Made by a program: the position numbers and the translations under genes
The notes under the pieces: generated by a model
The model's input: only the letters and a program-made list of their open reading frames with translations
The model's database searches: none
Told to the model about the DNA's origin: nothing
Shown here: piece after piece, positions 1 to 64,000 of the stretch
How the letters are laid out: every line of letters starts with the position of its first letter
How positions within the stretch are numbered: position 1 is the first letter of the stretch
Origin: Orenia metallireducens
GTDB taxonomy: Bacteria > Bacillota > Halanaerobiia > Halobacteroidales > Halobacteroidaceae
DNA length: 64,000 nt
Direction of reading: 5' to 3'
Assembly: GCF_001693735.1 (NCBI RefSeq)
Contig: NZ_LWDV01000008.1
Coordinates: forward strand, 1-64,000

Positions 1-102
1 CTCAGGATAGCAAGGTTTTCTAGCATTTGGGGAAGGATTTTAATAATACTTTGGTGAATATTTATATAGTTAGGAATATTTTATAATAATATTAAAAATA
101 TT

Positions 103-131
103 TTGTTAACATTACTTATATCTTTTATAAT
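103..131 (+). promoter_or_regulatory. Putative sigma-A promoter for zapA-cvpA
   Basis: TTGTTA and TATAAT are separated by 17 bases, about 100 bases before the zapA start. The surroundings are very AT-rich, so chance matches are possible. Bases 1-102 hold no gene I can support. Confidence 0.45.
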
Positions 132-233
132 TTAGTAAACTTTATTAATTAAACGTTTATGAATTATAGATTATTAATTTAATCTATTTATAAAGTAATA
201 AATAACATTAAAAACTCTTTGGAGGGAATAATA

Positions 234-611
234 TTGAGTATAGAAAATTCTTCTAATAAGTCTGAGGTTAAAGTAGAAATTCTAGGTGAAGAATATAAAA
301 TAAAAGGTGATGAGTCACCTGAATATATTAAGAGCATAGCACTCTTTGTTGATGAACATATGAAAGAGATTCAAGAATATGCACCATCAATTTCTAGAAA
401 TAGAATTATAATATTAGGTGTTATGAATTTAGCGGATAAGCTATATAAAGTACAGGAGATGAATGGAAAATTAAAAGAAGATAATACTAAATTAGAGAAT
501 AGTTTTAAACAAATTCTTTCAGAAAATAATAAGTTAAAGGAACAGTATATGGCTTTAAAAGAAGAGTATGAAGAATTCTTGGACTTAATTGAGAAGGGGG
601 AGTTAGATTAA
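234..611 (+). CDS. zapA: Cell division protein ZapA
   Basis: A protein of about 125 residues with the ZapA layout: an N-terminal beta-rich head (VKVEILGEEYKIKG, residues about 11-24) and a C-terminal coiled coil (residues about 70-120). ZapA binds FtsZ and bundles its filaments at the division site. I chose the TTG start at 234 because GGAGGG at 221-226 sits 7 bases before it; the TTG at 219 would place the ribosome site inside the gene. The following gene starts at the next base after the stop, and zapA-cvpA-polX(-mutS2) is a common Firmicutes order, so co-transcription is likely. Confidence 0.93.
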   Translation: MSIENSSNKSEVKVEILGEEYKIKGDESPEYIKSIALFVDEHMKEIQEYAPSISRNRIIILGVMNLADKLYKVQEMNGKLKEDNTKLENSFKQILSENNKLKEQYMALKEEYEEFLDLIEKGELD

Positions 612-1097
612 TTGGATTTGAACTTAATAGATATCGTAGTTATTATTCTTGCAGTGGTATTTATGGTTAAGGGATATAAGTTAGGATTAATTAAACAGTT
701 AACTGCAATATTAGCTATTATAATGGCTATCTATGTTGCTCAAGAGCAGTATACAATTATTGCAGGCTTCTTAACTAAAGAATTTAGTCTTACTTCAAAG
801 CTGGCAGAAGTGCTATCCTTCTTTATAATCATTATAACTGTTACTTTGGTGATTAATTATATAGGATATTTTCTTACTCAGTTGTTAGATATAATCTTTT
901 TATCCTTTATTGATAACTTTGGCGGACTATTATTTGGACTCATTAAAGGGTTTTTAATTTTATATATTGGATTATTATTATTAAATATTATTCCTGTGGA
1001 CTTGGTAGAAAAGGAGATTGCTCAATCTTATTTTGCTCCTAAGATATTAAGCTTTAGTTCGGTAGTTGATAAAAAGATAGAAGAATTCTCTAAATGA
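612..1097 (+). CDS. CvpA family membrane protein
   Basis: A 161-residue integral membrane protein with about four hydrophobic helices (residues about 5-20, 26-45, 65-90 and 100-128) and the family-typical N-terminal pattern MDLNLIDIVVIILAVVF followed by KGYKLGLIKQL. The family is named for E. coli CvpA, which is needed for colicin V production; in Firmicutes its molecular role is not settled. It starts with TTG directly after the zapA stop and has an AAGGGGGA ribosome site inside zapA. Family assignment rests on topology and the N-terminal motif. Confidence 0.85.
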   Translation: MDLNLIDIVVIILAVVFMVKGYKLGLIKQLTAILAIIMAIYVAQEQYTIIAGFLTKEFSLTSKLAEVLSFFIIIITVTLVINYIGYFLTQLLDIIFLSFIDNFGGLLFGLIKGFLILYIGLLLLNIIPVDLVEKEIAQSYFAPKILSFSSVVDKKIEEFSK

Positions 1098-1117
1098 TAT
1101 TAATTGGAGGCAAATTT

Positions 1118-2794
1118 ATGAATAATTTAATAGTCAGTTTAATCTTTGATAATATTATGAATTTGTTAAAGATAAAAGGAGCAAATAATTATAAAATCAT
1201 AGCTTATGAAAAAGCTAGTAGATTAATTAGAGATTTAGAAATTGATGTAGCAGAATTAATTAAAGAGGATAGGTTGACAGAGATTTCTGGTATTGGAGAG
1301 GGTTTAGCAGAGAATATTAAAGAGATAGTCGAAACTGGGACTTGTCAAGATTATAATGATTTGGCTAAGGAATATCCTCCTACTTTAATCTCTTTATTGA
1401 AAGTTTCTGGTGTGGGTGTTAGTAAAGTTAAGCAATTTTATAGTGAAATTGGAATTAAAGATCTAGAGAGCTTGAAAGAAGAAGCCCAATCAGGAGCATT
1501 ATCTCAACTATCTGGGATTGGCCCTAAAACTGAACAGAAAATTTTAGAGAGCGTAGACAAATTATTATCTGAAAAAAATAAGCTAGATTTAGGAGAGGCA
1601 GCTGGGCTAGCTTATCAGTTGAAAGATTATATAAAAGGCTTTAAAGAAGTTGATAGTATCGAAGTGGTAGGGGGTATTAGAAGGAGAGAAGAGATCATTG
1701 ATGAGATTGATTTAGTTATAGTGACCAATGATTTTGAAAAAACAATTAAATCACTTGAGAAACTTCCTATTATTTCAGATGTGGCTAGGCTAGACGATGA
1801 AATTATTTTAGCAGACACCAAGTTAGGAATTGGAATTAAGATTTTTGAGACTGGTAATTCATTATTTTGGCAGAAAGTTTTTTGGTCAACAGGTTCTAAA
1901 GAATATAATCAAAAATTAAAGGAAATTATTAATGATGAAATAGAGGATAAAATAATAGGTACTTTTGAAGATGAGCAGGAGATATTTAAATTCATTGGTT
2001 TACCTTATATTATCCCTGAATTACGAGATGATTTAGAGAGTATAGATAGAGCTAAAAATCATAACTTACCTAGCAGTATTGAATTAAAAAATATTAAAGG
2101 TGATTTACATATGCATTCTAGATGGAGTGATGGGCGATATACAATTGAAGAGATGGCTCAAGCTTGTCAGCAAAAAGGATATGAGTATATGGCTATCTGT
2201 GATCATACTCAAGCTTTGACTGTAGCCAATGGATTAACACCTGATAGATTGAAAGCTCAGTGGGAAGAGATAGATAAACTAAACGAGACGTTAGATATTA
2301 CTATTTTAAAAGGGGCTGAGGTTGATATCCTAGAGGATAGATTAGATTATGATGATGATATTTTAGCTCAGTTGGATATAGTAATAGCCTCAGTACATAG
2401 TGGATTTAATAATTCTAGAGAAAAGATAATGGGAAGAATCATGATGGCATTGGAAAATCCTCATGTCCATATTTTAGCCCATCCTACAGGAAGGTTAGTT
2501 CTAGGTAGAGGAGCATATAATATTGACTTTGAAAGACTTGTACATAAAGCCATAGAGACTAATACTATTTTAGAAATTAATGCTTCACCTAAAAGGTTGG
2601 ACCTAAGTCATCAGCAGGTTAAATTAGCCCATCAATTAGGTGCCAAATTTATTATCAACACTGATGCTCATAAGGTTAAACAGTTAAATAATATGGAATT
2701 TGGTGTTGGAGTAGCTAGAAAAGGATGGTTAGAGAAAGATGATGTAATTAATACTTTAAGAGTAGATGAATTGAAAGAGTTCTTAGCTAGATAG
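1118..2794 (+). CDS. polX: DNA polymerase/3'-5' exonuclease PolX with degenerate polymerase site
   Basis: About 558 residues. In order: helix-hairpin-helix motifs (SGIGEGLAENI, SGVGVSKVKQF, SGIGPKTEQKI), a family X nucleotidyltransferase region (GGIRRREEIIDEIDLV), and a C-terminal PHP domain with its metal ligands (HMHS, CDHT, GAEVDIL, ASVHSG, LAHPTG, NTDAH). The usual Asp-x-Asp of the polymerase is Glu-x-Asp, and the usual third carboxylate ('VDLR') reads IGIK. The PHP exonuclease site looks complete while the polymerase site looks damaged. The start at 1118 follows GGAGG at 1106-1110. Family X polymerases of this type act in base-excision and double-strand-break repair. Confidence 0.92.
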   Translation: MNNLIVSLIFDNIMNLLKIKGANNYKIIAYEKASRLIRDLEIDVAELIKEDRLTEISGIGEGLAENIKEIVETGTCQDYNDLAKEYPPTLISLLKVSGVGVSKVKQFYSEIGIKDLESLKEEAQSGALSQLSGIGPKTEQKILESVDKLLSEKNKLDLGEAAGLAYQLKDYIKGFKEVDSIEVVGGIRRREEIIDEIDLVIVTNDFEKTIKSLEKLPIISDVARLDDEIILADTKLGIGIKIFETGNSLFWQKVFWSTGSKEYNQKLKEIINDEIEDKIIGTFEDEQEIFKFIGLPYIIPELRDDLESIDRAKNHNLPSSIELKNIKGDLHMHSRWSDGRYTIEEMAQACQQKGYEYMAICDHTQALTVANGLTPDRLKAQWEEIDKLNETLDITILKGAEVDILEDRLDYDDDILAQLDIVIASVHSGFNNSREKIMGRIMMALENPHVHILAHPTGRLVLGRGAYNIDFERLVHKAIETNTILEINASPKRLDLSHQQVKLAHQLGAKFIINTDAHKVKQLNNMEFGVGVARKGWLEKDDVINTLRVDELKEFLAR

Positions 2795-2867
2795 TTTTAT
2801 AATATAGTAGTACCTAAAAGTCTTGAGCTAAAACTTAGTATTAGTAATAATTAAAGGAGATGAAAAA

Positions 2868-3695
2868 GTGAAGATAGGAAGGTATAATGAAGGAAAAGTA
2901 GTAAAAGAGACTGATTTTGGTTTATATTTAGAGATAGATGGTGAAGAGGTACTTTTGCCTAATAAATATATTCCTGAAAATACTGAGATTGATGATAACT
3001 TAAATGTATTTATCTATAAAGATTCTGAAGATAGACCTATAGCAACAACACTAACTCCTAAAGCAGGGGTTGGAGACTATGCATATTTAGAGGTAAAGGA
3101 TGTTACTAGAATCGGTGCTTTTTTAGATTGGGGATTAGAAAAGGATTTATTGGTTCCTTATAGAGAGCAACCTGGTAAGATGAAAAAAGGTAAAAGTTAT
3201 GTGGTAAGAGTTTATCTTGATGAAGAGACAGATAGAATAGTGGCTACAGAGAAGTTTGATAGGTTTATCAATCATAGTAAGTTAGATGTATCTGAAAATG
3301 ATGAAGTAGATATCTTAATTTATAGGTATACCGATTTAGGAGTGGAAGTAATAGTTAATAATAAATATTATGGATTAGTCTACAGTGATGATATCTATAA
3401 AAATTTAAAGATTGGACAAAGATACAAAGGATATATTAAGAAGGTTAGAGAAGATAATAAAATAGATGTAAGTCTACGAAAGCCTGGTTATGGTAGAATA
3501 GAGGATGCAAAAGATAAAATCCTTAAGAAGTTGAAAAAAGAGGAAGGTTTTATCTCTTTAAATGATAATAGTTCTCCACATCTTATTAAGAAGTTGCTAC
3601 AGATGAGTAAAGGTACCTTTAAGAAAGCAATTGGGGGGCTTTATAAAGAAGAGATTATAGATATAACTGATGAAGGAATTAAATTAAGAGATTAA
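2868..3695 (+). CDS. S1-domain RNA-binding protein, CvfB/YitL type
   Basis: A 275-residue protein with tandem S1-like OB folds (residues about 1-60, 65-130 and 140-205) and a C-terminal winged-helix-like segment (residues about 215-272), as in the CvfB family of virulence and RNA regulators of Gram-positive bacteria. The recognisable core is the second domain (TRIGAFLDWGLEKDLLVPYREQ). GTG start with AAAGGAGA upstream at 2853-2860. It stands alone with its own terminator-like hairpin downstream. The family binds RNA; its targets cannot be told from sequence. Confidence 0.85.
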   Translation: MKIGRYNEGKVVKETDFGLYLEIDGEEVLLPNKYIPENTEIDDNLNVFIYKDSEDRPIATTLTPKAGVGDYAYLEVKDVTRIGAFLDWGLEKDLLVPYREQPGKMKKGKSYVVRVYLDEETDRIVATEKFDRFINHSKLDVSENDEVDILIYRYTDLGVEVIVNNKYYGLVYSDDIYKNLKIGQRYKGYIKKVREDNKIDVSLRKPGYGRIEDAKDKILKKLKKEEGFISLNDNSSPHLIKKLLQMSKGTFKKAIGGLYKEEIIDITDEGIKLRD

Positions 3696-3767
3696 TTTTG
3701 ACTAGTTTAAGTTATATATAAGTGATTAATAGTTGTTTCTTGTATATGGTAAACAGGTAAATATAAG

Positions 3768-3800
3768 AGACCTTTAATCTAATTAGATTGAAGGTCTTTG
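3768..3800 (+). terminator. Terminator-like hairpin after the S1-domain gene
   Basis: GACCTTTAATCT and AGATTGAAGGTC form a 12-base stem (one G-U pair) around an AATT loop. The T run after it is short (CTTTG), so termination strength is uncertain. Confidence 0.55.
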
Positions 3801-3860
3801 CTTATGAATATTGATACTAGGAGATATTTTATTAAAGTATTAAATAAGGGAGGTAGCTTA

Positions 3861-4342
3861 ATGATTAATCTAAAGGAGGGTATTGACTTTCAAGGGTATC
3901 TCAACTCATCTAAAGAAGAAATAACTCTAGACATATCATCGGGTCAATTTAGCAGCCAATACTAAAGAAATCATAATTGAAATAACAGATAATATAGATA
4001 TTATAATATTTGCAGAGATATATTGTCTAGATTGTAGGATACTCATGCCTTATTTGGAGAAGATGAGAGAGTTAAACGATAATATCTCCCTATATATGTT
4101 CACGCACAGGATATGAAGATATAATGGAAGAATATATAGGGGTAGCTCGGATTCCTACGATTCTAAGATTTGATAATTCTAATTAAGTTATAGGGCAACT
4201 AACAGAATTTTCTCAAAATTTTAAAAAAGAATTAGAGGATATCGAGGAAGAAGAGAAGATAGATTTGATTAAAGTTTATAGAAGTGGCAAATATAATAGG
4301 TTAATAGAGCAGGAGATTCTAGAAGAGATAATTCTGAGATAA
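3861..4342 (+). pseudogene. Broken thioredoxin-family protein gene
   Basis: An ATG at 3861 with GGGAGG upstream starts MINLKEGIDFQGYLNSS, which stops at 3963. The protein continues in a second frame with the redox region FAEIYCLDCRILMPYLEKM (a CxxC site) and then, after another frameshift near 4110, as YEDIMEEYIGVARIPTILRF, with an in-frame TAA at 4184 before the natural end at 4342. Joined, the pieces give a thioredoxin-like protein of about 155 residues with the cis-Pro 'RIPT' signature. At least two frameshifts and one nonsense change make a sequencing slip unlikely. Confidence 0.8.
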
Positions 4343-4387
4343 CTAGATTCTATAATAGGAATCTTGATAAGAAAGGTGATATATTGA

Positions 4388-6760
4388 ATGGATAAACATA
4401 CATTGAAAGTTTTGGAATTTAATAAGATAAAAGAGCAGTTACGAAAGCATATCAGTAGTAAGTTGACAGAGACCTTTGTCGATAATTTAGAACCTAAAAC
4501 TGAGATTGATTATATTAGAGCAAGGCAAGAAGAGGTAAGTCAGGCTAAACAGATTTTAGTAAAGGAAGAGAGACCTCCCTTTGGTGGAATCTATAATATT
4601 AGAGATTCCCTAACCAAAGTAGAGAAGGATATTGTGCTATATGGGGATGAGCTATTAAATATCTTAAATACCTTAGTAACTGGTCATAGGTTGAGTAGTT
4701 ATTTTGTTAATTTAGTTGATGAGGATAATGAGTATTATAGAATAATCAATATAGCCAGCAATATTGGAAGTTTTAAGGAGTTAGAGAAGACTATTAAATT
4801 AGCAATTGATGAACGTGGAGAGGTTAAGGATGATGCCAGTCCTCGTTTAAGAGAGATTAGAAAGAATATTAGAAGGACCAGTGAGGGGATTAGAGATCAA
4901 TTAAACTCTGTTATCAATTCAAGCCGTTATCGTAAGTATATTCAGGAATCTGTAATTACAATTCGTGATAATAGATATGTAATCCCCATAAAAGCAGAAG
5001 CACAACATCAAGTGCCTGGTATTGTCCATGACCAATCAGCTAGTGGTCAGACTCTATTCATTGAGCCTATGCCTGTAGTTAAACTTAATAATAAGCTTCG
5101 CCAGTTATCTTCTCAGGAAGAAGAAGAGGTTTATCGAATCTTAAAGGGATTATCTTTAAAGGTAAAAGAGAGAGTAGATGATATTAAAAATACTGTACAG
5201 ATATTAGCGATATTAGACTTTATCTTTGCCAAAGCAAAGTATAGTATCGAGATAAGTGGTTCAGAACCTTTACTTAATAGTGATAGAGAGATTAGATTAA
5301 TTAAAGCTCGCCATCCATTGATAACAGGTGATGTAGTGGCTAATGATATTGAATTGGGTAGAGACTTTGATACCCTTGTGATTACTGGACCTAATACTGG
5401 AGGTAAGACGGTTACCTTAAAGACTGTGGGCTTACTGATTTTAATGTCTCAGTCTGGGTTACATATCCCGGCATTGTCAGGTTCTAGCCTTGGAATCTAT
5501 CATCAAGTCTATAGTGATATAGGAGATGAACAGAGTATCGAGCAGAACTTAAGTACCTTCTCTTCTCATATGAATAATATCATTAAGATTATTGAAGAGG
5601 TTGATGATGATTCTTTAGTGTTATTAGATGAATTAGGGGCTGGTACTGACCCTGCTGAAGGTGCAGCTTTAGCTATGTCTTTATTGGACTATTTACATCA
5701 AAAGGGTGCTAAGACTATTGCTACAACCCATTATAGTGAGCTTAAAACTTATGCCTACTCTAATGAAGGGGTGGAGAATGCTTCAGTAGAATTTGATGTG
5801 GAAACTTTACAGCCTACTTATAGACTCCAAATGGGGCTACCAGGTAGTAGTAATGCCTTCCAAATAGCCAGTAAACTAGGGTTGAGAGATGATATTATTG
5901 AAGGTGCTAATAAGCTATTGGCAAAGGATAATATTGAGTTAGATAATATCTTAAAAGAGATTGAACGAGATAGGAAAGAGTACAATGATAAGAAGGAAGA
6001 AGCAGAGCAAATTAATCAAGAAGCAAAGAGACTTAAGGAGGAGTATGAAGATAAGCTCAAGTCTTTAGAAGAGAGAGAAGAAAAAGAGTTAAAAGAGGCT
6101 TATCGAGAAGCCAATAAGATTATCAAAAGAGCACAGGATAGAGCAAATAAGATAATAGAAGAGTTAAAAGAGAAGGAACGTGCCAGCGATAGAGAGATAG
6201 AAGAGGCAAGAAGTGGGTTACGTGAAGAACGTAAAGGTCTTAAAAATGAAGAGGGTAAGTTGGTTGAAGAAGCAAGACAGAATAGGGGAATCCCTAATTT
6301 AGAGGTTGGAGATAAAGTTAAAATTGTTAGTTTGAGTAAGAAAGGCGAAGTTCTTCAGTTATTCCCTGATAAGAAACAGGCTCTGATTCAAGCAGGTATT
6401 ATGAAGGTAAATATAGATTTAAGAGATTTGGAGAAGGTTGAAGGTAATCAACAAGAGAAAGAGGATAGTAACTTTACTAAGGTCAACTATAGTAAAGTTA
6501 AAGGAAATAAAGCAAGAAATATCTCTCCTAAATTAGATTTAAGGGGAATGAGAGCCTTAGATGCCAAGATGAAGGTAGAAAAGTATTTAGATGATGTGAT
6601 GTTAACTAATTTAAGTCAGATTGAGATTATTCATGGTAAGGGTACAGGTGTCTTAAAGGATGTAGTCCATGAGATTCTAGATGATTACCCAAGTGTACAA
6701 GAATATAGGTTTGGAAAGCCTCAAGAGGGTGGTTTTGGGGTTACCATAGTAAACTTTTAA
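4388..6760 (+). CDS. mutS2: Endonuclease MutS2
   Basis: A 790-residue protein of full family length. It has the MutS-type ATPase (Walker A TGPNTGGKT near residue 334, Walker B LLDELGAGTDP near 413), a long coiled coil (residues about 515-640) and a C-terminal Smr nuclease domain (LDLRGMRALDA near 715 and IHGKGTG near 745). MutS2 lacks the mismatch-recognition domain; in the family it suppresses homologous recombination and, in Bacillus, rescues collided ribosomes. Start ATG at 4388 follows AAAGGTGA. It ends just before a strong terminator shared with the convergent penicillin-binding protein gene. Confidence 0.96.
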   Translation: MDKHTLKVLEFNKIKEQLRKHISSKLTETFVDNLEPKTEIDYIRARQEEVSQAKQILVKEERPPFGGIYNIRDSLTKVEKDIVLYGDELLNILNTLVTGHRLSSYFVNLVDEDNEYYRIINIASNIGSFKELEKTIKLAIDERGEVKDDASPRLREIRKNIRRTSEGIRDQLNSVINSSRYRKYIQESVITIRDNRYVIPIKAEAQHQVPGIVHDQSASGQTLFIEPMPVVKLNNKLRQLSSQEEEEVYRILKGLSLKVKERVDDIKNTVQILAILDFIFAKAKYSIEISGSEPLLNSDREIRLIKARHPLITGDVVANDIELGRDFDTLVITGPNTGGKTVTLKTVGLLILMSQSGLHIPALSGSSLGIYHQVYSDIGDEQSIEQNLSTFSSHMNNIIKIIEEVDDDSLVLLDELGAGTDPAEGAALAMSLLDYLHQKGAKTIATTHYSELKTYAYSNEGVENASVEFDVETLQPTYRLQMGLPGSSNAFQIASKLGLRDDIIEGANKLLAKDNIELDNILKEIERDRKEYNDKKEEAEQINQEAKRLKEEYEDKLKSLEEREEKELKEAYREANKIIKRAQDRANKIIEELKEKERASDREIEEARSGLREERKGLKNEEGKLVEEARQNRGIPNLEVGDKVKIVSLSKKGEVLQLFPDKKQALIQAGIMKVNIDLRDLEKVEGNQQEKEDSNFTKVNYSKVKGNKARNISPKLDLRGMRALDAKMKVEKYLDDVMLTNLSQIEIIHGKGTGVLKDVVHEILDDYPSVQEYRFGKPQEGGFGVTIVNF

Positions 6761-6773
6761 TAATACTTTTAAT

Positions 6774-6811
6774 AAAAAGGGAGCTAGGACTTAAGTCCTA
6801 GCTCCCTTTTT
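6774..6811. terminator. Bidirectional terminator between mutS2 and the PBP gene
   Basis: A perfect palindrome, AAAAAGGGAGCTAGGACTT followed by its reverse complement, flanked by A runs on one side and T runs on the other. It can end transcription from both converging genes. Confidence 0.9.
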
Positions 6812-6816
6812 ATTTA

Positions 6817-9192
6817 TTATTCTCTACCTCTTAACAGGTTAAAGAAGTCAAAGATCTTATCTTTAATCTCTTCAGCTGGATTTGCTGGAGCATGAATATC
6901 GCACTCTTTTGTTGGAATAGTTTCAAAGATATAATTTCCTTCTTCATCTGTTAATGGTAATTTAGTTTCTGGGTCAATCTTCTTGATTGGAACTCCAGTT
7001 CCATCAACAATAATACCTGTCTCTACTTGATAAGTTTTAGTTACTATTTCCTCTGGAGGGCAGTAGTCTGTAGCTATCAATCCTGTAGACTTATCAATCT
7101 TTATCTCAGCAGTAGCTTTATGCAAAGTTCCAACTTCTGTTGGTTCTGTACCTTCGATAAATAACTCTTCTCTTCTTGTCACAATTGGGCAATATTGGTT
7201 AGGTAACAGACCATCTTCAATACAGATCTCTTTAGCAATAATATTATTTGGTCTTTTAAATTCTTTTACTGGTCTATTTTCAACAACCTTCTTCATATAA
7301 TCTCCCCAGATTTTAGATGCTTCTCCACTAGATACGATATTTGTTTTAACCTTACCAGTACCGTCTTTAATCAGGTTTCCTTCCTTATCTTTCATTTGAT
7401 ATTCCATTCTAGTTGGAGAATCTTCGCCAAGCCAGACTGATGTTACTAAATCAGGGGTGTAGCCTACAAACCAAGCATCAGTGTAATCAGAGGTTGTTCC
7501 AGTCTTACCAGCAGCAGGTCTACCTAAATAAGCTCTCCAACCAGTTCCCCAGACTAAAGGTCCTCGAGAGATAGCAGATTTAAGCATATCTGTTACTAAA
7601 TAAGCTACGCTCTCATCAAGGACAATATTGCGATGAACTTCATTAGATAATATTATATTACCATTATTATCTTCAACTTTAGTGATAGCAATAGGGTCTG
7701 TTTTGATACCACCAGTAGCAAAGACTCCATAGGCTGTTGCCATCTCTAGAGGTGTAAGCCCTTTTGTTAATCCACCTAAAGCCAAAGATAAGTTTCTATC
7801 TTCAGGTACTAGGTTTCTAATTCCTAAACTCTTAGCAACGCTAATAGTATTATTAATACCCACTCTTTCCAGTAATTTAACGGCTGAAACATTAAGTGAT
7901 TTTGCTAAAGCTATCCTCAAAGTAGTTGGACCATGATATTCTCCGTCATAGTTTCTAGGAATCCAAAGCTCATCTTCATCACCATTGAGTGTTGTTTTAT
8001 ATCCTTTAGGAGTATCATCTACCACAGTTCCAGTTCCAGCACCTTGTTTGATAGCTGTAGCATAAACAAAAGGTTTAAAGGCAGAACCTGGTTGTCGATA
8101 GGCTTGAGTTGTACGATTGAATTTATCATCACCACGACCACCAATCATAGCCTTGATATAGCCAGTATGAGGATCAATAGTAAGTAAAGCTATCTGTGGT
8201 TGAGTCTTACTCTGACCCTTTTCTCGAACAATAGTAGGGAGATAGTTAGTTTCAAAGGCATTATCTACTGTCTCTTGAGCTTTTTTCTGCATATCCAAAT
8301 CTAAAGTAGTATAAATCTTCAATCCACCTGTATAAACTTGTTTAGCACCAAATTTGTCAAGTAACTCTTTTCTAATATATTCAACAAAATAAGGAGCAAT
8401 CTCAGCATTATTCTCTTCAGCCCTTTCGAGTTTAATCTCTTCAGTAATTGCTTCTTTATACTCTCTTTGAGTGATATATCCCTGTTCTAACATCTTTGAT
8501 AAGACAAGGTTTCTACGTTTTCTAGCCTTTTCTATATTTCTGTAAGGAGAATAGCTATTAGGTGCTTTTGGTAATCCTGCTATCAAAGCTGATTCAGCAA
8601 GGGTTAATTCCTCTACATCCTTGTTGAAATAAAATTTAGCAGCACTTTGTACACCATAAGCACTATGCCCTAAAAAGATCTCATTTAGATAAAACTCAAG
8701 AATCTCTTTTTTAGTATACATCCTTTCAAATTGCATAGCGATATACATCTCTTGTAATTTACGTGAGAATAATTTTTCATGGGTCAAAAGAGCATTTTTA
8801 GCCAATTGCTGAGTAATGGTACTAGCACCTTCCACCTTAGCCATTGCCTTAATATCTACCCAGATAGCTCTTAAAATACCTCTAATATCTATTCCATAAT
8901 GCTGATAGAATCGTTCATCTTCGATTGCTACGATAGCATCCTGTAAATTCTTTGGAATCTTTTTAATAGGTACATAAATTCTATCCTCTTTATATAGTTT
9001 AGTTAAAACTTCACCATTGGAAGCATATACTACACTACTTTCACTTGTCTGCCATTGACCATAATCAGAAATATCAGGGCTTCTTTTGATAATCCACGTG
9101 ACACCACCGATTGTGGCTCCCATTCCAACAGCCATAGCTAATATAATTAATATTATAATTAGTTGTTTAATCTTCTGCCTGTCTTTAGACAA
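6817..9192 (-). CDS. Class A penicillin-binding protein (PBP1A type)
   Basis: A 791-residue bifunctional peptidoglycan synthase. One N-terminal membrane anchor (residues about 8-34) is followed by a GT51 glycosyltransferase domain (EDERFYQHYG near residue 91, GASTITQQLAKN near 122) and a transpeptidase domain with SAFK, SLN and KTGTT motifs. The C-terminal tail has several Cys-containing segments (EICIEDGLLPNQYCP, DYCPPEE, ECDIHAP), a common tail type in anaerobic Firmicutes. The start is TTG at 9192, preceded by GGAGGG at the right distance. It polymerises and crosslinks the cell wall at the outer face of the inner membrane. Confidence 0.95.
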   Translation of the reverse strand: MSKDRQKIKQLIIILIILAMAVGMGATIGGVTWIIKRSPDISDYGQWQTSESSVVYASNGEVLTKLYKEDRIYVPIKKIPKNLQDAIVAIEDERFYQHYGIDIRGILRAIWVDIKAMAKVEGASTITQQLAKNALLTHEKLFSRKLQEMYIAMQFERMYTKKEILEFYLNEIFLGHSAYGVQSAAKFYFNKDVEELTLAESALIAGLPKAPNSYSPYRNIEKARKRRNLVLSKMLEQGYITQREYKEAITEEIKLERAEENNAEIAPYFVEYIRKELLDKFGAKQVYTGGLKIYTTLDLDMQKKAQETVDNAFETNYLPTIVREKGQSKTQPQIALLTIDPHTGYIKAMIGGRGDDKFNRTTQAYRQPGSAFKPFVYATAIKQGAGTGTVVDDTPKGYKTTLNGDEDELWIPRNYDGEYHGPTTLRIALAKSLNVSAVKLLERVGINNTISVAKSLGIRNLVPEDRNLSLALGGLTKGLTPLEMATAYGVFATGGIKTDPIAITKVEDNNGNIILSNEVHRNIVLDESVAYLVTDMLKSAISRGPLVWGTGWRAYLGRPAAGKTGTTSDYTDAWFVGYTPDLVTSVWLGEDSPTRMEYQMKDKEGNLIKDGTGKVKTNIVSSGEASKIWGDYMKKVVENRPVKEFKRPNNIIAKEICIEDGLLPNQYCPIVTRREELFIEGTEPTEVGTLHKATAEIKIDKSTGLIATDYCPPEEIVTKTYQVETGIIVDGTGVPIKKIDPETKLPLTDEEGNYIFETIPTKECDIHAPANPAEEIKDKIFDFFNLLRGRE

Positions 9193-9483
9193 TATACTCC
9201 CTCCTCTAAAAGATAATAGATATATTATAGGTTCTTATTATATTATTTATAATATTTTTAAGAGATTTCATAACTATTCTATCAAGGTAAAAGATAATTT
9301 GCCATTATCTTTTTATCCCCAGATATTTCCTATAAGTTTAACTTACAAGAAATATTATATTTGTAGTAAATCAAATATCTATTATAAGACCTCTAAATAT
9401 TATAACATAAAATAGACTTTATATATAGTAAATTCCCTGTTTAGATACTAATCATACGGAGTAGATGGATTATTTTTACATAT
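9193..9483. other. Divergent intergenic region between PBP gene and tyrS
   Basis: About 290 AT-rich bases. The PBP gene must be transcribed leftward from here, but no promoter stands out from the background. An open frame at 9086-9415 on the plus strand is antisense to the PBP start, lacks a ribosome site and is not convincing. Confidence 0.5.
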
Positions 9484-9512
9484 TTGATATTGGACTATAC
9501 TTATGATATAAT
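9484..9512 (+). promoter_or_regulatory. Sigma-A promoter for tyrS
   Basis: TTGATA and TATAAT with exactly 17 bases between, about 140 bases before the tyrS start codon. Transcription would begin near 9519. Confidence 0.75.
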
Positions 9513-9540
9513 ATTAAAAATGTATTTTCAGATAATAATC

Positions 9541-9576
9541 GCTCTTTCTCTATATATACAGAGAAAAGAGTTTTTT
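9541..9576 (+). terminator. Attenuator-like hairpin in the tyrS leader
   Basis: CTCTTTCTC and GAGAAAAGAG pair (one bulge) and are followed by six T. It lies about 22 bases after the predicted transcript start and 75 bases before tyrS, so it must be read through for tyrS to be made. No T-box specifier or the conserved T-box antiterminator motif is visible, so the control signal is unknown. Confidence 0.65.
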
Positions 9577-9651
9577 AATGTTCAATATTAGACTATTGAT
9601 ATAAATAACTTTAAAATACTATAGATAGTATTGATGATAGGGGGCTAGGTA

Positions 9652-10872
9652 ATGGAAATTGCAGAACAATTAAAGATAATTAAACGAGGCATCGATGAGA
9701 TGATTGGTGAAGAGGATTTAGTTAAAAAGCTTAAGAAATCTGAAGAAGAAGGAAAGCCATTAAAGATAAAATTAGGGCTAGATCCAACTGCTCCAGATAT
9801 TCATTTAGGGCATACTGTAGTTTTGCAAAAATTAAAGCAGTTTCAAGATTTAGGTCATGAAATTATCTTATTAATTGGTGATTTTACTGGTAGAATTGGA
9901 GATCCAACGGGTAAATCTAAGGCTAGAACTCAATTGACTGAAGAAGAGGTTAAAGAGAATGCTAGAACTTATGAAGAGCAAATCTTTAAGATATTAGACC
10001 CTGAAAAGACTAAGGTAGTCTTCAATAGTCAATGGTTTGGAGAGATGAGTTTTACTGATGCTATTCAGTTATCATCTAATTATACAGTAGCTAGAATGTT
10101 AGAAAGAGAGGATTTCTCTAAGAGATATTCTAATAATCAACCAATTAGTATCCATGAATTCTTCTACCCAATCTTACAAGGTTATGACTCAGTAGCAATC
10201 GAAGCTGATGTTGAATTAGGTGGAACAGATCAGAGATTTAATCTATTAGCAGGTCGTAACTTACAAAAAGAGTATGGTCAAGAGGCACAAGCTATTATTA
10301 TGATGCCTTTATTAGAAGGTTTAGATGGTGTAGATAAGATGAGTAAGAGTAAAGGAAATTACATAGGAATTAATGAAGCACCTAGTGAAATGTTTGGTAA
10401 GGCTATGTCTATGCCTGATGAGCTTATCACACGTTATTTTGAATTATTAACAGATATTTCATTAGAAGAGCTCAATGATATTAAAGAAGGCTTAGCTAAT
10501 GGTGAATTACATCCAATGAAGATGAAGAAGAAGGTTGCTAGAGAGATAGTGACTAAATATTATGATGAAGAGACTGCTTATGCTGCTCAAGAGGAGTTCG
10601 AACGAGTATTTAAAGAGGGAGATACTCCCGAGGATATTCCAGAAGTAGTGCTTGCTACTGATGAGTTAGAGGATGGTAAGCTATGGATTGTTAAGTTGGT
10701 TGCTGCTACAGGTTTAGTAGATAGTAATAGTGAAGCGCGTCGTATGATTAAACAAGGTGCTGTTAGTATAGATGATGAACGATATGATAAGATGAACTTA
10801 GATATAGAAGTGAAAGATGGAATGATTATCAAAGTTGGTAAGAGAAGATTTGCTAAGATAATTTTAAAATAA
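9652..10872 (+). CDS. tyrS: Tyrosyl-tRNA synthetase
   Basis: A 406-residue class I synthetase that charges tRNA-Tyr. The HIGH-type motif reads HLGH (near residue 43) and the KMSKS loop reads DKMSKSKGN (near residue 226). The C-terminal S4-like RNA-binding domain (residues about 340-406) contains [19 protein letters not shown]. Length and motif spelling fit the TyrZ subgroup rather than the classic Bacillus TyrS. ATG start with GGGGG upstream. It is transcribed from a leader with an attenuator-like hairpin. Confidence 0.96.
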
Positions 10873-10945
10873 AAAGTTTATTAATTTAGAAATAATTCTG
10901 CACAAAATCACCCTTTAATTAATAAGATATTAAGGGGTGGTTAGA

Positions 10946-11602
10946 GTGCTTTTTTTCTTGAAAAGGTTTGTAAAAATTGGGTTAGTAGTAATAATAATCT
11001 TTTTTTTAATCTTTATAATATTGATAGAAACTACTTTGCAACCTATTTTAAATGATATTTGTGAAGTTGAAGTGACAGGTATATTAACAACTGTTATTAA
11101 TAAAGGTATTAATCAAGCTAATAGTGGATTATCTTATAATGATATGGTTAGGATTCAGACAAATAAGCAGGGGCATATAATTTTAATGGAACCTAATTTA
11201 AAATTTGTAAATAAATTATCTTCTGATATCACTTTAGAAATACAGAGGAGATTAAATAATCTTACTGAACAAATTATTACTATACCTATCTCTCAGATCT
11301 TTGGGGTGGAGATTTTATCTAAATTCAGTCCAAGAATAAATGCTCGAATAATACCTCATGGAGCAATAAAGACTGATGTTGTTGATGAGTTTGATTCTGT
11401 TGGTATCAACCAGACACGCCATAGGCTCTATTTGAAGGTTGATACTAAAGTAAGGGTAGTTGTCCCTCTTACAGGTGCAGAGATAGCTGTAAGTACACAG
11501 GTTCCTATGACTGAGGCTGTAATTGTCGGTCAGGTTCCCCAAGTATATGTAGGACTAGAGAAAGGATTGTTTAAAGAAGGGATAATCAAGAAGAAGGAGT
11601 GA
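10946..11602 (+). CDS. yunB: Sporulation protein YunB
   Basis: About 218 residues with one N-terminal membrane helix (residues about 10-30) followed by a conserved extracytoplasmic domain (ISQIFGVEILSKFSPRINARIIPHG; VDTKVRVVVPLTGAEI). This matches YunB, a mother-cell sporulation protein of unknown biochemical role in Bacillus. The GTG at 10946 is preferred because AAGGGGTGG lies 7 bases before it; GTG at 10937 would overlap that site. The next gene starts 10 bases after the stop, so the two are probably one transcript. Confidence 0.85.
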   Translation: MLFFLKRFVKIGLVVIIIFFLIFIILIETTLQPILNDICEVEVTGILTTVINKGINQANSGLSYNDMVRIQTNKQGHIILMEPNLKFVNKLSSDITLEIQRRLNNLTEQIITIPISQIFGVEILSKFSPRINARIIPHGAIKTDVVDEFDSVGINQTRHRLYLKVDTKVRVVVPLTGAEIAVSTQVPMTEAVIVGQVPQVYVGLEKGLFKEGIIKKKE

Positions 11603-11612
11603 AGATATCACT

Positions 11613-12266
11613 ATGAAGAAGGAATTTAAAGTTAAGACACCTTTATATAGTAAATGTATAGAAGTGCCTCAAGTTATTCACAAGGCTACGGGCATACATA
11701 TTTTAAGCCGCTTTGTTAAGTCAATTATATTTACTACCGATGTTGTAGTGATTAAGAATAATAATGCTGATGCGATTATGGCTGTTTATCCTTTTACACC
11801 TCAACCTATACTCTCTCATGCCTTAGCTACAGTAGCTAATATGCCATTAATGGTTGGAATAGGTGGTGGAACTACTCAAGGGGATAGAGTAGTAGAACTT
11901 GCGTTAGATGCAGAATTTCAAGGGGTATTAGGAGTAGTCTTAAATGCTCCTATCGATAATAAGACTTTATCAGCTGTGCGGCAGGCTGTGGAGATTCCTA
12001 TTATTGTCTCTGTTATATCTACAGAAAGAGTAGAAGAGAGGTTGAAAAATGGAGCTGATATTCTAAATGTCTGTGCAGGAAAAGATACAGTTAAAGTAGT
12101 TAAATATATTAGAGACAGATATCCCGATGTTCCTATTATGGCTACAGGTGGTTCAAGTGATAAAGCGATAAAAGATACTATTGATGCAGGTGCAAATGCT
12201 ATCGTTTATACACCTCCAACTACAACCCAATTGATGAAGGATTTGATGGCAACTTATCGGACTTAA
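11613..12266 (+). CDS. Conserved TIM-barrel protein of unknown activity
   Basis: 217 residues with beta/alpha-barrel spacing and glycine-rich, phosphate-binding-like loops near the C-termini of strands (MVGIGGGTTQGDRV near residue 80; MATGGSSDKAIKD near 175; DAGANAIVYTPPT near 192). These loops are like those of ThiG-, PdxS- or NanE-type barrels. Related genes are often labelled 'hydrolase' without evidence. I do not recognise a specific reaction. It follows yunB closely and ends at a strong terminator. Confidence 0.7.
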   Translation: MKKEFKVKTPLYSKCIEVPQVIHKATGIHILSRFVKSIIFTTDVVVIKNNNADAIMAVYPFTPQPILSHALATVANMPLMVGIGGGTTQGDRVVELALDAEFQGVLGVVLNAPIDNKTLSAVRQAVEIPIIVSVISTERVEERLKNGADILNVCAGKDTVKVVKYIRDRYPDVPIMATGGSSDKAIKDTIDAGANAIVYTPPTTTQLMKDLMATYRT

Positions 12267-12271
12267 TTTCA

Positions 12272-12296
12272 AAGCAGGCAGCTGCCTGCTTTTTTA
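12272..12296 (+). terminator. Rho-independent terminator
   Basis: AAGCAGGCAG and CTGCCTGCTT form a perfect 10-base stem followed by a T run. Confidence 0.92.
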
Positions 12297-12425
12297 GGTT
12301 ATTAACAGAGTGATATTCTATCAAAAATAATGGTGATTAAAGCTTGATTTATTGAGATTTACCATTGTATTTTAATTATCAAAACTATAGAATTAAAGAT
12401 ATAGAGAGTAGAAGGAGGAATATTA

Positions 12426-13157
12426 ATGACAGAGAATACAAAAATGGTATTTGTGGTTAGCATAGGGTTGATAGTATCTTCGCTGATTTTAGGAATATTC
12501 TTTTATCAGGCTCAAAAGGAAGTAAATACTATAAAGGTAGTAGGATTAGCATCTAGAGCTTTTGTAGCAGATAGAGTTAAATGGAACATAACTATAGAGG
12601 AGGAGATTTCAGAAAACAATCTCAAAAAAGGTTATCTACAATTAAAAGATAGTACTGATAAATTAAAAGCAGAGCTGAAAGCAATTGGGATCAAGCAAGA
12701 AGATATTAATACAAAACCCGTTAATGTCTATAAAGAGTATGATTATATAAATGAAAAAGGTCGAAGTAGCAAAGTTTTTAGAGGGTATAGACTACAGCAG
12801 CATTTTTATGTTATCTCAGATAAAGTAGAAGAGATAGAAGAAATTAACTTTGATCCAATCCAACTCTTAGATAAAGGAGTTATTATTGAAAACTCTAACT
12901 TACAATATTTCTATTCTAAGATTGACCAGTTGAAAAAGGATATTATATCTGAAGCAATGGTAAATGCTAAAGAAAGAGCTAATAAAATATTAGAGAATAC
13001 TGATCTAAGTCTTGGCAAGACAGTATCTATCAAATCTGGAGTATTTCAGATTACAGAACCTTATTCTACTAATGTATCTAGTGGAGGGGTTTATAATACT
13101 TCTACTAAAGATAAAGAGATTCGAGTAACTGTTCATGCTGTTTTTGAGATAGATTAA
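12426..13157 (+). CDS. SIMPL (DUF541) domain protein
   Basis: 243 residues with an N-terminal membrane anchor or signal (residues about 7-27) and a periplasmic or exported SIMPL domain (residues about 35-242; VVGLASRAFVADRVKWNITI at its start and EIRVTVHAVFEI at its end). Members of this family form oligomeric assemblies and several are linked to oxidative stress, but function is generally unknown. AGGAGG ribosome site before the ATG at 12426. Monocistronic between two terminators. Confidence 0.85.
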   Translation: MTENTKMVFVVSIGLIVSSLILGIFFYQAQKEVNTIKVVGLASRAFVADRVKWNITIEEEISENNLKKGYLQLKDSTDKLKAELKAIGIKQEDINTKPVNVYKEYDYINEKGRSSKVFRGYRLQQHFYVISDKVEEIEEINFDPIQLLDKGVIIENSNLQYFYSKIDQLKKDIISEAMVNAKERANKILENTDLSLGKTVSIKSGVFQITEPYSTNVSSGGVYNTSTKDKEIRVTVHAVFEID

Positions 13158-13204
13158 TTATGTTAGTATGTATAATAAAAGGGCATATTATCTAGAAATA
13201 TAAG

Positions 13205-13238
13205 ATGGAATCTACGAAAGTAGGTTCTATTTTTTTAT
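13205..13238 (+). terminator. Rho-independent terminator
   Basis: GAATCTAC and GTAGGTTC pair around a GAAA tetraloop, followed by TATTTTTTT. Confidence 0.85.
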
Positions 13239-13334
13239 TCTGTAGCCTTAATTAGGTTTATTTCAAAGTAACTTGGTTATAATAATTATTAGTTATTAGC
13301 TGTATATTTTGGCTAAGAACTAAGGAGGTTAATC

Positions 13335-13811
13335 ATGAAAAGAGGTCAAGATTTAATAGGATTAGCAGTAATGGATTTGGAGATAGGTGAAGAGATAGGT
13401 GAAGTAACAGATGTATTTTTTGACCATCAATCACAGAGTATACTCGGCTTGAAGATAAAGAAGAAAAAGGGAAGGGGTGAAGACTTTATTCCCTATGAGA
13501 AGTTATATAGCTTGGGTGAAGATATGATAGTAATTGAGGATAAAACCTGTATCGGTAAATGCCAAGAAGAGTATCAAAGCCTAATAGATGAAGGAGAGGT
13601 TATTGGACATAAGGTTATTAGTGATCAAGGAGAAGAGTTAGGGATGGTTGAAGATATACTGCTAGATGATAAGGGTAAGTTGATTGCCTATGAATTAAGT
13701 GAGGGTTTAATACAGGATATTTTGAAAGGAAGAGAGACTTTAACTATTGACAATACGGTTAGCTATGGTAAAGATGCAATTATAATTGAAAGCTCAAACC
13801 GATTGTCTTAA
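13335..13811 (+). CDS. PRC-barrel domain protein, two repeats
   Basis: 158 residues made of two PRC-barrel units (residues about 1-78 and 84-158), each opening with a G-x-x-V/I/L-x-D/S-x-x-G-E-E pattern (GLAVMDLEIGEEIGEV; GHKVISDQGEELGMVEDILL). PRC barrels are small beta folds found in photosynthetic reaction centres, RimM and YlmC/YmxH sporulation-linked proteins. AAGGAGG precedes the ATG. It is followed within 14 bases by the transporter gene, which suggests a functional pair. Confidence 0.85.
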   Translation: MKRGQDLIGLAVMDLEIGEEIGEVTDVFFDHQSQSILGLKIKKKKGRGEDFIPYEKLYSLGEDMIVIEDKTCIGKCQEEYQSLIDEGEVIGHKVISDQGEELGMVEDILLDDKGKLIAYELSEGLIQDILKGRETLTIDNTVSYGKDAIIIESSNRLS

Positions 13812-13824
13812 TGGAGGGATGAGA

Positions 13825-14859
13825 TTGGGAAGTCAAGAGAAGAGAGGTATCTTATTATTAATCATCTGTCTATCTGTTTATTTCTTTTATCAAGTTAGAG
13901 CTATTTTATTTCCTTTTATATTGGCAATATTATTGGCTTACTTAATAAACCCTTTGGTTGAGGGATTGATAGACCGTGGACAACCTCGGATTGGGGCATT
14001 AATCTTTATTTTTGGTCTCTTTATTACTATCTTTTCCTTTATTTTAATAACATTCTTTCCAGCAATTATTGATGAATTAGATGCTTTAGCCCATAGATTA
14101 CCCGATTATGCTATGAAGCTAGAAGGTTTGATAGACCATATTAATATCAAATATCAGCGCATTGACCTTCCTGATACTATAACTACTATTTTAGATAAAT
14201 CTATCAATAGGCTAGAAGAGAATACATTGGAGTTTATACAGAAGACCAGTGGAGTACTTTTGGGATTATTATCTAGAATGTTCAGTCTAATAATGGCTCC
14301 TATTCTTGCTTTTTATCTACTAAAAGATTTAGAAGAGATTAAAGAATTTCTTTGGTCTTTACTCCCTAAAAAGAGGAGAAAAGGTATTAAGGTATTATTA
14401 GGAAGGATAGATAGTTCATTATTTGGATTCTTTAAAGGTCAATTATTAGTTAGTTTGTTAGTTGCTATTCTCTCTACCATTGGTCTATATTTATTGAATA
14501 TTAAATTTTATCTAATCATTGGAGTAATAGTGGGAATATTTAATATAGTCCCTTATTTTGGTCCAATTTTGGGTGCTTTACCAGCTGTAATAATAGCTAG
14601 TTTTACATCAAGCAAATTAGTTCTTATGGTTGTTTTACTCTTTTTTGTTATTCAACAGGTTGAAGGGGGGATTATTGCTCCTAAAATTATGGGCGAGGAG
14701 GTTGGATTACACCCTATAGTAATCATCTTTTCACTTTTAGCAGGGGGGGAACTTCTTGGGATTATTGGGATGTTAATTGCTGTTCCTATTGCTGCTATTA
14801 TCAAAGAACTACTTAGATATATAATTTATGAGATGCTAATCTCAGTTGACAATAGATAG
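13825..14859 (+). CDS. AI-2E family transporter
   Basis: About 344 residues with eight predicted membrane helices and the large soluble loop after helix 3 typical of the AI-2E/PerM family (residues about 75-160). The C-terminal half contains the conserved FNIVPYFGPILGALPA and GLHPIVIIFSLLAGGELLGI stretches. Family members export autoinducer-2 or exchange sodium and protons; the substrate here is unknown. GGAGGG at 13813-13818 favours the TTG at 13825, although an ATG at 13819 is possible with a very short spacer. The gene ends at a terminator. Confidence 0.87.
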   Translation: MGSQEKRGILLLIICLSVYFFYQVRAILFPFILAILLAYLINPLVEGLIDRGQPRIGALIFIFGLFITIFSFILITFFPAIIDELDALAHRLPDYAMKLEGLIDHINIKYQRIDLPDTITTILDKSINRLEENTLEFIQKTSGVLLGLLSRMFSLIMAPILAFYLLKDLEEIKEFLWSLLPKKRRKGIKVLLGRIDSSLFGFFKGQLLVSLLVAILSTIGLYLLNIKFYLIIGVIVGIFNIVPYFGPILGALPAVIIASFTSSKLVLMVVLLFFVIQQVEGGIIAPKIMGEEVGLHPIVIIFSLLAGGELLGIIGMLIAVPIAAIIKELLRYIIYEMLISVDNR

Positions 14860-14950
14860 CATTTTTAGTATGATAATTGTTAAGATTATATTTTCTTAAT
14901 TGTGAGTAATTTTGGTATTTTAATATAAAAATATTATCATATAAATTAGG

Positions 14951-14990
14951 CTAAAATCTAGCTTTAAGATAATTTTAGCTAGATTTTTAT
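14951..14990 (+). terminator. Terminator before alaS
   Basis: AAAATCTAGCT and AGCTAGATTTTT pair around a 13-base loop and are followed by an AT-rich tail. It lies about 75 bases before alaS. No T-box sequence is visible in this leader. Confidence 0.75.
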
Positions 14991-15064
14991 CTATTTTGTA
15001 ATAGTATTTATGTAGTTGAATTTAGCATTAGATCTAAACTTATTGTTACGGGAGGTTTATTTAG

Positions 15065-17686
15065 ATGAAGAGTAGTGAGGTAAGAGAGAAATTTTTAGAG
15101 TTTTTTGAAAGTAAGGGTCATAAAATACTAGCAAGTGCACCTTTAGTTCCTCAAGATGACCCTACTTTATTATGGATTAATGCAGGAATGGCTCCTTTTA
15201 AAGATTATTTTAATGGTAGTGCTATTCCACCTAAGCGTAGGGTAAGTACGTCTCAAAAATGTATCAGAACAAATGATATTGAAAATGTAGGAAAGACTGC
15301 TAGACACCATACATTTTTTGAAATGTTAGGAAACTTCTCCTTTGGAGATTACTTTAAAGAAGATGCTATTAATTGGGCTTATGAGTTTTTAACTGAATGG
15401 ATGAATTTTGATCCAGATAAATTTTGGGTATCTATCTATAAAGATGATGATGAAGCCTTTGAAATTTGGACTAAGCAAGTGGGCTTTCCTAAAGAGAGAA
15501 TAGTTAGAATGGATAAGGATGAGAACTTCTGGGAGATTGGAACTGGTCCTTGTGGTCCTTGTTCTGAGATTCATTATGATCGTGGAGTAGATTATGGGTG
15601 TAGTGATGACTGTAAATTAGGTTGTGACTGTGACCGTTATTTAGAGATTTGGAATTTAGTATTTACTCAATATAATAAGACTGAAGATGGTGAATACTTA
15701 GAATTGCCTAATAAGAATATAGATACAGGAATGGGGCTAGAAAGAATAGTATCTTTATTACAAGATGCTCCAACCAACTTTGAAACAGACCTATTTATGC
15801 CAATGATAAATTACATAGCCAATACTGCTGGTGTTGAATATGGAGAATCTAAAGAGACAGATATGGCTTTAAAGGTAATCGCAGATCATATTAGAAGTAT
15901 CAGCTTTGCAATTGCTGATGGTGCATTACCATCAAATGAGGGTAGAGGATATGTAGTAAGAAGAATTCTAAGAAGGGCTGTTCGTTATGCTAAGGTATTA
16001 GGTTTAGAGATTCCTTTCTTACATACAATTGTACCAATAGTTGTAGAGGTAATGGGAGATCATTATTCTCAATTGGTTGATATGGAAGAGCAGATTAAAA
16101 AGATTGTTAAGCAAGAGGAGATAAGATTTGAAGAGACTTTAGAGCAGGGGATGGATATCTTAGAAGAAGTAATTGCTGAATTGGAGAAGAAGGGTGCTAA
16201 GGTTATCCCTGGTGATAAAGTATTTACTCTTTATGATACTTATGGTTTCCCAAAGGAGTTAACTGAAGAGATAGCAGGGGAGCAAGGGTATGAGATTGAC
16301 CATACTGGCTTTGAAAAATCTATGGAAGAGCAACGAAAAAGGGCTAGAGCTGCTCGGCAGGATTATGATCAAGGGCATAGTGAATTAGAGTTATATAAAG
16401 CTATTAGAGAAGAGTTAGGACAGGATGAGTTTGTTGGTTATGAAGAGTTTGAAGTGGAGACAGAGGTCTTGTCTTTGGTTAAAGAGCAAAAAGAGGTAGA
16501 AATGATATCTGCTGGGGATAAGGCACAGGTTATCTTAGCTAAGACACCTTTTTACTCCGAAGGTGGTGGACAGGCTGGTGATAAAGGAATTATCATTAAT
16601 ACTACTACCCAATTAAGAGTAGTAGATACCCGTCAAATTGCAGAGATGACAGTTCATGAGGTTGAAGTAGAAGAAGGTCAATTAAAGGTCAATGACCAGG
16701 TTCAAGCAATTGTCAGTCAAGAGCAAAGGACTGCTACTGCTAGACACCATACTGCTACTCACTTATTGCATAAAGCATTAAAAGAGTTCTTAGGTGATCA
16801 TGTAAATCAGGCAGGTTCATTGGTTACACCAACTAGACTCCGTTTTGATTTTTCTCACTTTGAAGCTGTTAAAGACGAAGAGCTAGAGAAGATAGAGGCT
16901 AGAGTAAATGAACAGATCCTAGCTAATTTAGTTGTAGATGCTAAAGAGATGCCTATTAAAGAGGCTAAAGAGATGGGGGCTATGGCCTTATTTGGTGAAA
17001 AATACGGAGAAGAAGTGCGTGTTGTAACGGCTGGAGATTATAGTATTGAACTATGTGGGGGAACCCATGTTAGAGCTACAGGAGAGATTGGACTATTTAA
17101 GATTATCAATGAATCTGGAATAGCAGCAGGGGTTAGAAGAATTGAAGCTGTAACTGGTCATGAGGCATTAGATTATGTTAAGAAACAAGAAGAGACTATT
17201 CTTACTATTGCTGATAAATTAAAGTCTTCCCCTAAGGAAGTAGTAACTAAAGTAGAGAGCCTACAGTTACAGATTAAAGACTTAGAAAAAGAGCTTACAA
17301 GTCTAAAGGATAAGTTAGCATCCTCGCAATCTGGAGATTTAATCTCTGAAGCCCAAGATTTAAATGGTGTTAAGACTATCTTACACAGTATTGATGGTAT
17401 AGATGCTGATGGGTTAAGAAAGATGGGAGATAGCCTTAAAGATAAGTTGGATTCTGGTATTGTTGTATTGGCCTCTAAGGTAGATGGCAAGGTAATCTTC
17501 ATCGCTATAGTAACTAAGGATTTAGTTAAAGAAGGGTACCATGCAGGAAATATTATTCGTGAAGTTGCCAAAGTCGCTGGAGGTGGCGGTGGAGGTCGCC
17601 CTGATATGGCGCAAGCAGGTGGAAGTAGGCCAGAGAAAATAGAGGAAGCTTTAGCAAAGGCTAAAGAGTTAATATTAGCAGAATAA
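15065..17686 (+). CDS. alaS: Alanyl-tRNA synthetase
   Basis: An 873-residue class II synthetase of normal length. It has the catalytic core (ARHHTFFEMLGNFSFGDYFK near residue 79; GTGPCGPCSEIHYDRG), an editing domain with the zinc site (ARHHTATHLLH near 560; ELCGGTHVRATG near 661) and the C-terminal oligomerisation and glycine-rich C-Ala domain (AGGGGGGRPDMAQAG near 846). An extra Cys cluster (GCSDDCKLGCDCD, near 178) is typical of Firmicutes enzymes. GGGAGG precedes the ATG. The gene heads the conserved alaS-ireB-ruvX neighbourhood. Confidence 0.98.
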   Translation: MKSSEVREKFLEFFESKGHKILASAPLVPQDDPTLLWINAGMAPFKDYFNGSAIPPKRRVSTSQKCIRTNDIENVGKTARHHTFFEMLGNFSFGDYFKEDAINWAYEFLTEWMNFDPDKFWVSIYKDDDEAFEIWTKQVGFPKERIVRMDKDENFWEIGTGPCGPCSEIHYDRGVDYGCSDDCKLGCDCDRYLEIWNLVFTQYNKTEDGEYLELPNKNIDTGMGLERIVSLLQDAPTNFETDLFMPMINYIANTAGVEYGESKETDMALKVIADHIRSISFAIADGALPSNEGRGYVVRRILRRAVRYAKVLGLEIPFLHTIVPIVVEVMGDHYSQLVDMEEQIKKIVKQEEIRFEETLEQGMDILEEVIAELEKKGAKVIPGDKVFTLYDTYGFPKELTEEIAGEQGYEIDHTGFEKSMEEQRKRARAARQDYDQGHSELELYKAIREELGQDEFVGYEEFEVETEVLSLVKEQKEVEMISAGDKAQVILAKTPFYSEGGGQAGDKGIIINTTTQLRVVDTRQIAEMTVHEVEVEEGQLKVNDQVQAIVSQEQRTATARHHTATHLLHKALKEFLGDHVNQAGSLVTPTRLRFDFSHFEAVKDEELEKIEARVNEQILANLVVDAKEMPIKEAKEMGAMALFGEKYGEEVRVVTAGDYSIELCGGTHVRATGEIGLFKIINESGIAAGVRRIEAVTGHEALDYVKKQEETILTIADKLKSSPKEVVTKVESLQLQIKDLEKELTSLKDKLASSQSGDLISEAQDLNGVKTILHSIDGIDADGLRKMGDSLKDKLDSGIVVLASKVDGKVIFIAIVTKDLVKEGYHAGNIIREVAKVAGGGGGGRPDMAQAGGSRPEKIEEALAKAKELILAE

Positions 17687-17693
17687 CTTTAAT

Positions 17694-17724
17694 AAACCTC
17701 AAGGGTATTATACCCTTGAGGTTT
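17694..17724 (+). terminator. Terminator-like palindrome after alaS
   Basis: AAACCTCAAGGGTA and TACCCTTGAGGTTT pair around TTA. There is no long T run after it, so it may act as a partial terminator or an RNA end stabiliser. Confidence 0.65.
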
Positions 17725-17883
17725 ACAAATAATATCTACTAGATATATATTAGTAACAAGTAACAGTTCTTTGTCACTTATGATTTAGTATATAAATCTT
17801 ATTTAGTAGATAAAGGAAAAATAGTTTGTATAAAGAATAGCTATAATAGGAAGACTAGAATATAAGTGTTGAGGTGAAAATTA

Positions 17884-18132
17884 ATGAGTGATTTTGATAA
17901 AACCATGATGTTTAGAATGGACAATGAAAAAGACAGTGAAGTTACTAAGGCATTAAGAGATGTTTATGATGCTTTAGAGGAGAAAGGATATAATCCAATT
18001 GATCAGATTGTTGGATACATATTATCAGGAGATCCTGCTTACATTACAAGTCACAAGCAGGCTCGTAGTAAGATGAGAAAGTTTGAAAGAGATGAAATAA
18101 TTGAAGAGTTGGTAAAGAATTATTTGAAGTAA
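17884..18132 (+). CDS. ireB: IreB family regulatory phosphoprotein
   Basis: 82 residues that match the IreB (UPF0297) family along their whole length, including the N-terminal threonine-bearing start (DKTMMFRM), the [20 protein letters not shown] core and the basic C-terminus. In Enterococcus, IreB is phosphorylated by the PASTA kinase IreK and tunes cephalosporin tolerance. Its usual neighbours alaS and ruvX are both nearby, but here three envelope genes separate it from ruvX. Confidence 0.95.
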
Positions 18133-18149
18133 TCTTATGGAGTGATTAA

Positions 18150-20315
18150 ATGAAACGGACTATTATCATCCTATTAATAGCTGTATTTATTCTCTTTTCT
18201 ATACAGCTAAAATCTGAAGCCTTAGAGAAGAATTTTGTTCTTTTTGTTATGGATGGCGTCAGTTTATCAGAGATAAAGTCGTCGAATACACCAAATTTAG
18301 ATTCCTTAATAAAAGTTGGAGCTATTGCATTGACCAACACTAGAACAGCTGGCTCTTTGGAGCCAAAGGATGTTTATTTGACTATGGGTAGTGGTGATAG
18401 GGCTAGAACTGGCGTATCTGCTTACTTGAGTTTTAATGTTGATGAAGCCTATAAAAACACTAATGTCAAAGAGCTTTATTCGATGAGAACAGGTAGACAG
18501 GATTTTGAAGCTGAAATTGTTAATATAGAGTTGGCTAGATTGATATCAACTAATAATAAAAGTGACTATCAGGCTAAAGTAGGTCAACTGGCAGATAAAT
18601 TGGCTAAAGAGTCTTTAACTTTAGCTGTATTAGGTAATGCAGATATTTGGCAACAGCCAAGAAGGCATATAGCTATGTTGGGAATAAATAAATATGGTCT
18701 TATTTCTAAGGGGGATATTGGTCAGAAAATGCTCTTGGCATCTGATCAATACCCCTCTGCTTATATGACTAACCAAGATTACCTATTAGAAAAATTTGAT
18801 AAATTAATAGATCAGACTGATCTATTAATTATTGAATCTGGTGATACTTCTCGACTAGAAGCAGTTAAGAGTTTATTATTAGAAGAACATTTTAAATTAG
18901 AGAAGCGGAAAACAATTGAGCAAGTAGATAAGCTATTAGGGAAGGTGAGCAAGAGATTGGATTTTAATCAGGACTATCTATTTGTGGTTATCCCTACACC
19001 ATCTAAAAGAGCAGTTGCAAAAGGAGAGAAACTCTCTTTATCATTATTAGTAGGTCCTGATAGTAAAGGTTTGTTAAAGTCAGCTACAACAAAAAGAGCA
19101 GGCTTGATAAGTAACTTAGACATAGCACCGACTATCTATAGCTATTTAGGAGGAGAAGAGGAGACTTTTACAGGGTCAGCAGTAGAAGCTGTCCCTTCTA
19201 ATAAATCATTAGATTATCTAATTGGGTTAAATCAAAAGATACAAAAGACCTTTGCTTGGCGACCTATTTTAATTAAGGGGTTTATCTTATTACAGATTAT
19301 TACTCTTTTTTTGGTTGGTTTTATAATACTTTATAAAAAATCATCGGAAACTTTAAAGAAGGTAAGTAAATATCTTTTACTTACTCTGTTATGGATACCT
19401 TCCTTATTTCTGTTATCGAAATATTTTTTAGCTTGGAATTTAATTTTAGTAACTTTATTCTTTATCACTTTAAGCTTTTTATTGACTTATGGTTTATTAA
19501 AATTTAGTGAAAATGAATTAATTCATATCTTTGTTATCTCAACTTTGACTTGGGGTTTATTAGCACTTGACTTATGGACTGGTGCTAGACTGATAAAATT
19601 ATCAGTATTAGGATATTCTCCAGTAATTGGTGCCAGGTTCTATGGGATTGGAAATGAATTTATGGGAATAATTATTGGAGCAGGAATCATAAGTTTAGCC
19701 ATTTTCAAAGAGCTGAGGGAAGAATTTTCTCTCAGATTGCTATTATTATCTTTTCTATTTCTAATAGTAACGGTAGGTCATCCAAGCTTAGGAGCTAATT
19801 TTGGTGGTTTAATTACAACAGTAGTTGTTATTAGTGCTACTTATTTTTATTTAAAGGGTTATAACTTAAATTTAAAGGTATTATTTAAAATAGCTATTAT
19901 ACTTATAAGTATCGTCTCTTTAATTATCCTCTTAGATATTATGGGAACTGGTACTAATCAGACCCATCTTGCTAATACTATAGCAGAAATTAGAAGAGAA
20001 GGGTTGGGTACATTAATTAGTATTATCTATCGCAAAATCAGCATGAACTTAAAGCTATTAAGGTGGACAATCTGGACGAGGGTATTGTTATCCTTTGTAA
20101 TTATCTTGATTATCCTATTTAAAAAGCCAAGAGGGATAATTAGGGATATTGTTGATAGTTATAGTGACCTAGCTGCTGCTTTTAAAGCTTTAATAATAGG
20201 GAGTATAGTTACGATGATGGTCAACGATTCTGGTGTTGTTGCTGCTGCAACCTTACTCTTATTTCCTATCTTTACTTTGCTCTATTTGGTATTAAATAGG
20301 ATAAATAATAGATAA
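18150..20315 (+). CDS. Membrane protein with extracytoplasmic phosphatase-fold domain
   Basis: 721 residues: a signal or anchor (residues 4-24), a soluble domain of the alkaline phosphatase superfamily type (FVLFVMDGVSLSEI near residue 28; NTPNLDSLIKVGAIAL; closing with SNLDIAPTIYSYLGG near 323) and about ten C-terminal membrane helices (residues about 370-715). The strand where the superfamily keeps its Asp-His metal ligands reads VVIPTPSKR, so catalysis by the standard two-metal site is doubtful. The name of the family is unknown to me. It starts 17 bases after ireB and is probably co-transcribed with it. Confidence 0.7.
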   Translation: MKRTIIILLIAVFILFSIQLKSEALEKNFVLFVMDGVSLSEIKSSNTPNLDSLIKVGAIALTNTRTAGSLEPKDVYLTMGSGDRARTGVSAYLSFNVDEAYKNTNVKELYSMRTGRQDFEAEIVNIELARLISTNNKSDYQAKVGQLADKLAKESLTLAVLGNADIWQQPRRHIAMLGINKYGLISKGDIGQKMLLASDQYPSAYMTNQDYLLEKFDKLIDQTDLLIIESGDTSRLEAVKSLLLEEHFKLEKRKTIEQVDKLLGKVSKRLDFNQDYLFVVIPTPSKRAVAKGEKLSLSLLVGPDSKGLLKSATTKRAGLISNLDIAPTIYSYLGGEEETFTGSAVEAVPSNKSLDYLIGLNQKIQKTFAWRPILIKGFILLQIITLFLVGFIILYKKSSETLKKVSKYLLLTLLWIPSLFLLSKYFLAWNLILVTLFFITLSFLLTYGLLKFSENELIHIFVISTLTWGLLALDLWTGARLIKLSVLGYSPVIGARFYGIGNEFMGIIIGAGIISLAIFKELREEFSLRLLLLSFLFLIVTVGHPSLGANFGGLITTVVVISATYFYLKGYNLNLKVLFKIAIILISIVSLIILLDIMGTGTNQTHLANTIAEIRREGLGTLISIIYRKISMNLKLLRWTIWTRVLLSFVIILIILFKKPRGIIRDIVDSYSDLAAAFKALIIGSIVTMMVNDSGVVAAATLLLFPIFTLLYLVLNRINNR

Positions 20316-20340
20316 AATTATTATTTAAAAGAAGGAATTC

Positions 20341-20382
20341 GCCTCCTAATGGATAATTTTGTAATATTAGGAGGTGTTTTCT
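20341..20382 (+). promoter_or_regulatory. Hairpin that both resembles a terminator and buries a Shine-Dalgarno
   Basis: GCCTCCTAAT (20341-20350) pairs with ATTAGGAGGT (20367-20376) and is followed by GTTTTCT. The right arm is the only good ribosome-binding sequence for the downstream gene, so folding would hide it. Confidence 0.65.
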
Positions 20383-20388
20383 ACTGTC

Positions 20389-21636
20389 ATGATCTTTAAT
20401 AATTTCTTAAAGAAAGAGAAAGATTTAGATTATCAATATCGTATAGCTTTAGATATTGGTACAGAATATGTAAAAGCGATGATAGTAAAATTTAATCAGA
20501 ATAACTCTGAAATAATTGGATATAGTAGAGAGAAGCAGGATTATATTAACATGGAAGGTGGAGCTATCTCCAATATTGAAGAGGTAATTAAAATCTGTCA
20601 TAAAGCTATTGAACAAGCTATAGCAATGGCAGATTATAGTCCTAGTGAAATTGTAATTGGAATTGCTGGTGAATTTGTCAAAGGGATTATTACTCAGATG
20701 AATTATACTAGATCTATACCTAAAAAGAAGATTAAGAGAAAAGAGATAGATGCTTTGGTCAAGAAGGCTCAAAAATTGGCTTTAAAATCTGTTCAGCAGG
20801 AGTTGCTAGAGGATATAGGGTTAGAGAATATTAAGGTGGAATTGGTCAATTCTTCTGTAGTAGAGATGAAGATAGATGGTTATAAAGTTACTAATCCTGA
20901 ACAGTTTCAAGGAAAGAATTTAGAAGTAACTGTATTTAATACCTTTGCTCCTTTAGTTCATGTCGGTGCTTTGGAGACAATAGCTTTAAGATTAGGATAT
21001 AATTTGGTAGGCATAATTGCAGAACCTTTTGCTATTGCTAAAAGTATTATGAATAATGAAGCCTATGAATTTGGGGCGATTGTGATAGATATTGGAGGAG
21101 GAACTACCGATATTGCTCTAATTAGAAATGGGGGTATAGAAGGGACTAAGATGTTCAGTTTAGCAGGTCGGGATTTTACTAAAAGTTTGGCTAGAAGTTT
21201 TAATTTAACCTTAGAAGATGCTGAGAGGTTAAAGGTTGCTTATTCTAGTTCAGAGAGTGATGAACCTAATAAAGAGATTGAAGCTGTTTTAAAGCCTGAT
21301 CTTGATTTATTATACGAAGGAATTGAGCTAGCTTTAGCTAGTCTAGCAAAATCAGAGGCTTTGCCTCAAAGAGTATATCTATGTGGTGGAGGAAGTGCTT
21401 TAAGTGGTTTGTTTGATGGAATTAGGCAGAGAAAGATGTATGAAAATCTACCTTTTTTCAAAAAACCTGAGATAAGATTATTAGATGCTGAAGATATTAA
21501 AGGGGTTGAAGATAAGGTAAACCTATTAAGAGGTGCAGAGAATGTAACACCAAAGAGTTTGGCTTTACAGTCGACTAAGGTTAAAGAAGTTGAAGAGAAT
21601 AATATATTTCAGAAGATAGTGGCTAATTTTGGTTAG
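20389..21636 (+). CDS. FtsA/PilM-like actin-fold ATPase
   Basis: About 415 residues of the actin/Hsp70 ATPase fold. Phosphate 1 reads ALDIGTEYVKAMIV, phosphate 2 reads VIDIGGGTTDIALI and the adenosine loop reads LCGGGSALSGL. An SHS2-like insertion is expected at residues about 85-195, as in FtsA and PilM. It is not the division FtsA, because no ftsZ is near and the next gene is an unrelated bitopic membrane protein. ATG at 20389 and GTG at 20374 are both possible; AGGAGG at 20369 fits the ATG only with a long spacer. The ATPase may assemble at the membrane with the next gene's product. Confidence 0.75.
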   Translation: MIFNNFLKKEKDLDYQYRIALDIGTEYVKAMIVKFNQNNSEIIGYSREKQDYINMEGGAISNIEEVIKICHKAIEQAIAMADYSPSEIVIGIAGEFVKGIITQMNYTRSIPKKKIKRKEIDALVKKAQKLALKSVQQELLEDIGLENIKVELVNSSVVEMKIDGYKVTNPEQFQGKNLEVTVFNTFAPLVHVGALETIALRLGYNLVGIIAEPFAIAKSIMNNEAYEFGAIVIDIGGGTTDIALIRNGGIEGTKMFSLAGRDFTKSLARSFNLTLEDAERLKVAYSSSESDEPNKEIEAVLKPDLDLLYEGIELALASLAKSEALPQRVYLCGGGSALSGLFDGIRQRKMYENLPFFKKPEIRLLDAEDIKGVEDKVNLLRGAENVTPKSLALQSTKVKEVEENNIFQKIVANFG

Positions 21637-21651
21637 TTAGGGGTGATAAGA

Positions 21652-23172
21652 TTGGAAAATTATATTAAACTTTATATAGACCCTGATGAACCACTGAATT
21701 CATTTCTAGATAAGATTAAGTCAGCAGAAGAAGATAAGGTAGTAGTTATAGTACATAGAAAGTCACCAATATTTGTCGGTCAGGTAAATATAGAGTTAAT
21801 TAAAAAATATGCAAAAGAGGCAGAGAAAGAGTTAATTTTTATAACCAATAATAAGAAGATTAAAAATATATTGTCAAGGGTAGGTTTTGAGGTCTATTCT
21901 AAAGTAAAGGAGTTTGAAGATAATCAAGATGAGGAAGTGGAGGATATAAATGAATCAGAAAGAGAGTCCTTATTTACTTTAGATCAATATTCAACGGCTA
22001 AAAGAAAGTCTAAGAAGAGAAGAAAGCTAAAGAAGGGATTATTTTTTGCTACCGCATTATTAGTAGCGATAATTTGGGTTTATTTTGCTTTTCCAGTAAT
22101 AACTGTTGAGATTCAACCAACTATCAAAGATAAAGTATTAATCAGTCAGATTAGAGCTTTAGAGAACCTTCCAACTATAGATTGGGCTACTAGTACAATC
22201 CCATTAATTAAGAAAGAAGTAAACTTAGAAGAGGAGCTAGTCTTCCAAAGTACTGCTACTAAAGAGATTGGTGTTAAGAAAGCAACAGGAGTTTTAACTT
22301 TGATTAATAGCAATCGTAAGAATATAACCATACCTGCAGGGACCTTAGTCAGTACAAGAAATGGGGTCAAATTTAAGACTAAAGATAAGGTGGTTGTTCC
22401 ATCATCAAAATTGGAGAAGTTTATGAATGTAGTTGTAGGTGTAGATGCAGGAAGAGCTGAGGTCAATATAGAAGCATTATACAAAGGGGTGCATGGGAAT
22501 ATCAGTAAGGGGAGGATAGTCAACTTTGTTAACAAGGATTATCCTGTGAAGATAGTTAATCCAGAAGCAACTTATGGAGGGCAGAATCAACTGGTAAAGG
22601 TAGTCTCTCAAGCTGATTTGGAGAATGCTTTAAGTCAAACAAGGGACAAGCTCTTACAGAGAGCAAAGGAAGATTTAAAGAACAAATTTGACTCCAATCT
22701 AATCTTTTTTAAAGATGAAATTAAGGTTGCTGAGCCTAAGCTTTATACCAATAATAAAGTTGGAGAGATAACAAATGAGTTAGTAGTTAAAGGAGAAGTC
22801 AAAATTACAGGTTTTGCAGTAGAAAAAAAAGGATTAAAGAGCTTAGTATTTAAATTATATAAAGATAGCCTTGAAGATAAATTTGTCCTTAACAGACCAC
22901 AAATTACTATTAAAGAGGTTAAAATTGATAAAGTAGCCCAAAATGAAATTAATTTCAGAGTCAAGAGTATGGGTCAAGTTGTAGGTAAGATTAATAAAGA
23001 GTATATTGTTAATCAGATATTAGGTAAAAGAGTGGAAGAGGCTAAAGCATTAATGGATAGTATGTTAGAGATAGATAGTTATCAGATAAAACCTGTTAAT
23101 CAAGTAAACTTACCACAATTTAAATATGGAATCAATTTAGTGGTTGATGGAGAGAATGGTTATAGTAATTGA
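21652..23172 (+). CDS. Bitopic membrane protein with baseplate J/gp47-like domain
   Basis: About 506 residues: a cytoplasmic alpha/beta domain (residues about 1-95; VVVIVHRKSPIFVGQVNIEL), an acidic linker and a basic stretch (KRKSKKRRKLKK), one membrane helix (residues about 130-152), and a long outer part with baseplate-J-like sequence (VNIEALYKGVHGNISKGRIV near 283). Similar cytoplasm-TM-baseplate J proteins are known in several bacterial phyla without known function. TTG start at 21652 is set by TAGGGGTG 7 bases upstream. It sits 15 bases after the FtsA/PilM-like gene, a layout like pilM-pilN. Confidence 0.7.
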   Translation: MENYIKLYIDPDEPLNSFLDKIKSAEEDKVVVIVHRKSPIFVGQVNIELIKKYAKEAEKELIFITNNKKIKNILSRVGFEVYSKVKEFEDNQDEEVEDINESERESLFTLDQYSTAKRKSKKRRKLKKGLFFATALLVAIIWVYFAFPVITVEIQPTIKDKVLISQIRALENLPTIDWATSTIPLIKKEVNLEEELVFQSTATKEIGVKKATGVLTLINSNRKNITIPAGTLVSTRNGVKFKTKDKVVVPSSKLEKFMNVVVGVDAGRAEVNIEALYKGVHGNISKGRIVNFVNKDYPVKIVNPEATYGGQNQLVKVVSQADLENALSQTRDKLLQRAKEDLKNKFDSNLIFFKDEIKVAEPKLYTNNKVGEITNELVVKGEVKITGFAVEKKGLKSLVFKLYKDSLEDKFVLNRPQITIKEVKIDKVAQNEINFRVKSMGQVVGKINKEYIVNQILGKRVEEAKALMDSMLEIDSYQIKPVNQVNLPQFKYGINLVVDGENGYSN

Positions 23173-23186
23173 AGGGAGTAACTAAG

Positions 23187-23597
23187 ATGAAGATTATGGG
23201 CTTAGATGTTGGAGATGTGAGAACAGGAGTTGCAGTAAGTGATGCCTTAGGTTGGACAGCTCAGGGTAAAGAGGTAATAAAATCTAAAGGCTTAGAGGAA
23301 GATATAGAATATATAGCTTCTTTAGTGGAAAAATATAATGTAGAGAAGGTTGTAGTTGGGTTACCTAAAAATATGAATGGTTCCTTAGGACCTAGAGCTG
23401 AGAAGGTGCTAAACTTTGTGGAGAATTTAAAGGACAGGATAGATTTGCCGGTAATAACTTGGGATGAAAGGTTGTCTACAGTGGCAGCTGAAAGAACTTT
23501 AATCCAAGCAGATTTAAGTAGAAAGAAGAGAAAAGAAGTTATCGATAAGATGGCAGCAGTAGTGATTTTACAAAATTATTTAGATAGTATAAGTTGA
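23187..23597 (+). CDS. ruvX: Holliday junction resolvase-like RuvX (YqgF)
   Basis: 136 residues of the RNase H-like YqgF family, with IMGLDVGDVRTGVAVSD at the N-terminus, VVVGLPKNMNGSLG in the middle and WDERLSTVAAERTL near residue 92. The acidic residues of those three segments form the metal site. YqgF acts in 16S rRNA 5'-end maturation in E. coli and as a junction resolvase in some bacteria. The ATG at 23187 follows AGGGAG; the reading frame overlaps the end of the preceding gene upstream of this start. Confidence 0.93.
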   Translation: MKIMGLDVGDVRTGVAVSDALGWTAQGKEVIKSKGLEEDIEYIASLVEKYNVEKVVVGLPKNMNGSLGPRAEKVLNFVENLKDRIDLPVITWDERLSTVAAERTLIQADLSRKKRKEVIDKMAAVVILQNYLDSIS

Positions 23598-23655
23598 TAA
23601 TTGGTATTAATTATCAATTATTAAGTAACGAATAATTAAACTAGAGGTGATTAGA

Positions 23656-23934
23656 ATGGCAGAAAATGAAGGTGTAATTAAGTTGATCGATGAAGAAGAA
23701 GGTATTGTTGTATTAGAGGAGTATGATGGAGAAGAGAATCGTTATGAGATAGTAGTAGTTCTTGATATAGATGATGATACCTATTTAATTATAGTACCTG
23801 AAGATGATGATACAGAAGAAGGTTTTGCTCTTAAAGTAGTTGAGAATGAAGATGGTGATACCTTCTATGAACCAGTAGTCGATGAAGAGGAGCTAATGAG
23901 GATAGAAGAAGAATTAGCTAAGGAAGATGAATAG
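23656..23934 (+). CDS. DUF1292 family acidic protein
   Basis: 92 residues, very acidic, with the DUF1292 pattern (IKLIDEEEGIVVLEEYDGEE near the start; YLIIVPEDDDTEEGFALKVVE in the middle; EPVVDEEELMRIEEEL at the end). Function is unknown. In Firmicutes this gene normally follows ireB and ruvX, as it does here. ATG at 23656 has AGAGGTGA just before it. Confidence 0.9.
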   Translation: MAENEGVIKLIDEEEGIVVLEEYDGEENRYEIVVVLDIDDDTYLIIVPEDDDTEEGFALKVVENEDGDTFYEPVVDEEELMRIEEELAKEDE

Positions 23935-24075
23935 AATTTAAGTTGTTTATAAAATCTTTTGAATTTAGATATGATAAATAACCTAAATACTTCCCTCCTA
24001 TCTTTAGGTATAGAGTATAAAATTTAATTTTATTGTCAATACTGTTAATAGTACTTTTAAAAGAGGGGGGGTTAG

Positions 24076-24375
24076 ATGTTATTAACTGAATGTATTTTAG
24101 AGGATAAATATTTTAGAGTAGAGAGTACAACCCATGCCTTAAAGCGTATGGAGGAGAGGGATATCAATCAGAATTTGGTTACTGCAATTATTCTTAGCCT
24201 AGATAAAAAGTTACTTGATTATAATGATACTGGGGAAGAGGTTGCAGTAATCGATCAAGAGAACAATTTGGCTGTAATTATTGAAGTTAGGGAATTTAAA
24301 GCGGTAGTAATCACAGTTATTGATCGGGCTAACATACATATTAAAGATGGTACACGGCTTGAAGAAATAGCTTGA
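24076..24375 (+). CDS. DUF4258-like small protein
   Basis: 99 residues carrying the DUF4258 signature THALKRMEERDINQNLV (residues 18-34) and a C-terminal beta-rich half (EEVAVIDQENNLAVIIEV; AVVITVID). The fold resembles RelE/BrnT-type small nucleases, but no antitoxin partner is adjacent and the function is unknown. ATG follows a GGGGGGG ribosome site. It ends with a strong terminator, so it is separate from mltG. Confidence 0.7.
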   Translation: MLLTECILEDKYFRVESTTHALKRMEERDINQNLVTAIILSLDKKLLDYNDTGEEVAVIDQENNLAVIIEVREFKAVVITVIDRANIHIKDGTRLEEIA

Positions 24376-24380
24376 TATAC

Positions 24381-24420
24381 AAAGCATCTTAGGTCTTTAA
24401 AGACTAAGGTGCTTTTTTTC
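24381..24420 (+). terminator. Rho-independent terminator
   Basis: AAAGCATCTTAGGTCTTT pairs with AAAGACTAAGGTGCTTT (with G-U pairs and a bulge) and runs into seven T. Confidence 0.9.
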
Positions 24421-24465
24421 TTTAGTGATATTTCTATTCTCTTTGATAAGAGTTAATGACTTTTG

Positions 24466-24494
24466 TTGATAATTAAAATCAGATTGTTTATAAT
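24466..24494 (+). promoter_or_regulatory. Sigma-A promoter with a long leader before mltG
   Basis: TTGATA and TATAAT with 17 bases between. A start near 24501 leaves about 225 untranslated bases before mltG (24726). The leader is AT-rich and I see no strong hairpin or recognised riboswitch in it. Confidence 0.65.
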
Positions 24495-24725
24495 AGAGTA
24501 AGGAATTAAATTGATGTCAATGGCAAGTGACTAGTGATGAGTATAAATGAAATTCAAAAAGTTAAAATATTTTAGGTTTTGTTTTAGACTTGTCTAATTT
24601 AGGATTAAGATGGAATTTAAGTAAGAACTTTATTAGGGTACTTAGTCTTAAAGTTAAATTTAGAATCTTTATAGAAATTTGATTTTTATTTAAAGTTATA
24701 AGTTTACGTAAAGGGGGGGATTAAA

Positions 24726-25727
24726 ATGCAAGTTAAAAGATCAGTTAAATACTTCAGTTGGCTAATGTTGTTGTTATTTATTATGAATTTAATCTTCTTT
24801 AGTTACGGACGACAGTTATTAGAGCCTGTTAGTAGTAAAGCAATAGCAGATGAGATTATTGAAATAGAATCAGGTTCCTCCCTAGAGAAGGTTACTAATC
24901 AATTAGATGAAAAAGGTTTAATTAAAGATCCTTTAGCATTTAAAGTTTATTTAAGGATTAGAGGTTTAGCAACTAAGATACAAGCAGGGTATTATAAGTT
25001 AAGCTCTAATATGTCAGCTATTGAGATTGCGGACAAGCTAGTTAAAGGTAAAGCAGCAACTTATAAAGTTACTCTGCCAGAAGGAATAACTATAGAGGAG
25101 CTAGGAGATCTTTTAGCTCAAAGAGGTTTGAATAAGGAACGTTTTTTATCTTTGGCTAAAGATAAGGAATTTAATTTATTCTCTACACCTTCTACTGTTA
25201 AGTATAATTTAGAGGGATTTTTATTTCCTGAAACTTATCAGATTCCTTATGGTGCTGATGAAGAAGAGATAATAGATATTATGTTAGCTGAATTTAAAAG
25301 AAGGGTTAAAGCTTTAGAAGAAGAGATTGAAAAGAGTGAATATAGTCTATATGAGATTATTACGATTGCTTCTTTAATTCAGGCAGAAGCCCAGATAGAA
25401 GATGAAGCTCCAATAATAGCAAGTGTCATCTATAATCGGTTGAATAGAGGGATGAAGTTACAGTTAGATGCTACGGTACAGTATAGTCTACCAGAGCGTA
25501 AAAGTAGGCTATTATATAGTGACCTTAAAGTTGATTCAGAGTATAACACTTATCAGAATTCAGGGTTACCTCCAGGTCCTATCAATAATCCTGGAATTGA
25601 TATGATTAAGGCTGCTTTAAATCCTGAAACTACCGATTATTTATATTATGTTGTTACAGAAAAGGGTAGACATACCTTTACTAAGAGTTATCAAGAGCAT
25701 TTAGAGGTACAAAGAGGATTAAAGTAA
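24726..25727 (+). CDS. mltG: Endolytic transglycosylase MltG (YceG)
   Basis: 333 residues: one N-terminal membrane anchor (residues about 9-28), a LysM-like segment (residues about 40-115) and the YceG catalytic domain. Family hallmarks are LEGFLFPETYQIP (near 157), ASLIQAEAQ with the catalytic Glu (near 215), LQLDATVQYSL and GLPPGPINNPG. It cleaves nascent glycan strands at the inner membrane and sets their length. It heads a five-gene run (mltG, methyltransferase, U32, udk, DUF4911) that is conserved in Firmicutes. Confidence 0.95.
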   Translation: MQVKRSVKYFSWLMLLLFIMNLIFFSYGRQLLEPVSSKAIADEIIEIESGSSLEKVTNQLDEKGLIKDPLAFKVYLRIRGLATKIQAGYYKLSSNMSAIEIADKLVKGKAATYKVTLPEGITIEELGDLLAQRGLNKERFLSLAKDKEFNLFSTPSTVKYNLEGFLFPETYQIPYGADEEEIIDIMLAEFKRRVKALEEEIEKSEYSLYEIITIASLIQAEAQIEDEAPIIASVIYNRLNRGMKLQLDATVQYSLPERKSRLLYSDLKVDSEYNTYQNSGLPPGPINNPGIDMIKAALNPETTDYLYYVVTEKGRHTFTKSYQEHLEVQRGLK

Positions 25728-25760
25728 AGTTAATAACGTTATAATAATAGCTAAGATGGG

Positions 25761-25813
25761 GTTTAAGTCTGAGTTTATACGGTTATTGCTATTACTAAAA
25801 CTTAGACTTAAAC
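25761..25813 (+). promoter_or_regulatory. Strong hairpin before the O-methyltransferase gene
   Basis: GTTTAAGTCTGAGTTT (25761-25776) pairs with AAACTTAGACTTAAAC (25798-25813), leaving a loop of about 21 bases. There is no T run, so it is not an ordinary terminator. It lies between mltG and the methyltransferase start at 25840 and may be a processing or stability element. Confidence 0.6.
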
Positions 25814-25839
25814 ACAAACTTAATACAAGGGGTGCTACA

Positions 25840-26484
25840 ATGAGTAATCTTGTCCAAGAGTGGATTGTTAAATATTTACGAGAGAAACAACCAGACAGGG
25901 AAGGTAAGTTTAGAGAGATTGAAGAATCAGCATTAGAACGTGGATTTCCTATTATAGAGCCAGAAGTAGGAAATCTATTAAACCTTTTAGTTAAATTACA
26001 TAAACCTAAGAGAATTTTAGAGATAGGTGCAGCTATTGGGTATTCGACTTTATGGTTGGCTAGAGATTTGAACGGAGAGATCGTTACAATTGAGTTGAAT
26101 GAAGCTTCAGCTAAGGAGGCTCAAGATAATTTTGATACTTTAGGATATGATAATATCAAACTATTGACAGGGAATGCTTTAGAGATTTTACCTACCTTAG
26201 AAGGAAAATTTGATTTTATATTTATAGATGCTGCTAAAGGTCAATATCCTAATTTTTTAGAAGAGAGTTTAAGGTTGATTAATGATGGTGGTCTAATCAT
26301 AGCTGATGATGTTTTATTTAAGGGAATGATTGCTGATGACCGCTTTTATCATCCAAGATATAATACTTTGACCAGAAGGTTGAGAGAGTATGTAGATACG
26401 ATTATGGATCATCCTTTATTAGATTCATCGATAGTTCCACTAGGAGATGGACTAGCAATCAGTATTAAAAAGGAGGAAGAATAG
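25840..26484 (+). CDS. Class I SAM-dependent O-methyltransferase (TrmR-like)
   Basis: 214 residues. The SAM site is ILEIGAAIGYSTLWLA (near residue 57), the acidic loop is VTIELNEAS, and the metal/substrate motif is FIDAAKGQYPNF near 128 with ADDVLFKG near 155. This is the catechol-O-methyltransferase-like family that includes TrmR (YrrM), which methylates 5-hydroxyuridine in tRNA. The U32 protease-family gene next to it acts in the same tRNA hydroxylation pathway in Bacillus (TrhP) and supports TrmR. ATG at 25840 follows AAGGGGTG; the longer frame from 25756 lacks a ribosome site. Confidence 0.87.
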   Translation: MSNLVQEWIVKYLREKQPDREGKFREIEESALERGFPIIEPEVGNLLNLLVKLHKPKRILEIGAAIGYSTLWLARDLNGEIVTIELNEASAKEAQDNFDTLGYDNIKLLTGNALEILPTLEGKFDFIFIDAAKGQYPNFLEESLRLINDGGLIIADDVLFKGMIADDRFYHPRYNTLTRRLREYVDTIMDHPLLDSSIVPLGDGLAISIKKEEE

Positions 26485-27717
26485 ATGCAATTACCAGAAC
26501 TATTAGCTCCAGCAGGGACTTTAGAAAAATTGAAGATAGCGATATTATATGGTGCAGATGCAGTTTATTTAGGTGGAGAGGCTTATGGAATGAGAGAGAA
26601 GGCGGGAAACTTCACTTTAGAAGAGATGGAAGAGGGGTTAGACTTTGCCCATGAGCGTGGAGTTAAGGTCTATGTGACGGCTAATATCATCCCTCATAAT
26701 GAAGACCTTGAAGGTTTACCTGAGTATATTAAAGAGATAGACAAAATTGGGGTAGATGGGGTTATTGTAGCTGATCCTGGTATCTTTGCTATAGTTAAAG
26801 AGGCTGCTCCTGAATTAGAGGTTCATATCAGTACTCAGGCTAATAATACTAACTGGCGTAGTGCCCAATTCTGGAAGAGTCAAGGTGCAAAAAGGATCGT
26901 TGCTGCTAGAGAGATATCCCTAGAAGAGATTAAGAAGATCAAAGAGAAGGTAGATATTGATATAGAAGCCTTTGTCCATGGGGCCATGTGTATCTCTTAT
27001 TCAGGTCGTTGCTTATTGAGTAATTATATGAATGGTAGAGATGCTAATAAGGGAGCATGTGCTCATTCTTGCCGCTGGAAGTATACTTTAATGGAGGAGA
27101 AGCGGCCTGGTGAGCATTATCCTATCTATGAGAATGACCGAGGAACCTTTATCTATAACTCTAAAGATCTCTGTATGATAGAGTATATACCAGAGTTAAT
27201 CGAAGCTGGGATAGATAGCTTTAAGATAGAAGGTAGGATGAAGAGTCTCCATTATGTAGCAACAGTTACTAATGTCTATCGTAGGGCTTTGGATGCTTAT
27301 GCTAAAGACCCAGAGAACTATCAATTTAAACCAGAGTGGCTAGACGAGTTAAGAAAGATTAGCCATCGTAATTATACAACTGGTTTTTATTTTGATAAAC
27401 CCACTGGTACAGAGCAGAATTATGATGACTATGGTTTCCATAGAAGTTATGATTATATGGGGGTCGTTCGTGATTATCTTCCAGAGAGTCAAGAAGCGGT
27501 GATTGAGGTAAGAAGTAAGTTCTTCCAAGGTGATGTTGTAGAGTTTTTTGGTCCAAGGACAGATACCTTCTCTCAAAAGCTAGATTATATTAAAAATGAA
27601 GATGGGGAAGAGGTCCCCGATGCTCCCCATCCTCACCAATTAATTACAGTTAAGGTAGATAATCCAGTTGAAGAGTATGATTTAGTCAGAAGAGAAAAAG
27701 GTGATGGTGATGAGTAA
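26485..27717 (+). CDS. Peptidase U32 family protein (TrhP/RlhA-like)
   Basis: 410 residues with the U32 layout: [15 protein letters not shown] at the N-terminus, a Cys cluster ([27 protein letters not shown], near residues 168-200) and [14 protein letters not shown]. The four cysteines probably hold an Fe-S cluster. Family members hydroxylate RNA bases using prephenate-derived chemistry: TrhP makes 5-hydroxyuridine in tRNA and RlhA modifies 23S rRNA. It begins at the base after the methyltransferase stop and overlaps udk by 8 bases, so the three are co-translated. Confidence 0.9.
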
Positions 27718-28336
27718 GCCTGTTCTAATAGGGTTGACAGGGGGAACAGGTTCAGGTAAGACCACAGTAGCTAAAACGATTATAGAGGAGTTAGGTCATA
27801 ATAATATAGTCTTGATTCAGCAGGACTCTTATTACAAGGATCAAAGCCATCTCTCCTTTGAAGAGAGAATTAAGACCAATTATGACCATCCCTTTGCTTT
27901 TGATACTGAGCTGTTAATTGAGCATTTAGAGGATTTAATGGCTGGTAAGAGTATTGAAAAGCCTGTTTATGATTTTTCTAAGCATACCCGTACCAATGAG
28001 ACAGTTACAATTGATTCTTGTGATGTGATTGTTTTAGAAGGTATTTTAGTCTTAGAGAATGAGAAGTTAAGGAATATGCTCGATATTAAAATTTATGTAG
28101 ATACAGATAATGATGTCAGATTTATTCGTAGATTATTAAGGGATACTGAAGAGAGGGGTAGAACTATGGATTCAGTGGTCAATCAATATCTAGGAGTGGT
28201 TCGTCCGATGCACCAACAATTTATCGAACCGACTAAGAAGTATGCAGATATTATTATCCCTGAAGGTGGTTATAATAAAGTGGCTATTGATATCTTAGTT
28301 ACTAAGGTTAAATCTATTCTTAAGGAGTTAAGTTAA
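27710..28336 (+). CDS. udk: Uridine kinase
   Basis: 208 residues with the P-loop [11 protein letters not shown] (near residue 11), IQQDSYYKD, the lid-adjacent [19 protein letters not shown] and [13 protein letters not shown]. It phosphorylates uridine and cytidine in pyrimidine salvage. ATG at 27710 follows AAAGGTGA and lies within the last codons of the U32 gene. Its stop shares a base with the DUF4911 start (TAATG), showing tight coupling. Confidence 0.95.
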
Positions 28337-28563
28337 TGAAGGGTACTATTGGATTTCAGGTTAAGGTGGAGAAGGATGAATTATATTTTGTAGATAATGT
28401 TTTAAAGGCTTATGAAGGTTTGGCTTTAACTACAGTAGTAGGAGTTAAAGGTGAGATAGGGATTTTGAATTTAGAGGCAACAGAGGGTACTAAGGATGAT
28501 GTATTAGAGATATTGGAGAATTTACAGAAGCAAGTTGAGTTGGAGATAGTTGAAGGAGAATAA
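28336..28563 (+). CDS. DUF4911 family protein
   Basis: 75 residues matching the small DUF4911 family found next to udk in anaerobic Firmicutes (KVEKDELYFVDNVLKAYEGL; LEATEGTKDDVLEILENL). Predicted alpha/beta fold, function unknown. The last part of this gene has a decayed second copy at 28983-29052, just before sigK. Confidence 0.85.
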   Translation: MKGTIGFQVKVEKDELYFVDNVLKAYEGLALTTVVGVKGEIGILNLEATEGTKDDVLEILENLQKQVELEIVEGE

Positions 28564-28575
28564 GTTATCTAAAGA

Positions 28576-28645
28576 GACAGCATTGACTATATCCCTAAAT
28601 AGGGCTAGAAGCTTAGGGTAAATCAGTCTTTGCTGTCATTTTTCT
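28576..28645 (+). terminator. Terminator at the end of the mltG-udk operon
   Basis: A long interrupted stem: GACAGCA pairs with TGCTGTC, GACT with AGTC and CCCTAA with TTAGGG, followed by ATTTTTC. Confidence 0.8.
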
Positions 28646-29131
28646 ATGTAAAATCTAAACTTGGTACTTTAGAAAATCATATTGCAATAAATCAAATTAT
28701 TTACAATTTACGCCCCAGGGTTGTCTATTCTTACTTGAAGGGGCTTTAATAGCTATTCTAATAATTGTTCTATAGTATCTTGATAGTATTCATAATATAT
28801 GTTGGAAATACCTTCTTAAATGTAAGTAAACTCAATTAATCATTACCTCTCCATACTTATTATGGTGCTAGATATAACTTACTTTTCATTAAATCTGCTC
28901 CTATAATTAGATATTTAAAATTTCTTATCTAAAGCAATAATGATAAATTTCACAAATTAACTTAGATATGACAAATAAAATAAAAAATCCTCGCTAAAAA
29001 TCTTGCATAATTTACAAAATAAACTTGAACTGGAGATAGTTAAAGGGGAATAAATCTCGTGGACAGGCACAATTGAGTATATCACCTCATATAGATATAA
29101 ATAGGAGTGAAACTTGGGAGGTGAATGGTCT
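28646..29131. other. Intergenic region with decayed DUF4911 copy before sigK
   Basis: About 490 bases. One hairpin (GCCCC at 28712 with GGGGC at 28740) and AT-rich sequence, then the decayed gene end described separately. I see no intact gene. No clear sigma-E-type promoter could be assigned for sigK. Confidence 0.55.
28983..29052 (+). pseudogene. Decayed duplicate of the DUF4911 3' end
   Basis: The frame LKILHNLQNKLELEIVKGE followed by TAA matches VLEILENLQKQVELEIVEGE, the end of the intact DUF4911 gene at 28336-28563. The similarity continues past the stop: GACAGG-CACAATTGAGTATATC here resembles GACAGCATTGACTATATC there. So a segment spanning the gene end was duplicated and has since diverged. 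Confidence 0.75.
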
Positions 29132-29839
29132 TTGGTGCCTTCTTTTTTGGTTGAGTTATGCTCAACATTAATGGATGGCTTAATGTTTCTAGTATCATAT
29201 ATCTCTAATGGTACTACCTTTGCACAGCCTCTATCCAAAGAGGAAGAGGAAGAGTGTTTGATGAGATTGGCTGAAGGGGATTTAGCAGCTAAGGATAAGC
29301 TAATTGAACATAATATGAGATTAGTAGCTCATATTGTTAAGAAATTTGAAAATACTAAAGAAGATAATGAAGACTTGATCTCAATTGGGACTATTGGACT
29401 AATTAAGGCAATTGATAGCTTCAATCCCAATAAGAATACTAGATTAGCAACCTATTCAGCCAGATGTATTGAAAACGAGATTTTGATGCATTTAAGAAAG
29501 ACTAAGAAGTTAAATAATGAGAAGTTGATGCATGAACCGATTGGTTCTGATAAGGAAGGTAATGAGATTAAATTAATTGATATCTTAGGAACAGCAGTAG
29601 ATGTGGTTAGCGAAAAGGTCGAATTGGCAATGAAAGAAGAGACTTTATATGAGAAGCTCAAAGAATTAGATAGTAGAGAAAGAAAGGTATTAGAATTGAG
29701 ATATGGGCTTCAGGATGGGCAAGAGAAGACCCAAAGAGAGATTGCCAATAGACTCAATATATCTCGCTCTTATGTCTCTAGAATTGAGAAGAAAGCTGTT
29801 AATAAATTATATAAAAAGTTTACAGTAGAAGGCTACTAG
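29132..29839 (+). CDS. sigK: Sporulation sigma factor SigK
   Basis: About 235 residues, matching the late mother-cell sigma factor along its length. It has a hydrophobic pro-sequence (LCSTLMDGLMFLVSYISNG; Bacillus pro-SigK is cut after the Ser of FLVS-Y), region 2 (LIEHNMRLVAHIVKKFENT; EDLISIGTIGLIKAIDSF; CIENEILMHLR) and region 4 (KTQREIANRLNISRSYVSRIE). TTG at 29132 lies 8 bases after GGGAGGTG. The reading frame is intact, with no skin-type interruption. Bases 29351 onward are repeated at 34659. Confidence 0.95.
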   Translation: MVPSFLVELCSTLMDGLMFLVSYISNGTTFAQPLSKEEEEECLMRLAEGDLAAKDKLIEHNMRLVAHIVKKFENTKEDNEDLISIGTIGLIKAIDSFNPNKNTRLATYSARCIENEILMHLRKTKKLNNEKLMHEPIGSDKEGNEIKLIDILGTAVDVVSEKVELAMKEETLYEKLKELDSRERKVLELRYGLQDGQEKTQREIANRLNISRSYVSRIEKKAVNKLYKKFTVEGY

Positions 29840-29867
29840 ATTTATTCTAGTAGTTCTTTTTTTATAA
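29351..29867 (+). repeat. Direct repeat, left copy (sigK 3' part and terminator)
   Basis: The 3' part of sigK together with its terminator hairpin recurs at 34659-35175 in the same orientation with a constant offset of 5308 bases. I see a single mismatch (29471 G, 34779 A). Identity starts at AATACTAAAG and ends within the terminator T run. Confidence 0.95.
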
Positions 29868-29872
29868 GGATG
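29833..29872 (+). terminator. sigK terminator
   Basis: CTACTAGA and TTCTAGTAG pair around a short loop and are followed by TTC and a T run. The stem overlaps the sigK stop codon. Confidence 0.88.
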
Positions 29873-30435
29873 TGGGGTTTATTATAACCTAGATTAGAGC
29901 TGTTTTTAATTACTAGCTAGGATTAAAGATAATATATAGAGACCGATAAATATTTTAGATTAACAGTTACGAGTAATAGTAAAAGACTAAAATAATTTTT
30001 TTGTAACGAATCTTACGAATTGACGCGAATTAAAATTAAAAGCTTTCAAATTTTTAGTTTAGTCTGTTAATGTCTAATTCACCCCAAGAGTACTTCTTCG
30101 GATAAATCCCCTCAGGGCGTTGTTAAATTAATTTAAATTATTTTTCATGTTCTATATAGTATTAGATTTCCTTATTCAGCAAGTCAGTGTTATCGGGTAA
30201 AGAAGAGAGCATTGGAAAAATTGGAGGAGAGTATTGGAGATTTGATTCGAGTATAGAGAAGATAATAATCCTAGATTTTAGTTAATCAAGAATTATTATC
30301 TTTATCTATGTAAAGAATTTAAAAGTGAATTATCTTTAGTTTTAAATAACATAAAGTAGTTATCATTTTTTAATCAAAATAAGAAAAATATAGTGTCTAG
30401 CTAATCAGAGTATATACCTTATTTGTAATGGTGGC
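29873..30435. other. Gene-poor region with decayed repeats
   Basis: About 560 bases with no intact gene. It holds a run of short related units near 30003-30032 (ACGAATCTTACGAATTGACGC), a 40-base piece of the large dispersed repeat at 30080-30119, and a short frame near 30200-30255 (KKRALEKLEESIGDLIRV) that looks like a protein remnant I cannot name. Confidence 0.5.
30080..30119 (-). repeat. Fragment of the large dispersed repeat
   Basis: Read on the minus strand this stretch has CGCCCTGAGG and GAAGAAGTACTCTTGGGGTG. The same two blocks occur in the same order at 60741-60781. Flanking sequence does not align, so only about 40 bases survive. Confidence 0.65.
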
Positions 30436-30897
30436 TTAATTACTTGATAAAACTTGCAGGACTTCATTGATATCTGGCAGTTGTCCTGATGGATAAACTT
30501 TGACCCATTGTACATTGCCATCTTCATCAATGATGATATTAGCTCGCTCAGATACTCCTTTAGTCTCATTAAATATCCCATAATCTCGGGCAATTTTACC
30601 GTGGGGCAGAAAATCAGCTGGTAGACTAACGTTATTAATCTGGAGTGCTGTTGCCCATACTTTTTTACAAGGCTGTGAATCTACACTGAATCCTAGGGGG
30701 ATGGTATTGAGATTCTGAAAGTTTCCCCAATTAGTTTCCAATGCTCGCATTTGGTCAGTACAAACTGGTGTCCAGGCCAAGGGATGCCAAGAAAGAAGTA
30801 CCTTTTTTCCTTTATAGGCAGATAAACTTATGTTTTGATTTTTATTATCCTTTGCAGTAAAGTCTGGTGCTTTTGTGCCTACTTCAATTGGACTCAT
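30436..30897 (-). CDS. Peroxiredoxin (AhpC/TSA family)
   Basis: 153 residues with the thioredoxin-fold peroxiredoxin core. The peroxidatic Cys46 lies in PLAWTPVCTDQM (the P-x3-T-x2-C signature) and a second Cys77 in SQPCKKVW may resolve it. It ends in the normal C-terminal WVKVYPSGQLPDINEVL. It reduces peroxides at the expense of thiols. ATG has GAAAGGA upstream on the minus strand. It lies inside the segment bracketed by the two sigK copies and is the only gene there pointing leftward. Confidence 0.9.
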   Translation of the reverse strand: MSPIEVGTKAPDFTAKDNKNQNISLSAYKGKKVLLSWHPLAWTPVCTDQMRALETNWGNFQNLNTIPLGFSVDSQPCKKVWATALQINNVSLPADFLPHGKIARDYGIFNETKGVSERANIIIDEDGNVQWVKVYPSGQLPDINEVLQVLSSN

Positions 30898-31552
30898 AGA
30901 ATCTTCCTTTCATTTTTATTCTTGTGGATTACTTTTATATATGGTTTCCTAAATAAAAGATTTTATGTAAAGTCAAAATTATTGCAGCAATTCAATATTA
31001 TCGGTGAAATAGTATTGGGGACTTGGTTTGAGGTCAGGTCACTATAATGTAATAGATTTAATAGAGGTGTAATAATAATTTTATAGAATGATAAAGTAGA
31101 GTGAAACCACATTTTTACTAAGTTAATGTTATAGATGATTATATTAAATATTTAACTTTATTATAGGGGGAATTATATGTTTTTAGTAGTTGAATTGTTA
31201 AATAGAAGTTTAGATATTTATTTAGACTTGATAGATTAAAGTTGGTATAAAGTTGGAAGATATAAGATCTAAATCATTTCCATATCGAAAGAGATCCAAA
31301 TTAAAAGTAAGGTTTCTATTAAATTTTTTGATGAGCTTGAAACTTCGTCTAAACTAGCTAATATTATCTGCAACTCAGCTTGATATAAAATTGAAAGATA
31401 TAAGGGTTAAATCATTGATATTAAGTAGTGATTGATCCCTGGTGATTAATAATTAGTAAAAATAAAATATTCAAAAGATTTAAAGTCAAGAGCAGAGATT
31501 GCTTTTGGCTTTGTTTTTTATCCTCATAAAAAATTGATAAGGAGTGCTTAGA
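30898..31552. other. Gene-poor region upstream of a broken membrane-protein gene
   Basis: About 650 bases. A 20-codon frame with a ribosome site at 31177-31239 is too short to call. Two related sequence blocks (near 31240-31275 and 31378-31420) and a terminator-like hairpin at 31482-31520 belong to a repeat also present near 37074-37193. Confidence 0.55.
31378..31520 (+). repeat. Dispersed repeat ending in a terminator-like hairpin, copy 1
   Basis: CTTGATATAAAATTGAAAGA, ATAAG and AAATCATTGATAT are followed about 60 bases on by TTTAAAGTCAAGAGC, which pairs over 12 bases (with G-U pairs) with GCTTTTGGCTTT and a T run. The same order occurs at 37074-37193. The first block also occurs alone at about 31240-31275. 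Confidence 0.6.
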
Positions 31553-31775
31553 TTGAAATTAATATATAAAAGAAATATTATTATGTTTAACTTGGTTAAC
31601 AGGATGGTGGTTAATTACATTAGCAGTAGCAAATTTATTCGGTGAGTGGATTTGGGAGCTAAGTGGTGGATTATTACTATTGGGATTGGTAGGCTATAGG
31701 TTTATCTTTAAAATTATGGTTGATGGGTTATATGTTTTATCTTTAGATGATAAAGAAGAGAATATTAAGGGATAG
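31553..31775 (+). pseudogene. Frameshifted small membrane protein gene
   Basis: A TTG at 31553 with a GGAG site begins LKLIYKR. After a one-base shift near 31574 the frame continues as ILLCLTWLTGWWLITLAVAN and LSGGLLLLGLVGYRFIFKIM, ending at 31775. The product would be a protein of about 73 residues with two membrane helices. No in-frame start exists downstream of the shift, so it is probably not made. I do not recognise the family. Confidence 0.55.
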
Positions 31776-31879
31776 AGGATAGAATACAGAGGACATAGGA
31801 TAGTGAAGATCAAGATCTTTAAAGATTTTGATCTTTTATTTTTAACTATCCTTTATACTCTATCCCTTATCCTCTGCAT
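31765..31879. repeat. Long imperfect palindrome
   Basis: GGATAGTGAAGATCAAGATC pairs with the later GATTTTGATCTT and AACTATCC, with outer arms rich in GGATAGAGGATAG and CTATCCCTTATCC. It resembles the palindromes at 47977, 48222 and 63424, which share a GTTAAGATCAAAAG-type core. It could also end transcription of the gene before it. Confidence 0.65.
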
Positions 31880-31896
31880 TTAAAAGAAGTGGTCAA

Positions 31897-32124
31897 ATGA
31901 AAATTATCATAGATCCAGGGCATGAAGGCAAAGATTCTGGTGCTATGGGTAAGTTTTCTTGTGAAAAGGATATTAACTTGAAACTATCTAAATTGATTGG
32001 ATTTTTGTTGAAACATTTAGGATATGAAGTTAAGTTAACATGTGATAAAGATTGTCTTCCAATCTGGGCTAAGAGGGTTGAGTCTAGTGAGAAAATGGAA
32101 GCTAGGCTTGGAGCCTTATTTTAG
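31897..32124 (+). pseudogene. N-terminal fragment of N-acetylmuramoyl-L-alanine amidase
   Basis: MKIIIDPGHEGKDSGAMGK is the start of an Amidase_3 domain with its zinc His and the following KDINLKLSKLIGFLLKHLGY helix. After about 52 residues (LTCDKDCLPIW) similarity to the family ends and the frame stops at residue 75. The second and third zinc ligands are missing. This looks like a truncated wall hydrolase, possibly a prophage endolysin remnant. Confidence 0.7.
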
Positions 32125-32401
32125 GACGGGAGCTTTTATTTTGGCTGAGGTTGATAATGTGATTGATGGTATTTTATTGGAGGTTCCTGAGAATGATTCG
32201 TTGAATAGCATTAATGATCTCTTGGATAAGGTGTTGAGTGAGTTGGAGGAGGCTGGTTATGAGATTGGTAATGAGAATAAGAAGAAAATTGAGAATAGGT
32301 TCAAGGCTAAGGTGCAGAAGGAAGAGGGGGTGAGGTTGAAGCTTGATGAAGACGAGTATAAAATTAAATATGGTGTTAATTTTCAGGTGAAAAAGAAATA
32401 A
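32104..32401 (+). pseudogene. C-terminal fragment of an unidentified protein
   Basis: An open frame joined directly to the amidase fragment but in another frame: RTGAFILAEVDNVIDGIL, then LLDKVLSELEEAGYEIGNEN and EEGVRLKLDEDEYKIKYGVN. It has no start codon with a ribosome site. The codons favour TTG, GAG and GGT more than the neighbours do, which suggests a different origin. I do not recognise the family; a phage structural protein is one possibility. Confidence 0.45.
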
Positions 32402-32442
32402 TGAATATTGTAAAAGAAAAAATATAAATGGCTAAAAATGAG

Positions 32443-32479
32443 AAACCTCCTAGGGGATTAATCCTTGGGAGGTTTTTTT
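32443..32479 (+). terminator. Rho-independent terminator
   Basis: AAACCTCC(T)AGGGGATT pairs with AATCCTTGGGAGGTTT and is followed by seven T. Confidence 0.9.
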
Positions 32480-32570
32480 ATTTAAAGGAAATTAATGCTT
32501 TTATGTAGTAATATTATGGTATAGAAAATTATGGTGTATTTATATAATCTTAGAAGAGGTGAACTTTTTA

Positions 32571-33121
32571 GTGAAAATAGTAGAGTCTATTAAATTTGAT
32601 TTAAATAATTATCAAAAGTCTTATAAATTTATTGTTTATAAGGCTTTTTTGATTTAGCAAAGGAAGGAATAGTTAAAATTAATGAGCTTATTAAATATTT
32701 TCAAGGCTTCTATTTAGATAGAAAAATAAGAGGCTTAGATGTAGAAGAAGATAATACCGCTTTAGAAATAAAGAATATTGAGAATACAAGTTTTAATAAA
32801 TTGAAGAATTATGTTAGAAGGATGCCTTTAGATAAGATAGATTATTTAATGGAAGATAACGATTTAGTAAAAATGGATCAAGATCTATGGAGTCAACTAA
32901 CACTGGATAATATATTTGAATTACAAGAGTATATAGATAAAAGGATAGAAGATTACTTTAATGAAAGAACTGGAGGATGTAAAATGGCTATACCTGATAT
33001 GAGCAGAGAAGATATCATAAAAGCATTAAATAAATTTGATCAGAATTATCGAGATACTGAAGAGTGGATAGATTTTACTTTAGACAAGAGGCATAAATAT
33101 AGGCTCGTGATTTTAGACTGA
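32571..33121 (+). pseudogene. Remnant of a ScoMcrA-like restriction protein N-terminus
   Basis: A GTG at 32571 begins MKIVESIKFDLNNYQKSYKF and stops at 32657; a one-base shift restores the frame (FDLAKEGIVKINELIKYFQG) through to 33121. The last part, MSREDIIKALNKFDQNYRDT followed by EEWIDFTLDKRHKY, resembles the N-terminal head domain of ScoMcrA-type and McrB-like restriction proteins, which continues with a GKxYPPK motif. Here the frame ends just before that motif and no nuclease domain follows. A truncated, frameshifted defence gene is the likeliest reading. Confidence 0.6.
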
Positions 33122-33193
33122 AATTTTCCAGTATTAATCTTGCCCAAAAAGATTTATAATTAAGCTAACTTATATATAAAGGAGCTATTATAA

Positions 33194-33694
33194 ATGGGCA
33201 GAAAATTCATTGAAGTTAAAACATTACACAGATATACTATTGAAGAATTACAACAATTAGCCTCTGAAACTACTAGCGAATATACTAATTCCGTATTAAT
33301 GGCAGTTATTATGCGTTACAATGGTGTCGATACTACAGTTATTATGAATACTTTAGGAAAATCTCGGTCTACTATAACAAGATATATCAATCAATGGAAT
33401 GATAGTCCTTTAAATATAATTGACCAACGTGGTGGTAATATACCAAGTGAATTAACAGTAGAAATTGTTGAAGATATTAAATATATAGTTGTAAATAAAA
33501 AACCTAATGATTTTGGTTATATCCAAAATGTATGGACTAGTGCTTTACTTGCTAAATATGTTGAAGATAAATATGGTCCTAAATATTCTTCTTCTGAAGA
33601 ATTATCAAATGAATTGATAAGATTCTCTAATTATGCTAATAGTAATCCTGAAAAAATAAAACAACGTGCAGGGGCTAGAAATTATTTTGGATAA
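33194..33694 (+). CDS. IS630-type helix-turn-helix protein without transposase domain
   Basis: 166 residues with two DNA-binding units. The first helix-turn-helix is MRYNGVDTTVIMNTLGKSRS; the second region, IDQRGGNIPSELTVEIVEDI and NDFGYIQNVWTSALLAKYVE, matches the N-terminal half of IS630-family transposases. The DDE catalytic half is absent: the frame ends at residue 166 and no further coding follows. AAAGGAG lies before the ATG and the reading frame is intact. It could be an orphan orfA or a retained DNA-binding protein. Confidence 0.65.
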   Translation: MGRKFIEVKTLHRYTIEELQQLASETTSEYTNSVLMAVIMRYNGVDTTVIMNTLGKSRSTITRYINQWNDSPLNIIDQRGGNIPSELTVEIVEDIKYIVVNKKPNDFGYIQNVWTSALLAKYVEDKYGPKYSSSEELSNELIRFSNYANSNPEKIKQRAGARNYFG

Positions 33695-33737
33695 ATTTCA
33701 TTTTAGATTCACAAATCTATAAACTGACATAACACAA

Positions 33738-33775
33738 TTGAAGTTTAAAACGTATAATGATATAATAGTATACGT
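33738..33775 (+). promoter_or_regulatory. Promoter and operator of the toxin-antitoxin pair
   Basis: TTGAAG (33738-33743) and TATAAT (33761-33766) are 17 bases apart. An inverted repeat, ACGTATA at 33750 and TATACGT at 33769, encloses the -10 box, so a bound repressor would block it. This is typical of antitoxin autoregulation. Confidence 0.75.
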
Positions 33776-33789
33776 AAGGAGGAGATGCT

Positions 33790-34038
33790 ATGAAAGATAA
33801 ATTGACATTAAGTATTGAAAAAGATGTAATTGAGTTTGCTCATCAATTTTCTAAAGAAACAAATCAGTCTATTTCTAGTATAGTAGAGAAACATTTGATG
33901 GATTTAAAGAATGTTCAAGATAAAGAATATGAAGTTAGTTCAAGGGTAAAAAAGCTTAGTGGTTTTTTTGAAGATAAAGATTTTCCAGAGGATAAGAAAG
34001 AAATGAGGAGAATGTTTCATGAAAAGAGTGATAATTGA
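33790..34038 (+). CDS. DUF6364-type antitoxin
   Basis: 82 residues. The N-terminus (KLTLSIEKDVIEFAHQFSKE followed by TNQSISSIVEKHL) is a ribbon-helix-helix-like DNA-binding segment, and the acidic, disordered C-terminus (GFFEDKDFPEDKKEMRRM) would wrap a toxin. This is the DUF6364 antitoxin pattern. AGGAGG precedes the ATG. It overlaps the PIN toxin gene by 20 bases and is transcribed from a promoter with an overlapping palindrome. Confidence 0.82.
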   Translation: MKDKLTLSIEKDVIEFAHQFSKETNQSISSIVEKHLMDLKNVQDKEYEVSSRVKKLSGFFEDKDFPEDKKEMRRMFHEKSDN

Positions 34039-34444
34039 TATTAATGTAATTATGGATTTAGCTCTTGAAAGGAATGGTTTTAAAGCAGCGGAGAAAGCGA
34101 TTGATAGTTGTGTTAGAGGAAAGTTTAAAGGTTATGTTTGCTCACATGAAATAACTACTTTAGCTTATTTATTACAAAGACATTTTCAAACGAAGAGGGT
34201 TAAATATTTTCTTCGCGAGATTTTAGATATTTTTGAGGTATTACCTGCAACAGGTGAGACTTTGAAAAGTGCTTTGGATTCTAAAATCAAAGATTATGAG
34301 GATGCGGTAATAGAAGTAAGTGCTTTAGAGAATAAGGTTGATTATATAGTTACGAGGAATTTAAAGGATTTTAAAAATAGTAGGGTTGAAGCATTAAGTC
34401 CTGAAGAGTTTATTTTGACTGATGCTATTATAGAGACGAAATGA
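34019..34444 (+). CDS. PIN-domain toxin (VapC-like)
   Basis: 141 residues of PIN fold. The acidic site residues are visible: Asp7 in VIIDINVIMDLAL, Glu in CSHEITTLAYLL, Asp in KDYEDAVIEVSAL and Asp in YIVTRNLKDFKNS. Such toxins cut tRNA or rRNA when free of their antitoxin. It is translationally coupled to the DUF6364 gene. The pair looks complete, unlike its broken neighbours, which fits selection through addiction. Confidence 0.87.
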   Translation: MKRVIIDINVIMDLALERNGFKAAEKAIDSCVRGKFKGYVCSHEITTLAYLLQRHFQTKRVKYFLREILDIFEVLPATGETLKSALDSKIKDYEDAVIEVSALENKVDYIVTRNLKDFKNSRVEALSPEEFILTDAIIETK

Positions 34445-34549
34445 TATTTTATGGAGATTGAAGGTGAGTTATGGGAGTATTTAGGAATAAAGAAGTTTTT
34501 AAATTTATGATCATTTACTCTAGTATTATTTTAGATATAGAATATAAAT

Positions 34550-34595
34550 AAAAATTGCTGTTAGAGACTAGTCTCTAACAGCAATTTTTATTTTT
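34550..34595 (+). terminator. Terminator after the toxin-antitoxin pair
   Basis: A perfect palindrome, AAAATTGCTGTTAGAGAC with its complement around TAGT, followed by TTTTTATTTTT. Confidence 0.93.
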
Positions 34596-34658
34596 GTATG
34601 GGACATCAATCCAAGGCATAACTAACACAATATATATTGTAACAATACTACACTAGTT

Positions 34659-35147
34659 AATACTAAAGAAGATAATGAAGACTTGATCTCAATTGGGACT
34701 ATTGGACTAATTAAGGCAATTGATAGCTTCAATCCCAATAAGAATACTAGATTAGCAACCTATTCAGCCAGATGTATTAAAAACGAGATTTTGATGCATT
34801 TAAGAAAGACTAAGAAGTTAAATAATGAGAAGTTGATGCATGAACCGATTGGTTCTGATAAGGAAGGTAATGAGATTAAATTAATTGATATCTTAGGAAC
34901 AGCAGTAGATGTGGTTAGCGAAAAGGTCGAATTGGCAATGAAAGAAGAGACTTTATATGAGAAGCTCAAAGAATTAGATAGTAGAGAAAGAAAGGTATTA
35001 GAATTGAGATATGGGCTTCAGGATGGGCAAGAGAAGACCCAAAGAGAGATTGCCAATAGACTCAATATATCTCGCTCTTATGTCTCTAGAATTGAGAAGA
35101 AAGCTGTTAATAAATTATATAAAAAGTTTACAGTAGAAGGCTACTAG
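34659..35147 (+). pseudogene. Second, truncated copy of sigK (3' part)
   Basis: Encodes the last two thirds of SigK, from within region 2 (TKEDNEDLISIGTIGL, using the shared DNA) to the natural stop. It differs from the intact copy by one visible change, Glu to Lys in CIKNEILMHLR. There is no pro-sequence, no start with a ribosome site, and the first third of the gene is absent. It is unlikely to yield a working sigma factor by itself. It and the intact copy bracket the accessory segment. Confidence 0.92.
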
Positions 35148-35175
35148 ATTTATTCTAGTAGTTCTTTTTTATTAA
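34659..35175 (+). repeat. Direct repeat, right copy (sigK 3' part and terminator)
   Basis: Matches 29351-29867. Sequence to the left (CACTAGTT) and to the right (ATTAAGTGGGTGG) differs from that around the left copy. Confidence 0.95.
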
Positions 35176-35336
35176 GTGGGTGGATATGACCTGGTAGTAT
35201 TCATTCTACTTGAATTCTTCAAAGATGTATGTTAATATTAATATATAATTTTGAAAGTGAGGGTTGTAAATGTATATTTATTTCATGAGGCTTCGCAAAT
35301 TTATTGGATAATTACAATAAACTAAATATAATATAA

Positions 35337-35388
35337 GGCATAAACCTAGGCTGAAGAATCAGAAAAACTAGGTCTATTTTGTTATGCT
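35337..35388. repeat. Imperfect hairpin
   Basis: GGCATAAACCTAG pairs with CTAGGT and, after a bulge, TTATGC; TATTTT follows the inner stem. It may be a weak terminator. Confidence 0.5.
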
Positions 35389-35519
35389 TTATTTGCGGAT
35401 TCTTGATGAACATTTATACAAACCCCTTTAATTAATAGTATATAACTCAAAACTGTATTCTATATTAGATTACGGTATTTTTGTATCTATTTAAAAATAG
35501 GAATATATTTATTTTAAGG

Positions 35520-35556
35520 GTTGTAGGTGAACAATATGTTCATTTGCAACTTTTTT
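35520..35556 (+). terminator. Terminator-like hairpin upstream of hflX
   Basis: GTTGTAGGTGAACA and TGTTCATTTGCAAC pair fully if G-U pairs are allowed, followed by six T. It lies 175 bases before hflX with no gene before it, so it may end a small RNA or a leader. Confidence 0.75.
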
Positions 35557-35730
35557 GCATTTTGGAAAAAATTATTTATCGAGAATAAGTATCTCTTTTT
35601 AATTTTTACTCAAGTGATAAGGCTTCCAATAATATAGTAGATTAGAATATTAATATTGTTATATGATGTTCAATGTTGAAGAATCCACTGTAGGCAGACA
35701 AATTTATATAAAAATGAAAGGAGATTTAAA

Positions 35731-37008
35731 ATGGCTAAAAAAACAAAAGCGATAGTAATAGGTGTAAATCTTAAAAATCAAGAAGATGATTTTGAATATT
35801 TAATGGAAGAATTAAAAGGCTTAGCAATTGCATGTAATATAGAAGTAGCTGGAGAGCTAACCCAAAACCTAGATTATATGAATAACTCCCATTATATTGG
35901 CACAGGTAAGATTCGAGAACTTGAGGAATTACTAGATCTTACAGCTGCTGAGCTAGTAATAGCTAATGATGAATTATCTCCTTCTCAAATTCGTGTACTT
36001 GAAGATAGACTTGATGTAAGAGTAGTGGATAGAACTATGTTGATCTTAGATATCTTCGCTCGGCGTGCAAAGACAAGAGAAGCAAAATTACAAGTGGAGG
36101 TAGCTAGACTTGAGTATATGCTTCCTAGGTTAGTTGGGCAAAAAAAATATGATCGGCAGGGTGGAGGAGCAGGTTTAATAAATAGAGGTGCAGGAGAGAC
36201 AAATTTAGAACTTAGCCGAAGAAGGATTGAGGATAAGATAACAGCTTTGCAGAAGGAATTAGAAGCATTAATTTCACAACGGAAGATACAACGGAAAAGA
36301 CGTAAGAAAAGTGGAATTCCTATTGTCTCCTTAGTTGGCTATACCAATGCTGGAAAGTCTACTTTGATGAATGCAATGGTTGAGATCTTTAACGAATCTT
36401 TAGACAAACAGGTTTTTGAGAAGGATATGTTATTTGCAACATTAGAAACCTCGGTTAGAAAGATAAATTTACCTGATAATAAATTATTTTTGCTTACAGA
36501 TACTGTTGGATTTGTAAATAGATTGCCTCATCATCTTGTTAAAGCATTTAGATCTACATTAGAAGAGGTTGCAGAAGCTGATTTAATAATTCATGTTGTT
36601 GACTATTCAGATTCTCAATATCAAAAATCAATTGATGTTACAAATAAAACATTAAAGGAGATTGGGGTTGAAAATATTCCTATTATTTATGCTTTTAATA
36701 AAGGTGATTTAACAGATACTGTAATTCCTCATCTAGTAAAAGATAGAGTTTATTTATCTGCTAAAGAAAGAATAGGAATAAATGAGTTGATCCAATTAAT
36801 TAGTAATCATGTCTTTAAAGATTATATTCAATGTGAAATGATAATCCCTTATGATCAAGGAGAGATAGTTTCTTATTTTTTTGAAAATGCTAATGTGTTT
36901 AGAACTAGTTATGAAGAAGGTGGTAATAAGTTAACTTTAGAGTGTAAAGAGAGTGATTATGAAAAATATCAGGCTTATGTGATAAATAATACAATTAAAA
37001 TAAGATAA
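35731..37008 (+). CDS. hflX: GTPase HflX
   Basis: 425 residues of normal length: an N-terminal HflX domain (ANDELSPSQIRVLEDRLDVR; TREAKLQVEVARLEYMLPRL), a coiled coil, and a G domain with P-loop GYTNAGKST (near residue 203), DTVGFVNRLPHHLVKAFRST as switch II and FNKGDL as the base-specificity motif. HflX splits stalled or stress-damaged 70S ribosomes. AAAGGAG precedes the ATG. It stands alone just outside the segment bracketed by sigK copies. Confidence 0.95.
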   Translation: MAKKTKAIVIGVNLKNQEDDFEYLMEELKGLAIACNIEVAGELTQNLDYMNNSHYIGTGKIRELEELLDLTAAELVIANDELSPSQIRVLEDRLDVRVVDRTMLILDIFARRAKTREAKLQVEVARLEYMLPRLVGQKKYDRQGGGAGLINRGAGETNLELSRRRIEDKITALQKELEALISQRKIQRKRRKKSGIPIVSLVGYTNAGKSTLMNAMVEIFNESLDKQVFEKDMLFATLETSVRKINLPDNKLFLLTDTVGFVNRLPHHLVKAFRSTLEEVAEADLIIHVVDYSDSQYQKSIDVTNKTLKEIGVENIPIIYAFNKGDLTDTVIPHLVKDRVYLSAKERIGINELIQLISNHVFKDYIQCEMIIPYDQGEIVSYFFENANVFRTSYEEGGNKLTLECKESDYEKYQAYVINNTIKIR

Positions 37009-37329
37009 ATATATAATTATTTTATTGCATTAGTTGAATCTTTAAATAGTTAGTTTAGATTTAATAGGCTAAACTTGATATAAGATTGGAAGATATAAGA
37101 TTCAAATTATTGATATGATTAGAATTAGTAAGTAGATAAATCAAATATTAAAAACCTTTAAAGTCAAGAGTATAATGTTTTTGATTTTATTTGTATTATC
37201 TGCTATCAACTATCTACGAGTCTTTTAGTCTCTTTAATTCAAAATGACAAAAAGTGTAATATTAGTAATTAAAAGGTCATAGTAGCAGGATAGATCTATT
37301 TTACTAAGGGATAGCTTTGAATTCTATTA
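37009..37329. other. Intergenic region with dispersed repeat
   Basis: About 320 bases, containing repeat copy 2 (37074-37193) and a possible decayed minus-strand copy of the small hairpin family near 37212. No gene. Confidence 0.5.
37074..37193 (+). repeat. Dispersed repeat ending in a terminator-like hairpin, copy 2
   Basis: CTTGATATAAGATTGGAAGA, ATAAG and AAATTATTGATATG are followed by TTTAAAGTCAAGAG, which pairs with TTTTTGATTTTATTT by A-U and G-U pairs. It has the same order of blocks as 31378-31520. It follows hflX directly and could serve as its terminator. Confidence 0.6.
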
Positions 37330-37397
37330 TTGACTTTATTTTAAGCCCATATTATAATATGACTAAAGATTCATATGAATATGAAGTCATGTTCATA
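37330..37397 (+). promoter_or_regulatory. Promoter and operator of the TetR-lol operon
   Basis: TTGACT (37330-37335) and TATAAT (37353-37358) are 17 bases apart. Just after the expected transcript start lies a 24-base inverted repeat: TATGAATATGA at 37374 and TCATGTTCATA at 37387, with one mismatch. This is well placed to be the TetR binding site. Confidence 0.85.
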
Positions 37398-37441
37398 AAC
37401 AAGTATTTTTAAGAAGTTTAGATAAAAAAGGAGAGTTATTT

Positions 37442-38068
37442 ATGCCAAAAGAAACCTTTTTCAATTTGCCAAATGAGAAAAGAGAAAGAGTAGTAGATGC
37501 TGCTATAGAAGAATTTGCTCAACGCCCATATCATCAAGCAAGAATTACAGCTATAGCTGATAATGCTGGTATAGCTAAAGGGAGTTTTTACCAATATTTT
37601 AAAGATAAGAAAGATATCTTTAAGTATATTATGGAATTAATTGTTAACAAAAAATTAGAATATATAAATCATGATATAATAGAAAATAAAGATAATTATA
37701 CTTTCTTTGAGATGTTACGAGAAATTTATCTAAGTGGGTTCAGGTTTGCTAAAGAGAATCCCCGTTTAGTTGATATTGGAAATAAGTTATTAAATAATAA
37801 AGACCTTCAAAGTGAAATTTGGGGAGAACATCAAGATAAGAGTTCAGATTTTTTTCAACAATTACTTGCAGAGGGAATAGCAAAAGGTGAGTTAGAGCGA
37901 ACAATTGATACAGTCTTAGTTTCTAGATTATTAAACAATTTAAATTATTCTTTAATAGATATCATATATAAAGATGGAAAGATCGATCTAGATGATGAGA
38001 AGGGCATGATGGAGGTAATTGATAAGATGCTTTATTTTATTGAAAATGGTATTAAAAAGAGGGATTGA
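37442..38068 (+). CDS. TetR/AcrR family transcriptional regulator
   Basis: 208 residues. The N-terminal DNA-binding domain reads RERVVDAAIEEFAQRPYHQA and ITAIADNAGIAKGSFYQYFK (residues about 14-55), and the rest is the helical ligand-binding and dimer domain. GGAGAG before the ATG. As first gene of the operon, with a 24-base palindrome over its transcript start, it is probably an autorepressor of the Lol-like transport genes. The ligand is unknown; an envelope stress signal or lipid is plausible. Confidence 0.92.
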   Translation: MPKETFFNLPNEKRERVVDAAIEEFAQRPYHQARITAIADNAGIAKGSFYQYFKDKKDIFKYIMELIVNKKLEYINHDIIENKDNYTFFEMLREIYLSGFRFAKENPRLVDIGNKLLNNKDLQSEIWGEHQDKSSDFFQQLLAEGIAKGELERTIDTVLVSRLLNNLNYSLIDIIYKDGKIDLDDEKGMMEVIDKMLYFIENGIKKRD

Positions 38069-38088
38069 TAAAAAAGGAGGTCATGAAA

Positions 38089-38796
38089 ATGGCTTTATTG
38101 GAATTAAGAAATGTTAAGAAGGTTTATCAACAAGGAAAGATTGAGGTAGCAGCTTTAAAAGGAATTGATTTAACAGTAGAAAAGGGGGAATTTACCACTC
38201 TTTTTGGGCCTTCTGGTTCTGGTAAGACTACTATGTTGAATATGATTGGTTGTCTAGATAAAGCAACTAGTGGTATTATTAATTTCAATGGTCAAAAGCT
38301 AGAAGAACTAAGTAAAAAGGAACTTGCTATACTTAGAAGGTATAATATCGGATTTGTTTTTCAAAGCTATAATTTAATTCCAGTTTTAACTGCTTATGAG
38401 AATGTAGAGTTTGCAATTAGGTTAGTCAATAAATATAGTAAAAAAGAATTAAAAGATAGAGTGATGAGAATATTGGCTGATGTTGGCTTGGATGGTCTAG
38501 AGAATAGAAGACCTAATGAATTATCTGGTGGTCAGAAACAACGTGTGGCAATAGCTAGAGCTCTTGTTAAAGAACCTAAACTAGTATTAGCAGATGAACC
38601 TACTGCTAATTTAGACTCCAAAACCAGTGAAGAGGTTTTAGAAGTTATGGTAAAAATGAATAAAGAGTTAGGTACTACCTTTATCTTCTCTACCCATGAT
38701 CCTCAGGTAATGGATTATGCTCATCGTATGTTAGAAATTCGTGATGGTTTAATCTTTGAAGATAAGAGGGGGGGGAGGGACAGTGTTTCTGACTAA
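38089..38796 (+). CDS. ABC transporter ATP-binding protein, LolD/MacB type
   Basis: About 235 residues with Walker A GPSGSGKTT (near residue 37), Q-loop, signature LSGGQKQRVAIARAL and Walker B LVLADEPTANLD. The sequence is of the LolD/MacB/FtsE class, which powers mechanotransmission by FtsX-fold permeases rather than substrate channels. AAGGAGG at 38074 fits the ATG at 38089 (8-base gap) better than that at 38083. It overlaps the first permease gene by 14 bases. Confidence 0.92.
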   Translation: MALLELRNVKKVYQQGKIEVAALKGIDLTVEKGEFTTLFGPSGSGKTTMLNMIGCLDKATSGIINFNGQKLEELSKKELAILRRYNIGFVFQSYNLIPVLTAYENVEFAIRLVNKYSKKELKDRVMRILADVGLDGLENRRPNELSGGQKQRVAIARALVKEPKLVLADEPTANLDSKTSEEVLEVMVKMNKELGTTFIFSTHDPQVMDYAHRMLEIRDGLIFEDKRGGRDSVSD

Positions 38797-40027
38797 ACTG
38801 GCTTTTAAGAATTTAATGCGTCATCGTAATCGTACTCTTATCACTGCAATTATTATTGCTTTTGCGATTTTTTTCTATATTATTATGGATTCTATGATTG
38901 GTGGGATGACTGAGATCTCTTATAAAAATATTATAGATTACCAAGCTGGTCATCTCCAACTGGTAAGAGATGATTATTGGGAAGATAAAGATGGTTTATC
39001 TCTAGAAAATCTCTTGTTTGTCGATCAGCCAAAAATGTCATTATTGGAGAGTATTAGAGGATATAAGAGTAGTTCACCTGAACTTAACTTTCACGCTAGA
39101 CTCAATAATGGTATTAATGAATTACCTGTGATTGGGAAAGGGATTATTCCTGAAAGGTTCAAAGAGGTCTTTGCTTTTGAAGATCAATTTATAGAAGGTT
39201 CAATCTTTTCTTCGGAGGAAAATAAGGTAGTTATGGGAAAGAGGTTGGCTGATCTTCTTAAATTAGAGATAGGTGATTATATTACACTTTTAGTCAGAGA
39301 TAAAAATGAAACCTTTAATACAATTGAGGCTGAAGTATCTGGACTCTTTCATACCAGTAATCCTAATGTGAATAGTAATATTGTTTATCTTCCTCTTAAG
39401 ATAGCCCAACAGGCCCTTAATGTTGACAAGCAAGTGAGTAAGATTATAGTTAAATTAGAGGATAAGGATCAGGCAATGGTGATTGCTGATGAGCTTGAAA
39501 GTAAGTTAAAAAGAATAGATGATGATTTAAGTATCTATGCTTGGGAGGAGCTAGAGGCTATATCTGTTGCTGGTGCCAAACAGATGGGTAATCAGCTAAT
39601 AATGTCTATTATCTTGATAATTGCAGCTATTGCTATCATCAATACAGTTATCCTTGCTACCCTAGAAAGGATGGAAGAGATCGGGATGATGAAGGCTATG
39701 GGTTTACAGGAAAAAGAGATCATCTATATCTTTGTTCTGGAGTCGACTGGTATCGGTATTTTGGGAGGTATTATGGGACTAATGTTGGGAGCTATTGGTG
39801 TTTGGGTGTTTGCAAACTATGGTATAGATTGGAGTGTTATAGTAGGTAATAATGTAGATATCTCTTCCTTTGGAATACCAGTGATTGGAAAGATGTATGG
39901 GACTTGGAATTTAAAGGCTTTTATATTTGTCTTTAGCTTTGGGGTTATTGTGTCTTTATTATCTAGTATTTTACCAGCTTACTGGGCGGCTAGCAAAGAT
40001 CCAGTTAAGGCAATCTACCATCGTTAG
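38783..40027 (+). CDS. ABC permease, LolC/LolE-like, first copy
   Basis: About 414 residues with the FtsX/MacB topology: helix 1 (residues about 14-40), a large outer domain with MacB_PCD features (residues about 45-265), and three C-terminal helices containing LATLERMEEIGMMKAMGLQEKEI. The GTG at 38783 follows GGGAGGGA inside the ATPase gene end. It pairs with the next gene as a LolC/LolE-like heterodimer. In diderms such complexes extract lipoproteins from the inner membrane; in others they export lipids or peptides. Confidence 0.87.
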   Translation: MFLTKLAFKNLMRHRNRTLITAIIIAFAIFFYIIMDSMIGGMTEISYKNIIDYQAGHLQLVRDDYWEDKDGLSLENLLFVDQPKMSLLESIRGYKSSSPELNFHARLNNGINELPVIGKGIIPERFKEVFAFEDQFIEGSIFSSEENKVVMGKRLADLLKLEIGDYITLLVRDKNETFNTIEAEVSGLFHTSNPNVNSNIVYLPLKIAQQALNVDKQVSKIIVKLEDKDQAMVIADELESKLKRIDDDLSIYAWEELEAISVAGAKQMGNQLIMSIILIIAAIAIINTVILATLERMEEIGMMKAMGLQEKEIIYIFVLESTGIGILGGIMGLMLGAIGVWVFANYGIDWSVIVGNNVDISSFGIPVIGKMYGTWNLKAFIFVFSFGVIVSLLSSILPAYWAASKDPVKAIYHR

Positions 40028-40039
40028 GGGGTATAGAAA

Positions 40040-41299
40040 ATGGGGTTTCTTACTAAATTAGCTTTTAAAAATCTCTTTAGATATAAATTAAGAACATTTA
40101 TTTCAATTATTGCTATTGCTTTTGCAGTTATGATAGTTGTTTTTGCTAGAGGATATATAGTAGGGATGATAGACTCTATTTTTGCTGATCATATTCAATA
40201 TAGTTCTGGTCATATTAAAATAATTGATCAGAACTATCAGCAGCAGGAACGTTTACTCCCTCTTAATTATCCAGTAGATGGATTTGGGCAACAGGGACTA
40301 GATGGAATGATAGCCAATTTGAAAGCTATAGATAATGTAGAGATGGTAATTCCTAGACTAAAGTTTGGGGCTATGGTCAGTACTGAAAATGAATTGGTAA
40401 CTATGATCGGTTGGGGGGTTAATCCAGATCAAGAGATTGCCTTTACCGATATTGAGGATAAATTAGTAGAGGGGAGGATGGTTCAGCCAGGTCAACTGGA
40501 AGTGGTGATGGGTACGACCCTGTTAGATCAATTAAACCGTCAGGTTGGTGATACTGTAACTATATTATCTAATACAGCCTTTAATTCTTTAAAAGGTGTT
40601 ACCTTCAAAATAGTTGGTCGTTTAGAAAGTGGTCTAAAGATGCTTGATGAGGTAGTTTTCTATCTTCCCCTTGATCAGGCTCAGAGAATCTTATATATGG
40701 AAGGTCAGACTACTGAACTACTGTTGGTAACAGCTGATAGGAACTTAGTAGATCAAGTTTTACCCAAGGTGAAAGGGTTGCTGTCATCGAAAGGAATAGA
40801 TAAGAGGTATCTTGCTTTGGGATACAAAGAGACCAGTGATCTTCTTCCATATATGGAGATGGCTAAATTAGTCTATAATCAGGTTTATATCTTTCTAGTA
40901 CTGTTGGCTAGTATCGTGGTTATTAATACTATGATTATGATAGTTAAAGAACGAACAAAAGAGATTGGGATGATGTCTGCACTAGGACTAGAGAGTAAGA
41001 ATATCTTACAGCTCTTTGTTATTGAAGGTAGCATTATGGGGATTGTTGGTAGTTTCTTTGGAGCTATGCTAGGTTTTATCTTAAATAATTACCTAGCTCA
41101 AACAGGGATAGATCTCAGTTCAGCAGTAGCAGGATTTAGTTCAGAACATATGGTTAATTCAATTATTTATCCAGTTTCTTCAATAACTAATACGATATTT
41201 GCTTTTGGGTTAGGGGTTATTATTGTAACTATTGCTTGTATTATTCCAGCACGAAGAGCAGCAAAACTTTCACCTACTGAAGCTATGGGTGAAGGGTAG
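40040..41299 (+). CDS. ABC permease, LolC/LolE-like, second copy
   Basis: 419 residues with the same FtsX/MacB layout as the preceding permease. Helix 1 is at residues about 14-38 and the C-terminal trio includes IVKERTKEIGMMSALGLESKN and closes with IPARRAAKLSPTEAM. The two permeases are clearly paralogous but distinct. It begins 12 bases after the first permease with TAGGGGG upstream. Confidence 0.87.
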   Translation: MGFLTKLAFKNLFRYKLRTFISIIAIAFAVMIVVFARGYIVGMIDSIFADHIQYSSGHIKIIDQNYQQQERLLPLNYPVDGFGQQGLDGMIANLKAIDNVEMVIPRLKFGAMVSTENELVTMIGWGVNPDQEIAFTDIEDKLVEGRMVQPGQLEVVMGTTLLDQLNRQVGDTVTILSNTAFNSLKGVTFKIVGRLESGLKMLDEVVFYLPLDQAQRILYMEGQTTELLLVTADRNLVDQVLPKVKGLLSSKGIDKRYLALGYKETSDLLPYMEMAKLVYNQVYIFLVLLASIVVINTMIMIVKERTKEIGMMSALGLESKNILQLFVIEGSIMGIVGSFFGAMLGFILNNYLAQTGIDLSSAVAGFSSEHMVNSIIYPVSSITNTIFAFGLGVIIVTIACIIPARRAAKLSPTEAMGEG

Positions 41300-41322
41300 A
41301 AAAAGAAAGGGGATGATTATAG

Positions 41323-42066
41323 ATGAAAAGATTAATAGTAGTATTTATTTGTTTTATAGCTTTAATAGCTGCTATTACCACTATGGTTAGTGCTATGACT
41401 GCTGAAGAGATAATTAATAGAAGGGATGAGAATGAATATATTAAGGTTGCTAAAGTAGAAGCTGAGATGGTTATTATAAATGGCAGACGAAAGATGAGCA
41501 AAAATATGCTCACTTTTATAGAAGAAGATAATAGTTTGACCATATTTACTAATGCTCGGGATCGAGGAACTAAGTTTCTAAAAAGAGATGATGACCTCTG
41601 GATGTTCTTTCCTGAAGCAGAAGATATAGTTAAGATTTCTGGTCATATGCTTAATCAGGGAATGATGGGAAGTGATTTTTCCTATCAGGATATGATGGAG
41701 TCTGATAAATTAACAGATCTTTATGACTTTGCGATTATCGGTGAAGAAGAGCTGAATGGTCGTCAATGTTATGTTTTAGAAGGTGTTGCTTTAGATGGTA
41801 AAGAAGTCTCTTATTATCGACGTAAATCTTGGATTGACAAAGAAAGGTTTATTGGTCTTAAAGAAGAGTTATATGCCAAGAGTGAACGATTATTGAAGGT
41901 GATGAATGTAAAACGTGTAGAGCAGATTGATGGTCGATGGTATCCAGTTGAATCAGTAATGGAGAATAAGCTGAGAAAAAAGACTAGAACTGAGTTTGTT
42001 ATCAAGTCAATAAAGTTTAATCCTAAAATACCTGCTGGAACTTTTACTCTACAAAACATGCAATAA
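41323..42066 (+). CDS. Outer membrane lipoprotein-sorting protein (LolA-like fold)
   Basis: 247 residues: a signal peptide (residues 1-23, ending TTMVSAMTAEE), then a LolA/LolB-like beta-barrel domain of the type that starts AEEIINRRDEN and includes LKRDDDLWMFFPEAEDIVKI, MGSDFSYQDMME and the C-terminal GRWYPVESVMENKL. Proteins of this type are found beside LolCDE-like or RND exporters and shuttle lipid-anchored or hydrophobic cargo across the periplasm. It follows the permeases by 23 bases. Confidence 0.85.
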   Translation: MKRLIVVFICFIALIAAITTMVSAMTAEEIINRRDENEYIKVAKVEAEMVIINGRRKMSKNMLTFIEEDNSLTIFTNARDRGTKFLKRDDDLWMFFPEAEDIVKISGHMLNQGMMGSDFSYQDMMESDKLTDLYDFAIIGEEELNGRQCYVLEGVALDGKEVSYYRRKSWIDKERFIGLKEELYAKSERLLKVMNVKRVEQIDGRWYPVESVMENKLRKKTRTEFVIKSIKFNPKIPAGTFTLQNMQ

Positions 42067-42126
42067 TTGATAATCGGTTTTTGGAAAATTCAACCAACAT
42101 ACTAGATAAATAAGGGGTTGATATAA

Positions 42127-43248
42127 TTGAGTAAAGTGTCAGTAGTGATAATGATCTTTTTGTTGACAATTACTTTTTATAACCAAGCGTTAGCAGTAGA
42201 GACTGGAGGAGAGTTTGAAATTCTATTAGCAGGTGTATTGCAAGAGGATGGAAGTTTTGACAATGAGATTTTGGAAAGTTTAAATCTAGAGTTATTTCTT
42301 CCTCAAATAGGCAATAATGAGATACGCTATGAATTTAAGATTAATAATCTATTACAGGATCTGTTAGCAGGTGATAATGCCTCTTATTTTACAAAAAAGC
42401 TCTACATTAAACATAAGTTCGATAATTTCCATTTAACCTTGGGGAGACAACCAGTGTCCTGGTCCTTTGGGTCTTTACTCAATCCTGTTGATTATACCCT
42501 TGGAGCAGTTGCTTTAGATGAGGAGAATAATAACAAATATACAGATGCTTTAGAAACCTATATACCAATTAACTGGAATTCTAGCCTATCTATTATTACC
42601 TCTTTTCCTAGTGGATTTTCAGATAAATCCGAAGAGATGAAATGGGGAGTTAGAGGTAGAATGGGAGTAAAGGATTATGATTTAACTTTAAATTATGTTC
42701 AGGAGGCTGAAATGAGTAATCAAGTAGGGGAGAATTTTCAGGTTACATCAGTAATTCCTAAACAGAGATTAGGCCTTACTCTTAAGGGGGATATTGGTAA
42801 TTTAGGAGTATATAGTTCTTTTGGTCATTATTTTGATGATAGGATAGAGAATAGTAATAGCTATCTCTTAGGTGCAGATTATAGTTATAATTTAAATTAT
42901 TATACTAAGATTAATATGCAAGTAGAATACCTAGGGGTTGATTTTAATAGCCTGAGACTAGAGCAGATGTCGTATTTGAATGTAGACAATAGAGATAATA
43001 GACTTAGTCTTTTGACTGGTAGCATAAGTTATCCAATTGATGATTTTTCCTCTATCTCCTTAACTACAATAGTGAGTTTAGATGATAGTAGTTTAATGCT
43101 AAATCCTAGTTATCAAAATATTTTACCTGGAAATATTAATCTTGATATTAGTACTTCTATTTTTTTGGGTAAGGAAGATAGTTTATTTGGACCAGTAAGT
43201 CAGATGCCACAGCTTATAACATCAATAAGTATGAGTTATCTCTTTTAA
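42127..43248 (+). CDS. Putative outer-membrane beta-barrel protein
   Basis: 373 residues with a signal peptide (residues 1-23, cut near NQALA-VE), many alternating beta strands with aromatic ends (LYIKHKFDNFHLTLGRQPV; SYLLGADYSYNLNYYTKINM) and the terminal pattern ISMSYLF with a final Phe, the classic outer-membrane assembly signal. The GRQPVSWSFG segment is reminiscent of DUF1302/porin-like barrels. TTG start with GGGG upstream. As last gene of the Lol-like operon, it may be the outer-membrane end of the pathway. The specific family is not certain. Confidence 0.7.
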   Translation: MSKVSVVIMIFLLTITFYNQALAVETGGEFEILLAGVLQEDGSFDNEILESLNLELFLPQIGNNEIRYEFKINNLLQDLLAGDNASYFTKKLYIKHKFDNFHLTLGRQPVSWSFGSLLNPVDYTLGAVALDEENNNKYTDALETYIPINWNSSLSIITSFPSGFSDKSEEMKWGVRGRMGVKDYDLTLNYVQEAEMSNQVGENFQVTSVIPKQRLGLTLKGDIGNLGVYSSFGHYFDDRIENSNSYLLGADYSYNLNYYTKINMQVEYLGVDFNSLRLEQMSYLNVDNRDNRLSLLTGSISYPIDDFSSISLTTIVSLDDSSLMLNPSYQNILPGNINLDISTSIFLGKEDSLFGPVSQMPQLITSISMSYLF

Positions 43249-43578
43249 ATATAAATGAAGAGGATTACTTTACTTTTAGATTTTACTTAATCTATTTGCC
43301 AGTATTCTGTAATAAAGATTAAAAAATTAAGGGTGATTTTGACACAGACTAAGTTCTGACTAAGAGCTGACTGAAGATTTAAATAATTTAAAGTCAGGTT
43401 TTGATCAGATTTTAGTCTGCGTCTAAAAAGTTCTTATTTTATGAACTTTTCTAATGATGTTGACTGTAGTTTAAAACTTGTGTCTAATAGTTATTAGAAT
43501 AGTGGTTTAACTAACTGCTTTTGTACGAAAGGTTTTGGTTTTTAAATCTGTAGGGGCGTAGCCCATTTTGTTCTATTA
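43249..43578. other. Intergenic region with repeat remnants
   Basis: About 330 bases between convergent genes. A hairpin AAAAGTTC/GAACTTTT near 43425-43450 and a copy of the small hairpin family at 43525-43554 are visible. No gene. Confidence 0.5.
43525..43554 (+). repeat. Small conserved-base hairpin, copy 1
   Basis: CGAAAGGTTT and AAATCTGTAG: C-G, then a G-A/A-T/A-G internal motif, then a paired stem. It is followed by GGGGCGTAGCCC. Confidence 0.6.
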
Positions 43579-43953
43579 CTATAATATATACTCAGCTAGA
43601 GTCTTTTGAACTTCAAGAATATTATTACTCTTTCCAAATTGCTTTTGGATTGGCATACTCGCACCTGCAACCCATAGCTTTAATTCTGAGTCTGCATCAA
43701 AACTACCAGCAGTTTCAACACTAAAATGTCTGATACTTGAATAAGGAATTGAATGATATTCAACCTTTTTTCCTGTAATTCCTTGTTTATCTACGATAAT
43801 AAGTCTTTTATCAGTAAATACAAAAAAATCTCTCAATACCTTATAGCCTTTGCTCACACGTTCTCCATTAAGTAATACACCAGATAGCTCCTGTTCTATC
43901 TCTTTAACATTCATCTCGGTAGCATTACCCATCAATCCATCTAAGAATCCCAT
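43579..43953 (-). CDS. Bacterial PH-domain protein
   Basis: 124 residues of the bacterial pleckstrin-homology fold (FFVFTDKRLIIVDKQGITGK followed by KVEYHSIPYSSIRHFSVET), the YokE/bPH type. No membrane helix or signal is visible, so it should be cytoplasmic. Function is unknown in this family. ATG at 43953 has TGGAGGT before it on the minus strand. It is monocistronic. Confidence 0.85.
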   Translation of the reverse strand: MGFLDGLMGNATEMNVKEIEQELSGVLLNGERVSKGYKVLRDFFVFTDKRLIIVDKQGITGKKVEYHSIPYSSIRHFSVETAGSFDADSELKLWVAGASMPIQKQFGKSNNILEVQKTLAEYIL

Positions 43954-44128
43954 AAAATACCTCCATTTTTATAATATATTAGTTTATTATACCATATTTC
44001 AGGGAAGATATCAGCGAGTTTTAGAATATTAAAAGAAGAAGATGTTAAGATTAATATGTAAATAAATTTTCACACAATCAATGTTACTTGCATATTATAA
44101 TATATAGATGGGTTAAGGAGGAATAATT

Positions 44129-44335
44129 ATGAATAAGAATTTATTGACTATCAACCGGTACATAGATTTAGATAATTCAGAAGATACAGATTCATTACAT
44201 CTGATTGAAGAGTTACGTTCTTTTATCAAAAAAGCTAAAGAGATAAATCCTAAGTTAAAGGAGTATCATTTATATGATATAGGTTTTATTCCTAAGTCAG
44301 ATTTAATTTTAGTTAAATTATATTTTTGGAATTAA
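44129..44335 (+). CDS. Small hypothetical protein
   Basis: 68 residues, mixed alpha/beta, with no recognised domain (LHLIEELRSFIKKAKEINPK; a strand-rich C-terminus ending LVKLYFWN). A good AAGGAGG site before the ATG and codon use like the neighbours make it a likely real gene. Function unknown. Confidence 0.6.
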   Translation: MNKNLLTINRYIDLDNSEDTDSLHLIEELRSFIKKAKEINPKLKEYHLYDIGFIPKSDLILVKLYFWN

Positions 44336-44388
44336 TAAGCAGATAGTTCTCTAATTTTTTAATAGATTTTAATTTGATTTTGGTCAAT

Positions 44389-44415
44389 TTGACAAAGCAA
44401 GGTATATATTATAAT
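44389..44415 (+). promoter_or_regulatory. Promoter of a leader before the betaine transporter operon
   Basis: A perfect TTGACA and TATAAT, but with only 15 bases between. A transcript from it would meet a terminator about 60 bases later. Confidence 0.55.
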
Positions 44416-44477
44416 ATGTATGAGTGGTAACAATATTAATAAGTACTATCATTAAGTAATTTTAAATATATATATTT

Positions 44478-44507
44478 AAATCTTTGGAATATTCCAAAGA
44501 TTTTTTG
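44478..44507 (+). terminator. Terminator in the leader of the betaine transporter operon
   Basis: AAATCTTTGGAAT and ATTCCAAAGATTT form a perfect stem followed by a T run. It ends a short transcript or attenuates the downstream opuA-type operon, which begins 170 bases later. The rest of 44508-44675 shows no gene. Confidence 0.8.
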
Positions 44508-44675
44508 TTGTAAGTATCTTTTTGTAATATATAAGCTCGAAAAAGAGTTATAGCTACATATATTTGATAAGTTACTTAATTTTGAGATAAGATATTTAGT
44601 TATATATTGCCTTTAAAAGTGCTTATATATGTTAAAGGTTTATCAATAAATTAAATATTATAGGAGGCTGAATAA

Positions 44676-45860
44676 GTGGATAAGATTGAAGTAAATAACC
44701 TTTATAAGGTCTTTGGTAGAAGACCACAGGAAGCGATTAGATTATTAGAAAAGGGTTATTCAAAAGAAGAGGTATTTAAAGAGACGGGTTTAACAGTAGG
44801 GGTCAATAACGCAAACTTTGAGATCAATTCCAAAGAAATCTTTGTAATCATGGGATTGTCAGGCAGTGGAAAATCAACTTTATTGAGGTGCCTTAATAGA
44901 TTGGTTGAGCCAACAGCAGGAGAGGTTAGACTAGATGGTGTTAGTTTAACTGATTTGAGTAAAGAGGAGTTAAGAGAAGTTAGAAGGGATAAGTTTGGAA
45001 TGGTATTTCAAAACTTTGGACTTTTGCCAAATAGAACTATATTAGAGAATACGGAATTTGGGCTGGAAATTCAAGATGTTCCTAAAGGTAAGAGAGTAGA
45101 AATAGCTAAAGATGCTTTAGAGCTTGTAGGATTAGCAGGTTGGGAAGACCAATACCCAGATCAGTTAAGTGGTGGAATGCAGCAGAGAGTAGGATTGGCA
45201 CGTGCCTTAGCAATTGACCCTGATATTTTATTAATGGATGAGCCTTTTAGTGCTTTAGACCCATTAATCAAAAGGGATATGCAAGATAGATTATTAGAGT
45301 TGTATGAGGAGTTGGACAAGACTATAATATTTATAACTCATGATTTAGACGAAGCTTTAAAATTAGGGGATCGGATCGCTATTATGAAGGATGGTGATAT
45401 TATTCAAATTGGTACTCCAGAAGAGATATTAAATAATGCTGAGAATGATTATATCAGAGAGTTTGTACAGGATGTAAATCGTTCAAAGGTATTGACTGCT
45501 AAAGATATTATGGTTAAACCTCTAGCTCTACTTTATGAAAATAATGGACCAAAAACTGCTATGCATAAGATGAAGGAAGAGGGAATTTCAAGTATCTTTG
45601 TAGTAGGAGAACATCGCAAGTTTAAAGGTGTTATCAGAGGAGAAGATGCTTTAGAGGCAGTCAATAACGGTGAGGATAACTTAGCTAATTTGATCAACAA
45701 AACAAAGACTGCCAATCCTAAAGAGAGTATAGATGAATTATTTGCTGATATAGCTGATTTGGATATTCCATTACCAGTAGTTGATGATAATGATAGATTA
45801 TTAGGTATTATAGTTAAAAGTACTGTACTGGCTAACTTAGCTGGAGAGGAGATTATATAA
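44676..45860 (+). CDS. Glycine betaine/proline ABC transporter ATPase (OpuAA/ProV)
   Basis: 394 residues: an ABC domain (Walker A GLSGSGKST near residue 61, signature LSGGMQQRVGLARAL, Walker B ILLMDEPFSALD) and a C-terminal pair of CBS domains (residues about 275-394; AKDIMVKPLALL). The N-terminal FGRRPQEAIRLLEKGYSKEE is specific to the ProV/OpuAA family. CBS domains of this family sense ionic strength. The start is GTG with AGGAGG upstream. First gene of a three-gene osmoprotectant uptake operon. Confidence 0.95.
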   Translation: MDKIEVNNLYKVFGRRPQEAIRLLEKGYSKEEVFKETGLTVGVNNANFEINSKEIFVIMGLSGSGKSTLLRCLNRLVEPTAGEVRLDGVSLTDLSKEELREVRRDKFGMVFQNFGLLPNRTILENTEFGLEIQDVPKGKRVEIAKDALELVGLAGWEDQYPDQLSGGMQQRVGLARALAIDPDILLMDEPFSALDPLIKRDMQDRLLELYEELDKTIIFITHDLDEALKLGDRIAIMKDGDIIQIGTPEEILNNAENDYIREFVQDVNRSKVLTAKDIMVKPLALLYENNGPKTAMHKMKEEGISSIFVVGEHRKFKGVIRGEDALEAVNNGEDNLANLINKTKTANPKESIDELFADIADLDIPLPVVDDNDRLLGIIVKSTVLANLAGEEII

Positions 45861-46694
45861 ATGGATATAAGAATTGGTTCTATTGTAGAGAAGTTTATTG
45901 ATTTATTATTAGTTTATTTTGGTAGTTTTTTTGAAATGGTCTCACAGGTAGTTGGCAATTTTATGGCTCAAACAGAGGAAATGTTCTTGGCTTTGCCACC
46001 ATTAGTGATCATATTATTATTTGTAGGTATAGCTTGGTTATTGGCAGATAAGAAGGTAGCAACCTTTACTTTAGTAGGTCTATTATTGATATTTAGTATG
46101 GGATTATGGACACCTACTATTCAGACCTTTGTGTTGGTTTTTGTGGCTACAGTAATTTCCTTATTGTTAGGTATTCCTATGGGGATTTTAATGAGTAATA
46201 ATGATTTCTTGGATAAATTACTTACACCAGTCTTAGATTTTATGCAGACTATGCCACCTTTTGTCTACTTGATTCCAGCTGTTATGTTCTTTGGAATCGG
46301 TAATGTACCGGGAATAATGGCAACAGTTATCTTTTCTATGCCACCTGCAATTAGATTGACCAAATTAGGATTAAGTCAAGTACCAAGTGAATTAGAAGAG
46401 GTTGGTCATTCCTTTGGTTCAAACCCATGGCAGATGCTTTTAAAGATTAAATTACCCTTGGCATTACCAGCTATTATGACTGGAATTAACCAATCAATTA
46501 TGTTATCTCTATCGATGGTAGTTATAGCTTCAATGATTGGAGCCAGTGGTTTAGGGGCACAAGTGCTTAATGGGATTCAAAGAATGGAGATAGGAGTTGG
46601 TTTTGAGGCTGGTTTAGCTGTAGTAATTCTAGCAATCATCTTAGATAGAGTTACTAGTGGTATCAGTCAGAGTTCAGATAGAGTTAGCTCATAA
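45861..46694 (+). CDS. Glycine betaine/proline ABC transporter permease (OpuAB/ProW)
   Basis: 277 residues with six or seven membrane helices and the permease signature GHSFGSNPWQMLLKIKLPLA (near residue 180). The N-terminal amphipathic lead and FALPPLVIILLFVGIAWLL-type helix fit ProW/OpuAB. It starts at the base after the ATPase stop, so the two are translationally coupled. Confidence 0.95.
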   Translation: MDIRIGSIVEKFIDLLLVYFGSFFEMVSQVVGNFMAQTEEMFLALPPLVIILLFVGIAWLLADKKVATFTLVGLLLIFSMGLWTPTIQTFVLVFVATVISLLLGIPMGILMSNNDFLDKLLTPVLDFMQTMPPFVYLIPAVMFFGIGNVPGIMATVIFSMPPAIRLTKLGLSQVPSELEEVGHSFGSNPWQMLLKIKLPLALPAIMTGINQSIMLSLSMVVIASMIGASGLGAQVLNGIQRMEIGVGFEAGLAVVILAIILDRVTSGISQSSDRVSS

Positions 46695-46734
46695 GGGAAT
46701 AAGTAAATATAATAATATATAGGGGGAGTTTATT

Positions 46735-47658
46735 ATCTTTAGAATTAAGAAAAATTATATTTTTGTATCAGTCTTAATTTTAGTAGTATTATCTTTAACA
46801 GGGTGTGGTCTGCTTGAAGCACCACAAAGTAGCCAAGAAACTCAAAGTAATGTAGATAAGAGCAAAGGTAAAGTTAAGATTGCCTATGTACAGTGGGCTT
46901 CAGCAGAAGCTTCTACCCATATTGTTCAAGAGGTTTTAGAGAGAATAGGCTATGAAGTAGAGACTCCAGTATTACAAGCAGGGGCGATGTACCAAGGTAC
47001 TGCTAGAGGTAATATAGATGCCTTTGTATGTGCCTGGTTACCAGATACAGCTAAGAATTATTGGGATAAGTTTGGTGACCAGCTTGTTGAATTAAATAAT
47101 AACTATTTATCAGCTCAAATTGGAATTGTAGTACCTGAATATGTCAAAATAGATAGTTTGGCAGAGTTAAAAGACTATGCCAACAAGTTTGAGCAGAGGA
47201 TAGTAGGAATAGATCCAGGAGCAGCTGAGATGATTATTATTAAGGATAAGGTTGTGCCTACCTATGGCTTAGAAGATTGGCAGGTGATTGATAGTAGTGG
47301 ACCAGCTATGACTGCTGAATTGGCTAGAGCAATCAAGAATAAAGAATGGATAGCAGTTGCTGGCTGGAAACCCCATTGGAAATGGGCAAAATGGGATCTT
47401 AAGTTTTTAAAGGACCCTGAATTAGCAATGGGTAGTGGAGAGTATATTAAGAGTATAGGACGACCTGGGATTAGAGAAGATTTACCAGAGTTAGCTAAGT
47501 TTTTAGAAAAATACAGAATTACAACAGAGCAGCTATCTTCTGTCATGTTAAAGATACAAAATGGAATGGAACCTAAGAAGGCAGCTAAAGAATTTGTAGA
47601 TAATAACTTAGAGACTGTTAATAGTTGGTTAACAGAAGATAATCAGCTTAGGAAATAG
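46735..47658 (+). CDS. Glycine betaine-binding lipoprotein (OpuAC-like) with non-standard start
   Basis: About 307 residues: a basic lead (FRIKKNY), hydrophobic helix and lipobox LTGC, then an OpuAC-type binding domain (KVKIAYVQWASAEASTHI; GGMA-type ligand loop replaced by LQAGAMYQGTARGNIDAFV). Aromatic residues for the betaine cage are plausible in AWLPDTAKNYW and AGWKPHWKWAKW. No ATG, GTG or TTG lies between the upstream TAG (46720) and the lipobox. The codon 6 bases after GGGGGAG is ATC at 46735 (ATT at 46732 is the alternative). The first ATG, 46987, would remove the signal and first strands. Confidence 0.85.
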   Translation: MFRIKKNYIFVSVLILVVLSLTGCGLLEAPQSSQETQSNVDKSKGKVKIAYVQWASAEASTHIVQEVLERIGYEVETPVLQAGAMYQGTARGNIDAFVCAWLPDTAKNYWDKFGDQLVELNNNYLSAQIGIVVPEYVKIDSLAELKDYANKFEQRIVGIDPGAAEMIIIKDKVVPTYGLEDWQVIDSSGPAMTAELARAIKNKEWIAVAGWKPHWKWAKWDLKFLKDPELAMGSGEYIKSIGRPGIREDLPELAKFLEKYRITTEQLSSVMLKIQNGMEPKKAAKEFVDNNLETVNSWLTEDNQLRK

Positions 47659-47672
47659 TAATTTTTAATTTA

Positions 47673-47717
47673 GGATAAATAATTTGCTGAAAATAGCAAG
47701 TTATTTATCCCTTTATT
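47673..47717 (+). terminator. Terminator of the betaine transporter operon
   Basis: GGATAAATAA and TTATTTATCC pair, with an inner TTGCT/AGCAA stem, followed by CTTTATT. Confidence 0.8.
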
Positions 47718-47744
47718 AAATTAGCAGAAAAAGCATTAAATCTC

Positions 47745-47773
47745 TTGACAATTATCTATGAATATATTATTAT
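47745..47773 (+). promoter_or_regulatory. Upstream promoter of the tRNA cluster
   Basis: TTGACA and TATTAT are 17 bases apart. With the next promoter it makes a tandem pair, which is common for stable RNA operons. Confidence 0.55.
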
Positions 47774-47830
47774 TTAGAAGTGCTGCAAAGAAAGGGAATA
47801 TTAGCTAATTAACTTTTTTAAGATTTTTTC

Positions 47831-47857
47831 TTGACATTTAGGGATAATTATTATAAT
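47831..47857 (+). promoter_or_regulatory. Downstream promoter of the tRNA cluster
   Basis: TTGACA and TATAAT with 15 bases between, about 30 bases before the first tRNA. Confidence 0.6.
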
Positions 47858-47893
47858 ATTTATAAATGTTGGGGTACTTAGTAACTAACATAT

Positions 47894-47969
47894 GGGCCAT
47901 TAGCTCAGTCGGTAGAGCACCTGACTTTTAATCAGGGTGTCGGAGGTTCAAATCCTCCATGGCTCACCA
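47894..47969 (+). tRNA. tRNA-Lys (TTT)
   Basis: A 76-base cloverleaf. Acceptor GGGCCAT pairs with ATGGCTC, D arm GCTC/GAGC, anticodon arm CTGAC/ATCAG type with anticodon TTT, and a TPsiC arm GGAGG/CCTCC with GTTCAAA. CCA is encoded. Confidence 0.97.
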
Positions 47970-47976
47970 TTATTTT

Positions 47977-48080
47977 AAAAACAGTAAGGAGTGAAGAGTG
48001 ATAAGTAAGGAGTTTAGTTCAAGAGATTTAAGTTCTTAAAATCTTTTAACTGCTCACTATTAACTATTCACTGCTTTTCA
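47977..48080. repeat. Long imperfect palindrome between tRNA-Lys and tRNA-Glu
   Basis: AAAACAGT...AGTGAAGAGTGA on the left pairs with TCACTATT...ATTCACTGCTTTT on the right, with AGATTTAAG/CTTAAAATCTT in the middle. It is a spacer palindrome of the same family as 48222 and 63424. Confidence 0.65.
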
Positions 48081-48084
48081 ATAG

Positions 48085-48160
48085 GCCCCCATCGTCTAGT
48101 GGCCTAGGATACTGGGTTTTCATCCCAGCGACAGGGGTTCGAATCCCCTTGGGGGTACCA
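48085..48160 (+). tRNA. tRNA-Glu (TTC)
   Basis: A 76-base cloverleaf with anticodon TTC in loop TTTTCAT, anticodon stem CTGGG/CCCAG and TPsiC arm AGGGG/CCCCT. Acceptor GCCCCCA pairs with TGGGGGT, giving a G1-U72 wobble. CCA is encoded. Confidence 0.96.
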
Positions 48161-48176
48161 CTAAAATTAAGATTAT

Positions 48177-48210
48177 CACGAAGTGTTTTTGAACTATAAA
48201 ACACGGAGGG
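48177..48210 (+). repeat. Small conserved-base hairpin, copy 2
   Basis: CGAAGTGTTTT and AAAACACGGAG. The stem is TGTTTT/AAAACA here. It is flanked by GGGGTACCA on both sides, the left one being the tRNA-Glu 3' end. Confidence 0.65.
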
Positions 48211-48221
48211 GTACCATCAAA

Positions 48222-48286
48222 TGCAGTTAGCAGTGAACAGTTAAGATCAAAAGATTTAAGAACTAAATCTATACACTGTCAACTGA
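48222..48286. repeat. Palindromic spacer between tRNA-Glu and tRNA-Cys
   Basis: CAGTTAGCAGTG pairs with CACTGTCAACTG, enclosing AACAGTTAAGATCAAAAG. The inner block CAGTTAAGATCAAAAG recurs exactly at 63449. Confidence 0.7.
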
Positions 48287-48293
48287 ACTTTAG

Positions 48294-48368
48294 GGCGGCA
48301 TAGCCAAGTGGTAAGGCAGAGGACTGCAAATCCTTTATTCCCCAGTTCAAATCTGGGTGCCGCCTCCA
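48294..48368 (+). tRNA. tRNA-Cys (GCA)
   Basis: A 75-base cloverleaf: acceptor GGCGGCA/TGCCGCC, anticodon GCA in loop CTGCAAA with stem AGGA/TCCT, discriminator T and encoded CCA. A U73 discriminator is the norm for tRNA-Cys. Confidence 0.97.
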
Positions 48369-48396
48369 TAAAAAAACAATTGTAAATTAGCAGTTT

Positions 48397-48485
48397 GCCG
48401 AGGTGGCGGAATAGGCAGACGCACCGGACTTAAAATCCGGTGGGATTTAACTCCCGTGTCGGTTCGAGTCCGACCCTCGGTACCA
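48397..48485 (+). tRNA. tRNA-Leu (TAA)
   Basis: An 89-base class II tRNA: acceptor GCCGAGG/CCTCGGT (G1-U72), anticodon TAA with stem CCGGA/TCCGG, a long variable arm (TGGGATTTAACTCCCGT) and TPsiC arm GTCGG/CCGAC. CCA is encoded. Confidence 0.97.
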
Positions 48486-48492
48486 CTTTTAT

Positions 48493-48520
48493 TTTCTGAG
48501 TAAAACTCAGAATTTTTTTA
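48493..48520 (+). terminator. Terminator of the tRNA cluster
   Basis: TTCTGAGT and ACTCAGAA pair around AAA and are followed by seven T. Confidence 0.92.
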
Positions 48521-48555
48521 TTTTTTGATGGTATTGCAATAAAATTAAATAATAA

Positions 48556-48597
48556 ATATAAACAAGCAAGTACCTTAAGGTACTTGCTTGTTTATAT
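48556..48597. terminator. Perfect 42-base palindrome
   Basis: Both arms are exact complements (ATATAAACAAGCAAGTACCTT and its reverse complement). It has no T run beyond TTTATATTT. It may be a second, bidirectional terminator or a cruciform-forming site. Confidence 0.6.
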
Positions 48598-48741
48598 TTG
48601 GGGATATAGATTAATAAATTTAAATTTTAAAAGGAAATTTATAGATTATTGAGAATAAAATAGTTAATATCTGATTGATAAATAAAGAATAGAGAATATA
48701 GTTATTTAATTTTATATCTTCGTTTTAAGGAGTGATTATTT

Positions 48742-49740
48742 GTGTTAAGGAAGTTTATTGAAATAATAAGATTGATAGTAGCTTTATTTATTGTTCTTTT
48801 AGCTATTGGCTTATGGCAAGGTGGTAGGGGTGATGTGATAGTTGGTACAGTATTTGTTATTATAGGCTATGTAATTGTTCCTAGAGAGAGATTGAAAAAA
48901 ATAGATAGTAAGGCAAATGGAGAATTGGATGGACAAGAAAAGTTTATATTATTTATCAGAATAATAGCTGCAATATTCTTTCTATTAATGGTTATAGGTG
49001 CATTAGAATCATTCCAATTATTTTTAGCATTATTAATAGTATTTATTGTTTATTTTATCTTTCCTATCGATTTCTTCTTAAAGAGTTCAGAAGCTAATAG
49101 TGATTTAAAGATTGATGATGAAATAGAAGATATTCTAGTTGATATAGAAGAGGATATTAAGTACATGAAAGAGATGTACAATAAAATTCAGAGTACAGTT
49201 AGAACCTCTGTTGAATTGCTAGAAGAAGCTAAGGGTAAAGAGCAAGAAACTAGGAAAAGGATGAATTACTGTCAAAAAAGAGCCAGAACTGCTTTGGAAG
49301 ATAATAATGAAGCAGAGGCACGAGAGGTTCTAAGGCATAAGAAGAGATTTGAGAAGCTCTATCATGAATATAGGGAACAGGTAGAGCATAGAAAGGCTAG
49401 TCTTGATTCTCATTTATCAAAATTAGATGAATTAAGCAGAGAAATAGAAGAAGCTGAAAGTATGAGAGATGAACTTATTGCAGAAAAAGAGAATGCACAT
49501 ATTACCGAAGAGATTAATACGACCTTAGCTGATATAGAAGGGATAAATGATGAAAATTTAAAAATAATAGAAGAGAGAATAAGAGAGTTGAAGGTTAGAA
49601 CTGCGGCTAGTAATGAATTTTATAACGATATTGAAAAAGATTATTTAGAAGATAAGTTTGAAGAATTAGAAGATAGCCATACTTTAAATGAAGAATTATT
49701 AAAATTAAAAGAAGAGGTAAGTCAAGGGTCAAATTTGTGA
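48742..49740 (+). CDS. Membrane-anchored protein with PspA/IM30-like coiled coil
   Basis: 332 residues, GTG start. Four hydrophobic helices come first (residues about 8-26, 32-47, 70-88 and 90-108), then a long charged coiled coil (residues about 125-325). The stretch ALEDNNEAEAREVLRHKKRF with the following EHRKASLDSHLSKLDELSRE has the spacing and character of PspA/IM30/Vipp1. Classic PspA proteins bind membranes through an amphipathic helix; this one would be anchored. Similarity is by pattern and not certain. Monocistronic. Confidence 0.6.
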   Translation: MLRKFIEIIRLIVALFIVLLAIGLWQGGRGDVIVGTVFVIIGYVIVPRERLKKIDSKANGELDGQEKFILFIRIIAAIFFLLMVIGALESFQLFLALLIVFIVYFIFPIDFFLKSSEANSDLKIDDEIEDILVDIEEDIKYMKEMYNKIQSTVRTSVELLEEAKGKEQETRKRMNYCQKRARTALEDNNEAEAREVLRHKKRFEKLYHEYREQVEHRKASLDSHLSKLDELSREIEEAESMRDELIAEKENAHITEEINTTLADIEGINDENLKIIEERIRELKVRTAASNEFYNDIEKDYLEDKFEELEDSHTLNEELLKLKEEVSQGSNL

Positions 49741-49810
49741 TTTTAACAAATTGAAAATACATAATTTGTGAATTTTAAAAGTATTATAGAGATTTGGAAG
49801 GAGAAGACTT

Positions 49811-51313
49811 ATGAATAGGCAGATAGATAAGACGATTAAAGTAACTTTTATATGTTTAGTATTGATGTTTAATTTATACTCCTTAGTAGAAGATAATACT
49901 TCAAGTAATTCAACTGTTAATGTGACTGAAGAAAGTAAGCGAGAAAAGAGAGAAGTTAATGTCAGAGATAATCAAAATCGAACTGACTTAATAAATTCAA
50001 TCTTAAATAATGAGAGTATAGAGGTCATAGAAGAGAAGATCAATAAGGGAGCAGATGTAAATGCTAAAGATAATGATGGTAAAACCCCATTAATGTATGC
50101 TGCTTACCATAATAAAAATGCAGATATAATTAAAATGCTAATTGCAAAGGGAGCTAAAGTCAATGAACTTGATGTTAATAATCAGACAGCCTTAGATTGG
50201 GCAAGTCAAAATAATGATAATCCAGATGTCTTTAAGGTATTGCTTGCTAATGGTAGTAAAGTCAATACCAAAGATAACGAAGGTATTACGCCCTTAATGA
50301 AAGCTGCAAGGGATATTAAGAGCCTTGATATAATAAATCTCCTATTAGAGAAGGGAGCAGATGTAAATGCTAAAGATAATGATGGATGTACCCCATTGAT
50401 GTTTGCAGCCTATCAGAATAGAAATATAGATATAATTAAAACTCTAATTAATAAAGGGGCTAAAGTCAATTATCAAGATTATTTTGGAAGAAGTTCTTTA
50501 ATGTGGGCAGCCCAGCATAATAGTAATCCAGGGGTAATAATGGCATTACTAGAAGAAGGTGCAGATATTACTTTAGAAGATAATTCTGGCAATAGGGCAG
50601 TCGATTATGCTCGATTTAACTATCATATAAAGGGGACTACTGCTTATGATAAATTAAGGGGTATTAAGTCTGGAAAGTTGTTAGAATACAATATTCAAAA
50701 AGCTACTTATAATCAAATCCTTCTTGAACCAGATAAGTATCTTAATAAGTATGTAGAGATGACAGGACAATTTTACATAAAAGACCCAGAGAGGGAATCC
50801 TTCTTTATTAAAAATGGTAGTAATGAAGTAGAGATTTTTTATTATAATCTTTCAGCAAAGATGCAGGCTTTAATCTTAACCCAGCCTAACTCCAGTGGAA
50901 ATAAGGTTATTGTAGAAGGGAGTGTATTTAGATATAGTGATGACTATAATTCATATTATCTTATAGCTAAGAATCTTAAAATAGAGGGTGCTAAGCAAGT
51001 TGAGGTAGATTTAAATAGTGAAGAGATAACATATGTTGATATCTTAGTTGCTACAGATAAGTATCTAAATAAGGATATAAAGATATCAGGAGAGTTCTAC
51101 CAAAAAGATGTAGAGAGAGAGTCTTTTTATATTAAGCAAGGAGATTATGAGATAGAGATATTCTATTCTAATTTACCTTCAGTTAGAAAAGACTTAATTC
51201 TAAAGGAGGATGAGTATAGTGATAGAAAATTTTCTATAAAAGGAACTCTTTATAGATATAATGATAGAAAGAATACATATTATCTTGTAGCTAAAGATGT
51301 AAGTATAGAATAG
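49811..51313 (+). CDS. Exported ankyrin-repeat protein with two OB-like C-terminal domains
   Basis: 500 residues: a signal or anchor (residues about 9-27), about six ankyrin repeats (residues about 55-280; for example GKTPLMYAAYHNKNADIIKM and EGITPLMKAARDIKSLDIIN), and two tandem homologous domains (residues about 300-396 and 408-500). The domain pair shares DKYLNKYVEMTGQFY / DKYLNKDIKISGEFY and ERESFFIKNG / ERESFYIKQG, and resembles OB folds. Ankyrin repeats bind proteins; the partner is unknown. It is a separate gene after the PspA-like one. Confidence 0.75.
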   Translation: MNRQIDKTIKVTFICLVLMFNLYSLVEDNTSSNSTVNVTEESKREKREVNVRDNQNRTDLINSILNNESIEVIEEKINKGADVNAKDNDGKTPLMYAAYHNKNADIIKMLIAKGAKVNELDVNNQTALDWASQNNDNPDVFKVLLANGSKVNTKDNEGITPLMKAARDIKSLDIINLLLEKGADVNAKDNDGCTPLMFAAYQNRNIDIIKTLINKGAKVNYQDYFGRSSLMWAAQHNSNPGVIMALLEEGADITLEDNSGNRAVDYARFNYHIKGTTAYDKLRGIKSGKLLEYNIQKATYNQILLEPDKYLNKYVEMTGQFYIKDPERESFFIKNGSNEVEIFYYNLSAKMQALILTQPNSSGNKVIVEGSVFRYSDDYNSYYLIAKNLKIEGAKQVEVDLNSEEITYVDILVATDKYLNKDIKISGEFYQKDVERESFYIKQGDYEIEIFYSNLPSVRKDLILKEDEYSDRKFSIKGTLYRYNDRKNTYYLVAKDVSIE

Positions 51314-51453
51314 TTTTACTTATATAAAAGTATAGTAAATATATATTAATTATATTGTAGAGGTGTTTGATTAGATCAGTAGCTGAGTATAATAAGATCT
51401 GAAATTGATTAAAATTATAATAAATAGTTGAAGTATTTAGAAAGGGGATTGAT

Positions 51454-52410
51454 ATGAATAAATTACAAGAAGCAGCTAGAATAGTTGTTAAAGATTGTTT
51501 AGCAGTAAAAGAAGGAGAGCAAGTCTTAATTATTGTAGATGAGCCGAAAAAGAAGATTGGTGAGCTTATCTTTGAAGCAGCTAAAGAGTTGGGAGCAGAA
51601 GCAATCTTAACAGAAATGATTCCACGAAAGAACCATGGAGAAGAGCCGCCTGAATTAATTGCTAAGGCGATGAAATATGCTGATGTAGTGATTATGCCTA
51701 CTTCTAAGTCTCTTTCTCATACTAAAGCCAGAATCGATGCTTGTGATGCTGGAGCAAGGGCTACTACTATGCCAGATGTGACAGAAGAGATGATGAAGAG
51801 GGCTTTGAATGCAGATTATGAGGTGATTAAAGAGAGAGGATTAAAGGTTGCTAAGAAGTTGACTAAGGGTAAAGAGGTCAAAGTGACAGCACCCAATGGA
51901 ACCAATATCAAGATGATAATTGAAGGAAGAGCAGGTCATCCTGATACAGGTATCTATCATAAGAGAGGAGAGTTTGGAAATCTTCCTGCTGGTGAAGCCT
52001 ATATAGCTCCAATAGAAGGAAAATCTGAAGGAAAATTTGTAGTTGATGGTTCAATGGCTGAAGCTAAAGTGCATACTGAAGAGATTGAACTTGTTGTAGA
52101 GAATGGATATGTCACAGAGATTAAAGGTACAGAGGCAGCTGAAAGGCTAAGAGAAATCATCCAACCCTATGGTAAAGATGCTCGAAATATAGCTGAGTTA
52201 GGGATTGGAACCAATGATAAGGCTCAATTAACAGGGAATATATTGGAGGATGAGAAGGTCTTAGGAACGGTTCATATTGCTATTGGTGACAATGCTGGAA
52301 TGGGAGGAGTGGTTTCAGTTGACAGCCACTTAGATGGAATTATTGAAAAGCCAACAGTTGAGATTGATGGAGAATTAATTATGAAAGAAGGCAAATTATT
52401 AATCGAATAA
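51454..52410 (+). CDS. Aminopeptidase of the M29-like/COG2309 family
   Basis: 318 residues with the family metal site visible in HKRGEFGNLPAGEAYIAPIE, ELGIGTNDKAQLTGNILEDEK, GTVHIAIGDN and DSHLDGI. The N-terminal domain (residues 1-120) is an alpha/beta lid (ALGAEAILTEMIPRKNHGEE). Such enzymes remove N-terminal residues in the cytosol. ATG with AAAGGGG upstream. It is transcribed alone and ends at a terminator. Confidence 0.87.
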   Translation: MNKLQEAARIVVKDCLAVKEGEQVLIIVDEPKKKIGELIFEAAKELGAEAILTEMIPRKNHGEEPPELIAKAMKYADVVIMPTSKSLSHTKARIDACDAGARATTMPDVTEEMMKRALNADYEVIKERGLKVAKKLTKGKEVKVTAPNGTNIKMIIEGRAGHPDTGIYHKRGEFGNLPAGEAYIAPIEGKSEGKFVVDGSMAEAKVHTEEIELVVENGYVTEIKGTEAAERLREIIQPYGKDARNIAELGIGTNDKAQLTGNILEDEKVLGTVHIAIGDNAGMGGVVSVDSHLDGIIEKPTVEIDGELIMKEGKLLIE

Positions 52411-52417
52411 AAGTATT

Positions 52418-52450
52418 AAAAATTTAGTCAGTTATTGGCTAAATTTTTTA
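52418..52450 (+). terminator. Rho-independent terminator
   Basis: AAATTTAGTCA and TGGCTAAATTT pair (one G-U) and are followed by six T. Confidence 0.85.
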
Positions 52451-52521
52451 TTAAATTAGAGGTTTTTTTATGGGACTATTGAAATTATTGTATATAATAA
52501 AATGCTTTAAAGGAGGAGTTT

Positions 52522-53094
52522 ATGTATATAGAATATGTTTTAACTAAACAACCTATAATTGCTGCAATTAAAGATATAGATGATTTAGAAGAGGTTCCTG
52601 CTGATAAAATAGATGTTTTATTTATCTTAAGGGGAGAATTATCTAATTTAGCCAGCTTAGTAAATAAGGCTATTGAGTTAGATACTTTAGTCTTTTTACA
52701 TATTGATATGATTAAGGGGATAGGTAGTGATAAAGAAGCTATAAAATACCTATCGCAAGAGATAGGTGTTGATGGAATAGTAACTACTAAAAGTCACTTA
52801 ATTAAGTCAGCTAAAAAGGAAGGTCTGATAACAATTCAGCGATTATTCTTATTGGATTCTGAATCATTACGGACAGGTATTAATATAGTTAAATCTACTA
52901 AACCAGACTTTATAGAGGTGTTGCCAGGATTGGTCATTCCAGAATTGATCGGTGAATTAAAGCAGGAATTAGATATTCCAATTATTGCAGGTGGATTGAT
53001 AAAAGAAATTGAGCAGGTTAAAGGTTTATTAAAAGAGGATATTTTGGCTATCTCTACAAGCCAGAGAGAGTTGTGGAATTTTGACTTTAAATAA
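52522..53094 (+). CDS. glpP: Glycerol-3-phosphate responsive antiterminator GlpP
   Basis: 190 residues with the GlpP TIM-barrel pattern (PIIAAIKDIDDLE; VDVLFILRGELSNL; VFLHIDMIKGIGSDKEAIKY; QRLFLLDSESLRTG; IIAGGLIKEIEQV). When bound to glycerol-3-phosphate it binds the leader RNA of glp operons and prevents termination. It lies just upstream of glpF, whose leader carries a matching terminator. AAAGGAGGAG before the ATG. Confidence 0.95.
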   Translation: MYIEYVLTKQPIIAAIKDIDDLEEVPADKIDVLFILRGELSNLASLVNKAIELDTLVFLHIDMIKGIGSDKEAIKYLSQEIGVDGIVTTKSHLIKSAKKEGLITIQRLFLLDSESLRTGINIVKSTKPDFIEVLPGLVIPELIGELKQELDIPIIAGGLIKEIEQVKGLLKEDILAISTSQRELWNFDFK

Positions 53095-53129
53095 TTAGAA
53101 AATTAAAAGATTGTTAAATTAATATTTAC

Positions 53130-53158
53130 TTGCAAAACTGTAATATTGAGGTTATAAT
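53130..53158 (+). promoter_or_regulatory. Sigma-A promoter of glpFK
   Basis: TTGCAA and TATAAT with 17 bases between, about 40 bases before the leader's conserved motif. Confidence 0.75.
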
Positions 53159-53193
53159 GTTAATATGATATTAATACATGAGAATAAAATTAG

Positions 53194-53290
53194 GGTAGAG
53201 AAGAAGAGAACCCCTATTCAACTTTCTTAGGAAAGCTATGTCCAATGGGTATAGTGTGCCTATGTGAGTAGAATAGGGGTTTATTTATGT
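53194..53290 (+). promoter_or_regulatory. GlpP-controlled leader terminator of glpF
   Basis: GTAGAGAAGAAGAGAACCCC, with a large hairpin: AACCCCTATTC (53209) pairs with GAATAGGGGTT (53271) and runs into TTATTTATG. A second leader with the same opening sequence lies at 55841. Together with the adjacent glpP gene this is the expected antitermination site. Confidence 0.8.
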
Positions 53291-53462
53291 CTTCTTTGAA
53301 ACATAGTCTTTTCATTACTATCTACCAAGTTAGTTCAGTAATTATCAGAAAATTGACAATATTGCAATTAAGAGTAGATTATAGTAAAGTGAGGTGATAT
53401 TAGATAAAAGGCGTTACTTTTATTTTTTTACATTTTAAAAACAGATAAAGGGAGGTTTTTTT

Positions 53463-54251
53463 GTGGAAAAGAATAATCTGTATGGTGAGTGCTTGGCTGA
53501 GGTGATTGGTACAGCAATACTACTTTTCTTTGGAGCTGCAACTGTAGCCAATCTAGTATTATTGCAAGCTGATATTGGTCAGTGGGAATTGAGTTTATTA
53601 TGGGGCTTAGCAGTTGCAATGGCAGTTTATATTACTGGTGGGGTTTCAGGTGCCCATATTAATCCTGCAGTAACAGTGGCTTTGGCATCAGTTGGAGATT
53701 TTCCTTGGAAGAAGGTTCTTCCTTACTGTATTGCACAAACTATAGGTGCTTTTATAGGAGCAGCAGGAGCATATTTTATCTATGCTGAGCAATTTCTTGA
53801 AAAGACAGGAGCCAATGTAGGTATCTTTTCTACCTTTGCTATGAATAATATAGGTAATTTCAAAGCGATGTTGATTGAGTTAATTTTAACTGCTATATTA
53901 CTATTAGGGATTATGGCGATGGGGGATGTCTTTAATAGTACAGCACCAAAGGGATTAGGTGGAGCGATCAGTGTTGGTTTATTAGTAGCAACTATAGGTG
54001 GTACAGCAGGAAGATTAACAGGTTTTGCTATCAATCCAGCAAGAGACTTTGGACCTAAGTTATTTACTGCCTTAGCAGGTTGGGGTTCAATTCCTTTTAC
54101 TAAACATAACTTCTATTTCTGGGTACCAATTATAGGACCGTTATTAGGAGGAATCTTAGGTGCTATAATATATAAGAGGCTAATTAGACCTTATCTACCT
54201 GAAATATTTAATAAAAGTATTGAATCAGAAGGGGTTTCTGAAGCATTATAA
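53463..54251 (+). CDS. glpF: Glycerol facilitator (aquaglyceroporin)
   Basis: 262 residues of the MIP family with six membrane helices and both half-helix pore motifs, HINPAVTVAL (near residue 65) and FAINPARDFGPKL (near 188). The Asp after the second NPAR is the mark of glycerol-conducting members. GTG start with GGGAGG upstream. First gene of glpFK, under the GlpP leader. Confidence 0.95.
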   Translation: MEKNNLYGECLAEVIGTAILLFFGAATVANLVLLQADIGQWELSLLWGLAVAMAVYITGGVSGAHINPAVTVALASVGDFPWKKVLPYCIAQTIGAFIGAAGAYFIYAEQFLEKTGANVGIFSTFAMNNIGNFKAMLIELILTAILLLGIMAMGDVFNSTAPKGLGGAISVGLLVATIGGTAGRLTGFAINPARDFGPKLFTALAGWGSIPFTKHNFYFWVPIIGPLLGGILGAIIYKRLIRPYLPEIFNKSIESEGVSEAL

Positions 54252-54257
54252 TTTTAA

Positions 54258-55769
<1,512 letters not shown>

Positions 55770-55840
55770 AATTTTCAATTAAAAAGGTCATTTTTTAATT
55801 GAAGAGAAATATAATATATTATAACATAATACAGTTTTGT

Positions 55841-55925
55841 GGTAGAGAATAGAGAAACCACATTTAAGTAGCAAGGGGGTAGTCTGCCTACTTTCCTCTA
55901 AACTTAAATGTGGTTTTTAATTTTA
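55841..55925 (+). promoter_or_regulatory. GlpP-type leader terminator before the G3P dehydrogenase operon
   Basis: GTAGAGAATAGAGAAACCAC, then AAACCACATTTAAG (55855) paired with CTTAAATGTGGTTT (55903) and a T-rich tail. The opening matches the glpF leader (53194). A GlpP-dependent attenuator here would couple the dehydrogenase to glycerol uptake. A possible promoter (TTGAAG at 55799) is weak. Confidence 0.78.
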
Positions 55926-56026
55926 GTGAGGATGATAAAAGGTTTATTATATTAATTTCTTGATGATAGTAAACTAATACAATAATTAGATATTACAACA
56001 CTTTTACTTCAGTTAACAGTAGTTTA

Positions 56027-56056
56027 CACGAAGAGTCTGGGTTTCTAGACTCGTAG
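56027..56056 (+). repeat. Small conserved-base hairpin, copy 3
   Basis: CGAAGAGTCT and AGACTCGTAG. The other large-repeat copy reads AGTTTACAGTTAAG at this point, lacking this hairpin altogether. Confidence 0.75.
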
Positions 56057-56208
56057 AGACAGTTAAGATTTTTAAAGACGAAAAGAATTATTGTTTGAAC
56101 AAAGCAAAAATTGAAATAGGATTTAGAGTACAATAAAGTTTTAATTAGAGAGTCTAATAATTGATAATACTTAGTGTTTTGATTGCGTAGTGAGTGGGCT
56201 GGTTATGC

Positions 56209-56241
56209 CACGAAGAGTTTTTGTTTTTTAAAACTCGTAGG
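56209..56241 (+). repeat. Small conserved-base hairpin, copy 4
   Basis: CGAAGAGTTTT and AAAACTCGTAG, followed by GTT. Confidence 0.75.
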
Positions 56242-56267
56242 TTAATTCTTTTCTAGACTGGATTTAT

Positions 56268-56297
56268 CACGAAGGGTTCTAAATATGAACCTGTAGG
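56268..56297 (+). repeat. Small conserved-base hairpin, copy 5
   Basis: CGAAGGGTTC and GAACCTGTAG, followed by GTTTGCTTACTTTT. Confidence 0.75.
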
Positions 56298-56498
56298 TTT
56301 GCTTACTTTTGGGGCAATGCCAAAAGTAAGGCGCCCTTAGGCGCGCCCCATAGGAAGTAGTCTTGGGCTGCAACCTAAGAAAGTTTAATTACTTTCCAAA
56401 GTAAAAAGTATCGCAATATACCCATAAAAAGAAATTATATATATATTAAAATCTAACCAGCATAACGAATTATATTAAATTTTATGGAGGGGTTTATC

Positions 56499-57974
56499 TT
56501 GAAAAAAACAGAGATATTGATTATTGGAGGGGGAGTAATAGGAACTGCTATTGCTCGTGAGCTAGCAAGGTATAAGCTAGATATATTATTGGTTGAAAAG
56601 GAAGCTGATGTCTGTACTGGAACTAGTAAGGCAAATACTGCTTTAATTCATGCTGGGTTCAATGCTGATTCCAATAAGTTAAAAGGAAGGTTAAATGTAA
56701 GAGGGAATCAGTTGTTTAGGAAAAAGGTTCAAAAAGAGTTAGAAGTTCCAATTAAATGGATAGGGGCTTTGGTTGTGGCTTATGATGAAGAGGACTTACC
56801 TACTTTAGAAGCCTTACTTGAGAATGGTAGAGAGAATGGAGTACCTGATTTAGAGATTATTAATTCTGATAGATTATTTGAAATGGAGCCTGAATTAAAT
56901 AAGAAAGCTGTAGCTGCTTTATATGCTCCAACGGCTGGAATTGTTAATCCCTTTGAACTAACCGTTGCTCAAGCCAATAATGCAGTTAGAAATGGAGCAG
57001 AGATCTGGTTGGAGGCAGAGGTTTTAGATATTGAGGATAAAGGCTTAGTTAAGCTAGTAAAAACGACTAAAGGTGATATAGAGACTAAGCTAGTAATCAA
57101 TGCAGCAGGTGTATATGCAGATAAGATAGCTAGAATGGTTGGAATTGATGACTTTAAGATTACCCCACGTAAGGGGGAGTATTATCTATATGATAAGAGC
57201 TTAGATATCAAGGTTAGCCATACTATATTTCCAGTACCTACTAAGGTTAGTAAAGGTATAGTGGTAACACCTACTGATGAGCTTAATCTATTGATTGGTC
57301 CTACCGCAGAGGAGATAGAGGATAAGGATGATCTTCAAAATACTCAAAAAGGATTGGATAAGGTAATAGCTGGTGCTCAAAAGACTATACCTAACTTAAG
57401 TAGGAAGGGTATAATTAAGGAGTTTTCAGGTCTCAGACCAGCGATTAAAGAGACTGGCGATTTCTTAATTGAGGCCAGTGCTAAGGTCTCAGGCTTTATC
57501 AATGTAGCTGGGATTCAATCACCGGGGTTGGCTTCATCACCAGCAATTGCTGAGATGGTAGTTGGAATCGTAAAAGAAGAGTTAGCTGGTTTAGAAGAGA
57601 AGGAGGACTTTGACCCTCATGAACAGGAGATTCCTAAATTTAGACATATGAGTCAAGCAGAGAGGATGAAGCTGATTGAAAAGGATGCAAATTATGGTGA
57701 GATTATCTGCCGTTGTGAATCAATTACTAAAGGGGAGATTTTAGATGCAATTAGGCAGCCAGTGGGAGCAAGAACGGTAAATGCTATTAAACGGAGGGTA
57801 AGACCAGGAGCAGGGCGTTGCCAAGGTGGATTTTGTGGACCAAAAGTTGTAGAAATCTTATCTGAAGAGCTAGCTGTTTCTAAGACGGAGGTTAAATTAG
57901 AAAGAGAAAATTCACAGATTTTAGTAGGGAAAGTTAAAGATTCTTTGCAGAAAGGGGTGGCAGATAATGAATAA
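56499..57974 (+). CDS. Anaerobic glycerol-3-phosphate dehydrogenase, catalytic FAD subunit with [2Fe-2S] domain
   Basis: About 491 residues. An FAD-binding DAO domain (EILIIGGGVIGTAIAREL; GIVNPFELTVAQANNAVRNG; SGLRPAIKETGDF) is followed by a Bfd-like [2Fe-2S] domain with its four Cys in ICRCESITKGE and RPGAGRCQGGFCGPK. It oxidises glycerol-3-phosphate to dihydroxyacetone phosphate. TTG at 56499 lies 6 bases after GGAGGGG; the ATG at 56484 precedes that site. Its last codons overlap the next gene by 8 bases. The domain pair is GlpA-like, and the operon partners replace GlpB and GlpC. Confidence 0.88.
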   Translation: MKKTEILIIGGGVIGTAIARELARYKLDILLVEKEADVCTGTSKANTALIHAGFNADSNKLKGRLNVRGNQLFRKKVQKELEVPIKWIGALVVAYDEEDLPTLEALLENGRENGVPDLEIINSDRLFEMEPELNKKAVAALYAPTAGIVNPFELTVAQANNAVRNGAEIWLEAEVLDIEDKGLVKLVKTTKGDIETKLVINAAGVYADKIARMVGIDDFKITPRKGEYYLYDKSLDIKVSHTIFPVPTKVSKGIVVTPTDELNLLIGPTAEEIEDKDDLQNTQKGLDKVIAGAQKTIPNLSRKGIIKEFSGLRPAIKETGDFLIEASAKVSGFINVAGIQSPGLASSPAIAEMVVGIVKEELAGLEEKEDFDPHEQEIPKFRHMSQAERMKLIEKDANYGEIICRCESITKGEILDAIRQPVGARTVNAIKRRVRPGAGRCQGGFCGPKVVEILSEELAVSKTEVKLERENSQILVGKVKDSLQKGVADNE

Positions 57975-59244
57975 ACAGTCTTATCAATTGGTGATTGTAG
58001 GTGGAGGTCCAGCGGGATTGGCTGCAGCTCAAGAGGCTTATGACCAAGGGGTTAGAGATATATTAATTATAGAAAGGGATTTTGAGTTGGGTGGAATCTT
58101 GCAGCAATGTATTCATAATGGATTTGGCTTACATTTTTTTGGTGAAGAGTTGACTGGACCAGAGTATGCTCAGCGTTTTATGGAGATGGTTGCTGAAAGA
58201 GAGGTTGAGATTAAGCTAAATACAATGGTATTAGAGGTTAGCTCTGATAAAAAGGTTTATGCTGTCAATTCTAAGGAAGGGATGCTGGAGATTAAAGCTG
58301 AAGCTATAGTATTGGCAATGGGGTGTAGGGAAAGAACTAGAGAAGCGATAGGTATTCCAGGTAGTAGACCAGCTGGAGTATTTAGTGCAGGTACTGCTCA
58401 GCGTTATATCAATATGGAAGGCTATATGCCAGGAAGGAAGGTTGTAATCTTAGGTTCTGGTGATATCGGTTTAATTATGGCTAGAAGGATGCACTTAGAA
58501 GGGGCAGAGGTAGAAGCGGTATTGGAACTATTACCCTTTTCAGGAGGATTAACTCGAAATATTGTTCAATGCTTAGATGACTTTGATATCCCTTTGAGAT
58601 TAAGCCAGACTGTAACTAAAATTCATGGTAAAGAGAGGGTAGAGGGAGTTACTGTATCAAAGGTTGATAAGAATTTAAAGCCAATTCCAGAATCAGAATA
58701 CCATATTGAATGTGATACTTTATTATTATCAGTTGGTTTGATTCCAGAGAATGAATTATCGATGGAAGCAGGAATTGAGTTATCATCTGTAACAGGTGGA
58801 CCAATCGTGAATGAATGTAGAGAAACCAGTATTGAGGGTATCTTTGCTTGTGGAAATGTCCTTCATGTCCATGATTTGGTCGATTATGTGACTGAAGAAA
58901 GTAAGTTAGCTGGTAAAGCCGCTGCTCTATATTTACAGGGTGGGATAAAAAAAGCTAAGAAAGAGGTTAGTATAGTTGCTGGAGATAATATAGGCTATAT
59001 TGTGCCCCATAAGGTAACTGAAAAGATTGAGGGCAGAAAGCGTGTAGAGCTCTATATGAGAGGCAAAAGACCCATGAAGAATGCCCGAATAGTTGTTATG
59101 GATGGAGATGAGGAGTTATTTAGTAAGAAAGAAAGGTATGTAAAACCAGCAGAGATGATTAGTATTCCATTACCAGAAAAGATGATCGAGCAATTAGCAA
59201 GTAATAGAGTTGAAGTTAAGATTGAGGAAGGGGGAGCAGAATAA
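57967..59244 (+). CDS. FAD/NAD(P)-dependent oxidoreductase, partner of G3P dehydrogenase
   Basis: 425 residues with two Rossmann sites: QLVIVGGGPAGLAAAQEAYD for FAD and KVVILGSGDIGLIMARRMHL for NAD(P). A conserved QQCIHNGFGLHFFGEELTGP loop and LAMGCRERTREAI identify the subfamily found beside glpA-type and DUF1667 genes in anaerobes. There is no redox-active CxxxxC disulfide site. It probably passes electrons between the catalytic subunit and a nicotinamide or other carrier. It overlaps its neighbours on both sides, so the three products are made together. Confidence 0.85.
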   Translation: MNKQSYQLVIVGGGPAGLAAAQEAYDQGVRDILIIERDFELGGILQQCIHNGFGLHFFGEELTGPEYAQRFMEMVAEREVEIKLNTMVLEVSSDKKVYAVNSKEGMLEIKAEAIVLAMGCRERTREAIGIPGSRPAGVFSAGTAQRYINMEGYMPGRKVVILGSGDIGLIMARRMHLEGAEVEAVLELLPFSGGLTRNIVQCLDDFDIPLRLSQTVTKIHGKERVEGVTVSKVDKNLKPIPESEYHIECDTLLLSVGLIPENELSMEAGIELSSVTGGPIVNECRETSIEGIFACGNVLHVHDLVDYVTEESKLAGKAAALYLQGGIKKAKKEVSIVAGDNIGYIVPHKVTEKIEGRKRVELYMRGKRPMKNARIVVMDGDEELFSKKERYVKPAEMISIPLPEKMIEQLASNRVEVKIEEGGAE

Positions 59245-59612
59245 TGGGGGATAAAGTACGTATAACTTGTGTTAGTTGTCCCATGGGATGTGATTTAGAA
59301 GTAGAGGTTTTAGACAAAGAGATAAAGAAGATAGAAGGTAATCGCTGTCCTAGAGGAATTGAGTACGCTAAAGCTGAATATTTTAATCCAACTAGAATCT
59401 TACCAACTACTGCTAAAGTTAAAGGTGGAGTATTGCCTTTAGTTCCAGTTAAGACTGCCAAACCTATTCCTAAAGGATTATTAGAGAAGGCTATGGTAGA
59501 GATAGCTCAAGTTGAATTAGAAGCTCCTATAAAATTAGGGGATATAGTTATTAAAAATATTTTAGATACAGGAATAGATGTAGTTGCTACTAGAGATTTA
59601 GCTAAGAAATGA
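59244..59612 (+). CDS. DUF1667 protein, small Cys-rich subunit of the G3P dehydrogenase
   Basis: 122 residues. The N-terminus ITCVSCPMGCDLEVEV and the later GNRCPRGIEYAKAEY provide four Cys for an Fe-S cluster or zinc, resembling the N-terminal cluster region of molybdopterin enzymes. The DUF1667 family is nearly always third in glpA-like operons. It begins at the shared base TAATG of the preceding stop. Electron transfer or structural role is inferred from context. Confidence 0.85.
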   Translation: MGDKVRITCVSCPMGCDLEVEVLDKEIKKIEGNRCPRGIEYAKAEYFNPTRILPTTAKVKGGVLPLVPVKTAKPIPKGLLEKAMVEIAQVELEAPIKLGDIVIKNILDTGIDVVATRDLAKK

Positions 59613-59647
59613 ATTCAGTTTTAAAGTTATCTGTAATCAGATATATT

Positions 59648-59690
59648 TAACCACTCTTTTTTATATAAATGGGGTGGTTTTATTTATGTA
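59648..59690 (+). terminator. Terminator of the G3P dehydrogenase operon
   Basis: AACCACTC and GGGTGGTT pair (one G-U) and are followed by TTATTTATG. Confidence 0.7.
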
Positions 59691-60040
59691 TAATTATCTA
59701 ATAATAAATCTATTTTAAGGAGAAATAAATAGATTAATATTCCCATAAACCCTTTATGTGGTGATTGTTAGCAGTATTGCTTTTAGTGGTAATATTTTTT
59801 AGGATAGTTACATAAGTATATTATCCCTTAAGACTAAATATAAGATGAAATTTTTATAATAATCTGATAAAATAAAATTAACTACAGGGTTTCAGGAAAT
59901 TTCATAATTACCTGAGATAGTTATTTAATAAAGAATTCATTTAGATTATAAGTATAATAAGAGTTTAATAACAATGAGTTGATTGCTTAGATTTTATTTT
60001 ATGAAATGGACTGATATAAGCTAAATAAAGGAGGGAAAGA
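59691..60040. other. Gene-free region before dhaM
   Basis: 350 AT-rich bases. I find no gene, no GlpP-type leader and no convincing promoter. A small hairpin (TTTCAGG/CCTGAGA near 59890-59915) is weak. Confidence 0.45.
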
Positions 60041-60439
60041 GTGGGAATGGTTGGGATATTAGTAGTTTCACATAGTAGTAAAATTGCTGAGGGAATAGAA
60101 GGATTAGTCAAAGAACTGGTTCCCAGAGAGATACCTCTAATTTCAATTGGTGGTGATGGATATGGGGGAATTGGGACAGATATAGAGGATATAATAGAGG
60201 CTGTTGAGGAATTATATACTGATAAGGGTGTTATTATAATCGGAGACGTAGGTAGTTCTTTAATGAATTCGAAGATGGCTTTAGAGATTTTAGAATTAGA
60301 AGGTTATACCAATGTAGTAGTAAGTAGTGCACCTTTAGTAGAAGGTGCAATGGTAGCAGCTATTGAAACAAACTTAGGTAAGGACTTAAATGATATCAAA
60401 GAAAAGATAGAGAGTAAGCAACTAATCGAATTAATATAA
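60041..60439 (+). CDS. dhaM: Dihydroxyacetone kinase phosphotransfer subunit DhaM
   Basis: 132 residues of the EIIA-mannose fold (VGILVVSHSSKIAEGI with the phosphorylated His in SHS; ISIGGDGYGGIGTDIEDIIE; VIIIGDVGSSLMNSKMALEI). DhaM takes phosphate from HPr and passes it to DhaL to phosphorylate dihydroxyacetone. dhaK and dhaL are not in this window, so it is an orphan here. The start is GTG at 60041 (GGAGGG 5 bases away) or ATG at 60047. Its place after the glycerol genes fits a linked three-carbon pathway. Confidence 0.92.
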   Translation: MGMVGILVVSHSSKIAEGIEGLVKELVPREIPLISIGGDGYGGIGTDIEDIIEAVEELYTDKGVIIIGDVGSSLMNSKMALEILELEGYTNVVVSSAPLVEGAMVAAIETNLGKDLNDIKEKIESKQLIELI

Positions 60440-60444
60440 TTAAT

Positions 60445-60482
60445 AAAGATGCTCCTGATAATCTGGAGCATCTTTATTTTTA
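60445..60482 (+). terminator. dhaM terminator
   Basis: AAAGATGCTCC and GGAGCATCTTT form a perfect stem followed by ATTTTTATG. Confidence 0.92.
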
Positions 60483-60541
60483 TGACATATAAAATTATGA
60501 TAAGGTTATATTTAATAAAGATAATGGGACACTTTCGTACT

Positions 60542-60836
60542 AGTTTACAGTTAAGGTATTTAAAAGCGAAGGAAATTAATATTTGAACGAAGCAAGTATT
60601 CTAAAAAATAATTAGGTTTAGGATAATCTTTGAATTAGGACTCTTGAATTTATTAATTTCAATGAATGTTAATGGCGTAGTGAGTGGCCTTTGCCACGGA
60701 GGGTTTGTTCTTTGAAACCCGTAGGTTTGGTTACTTTTTTCGCCCTGAAGGCACTACGCTTGAAGAAGTACTCTTGGGGTGGTACCTAATATTTTGTTTA
60801 ATTTTTAAAGTAAACAGTGTCGTAATATATCCGTAT
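60542..60836 (+). repeat. Large dispersed repeat, copy 2
   Basis: Aligns block by block with 56021-56427 but is shorter: it lacks the hairpin at the CAGTTAAG junction and has one instead of two hairpins in the middle. The CGCCCTGAAGG and GAAGAAGTACTCTTGGGGTG blocks also match 30080-30119. Confidence 0.75.
60695..60725 (+). repeat. Small conserved-base hairpin, copy 6
   Basis: CGGAGGGTTT and AAACCCGTAG, followed by GTTTGGTTACTTTT. Confidence 0.75.
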
Positions 60837-60889
60837 TATATTATCACAAAAATTGAATATAGATAATAGAGAGTTAACTAAAAGTTAAC

Positions 60890-60942
60890 TTTACAAAAAT
60901 ACTAATCAATGCTAATATATAAATAGATATAAATATGTTTAT
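60890..60942 (+). promoter_or_regulatory. Promoter and possible ArsR site of the ars operon
   Basis: TTTACA (60890) and TAATAT (60913) are 17 bases apart. An ATAAA-TATG-TTTAT inverted repeat at 60929-60942 lies at the transcript start and has the A/T-rich form common for ArsR-type operators. Confidence 0.6.
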
Positions 60943-60981
60943 GGATTAAGTAGAAATTTTAAATAGGAGAGGAAGAATAGA

Positions 60982-61299
60982 ATGGATAATATAGCAGATA
61001 TAGCAGAAGTGTTAAAGGCTCTAGCAGACAATACTCGCTTAGAGATTATCAATCTCTTATCCTGTGGGAAGATGTGTGTCTGTGACTTAGTTGAAGAGTT
61101 GGATTTGAGCCAACCAAATATCTCTCACCATTTAAAGATACTTAAAAATGCTGATTTAATTATTGCTACTAAGCGAGGTAGATGGGTAGATTATGAGTTA
61201 AATCAAGAAGTATTTGAACAATTACAGAATAATTTAAAATATATCACAACCTATGATGCTCAAAAATGTAATTTTGAAAGAAGTACTTGTGAACAATAG
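60982..61299 (+). CDS. arsR: Arsenical resistance repressor ArsR
   Basis: 105 residues with a winged helix (LKALADNTRLEIINLLSCGK; LSQPNISHHLKILKNADLII). The metalloid site is probably Cys32-Val-Cys34 in KMCVCDLVEEL, as in classic ArsR, and extra Cys lie at 28 and in the tail (KCNFERSTCEQ). Binding of As(III) or Sb(III) would release the operon. GGAGAGGA precedes the ATG. First gene of arsR-arsD-arsA1-arsA2. Confidence 0.93.
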   Translation: MDNIADIAEVLKALADNTRLEIINLLSCGKMCVCDLVEELDLSQPNISHHLKILKNADLIIATKRGRWVDYELNQEVFEQLQNNLKYITTYDAQKCNFERSTCEQ

Positions 61300-61324
61300 G
61301 TAGGTAAAATAAGGAGGAATTTTA

Positions 61325-61648
61325 ATGAGTAAAATTAAGGTTACTATTTATGAGCCGCCAATGTGCTGCCCAACAGGAGTTTGTGGTCCTAGTGTTGATG
61401 ACAAACTTGTTAAATTTAATGATGCACTAAAACAGTTAAAAAAAGAAGGTATTGAAGTAGAGCGAAATTCGATGAATAATAATCCTATTGCTTTTCAACA
61501 GAATAAAGCTATTTTAAATCTAGTTAATACTCAGGGAACTAATGATTTACCTGCAACTGCAATCAATGGTACCTTTATTAAATTAGGAGAGTACCCAACT
61601 TTAGAAGAGTTAAAAGCCGAGATAGCAAAAGTTAAGGAGGCTAAATAA
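61325..61648 (+). CDS. arsD: Arsenic metallochaperone ArsD
   Basis: 107 residues of thioredoxin-like fold. Cys14, Cys15 and Cys20 in EPPMCCPTGVCGPSVD correspond to Cys12, Cys13 and Cys18 of E. coli ArsD, the As(III) transfer site. The later pairs of vicinal Cys found in some ArsD proteins are absent. ArsD hands As(III) to ArsA. It overlaps the start of arsA1 by one base. Confidence 0.95.
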   Translation: MSKIKVTIYEPPMCCPTGVCGPSVDDKLVKFNDALKQLKKEGIEVERNSMNNNPIAFQQNKAILNLVNTQGTNDLPATAINGTFIKLGEYPTLEELKAEIAKVKEAK

Positions 61649-62526
61649 TGTCTGAAACTAAATTTATCTTCTTTTCTGGTAAGGGTGGAGTAGGTAAGAC
61701 TTCAATGGCATCTACTACTGCTGTCTATTATGCTAGAAAAGGACTTAATACTATTCTAGTAACTACAGATCCAGCTGCTAATCTATCTGATGTCTTTGAA
61801 CAAGAGATTGGTCATCAGATTACTAAAATTGTTGGAATCGATAATTTATCTGCTATGGAGATAGACTCTAAAGAAGCAACAAAAGAGTATAAAGAGAAAG
61901 CCTTAGCACCAATGAAGGAAATCTTTAATGATGAGATGCTAAAGCTGATTGAAGAACAATTAAACTCTCCTTGTACTGAAGAGATGGCATCCTTTGATAG
62001 ATTTATTGACTTTATGGATGATGACCAATATGACATAGTTATCTTTGACACAGCCCCAACAGGTCATACCATTAGATTATTAGAATTACCTGTTGATTGG
62101 AGTAAACATATCGAAGAGAGTGCCCAAGGTAGTGGTCAAACATGTATGGGACCTGTGCAGAATATTCAAGAATCAAAGGAAAAGTATGACCGTGCAGTGG
62201 AATTATTAAAGGATACTGATCGAACAGAATTTGTTTTTGTAATGCATCCTGAAAGTAGTTCAATTAGAGAGACAATCCGTTCTAGTCAAGAATTACAAGA
62301 GATTGGAATTAATACTAGCAATATAATTGTTAATGGAATCTTACCTAAAGAGGAGTGTCAAAATCTTTTCTTTAAAAAGAGGGGTGAGATGCAGCAAAAG
62401 TATTTAACTCAAATAGAAGAAGAAATTAACTTGCCAACTAAGAAGATGTACTTATTAGATCAAGAGATCAAAGGATTAGAAGTATTAACTAAAGTAGCTG
62501 CTATCCTTTATAAGGAGGGAAGATAA
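61648..62526 (+). CDS. arsA: ArsA arsenical pump ATPase, half-size protein 1
   Basis: 292 residues, half the usual ArsA length, with one ATPase unit: P-loop FSGKGGVGKTS (residue 9), TTDPAANLSDVF, and the DTAP switch (FDTAPTGHT near 134). Cys109 (SPCTEEMASFD) and Cys166 (GSGQTCMGP) match the Cys113 and Cys172 positions of the E. coli A1 half. It overlaps the next half gene by one base, which suggests a heterodimer replacing the fused protein. Confidence 0.93.
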   Translation: MSETKFIFFSGKGGVGKTSMASTTAVYYARKGLNTILVTTDPAANLSDVFEQEIGHQITKIVGIDNLSAMEIDSKEATKEYKEKALAPMKEIFNDEMLKLIEEQLNSPCTEEMASFDRFIDFMDDDQYDIVIFDTAPTGHTIRLLELPVDWSKHIEESAQGSGQTCMGPVQNIQESKEKYDRAVELLKDTDRTEFVFVMHPESSSIRETIRSSQELQEIGINTSNIIVNGILPKEECQNLFFKKRGEMQQKYLTQIEEEINLPTKKMYLLDQEIKGLEVLTKVAAILYKEGR

Positions 62527-63419
62527 TGAGAGATGATGCTCAAGTATTATTACCAACAGCTAAAGAACCACGCCTAATCTTTTTTGCTGGTAAAGGTGGG
62601 GTAGGTAAGACCTCTATCTCATCGGTGACTGCTGTTTACTTAGCGAGATTAGGTTATAAGACTTTATTATTAACTACAGATCCTGCTTCCCATTTAGAGG
62701 ATGTCTTTGAACAAGAAGTTTCAGGTGAAGTTACTAAAGTTACTGGAGTAGATAACTTAGATATTGTTAAGATTGATCCTAAAGAGGTTGCTGGGGAGTA
62801 TAAAGAAAAAGTCTTAGCAGATGCTAAGTTAAAGGAATATAGTGAAGAGATGTTAATGGGACTTAAAGAAGAGTTAGATTCCCCTTGTACTGAGGAGATG
62901 GCATCTTTTGATAAATTTGTAGATTATACTGAACAAGATGACTATCAAATCATTGTCTTTGATACAGCCCCGACAGGTCATACTTTAAGGCTGTTAGAGT
63001 TACCAATGAATTGGGAGCAGCAATTAGAATTTAAAACATCAATTAATACTAGTACCCAAGCAGATTTAGAGTCACAGCAGAAATTTAAAAGGGTAATAGC
63101 TAAATTACAGGATAAGAAGCAGACTACCTTCTCTTTTGTAGTCTACCCTGAAAACACACCCATTTTAGAGGCACATCGAGCTGTTGAAGAGTTAGAGACT
63201 GTTAATGTAGAGACACAACTGGTAGTTGCCAATCAGATTCTGCCAGCAGAGTATTGTACTACACCTTACTTTAAAAAAAGAAGAAAGATGCAAGAAGAGC
63301 ATCTAGCTAATATGGAGAATAAATTTAATGCTCCAATCATTCAAATGCCTTTATTTGCCAAAGAGATTCAAGGTTTAGATACTTTGATTGAAGCTGGTAA
63401 GGCATTATATAATAAGTAA
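62526..63419 (+). CDS. arsA: ArsA arsenical pump ATPase, half-size protein 2
   Basis: 297 residues, about 50 per cent like the preceding half. P-loop FAGKGGVGKTS (residue 20), TTDPASHLEDVF and FDTAPTGHT. Cys121 (SPCTEEMASFD) is the equivalent of Cys422 in the E. coli A2 half, and the second site Cys is absent, again as in A2. So the pair retains exactly the E. coli cysteine distribution. No arsB or acr3 pump gene follows within the window. Confidence 0.93.
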   Translation: MRDDAQVLLPTAKEPRLIFFAGKGGVGKTSISSVTAVYLARLGYKTLLLTTDPASHLEDVFEQEVSGEVTKVTGVDNLDIVKIDPKEVAGEYKEKVLADAKLKEYSEEMLMGLKEELDSPCTEEMASFDKFVDYTEQDDYQIIVFDTAPTGHTLRLLELPMNWEQQLEFKTSINTSTQADLESQQKFKRVIAKLQDKKQTTFSFVVYPENTPILEAHRAVEELETVNVETQLVVANQILPAEYCTTPYFKKRRKMQEEHLANMENKFNAPIIQMPLFAKEIQGLDTLIEAGKALYNK

Positions 63420-63423
63420 AATG

Positions 63424-63510
63424 TACAGTTAACAATTTACAGGATACAGTTAAGATCAAAAGCATTTCAAAGTTTTAACTATCCCCTGTACACTATACAC
63501 TGTAAACTAT
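63424..63510. repeat. Long imperfect palindrome after the ars genes
   Basis: TACAGTTAACAATTTACAGG on the left pairs with CCTGTACACTATACACTGTA on the right, enclosing CAGTTAAGATCAAAAGC. The core matches the palindrome at 48222 exactly over 16 bases. It may end ars transcription. Confidence 0.7.
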
Positions 63511-63531
63511 AATATAAAGGGAGGCTTTACA

Positions 63532-64000
63532 ATGAGAGTAGCTGTAATTTCAGATGTACATGGTAATATCTTTGCTTTAGAGAGTGTCTTAGAGGATATT
63601 AAAGGAAGAAATATTGAGGAGATAGTCTGTACTGGAGATTTAGTAGGCTATGGTCCCTATCCTAATGAGGTAATCGCTAAAATTCAAGAGGAAGGGATTA
63701 AGACTATTCAAGGTAATTATGATGATGCTATCGGTAATAGAAGAATTGCTTGTGGTTGTGATTATAAGACAGAGCGTTCTCAGAAGATAGGGATGTCTTC
63801 TATGAACTATACTGCAATGGAGACTACTGAAGAGAATAAAGAGTTCTTAGCAAATTTACCTTTTAGCTTGACTTTGGAGATAGAGGATAAGACTGCTTTA
63901 TTTGTCCATGGTAGCCCTAGAAAGATTAATGAATACTTATATGAAGATAGTGAAGCAGTAAAAGAGGTAGCAGAAGAAATAGAAGAGGATATCTTGGTCT
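63532..64000 (+). CDS. Metallophosphoesterase, YfcE/MJ0936-like (partial)
   Basis: At least 156 residues, cut by the window edge. The calcineurin-like motifs are present: AVISDVHGNIFAL, TGDLVGYGPYPNEV, GNYDD and LFVHGSP. The insert RIACGCDYKTERSQK after GNYDDAIG is a feature of the DUF2437-free, YfcE-like subfamily in anaerobes. It hydrolyses phosphodiesters in the family, natural substrate unknown. GGGAGG precedes the ATG. Confidence 0.85.
   Translation, partial: MRVAVISDVHGNIFALESVLEDIKGRNIEEIVCTGDLVGYGPYPNEVIAKIQEEGIKTIQGNYDDAIGNRRIACGCDYKTERSQKIGMSSMNYTAMETTEENKEFLANLPFSLTLEIEDKTALFVHGSPRKINEYLYEDSEAVKEVAEEIEEDILV

Follow-up and report, generated by a model that had tools for sequence, protein, structure and literature searches.

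An FtsA-fold ATPase and a baseplate-J-like membrane protein as a candidate envelope module in Bacillota, Chloroflexota and Patescibacteria

Two known bacterial systems join an actin-like ATPase to a bitopic membrane protein. In FtsA-FtsN, an FtsA-fold ATPase is combined with a partner that has a cytoplasmic N-terminus and an outer domain, and in PilM-PilN, the gene for the bitopic protein comes immediately after that for the actin-like ATPase. A gene pair of Orenia metallireducens (Halanaerobiia, phylum Bacillota) recalls both arrangements and differs from each. It is unlinked to ftsZ and its ATPase scores below the FtsA family cut-off, and its bitopic member, designated J, has a cytoplasmic alpha/beta domain that is folded and, where FtsN has a SPOR domain, an outer part like baseplate J. 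Unlike PilM-PilN, it is not accompanied by PilO or pilus genes, its ATPase is below the PilM cut-off, and the outer fold is another one. Residues 211-315 of J resemble the phage baseplate J/gp47 wedge and the beta domain of GlxA; unlike the phage protein, however, J is cellular and membrane-anchored, has a cytoplasmic domain and lacks tail genes in its vicinity. The envelope bridges of diderm Firmicutes, such as OmpM and Mla (PMC10628300, PMC10665443), likewise occur in Omp85-bearing Bacillota, but they showed no similarity to the pair in the family searches done, and the pair is also present in phyla without Omp85. A literature search found no published description of the ATPase-J pair or of J. 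In CPR and Gram-positive bacteria, Meheust et al. (PMC6744442) described four unannotated families that group with families of the envelope, and these may include J.

The window, i.e., the whole stretch of DNA that was analysed, comprises 64,000 nucleotides (positions 1 to 64,000 of contig NZ_LWDV01000008.1, assembly GCF_001693735.1). Within it, the genes for an accessory membrane protein, the ATPase, and J form a same-strand, operon-like run between ireB and ruvX. The likely starts of the ATPase and J were chosen from ribosome-binding sites and homologues, and J residues follow the 509-residue numbering.

15065..17686, + strand: alaS, alanyl-tRNA synthetase; anchors the conserved block on its upstream side (open reading frame)
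17884..18132, + strand: ireB (PF06135, 131.6 bits, E 1.2e-38)
18150..20315, + strand: accessory polytopic membrane protein, 721 residues (open reading frame, motif conservation)
20341..20377, + strand: predicted hairpin burying the ribosome-binding site of the ATPase gene (AGGAGGTG)
20389..21636, + strand: FtsA-fold actin-like ATPase (open reading frame open from GTG 20374; likely start ATG 20389)
21652..23172, + strand: J, bitopic baseplate-J-like protein (open reading frame open from GTG 21643; likely start TTG 21652)
21655..21927, + strand: cytoplasmic alpha/beta domain of J, residues 5-95 (structure model)
22036..22086, + strand: single TM helix of J, residues 132-148, N-in (model and charge)
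22273..22587, + strand: outer beta domain of J, residues 211-315, baseplate J/gp47-like (Pfam, fold comparison, phrog_6)
22600..23148, + strand: outer C-terminal alpha/beta part of J, residues 320-502 (structure model)
23187..23597, + strand: ruvX (PF03652, 166.5 bits, E 5e-49); downstream anchor
23647..23934, + strand: DUF1292 gene (PF06949, 37.6 bits)
24726..25727, + strand: mltG, endolytic transglycosylase (PF02618, 309 bits); downstream anchor of the conserved block

The original prediction had placed three genes between ireB and ruvX. Their open reading frames are found at the positions it gave, all on one strand, with the DUF1292 gene after ruvX, and the PF06135 and PF03652 matches confirm the two flanking genes. 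The hairpin overlaps a mini-ORF of 16 codons (MDNFVILGGV...) that starts at 20349, and an equivalent hairpin is predicted in two loci of the same genus (L031 and L032).

The middle gene had been called FtsA/PilM-like, and rightly so, since its product exceeds the Pfam cut-offs for both FtsA (63.4 bits against 31.8) and PilM_2 (39.5 against 27). Its fold is that of FtsA (best match 7q6f, Z 39.9 over 353 residues), and the nucleotide motifs DIGTE, DIGGGTTD, and CGGGSAL are intact and conserved. The window protein has an amphipathic N-terminus and a short C-terminal helix, and the ATPases of Chloroflexota and Patescibacteria carry basic amphipathic C-terminal ends. PADLOC gave only a weak motif match for the ATPase. 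On the family profile, members of this ATPase family score above 500 bits and FtsA and PilM proteins at most 152, a clean split, and in the tree the family forms its own clade, separate from both. An apparent fusion of the ATPase with a neighbouring gene in one genome (G524) was an artefact of a run of Ns between alaS and the ATPase gene.

Could the ATPase be a second FtsA for cell division, binding FtsZ or the divisome, with J as an FtsN-like activator? The FtsA structures that lead its fold matches, FtsA crystallised with FtsN 1-29 among them, the basic C-terminal ends mentioned above, and a score of 128.4 bits against the FtsA equivalog TIGR01174 (105-138 bits for the family in other phyla) would suit such a role. 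That score, however, lies under the cut-off of 175.85, the same genome encodes a true FtsA (C6:295718, 390.9 bits) flanked by ftsQ-like and ftsZ genes, and the separate clade is frequently lost in relatives, unlike a core division gene. We consider a second divisome FtsA unlikely. It is still less probable that the locus is a divergent type IV pilus or type II secretion platform in which the ATPase is PilM and J stands in place of PilN. The PilM_2 match, the similarity to the PilM fold (Z 31.5), and the shared layout of an actin-like ATPase followed by a bitopic protein point in that direction; against it are the low PilM score (TIGR01175, 41.8 bits; cut-off 133), the lack of recognised PilO, PilC, or PilB genes beside the window pair, the baseplate-J-like outer part of J, and a real pilM-pilN-pilO run elsewhere in the genome, whose PilM scores 218.2 bits. 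The window ATPase gene has no linkage to ftsQ or ftsZ, and it is J, not pilN or pilO, that lies downstream. Because true ftsQ-ftsA-ftsZ and pilM-pilN-pilO genes are present elsewhere, we rejected the ATPase as the genome's own FtsA or PilM, and the ATPase and J constitute a separate system.

In J, a cytoplasmic domain of the alpha/beta type is followed by a single TM helix and an outer part that resembles baseplate J; the order cytoplasm, TM, baseplate J had been predicted. The match to Pfam Baseplate_J (PF04865, 26.0 bits; cut-off 21.1) lies beyond the TM helix, the charge distribution (10 K/R before the helix, 2 after) indicates an N-in topology, and 14 of 21 homologues match Baseplate_J at E <= 0.01. 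Baseplate structures top the fold search; the outer beta domain aligns with phage Mu gp47 (Z 12.6, rmsd 1.7 over 89 residues) and with the beta domain of GlxA (Z 12.5), and J also matches phrog_6 (baseplate wedge). Local baseplate alignments extend to residue 502, with a large overall rmsd. The cytoplasmic domain is conserved across phyla; the model of residues 1-98 weakly suggests a STAS-like domain (4xs5, Z 7.7, rmsd 3.7 over 97 residues), a similarity in the range of common alpha/beta arrangements. These baseplate matches could mean that J is a captured piece of a phage or contractile-injection baseplate, and that the cluster belongs to such a system or is left over from one. However, (i) no sheath, tube, or other tail genes were recognised beside J in the window; (ii) the housekeeping neighbours are kept in relatives; (iii) J also contains a TM helix and a cytoplasmic domain; (iv) J follows phylum descent, with 141 of 145 Patescibacteria possessing it; and (v) ordinary phage-type J proteins match separately and weakly, and only at about residues 215-320. 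We regard a phage or injection-system origin of this kind as highly improbable, and rejected the remnant on the grounds of the housekeeping neighbours and the descent at phylum level.

The distribution of the two genes was followed in 145 Patescibacteria, 101 Chloroflexota, and 398 genomes of the window's phylum. J is present in 128 of the 129 sampled ATPase-bearing genomes of the three phyla (class sample, 18/18; family f65, 4/4; further named genomes, 7/7; Patescibacteria, 73/74; Chloroflexota, 26/26), the sole exception being G462, and it lies directly downstream of the ATPase in 119 (67 of the 74 in Patescibacteria). J itself is much more widespread: 141/145 Patescibacteria, 69/101 Chloroflexota, and 47/398 genomes of the window's phylum have it, and 68, 43, and 39 of these, respectively, lack the ATPase. 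The dependency is thus one-sided: the ATPase is found almost only together with J, and J often occurs alone. Frequent occurrence of either gene by itself had been expected to count against the pairing proposed originally; this is common for J, whereas an ATPase without J was found once in 129 genomes, so the pairing holds from the side of the ATPase. The N-terminal domain of J is present in 48 of 48 loci with the ATPase versus 30 of 35 without it (one contig-truncated row left out), and its retention in those 30 loci suggests that it has another use or partner. Both the ATPase and this domain are missing in G157 and G023; correlated loss was discarded as a statistical test, because the tree offers only two to three independent pairs (sign test, p 0.25-0.5).

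Patescibacteria and Chloroflexota repeat the order alaS-ATPase-J-ruvX-mltG, so that the block is common to three phyla: the pair is preceded by alaS in Halanaerobiia, in Chloroflexota, and at most loci of Patescibacteria, and mltG comes after J-ruvX in Chloroflexota loci and in many Patescibacteria. Elsewhere in the window's phylum, 36 loci from further J-bearing families have J in the same alaS/ireB-ruvX interval, and in the two of these loci that were read out, J and ruvX are separated by an aldo/keto reductase gene. The three genes had been taken as inserted into an ireB-ruvX block; judged by gene order, the ATPase-J arrangement is old and not an insertion, the pair already standing between alaS and ruvX-mltG in the other two phyla. 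The ATPase tree and the J tree each group by phylum, which favours old descent over recent transfer. The block says little about function, because alaS, ruvX, and mltG are often neighbours anyway. Conservation of the entire block, together with the many lineages that keep J without the ATPase, is what one would expect if the two had no working link and merely shared an old, slowly rearranged alaS-ruvX-mltG neighbourhood. But the one-sided dependency is nearly strict (128/129) and holds even in two loci, L088 and L089, where the ATPase and J are both present and unlinked, and mere neighbourhood seems to us a distinctly improbable explanation.

The accessory protein has an N-terminal signal/TM segment, an outer domain to about residue 365, and a multi-TM C-terminal half with the conserved motifs GARxYGxGNE, GANFGG, and NDSGVVAAAT. 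Its earlier description as phosphatase-fold was not upheld: the Pfam Metalloenzyme score of 15.6 bits is below the cut-off of 24.3, a match at E <= 0.01 occurs in 3 of 20 homologues (best 2.7e-4), and the outer domain has a conserved Asp and no conserved His. An alkaline-phosphatase-like fold is possible but unproven. The gene adjoins J in Halanaerobiia and in five families (f31, f43, f103, f111, and f135), and it is not beside the ATPase-J pair in the Patescibacteria and Chloroflexota loci examined. The three genes are consequently no fixed set; the phosphatase-like gene lies outside the two-gene core and is an accessory of those Bacillota that have Omp85.

Omp85 is found in 47 of 47 J genomes of the window's phylum versus 101 of 398 overall, a tie to the outer membrane inside this phylum that agrees with the suggested diderm envelope machine or tether. 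Among the genomes tested in the other phyla, in contrast, it occurs in 0 of 40 Patescibacteria and 1 of 40 Chloroflexota. We therefore rejected the outer membrane as a requirement, and the pair, being present in phyla without Omp85, is not a diderm-specific tether.

We favour the view, with a probability of roughly 55%, that the ATPase and J constitute an ancient module of the envelope that combines an actin-like ATPase with a bitopic partner. The amphipathic ends of the ATPase would hold it to the inner side of the cytoplasmic membrane, probably as short FtsA-like filaments. Its binding to the N-terminal alpha/beta domain of J would depend on ATP, and would cluster or position J. Such organisation of J through its cytoplasmic domain would be comparable to that of FtsN by FtsA and PilN by PilM. 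J would then carry the work outward through its TM helix to the baseplate-J-like part. If phage baseplates are a guide, this part may associate laterally or form a ring at the wall or envelope. J would be functional without the ATPase, which would set where or when it works. In diderm Bacillota, the polytopic protein encoded at 18150-20315 frequently joins the two, and it probably works together with J at the external face of the membrane.

Patescibacteria are ultra-small, with genomes pared to about 1 Mb, and the presence of J in 141 of 145 of them suggests that it probably does something central there. I speculate further, as a possibility that I hold to be rather unlikely, that J is an undescribed core machine of the envelope in Patescibacteria and their relatives, an outward-facing baseplate-J-like ring that a dedicated third branch of the FtsA/PilM actin-like ATPases steers from the inside. 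This machine would date back to an early ancestor shared by Bacillota, Chloroflexota, and Patescibacteria, and monoderm Bacillota would have lost it with the outer membrane. Next to FtsA and PilM, the ATPase represents a further, separate branch of actin-like ATPases, and J is an example of a cellular membrane protein with a baseplate-J-like domain. Within Bacillota, the strict overlap of J with Omp85 supplies another marker, a second one, for the discussion of how the outer membrane was lost, and the pair as a whole offers a handle on the poorly known envelope of Patescibacteria.

The interval between ireB and ruvX in the Orenia metallireducens window holds three open reading frames, all on the + strand, with short intergenic gaps (17, 58, and 6 bases):

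18150-20315, +, first gene, a 721-aa membrane protein
20389-21636 by likely start, +, FtsA/PilM-like ATPase, frame of 420 aa
21652-23172 by likely start, +, bitopic protein J, frame of 509 aa with a Baseplate_J match

Ribosome-binding sites point to ATG 20389 as the likely start of the ATPase and TTG 21652 as that of J, and the ruvX ATG lies 14 bases past the end of J. A hairpin at 20341-20377 (CCTCCTAAT...ATTAGGAGG) sequesters the ATPase ribosome-binding site, and a mini-ORF of 16 codons (MDNFVILGGV..., start 20349) overlaps it; an ATG-GAT-AAT-xxT-GTA-like start is seen again in family relatives, at times in frame with the ATPase. To judge from sequence, translational control by the hairpin and mini-ORF is possible.

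The predicted ATPase structure (mean pLDDT 84.7) ranks FtsA as the best fold (Z 39.9, 353 residues) and PilM as the next (31.5), with MreB and actin at Z ~24 and ~22 over ~260 residues. Its phosphate- and adenosine-binding motifs are intact and its N-terminus is amphipathic. In Chloroflexota and Patescibacteria the protein ends in a basic amphipathic helix (moments 0.7 and 0.6), a feature that is weaker in Halanaerobiia. The J model (mean pLDDT 82.3) runs from an alpha/beta domain (7-95) through a disordered linker to a TM helix (132-148), beyond which lies an outer part rich in beta structure; the placement of these domains is unreliable because pTM is 0.49. Residues 211-315 match phage Mu gp47 (Z 12.6, rmsd 1.7 A over 89 residues), with the GlxA beta domain close behind (Z 12.5). 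Baseplate proteins can be aligned locally as far as residue 502, but J as a whole gave no superposition. The N-terminal domain, STAS-like at Z 7.7 only, is conserved in all three phyla.

The original prediction regarded these genes as inserted into the ireB-ruvX block, a view contradicted by the recurrence of ATPase-J before ruvX in Chloroflexota and Patescibacteria. When the ATPase alignment was scanned against named genomes, orthologues at 31-44% identity appeared in Chloroflexi, Limnocylindrales, Howlettbacteria, Moranbacteria, Saccharibacteria, Dojkabacteria, and other Patescibacteria. J directly follows the ATPase in eight of the ten loci outside Bacillota, frequently in the order alaS-ATPase-J-ruvX-mltG, and in the two unlinked cases it is found elsewhere in the same genome. 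In the rest of Bacillota, J sits between alaS/ireB and ruvX, and the ATPase is mostly absent. In both of the Bacillota loci whose genes were read out, an aldo/keto reductase-like gene (L161 5564-6526, L183 8210-9157) ending in a ferredoxin-like cysteine cluster separates J from ruvX.

With the ATPase profile A4, members of this family in the named set score >500 bits and FtsA/PilM proteins <=152, with nothing in the gap. The Orenia genome encodes another FtsA-like protein of 719 aa (G000:C9:813764-814918), which recurs in much of the class and scores under the FtsA cut-off (89.5 against 175.85). Among all sampled genomes, J accompanies the ATPase in 128 of 129, although J often occurs without the ATPase; of the co-occurrence proposed originally, only this one direction holds. 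The 398 Bacillota genomes contain the ATPase in 8 and J (E < 1e-30) in 47, including all 8; fourteen weaker matches, spanning only about residues 215-320, look like ordinary phage-type J proteins in sequence. The ATPase, J, and both are present in 74, 141, and 73 of 145 Patescibacteria, with a same-strand J directly downstream of the ATPase in 67, and in 26, 69, and 26 of 101 Chloroflexota, where 25 pairs are adjacent by coordinates. In the sole ATPase genome lacking J, the patescibacterial G462, a secF-like gene comes after alaS-ATPase. Hypergeometric values for joint occurrence, which treat related genomes as independent, are 2e-8 in Bacillota, 7e-6 in Chloroflexota, and 0.29 in Patescibacteria, the last being uninformative because J is nearly universal there. 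Adjacency is stronger evidence of pairing than joint occurrence, and the evidence as a whole shows a conserved, one-sided partnership.

J-like proteins also occur in other forms. Four Chloroflexota genomes (G616, G644, G653, G662) have six to nine J-like matches each, many in frames of ~650-1000 aa that appear to be expanded large paralogues. Patescibacteria such as G472, G473, G509, and G565 carry, besides the long J beside the ATPase, a second J-like protein of ~380-390 aa without the cytoplasmic domain.

Within the class, Halanaerobiia, J is present in 21 of 61 relatives, each time immediately upstream of ruvX, and the ATPase in 18, all 18 with J. The three J-bearing genomes that lost the ATPase differ in what is left. 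In G016 the first gene is in place and J is intact, but between them only the first ~52 codons of the ATPase are left (L039 6953-7111), a recent-looking natural deletion; from G053 the ATPase has disappeared; and G023 has lost the first gene and the ATPase along with the J cytoplasmic domain, leaving just the outer part of J. In the single-contig genome G014 (L037 9980-11083), the ATPase is disrupted at its C-terminus (367 aa, adenosine-binding motif lost), reflecting either a pseudogene or a sequencing error. Across the loci compared in all three phyla, the J cytoplasmic domain is present at 48/48 loci with the ATPase vs 30/35 without it (one contig-truncated J left out), a trend in the expected direction with too few independent pairs for significance. 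G157 of family f65 lacks both the ATPase and this domain, each of which is present in its sister genus.

In the ATPase tree, Halanaerobiia, f65, Chloroflexota, and Patescibacteria form separate groups, all away from FtsA, the last two joining with 100% SH-aLRT. The J tree has much the same shape, apart from two Chloroflexota sequences that fall towards Bacillota. Because f65 does not group with Halanaerobiia in it, Bacillota must have retained or acquired the ATPase on at least two occasions. Ancient presence followed by numerous losses explains this most simply, though it is not proven.

The first gene adjoins J without the ATPase in five families (f31, f43, f103, f111, f135), all of which carry Omp85, the outer-membrane marker. 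Its earlier description as phosphatase-fold is not borne out: the alkaline-phosphatase matches in Pfam are its only basis and are weak, and conserved Asp residues are present, whereas no conserved His was found. If it does have this fold, it is unlikely to be an ordinary metal phosphatase. Its multi-TM half has strikingly conserved motifs.

The Orenia genome has four Omp85 matches, and in Bacillota Omp85 is found in 101 of 398 genomes, including all 47 with J (hypergeometric 4e-33). At the family level, the 20 J families all fall inside the ~35 Omp85 families of ~145 (2e-15); both values are inflated by shared descent. J is absent from 54 Omp85-bearing genomes. Outside Bacillota, Omp85 was detected in 0 of 40 Patescibacteria and 1 of 40 Chloroflexota genomes tested, and the single positive may be a binning error. 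The pair therefore needs no outer membrane, and the diderm-envelope reading of the original prediction fits within Bacillota but not beyond it.

By analogy with FtsA-FtsN or PilM-PilN, a membrane-bound ATPase would gather J via the J inner domain, and J would do its work in the envelope. Because J is so often alone, it must also have an ATPase-independent role. No family covering the ATPase family or full-length J was found in Pfam, NCBIfam, or PHROG, nor was a description of the pair found in a literature search. An actin-like ATPase with a bitopic partner is a known kind of system, of which ATPase-J forms a distinct branch that had gone unrecognised.
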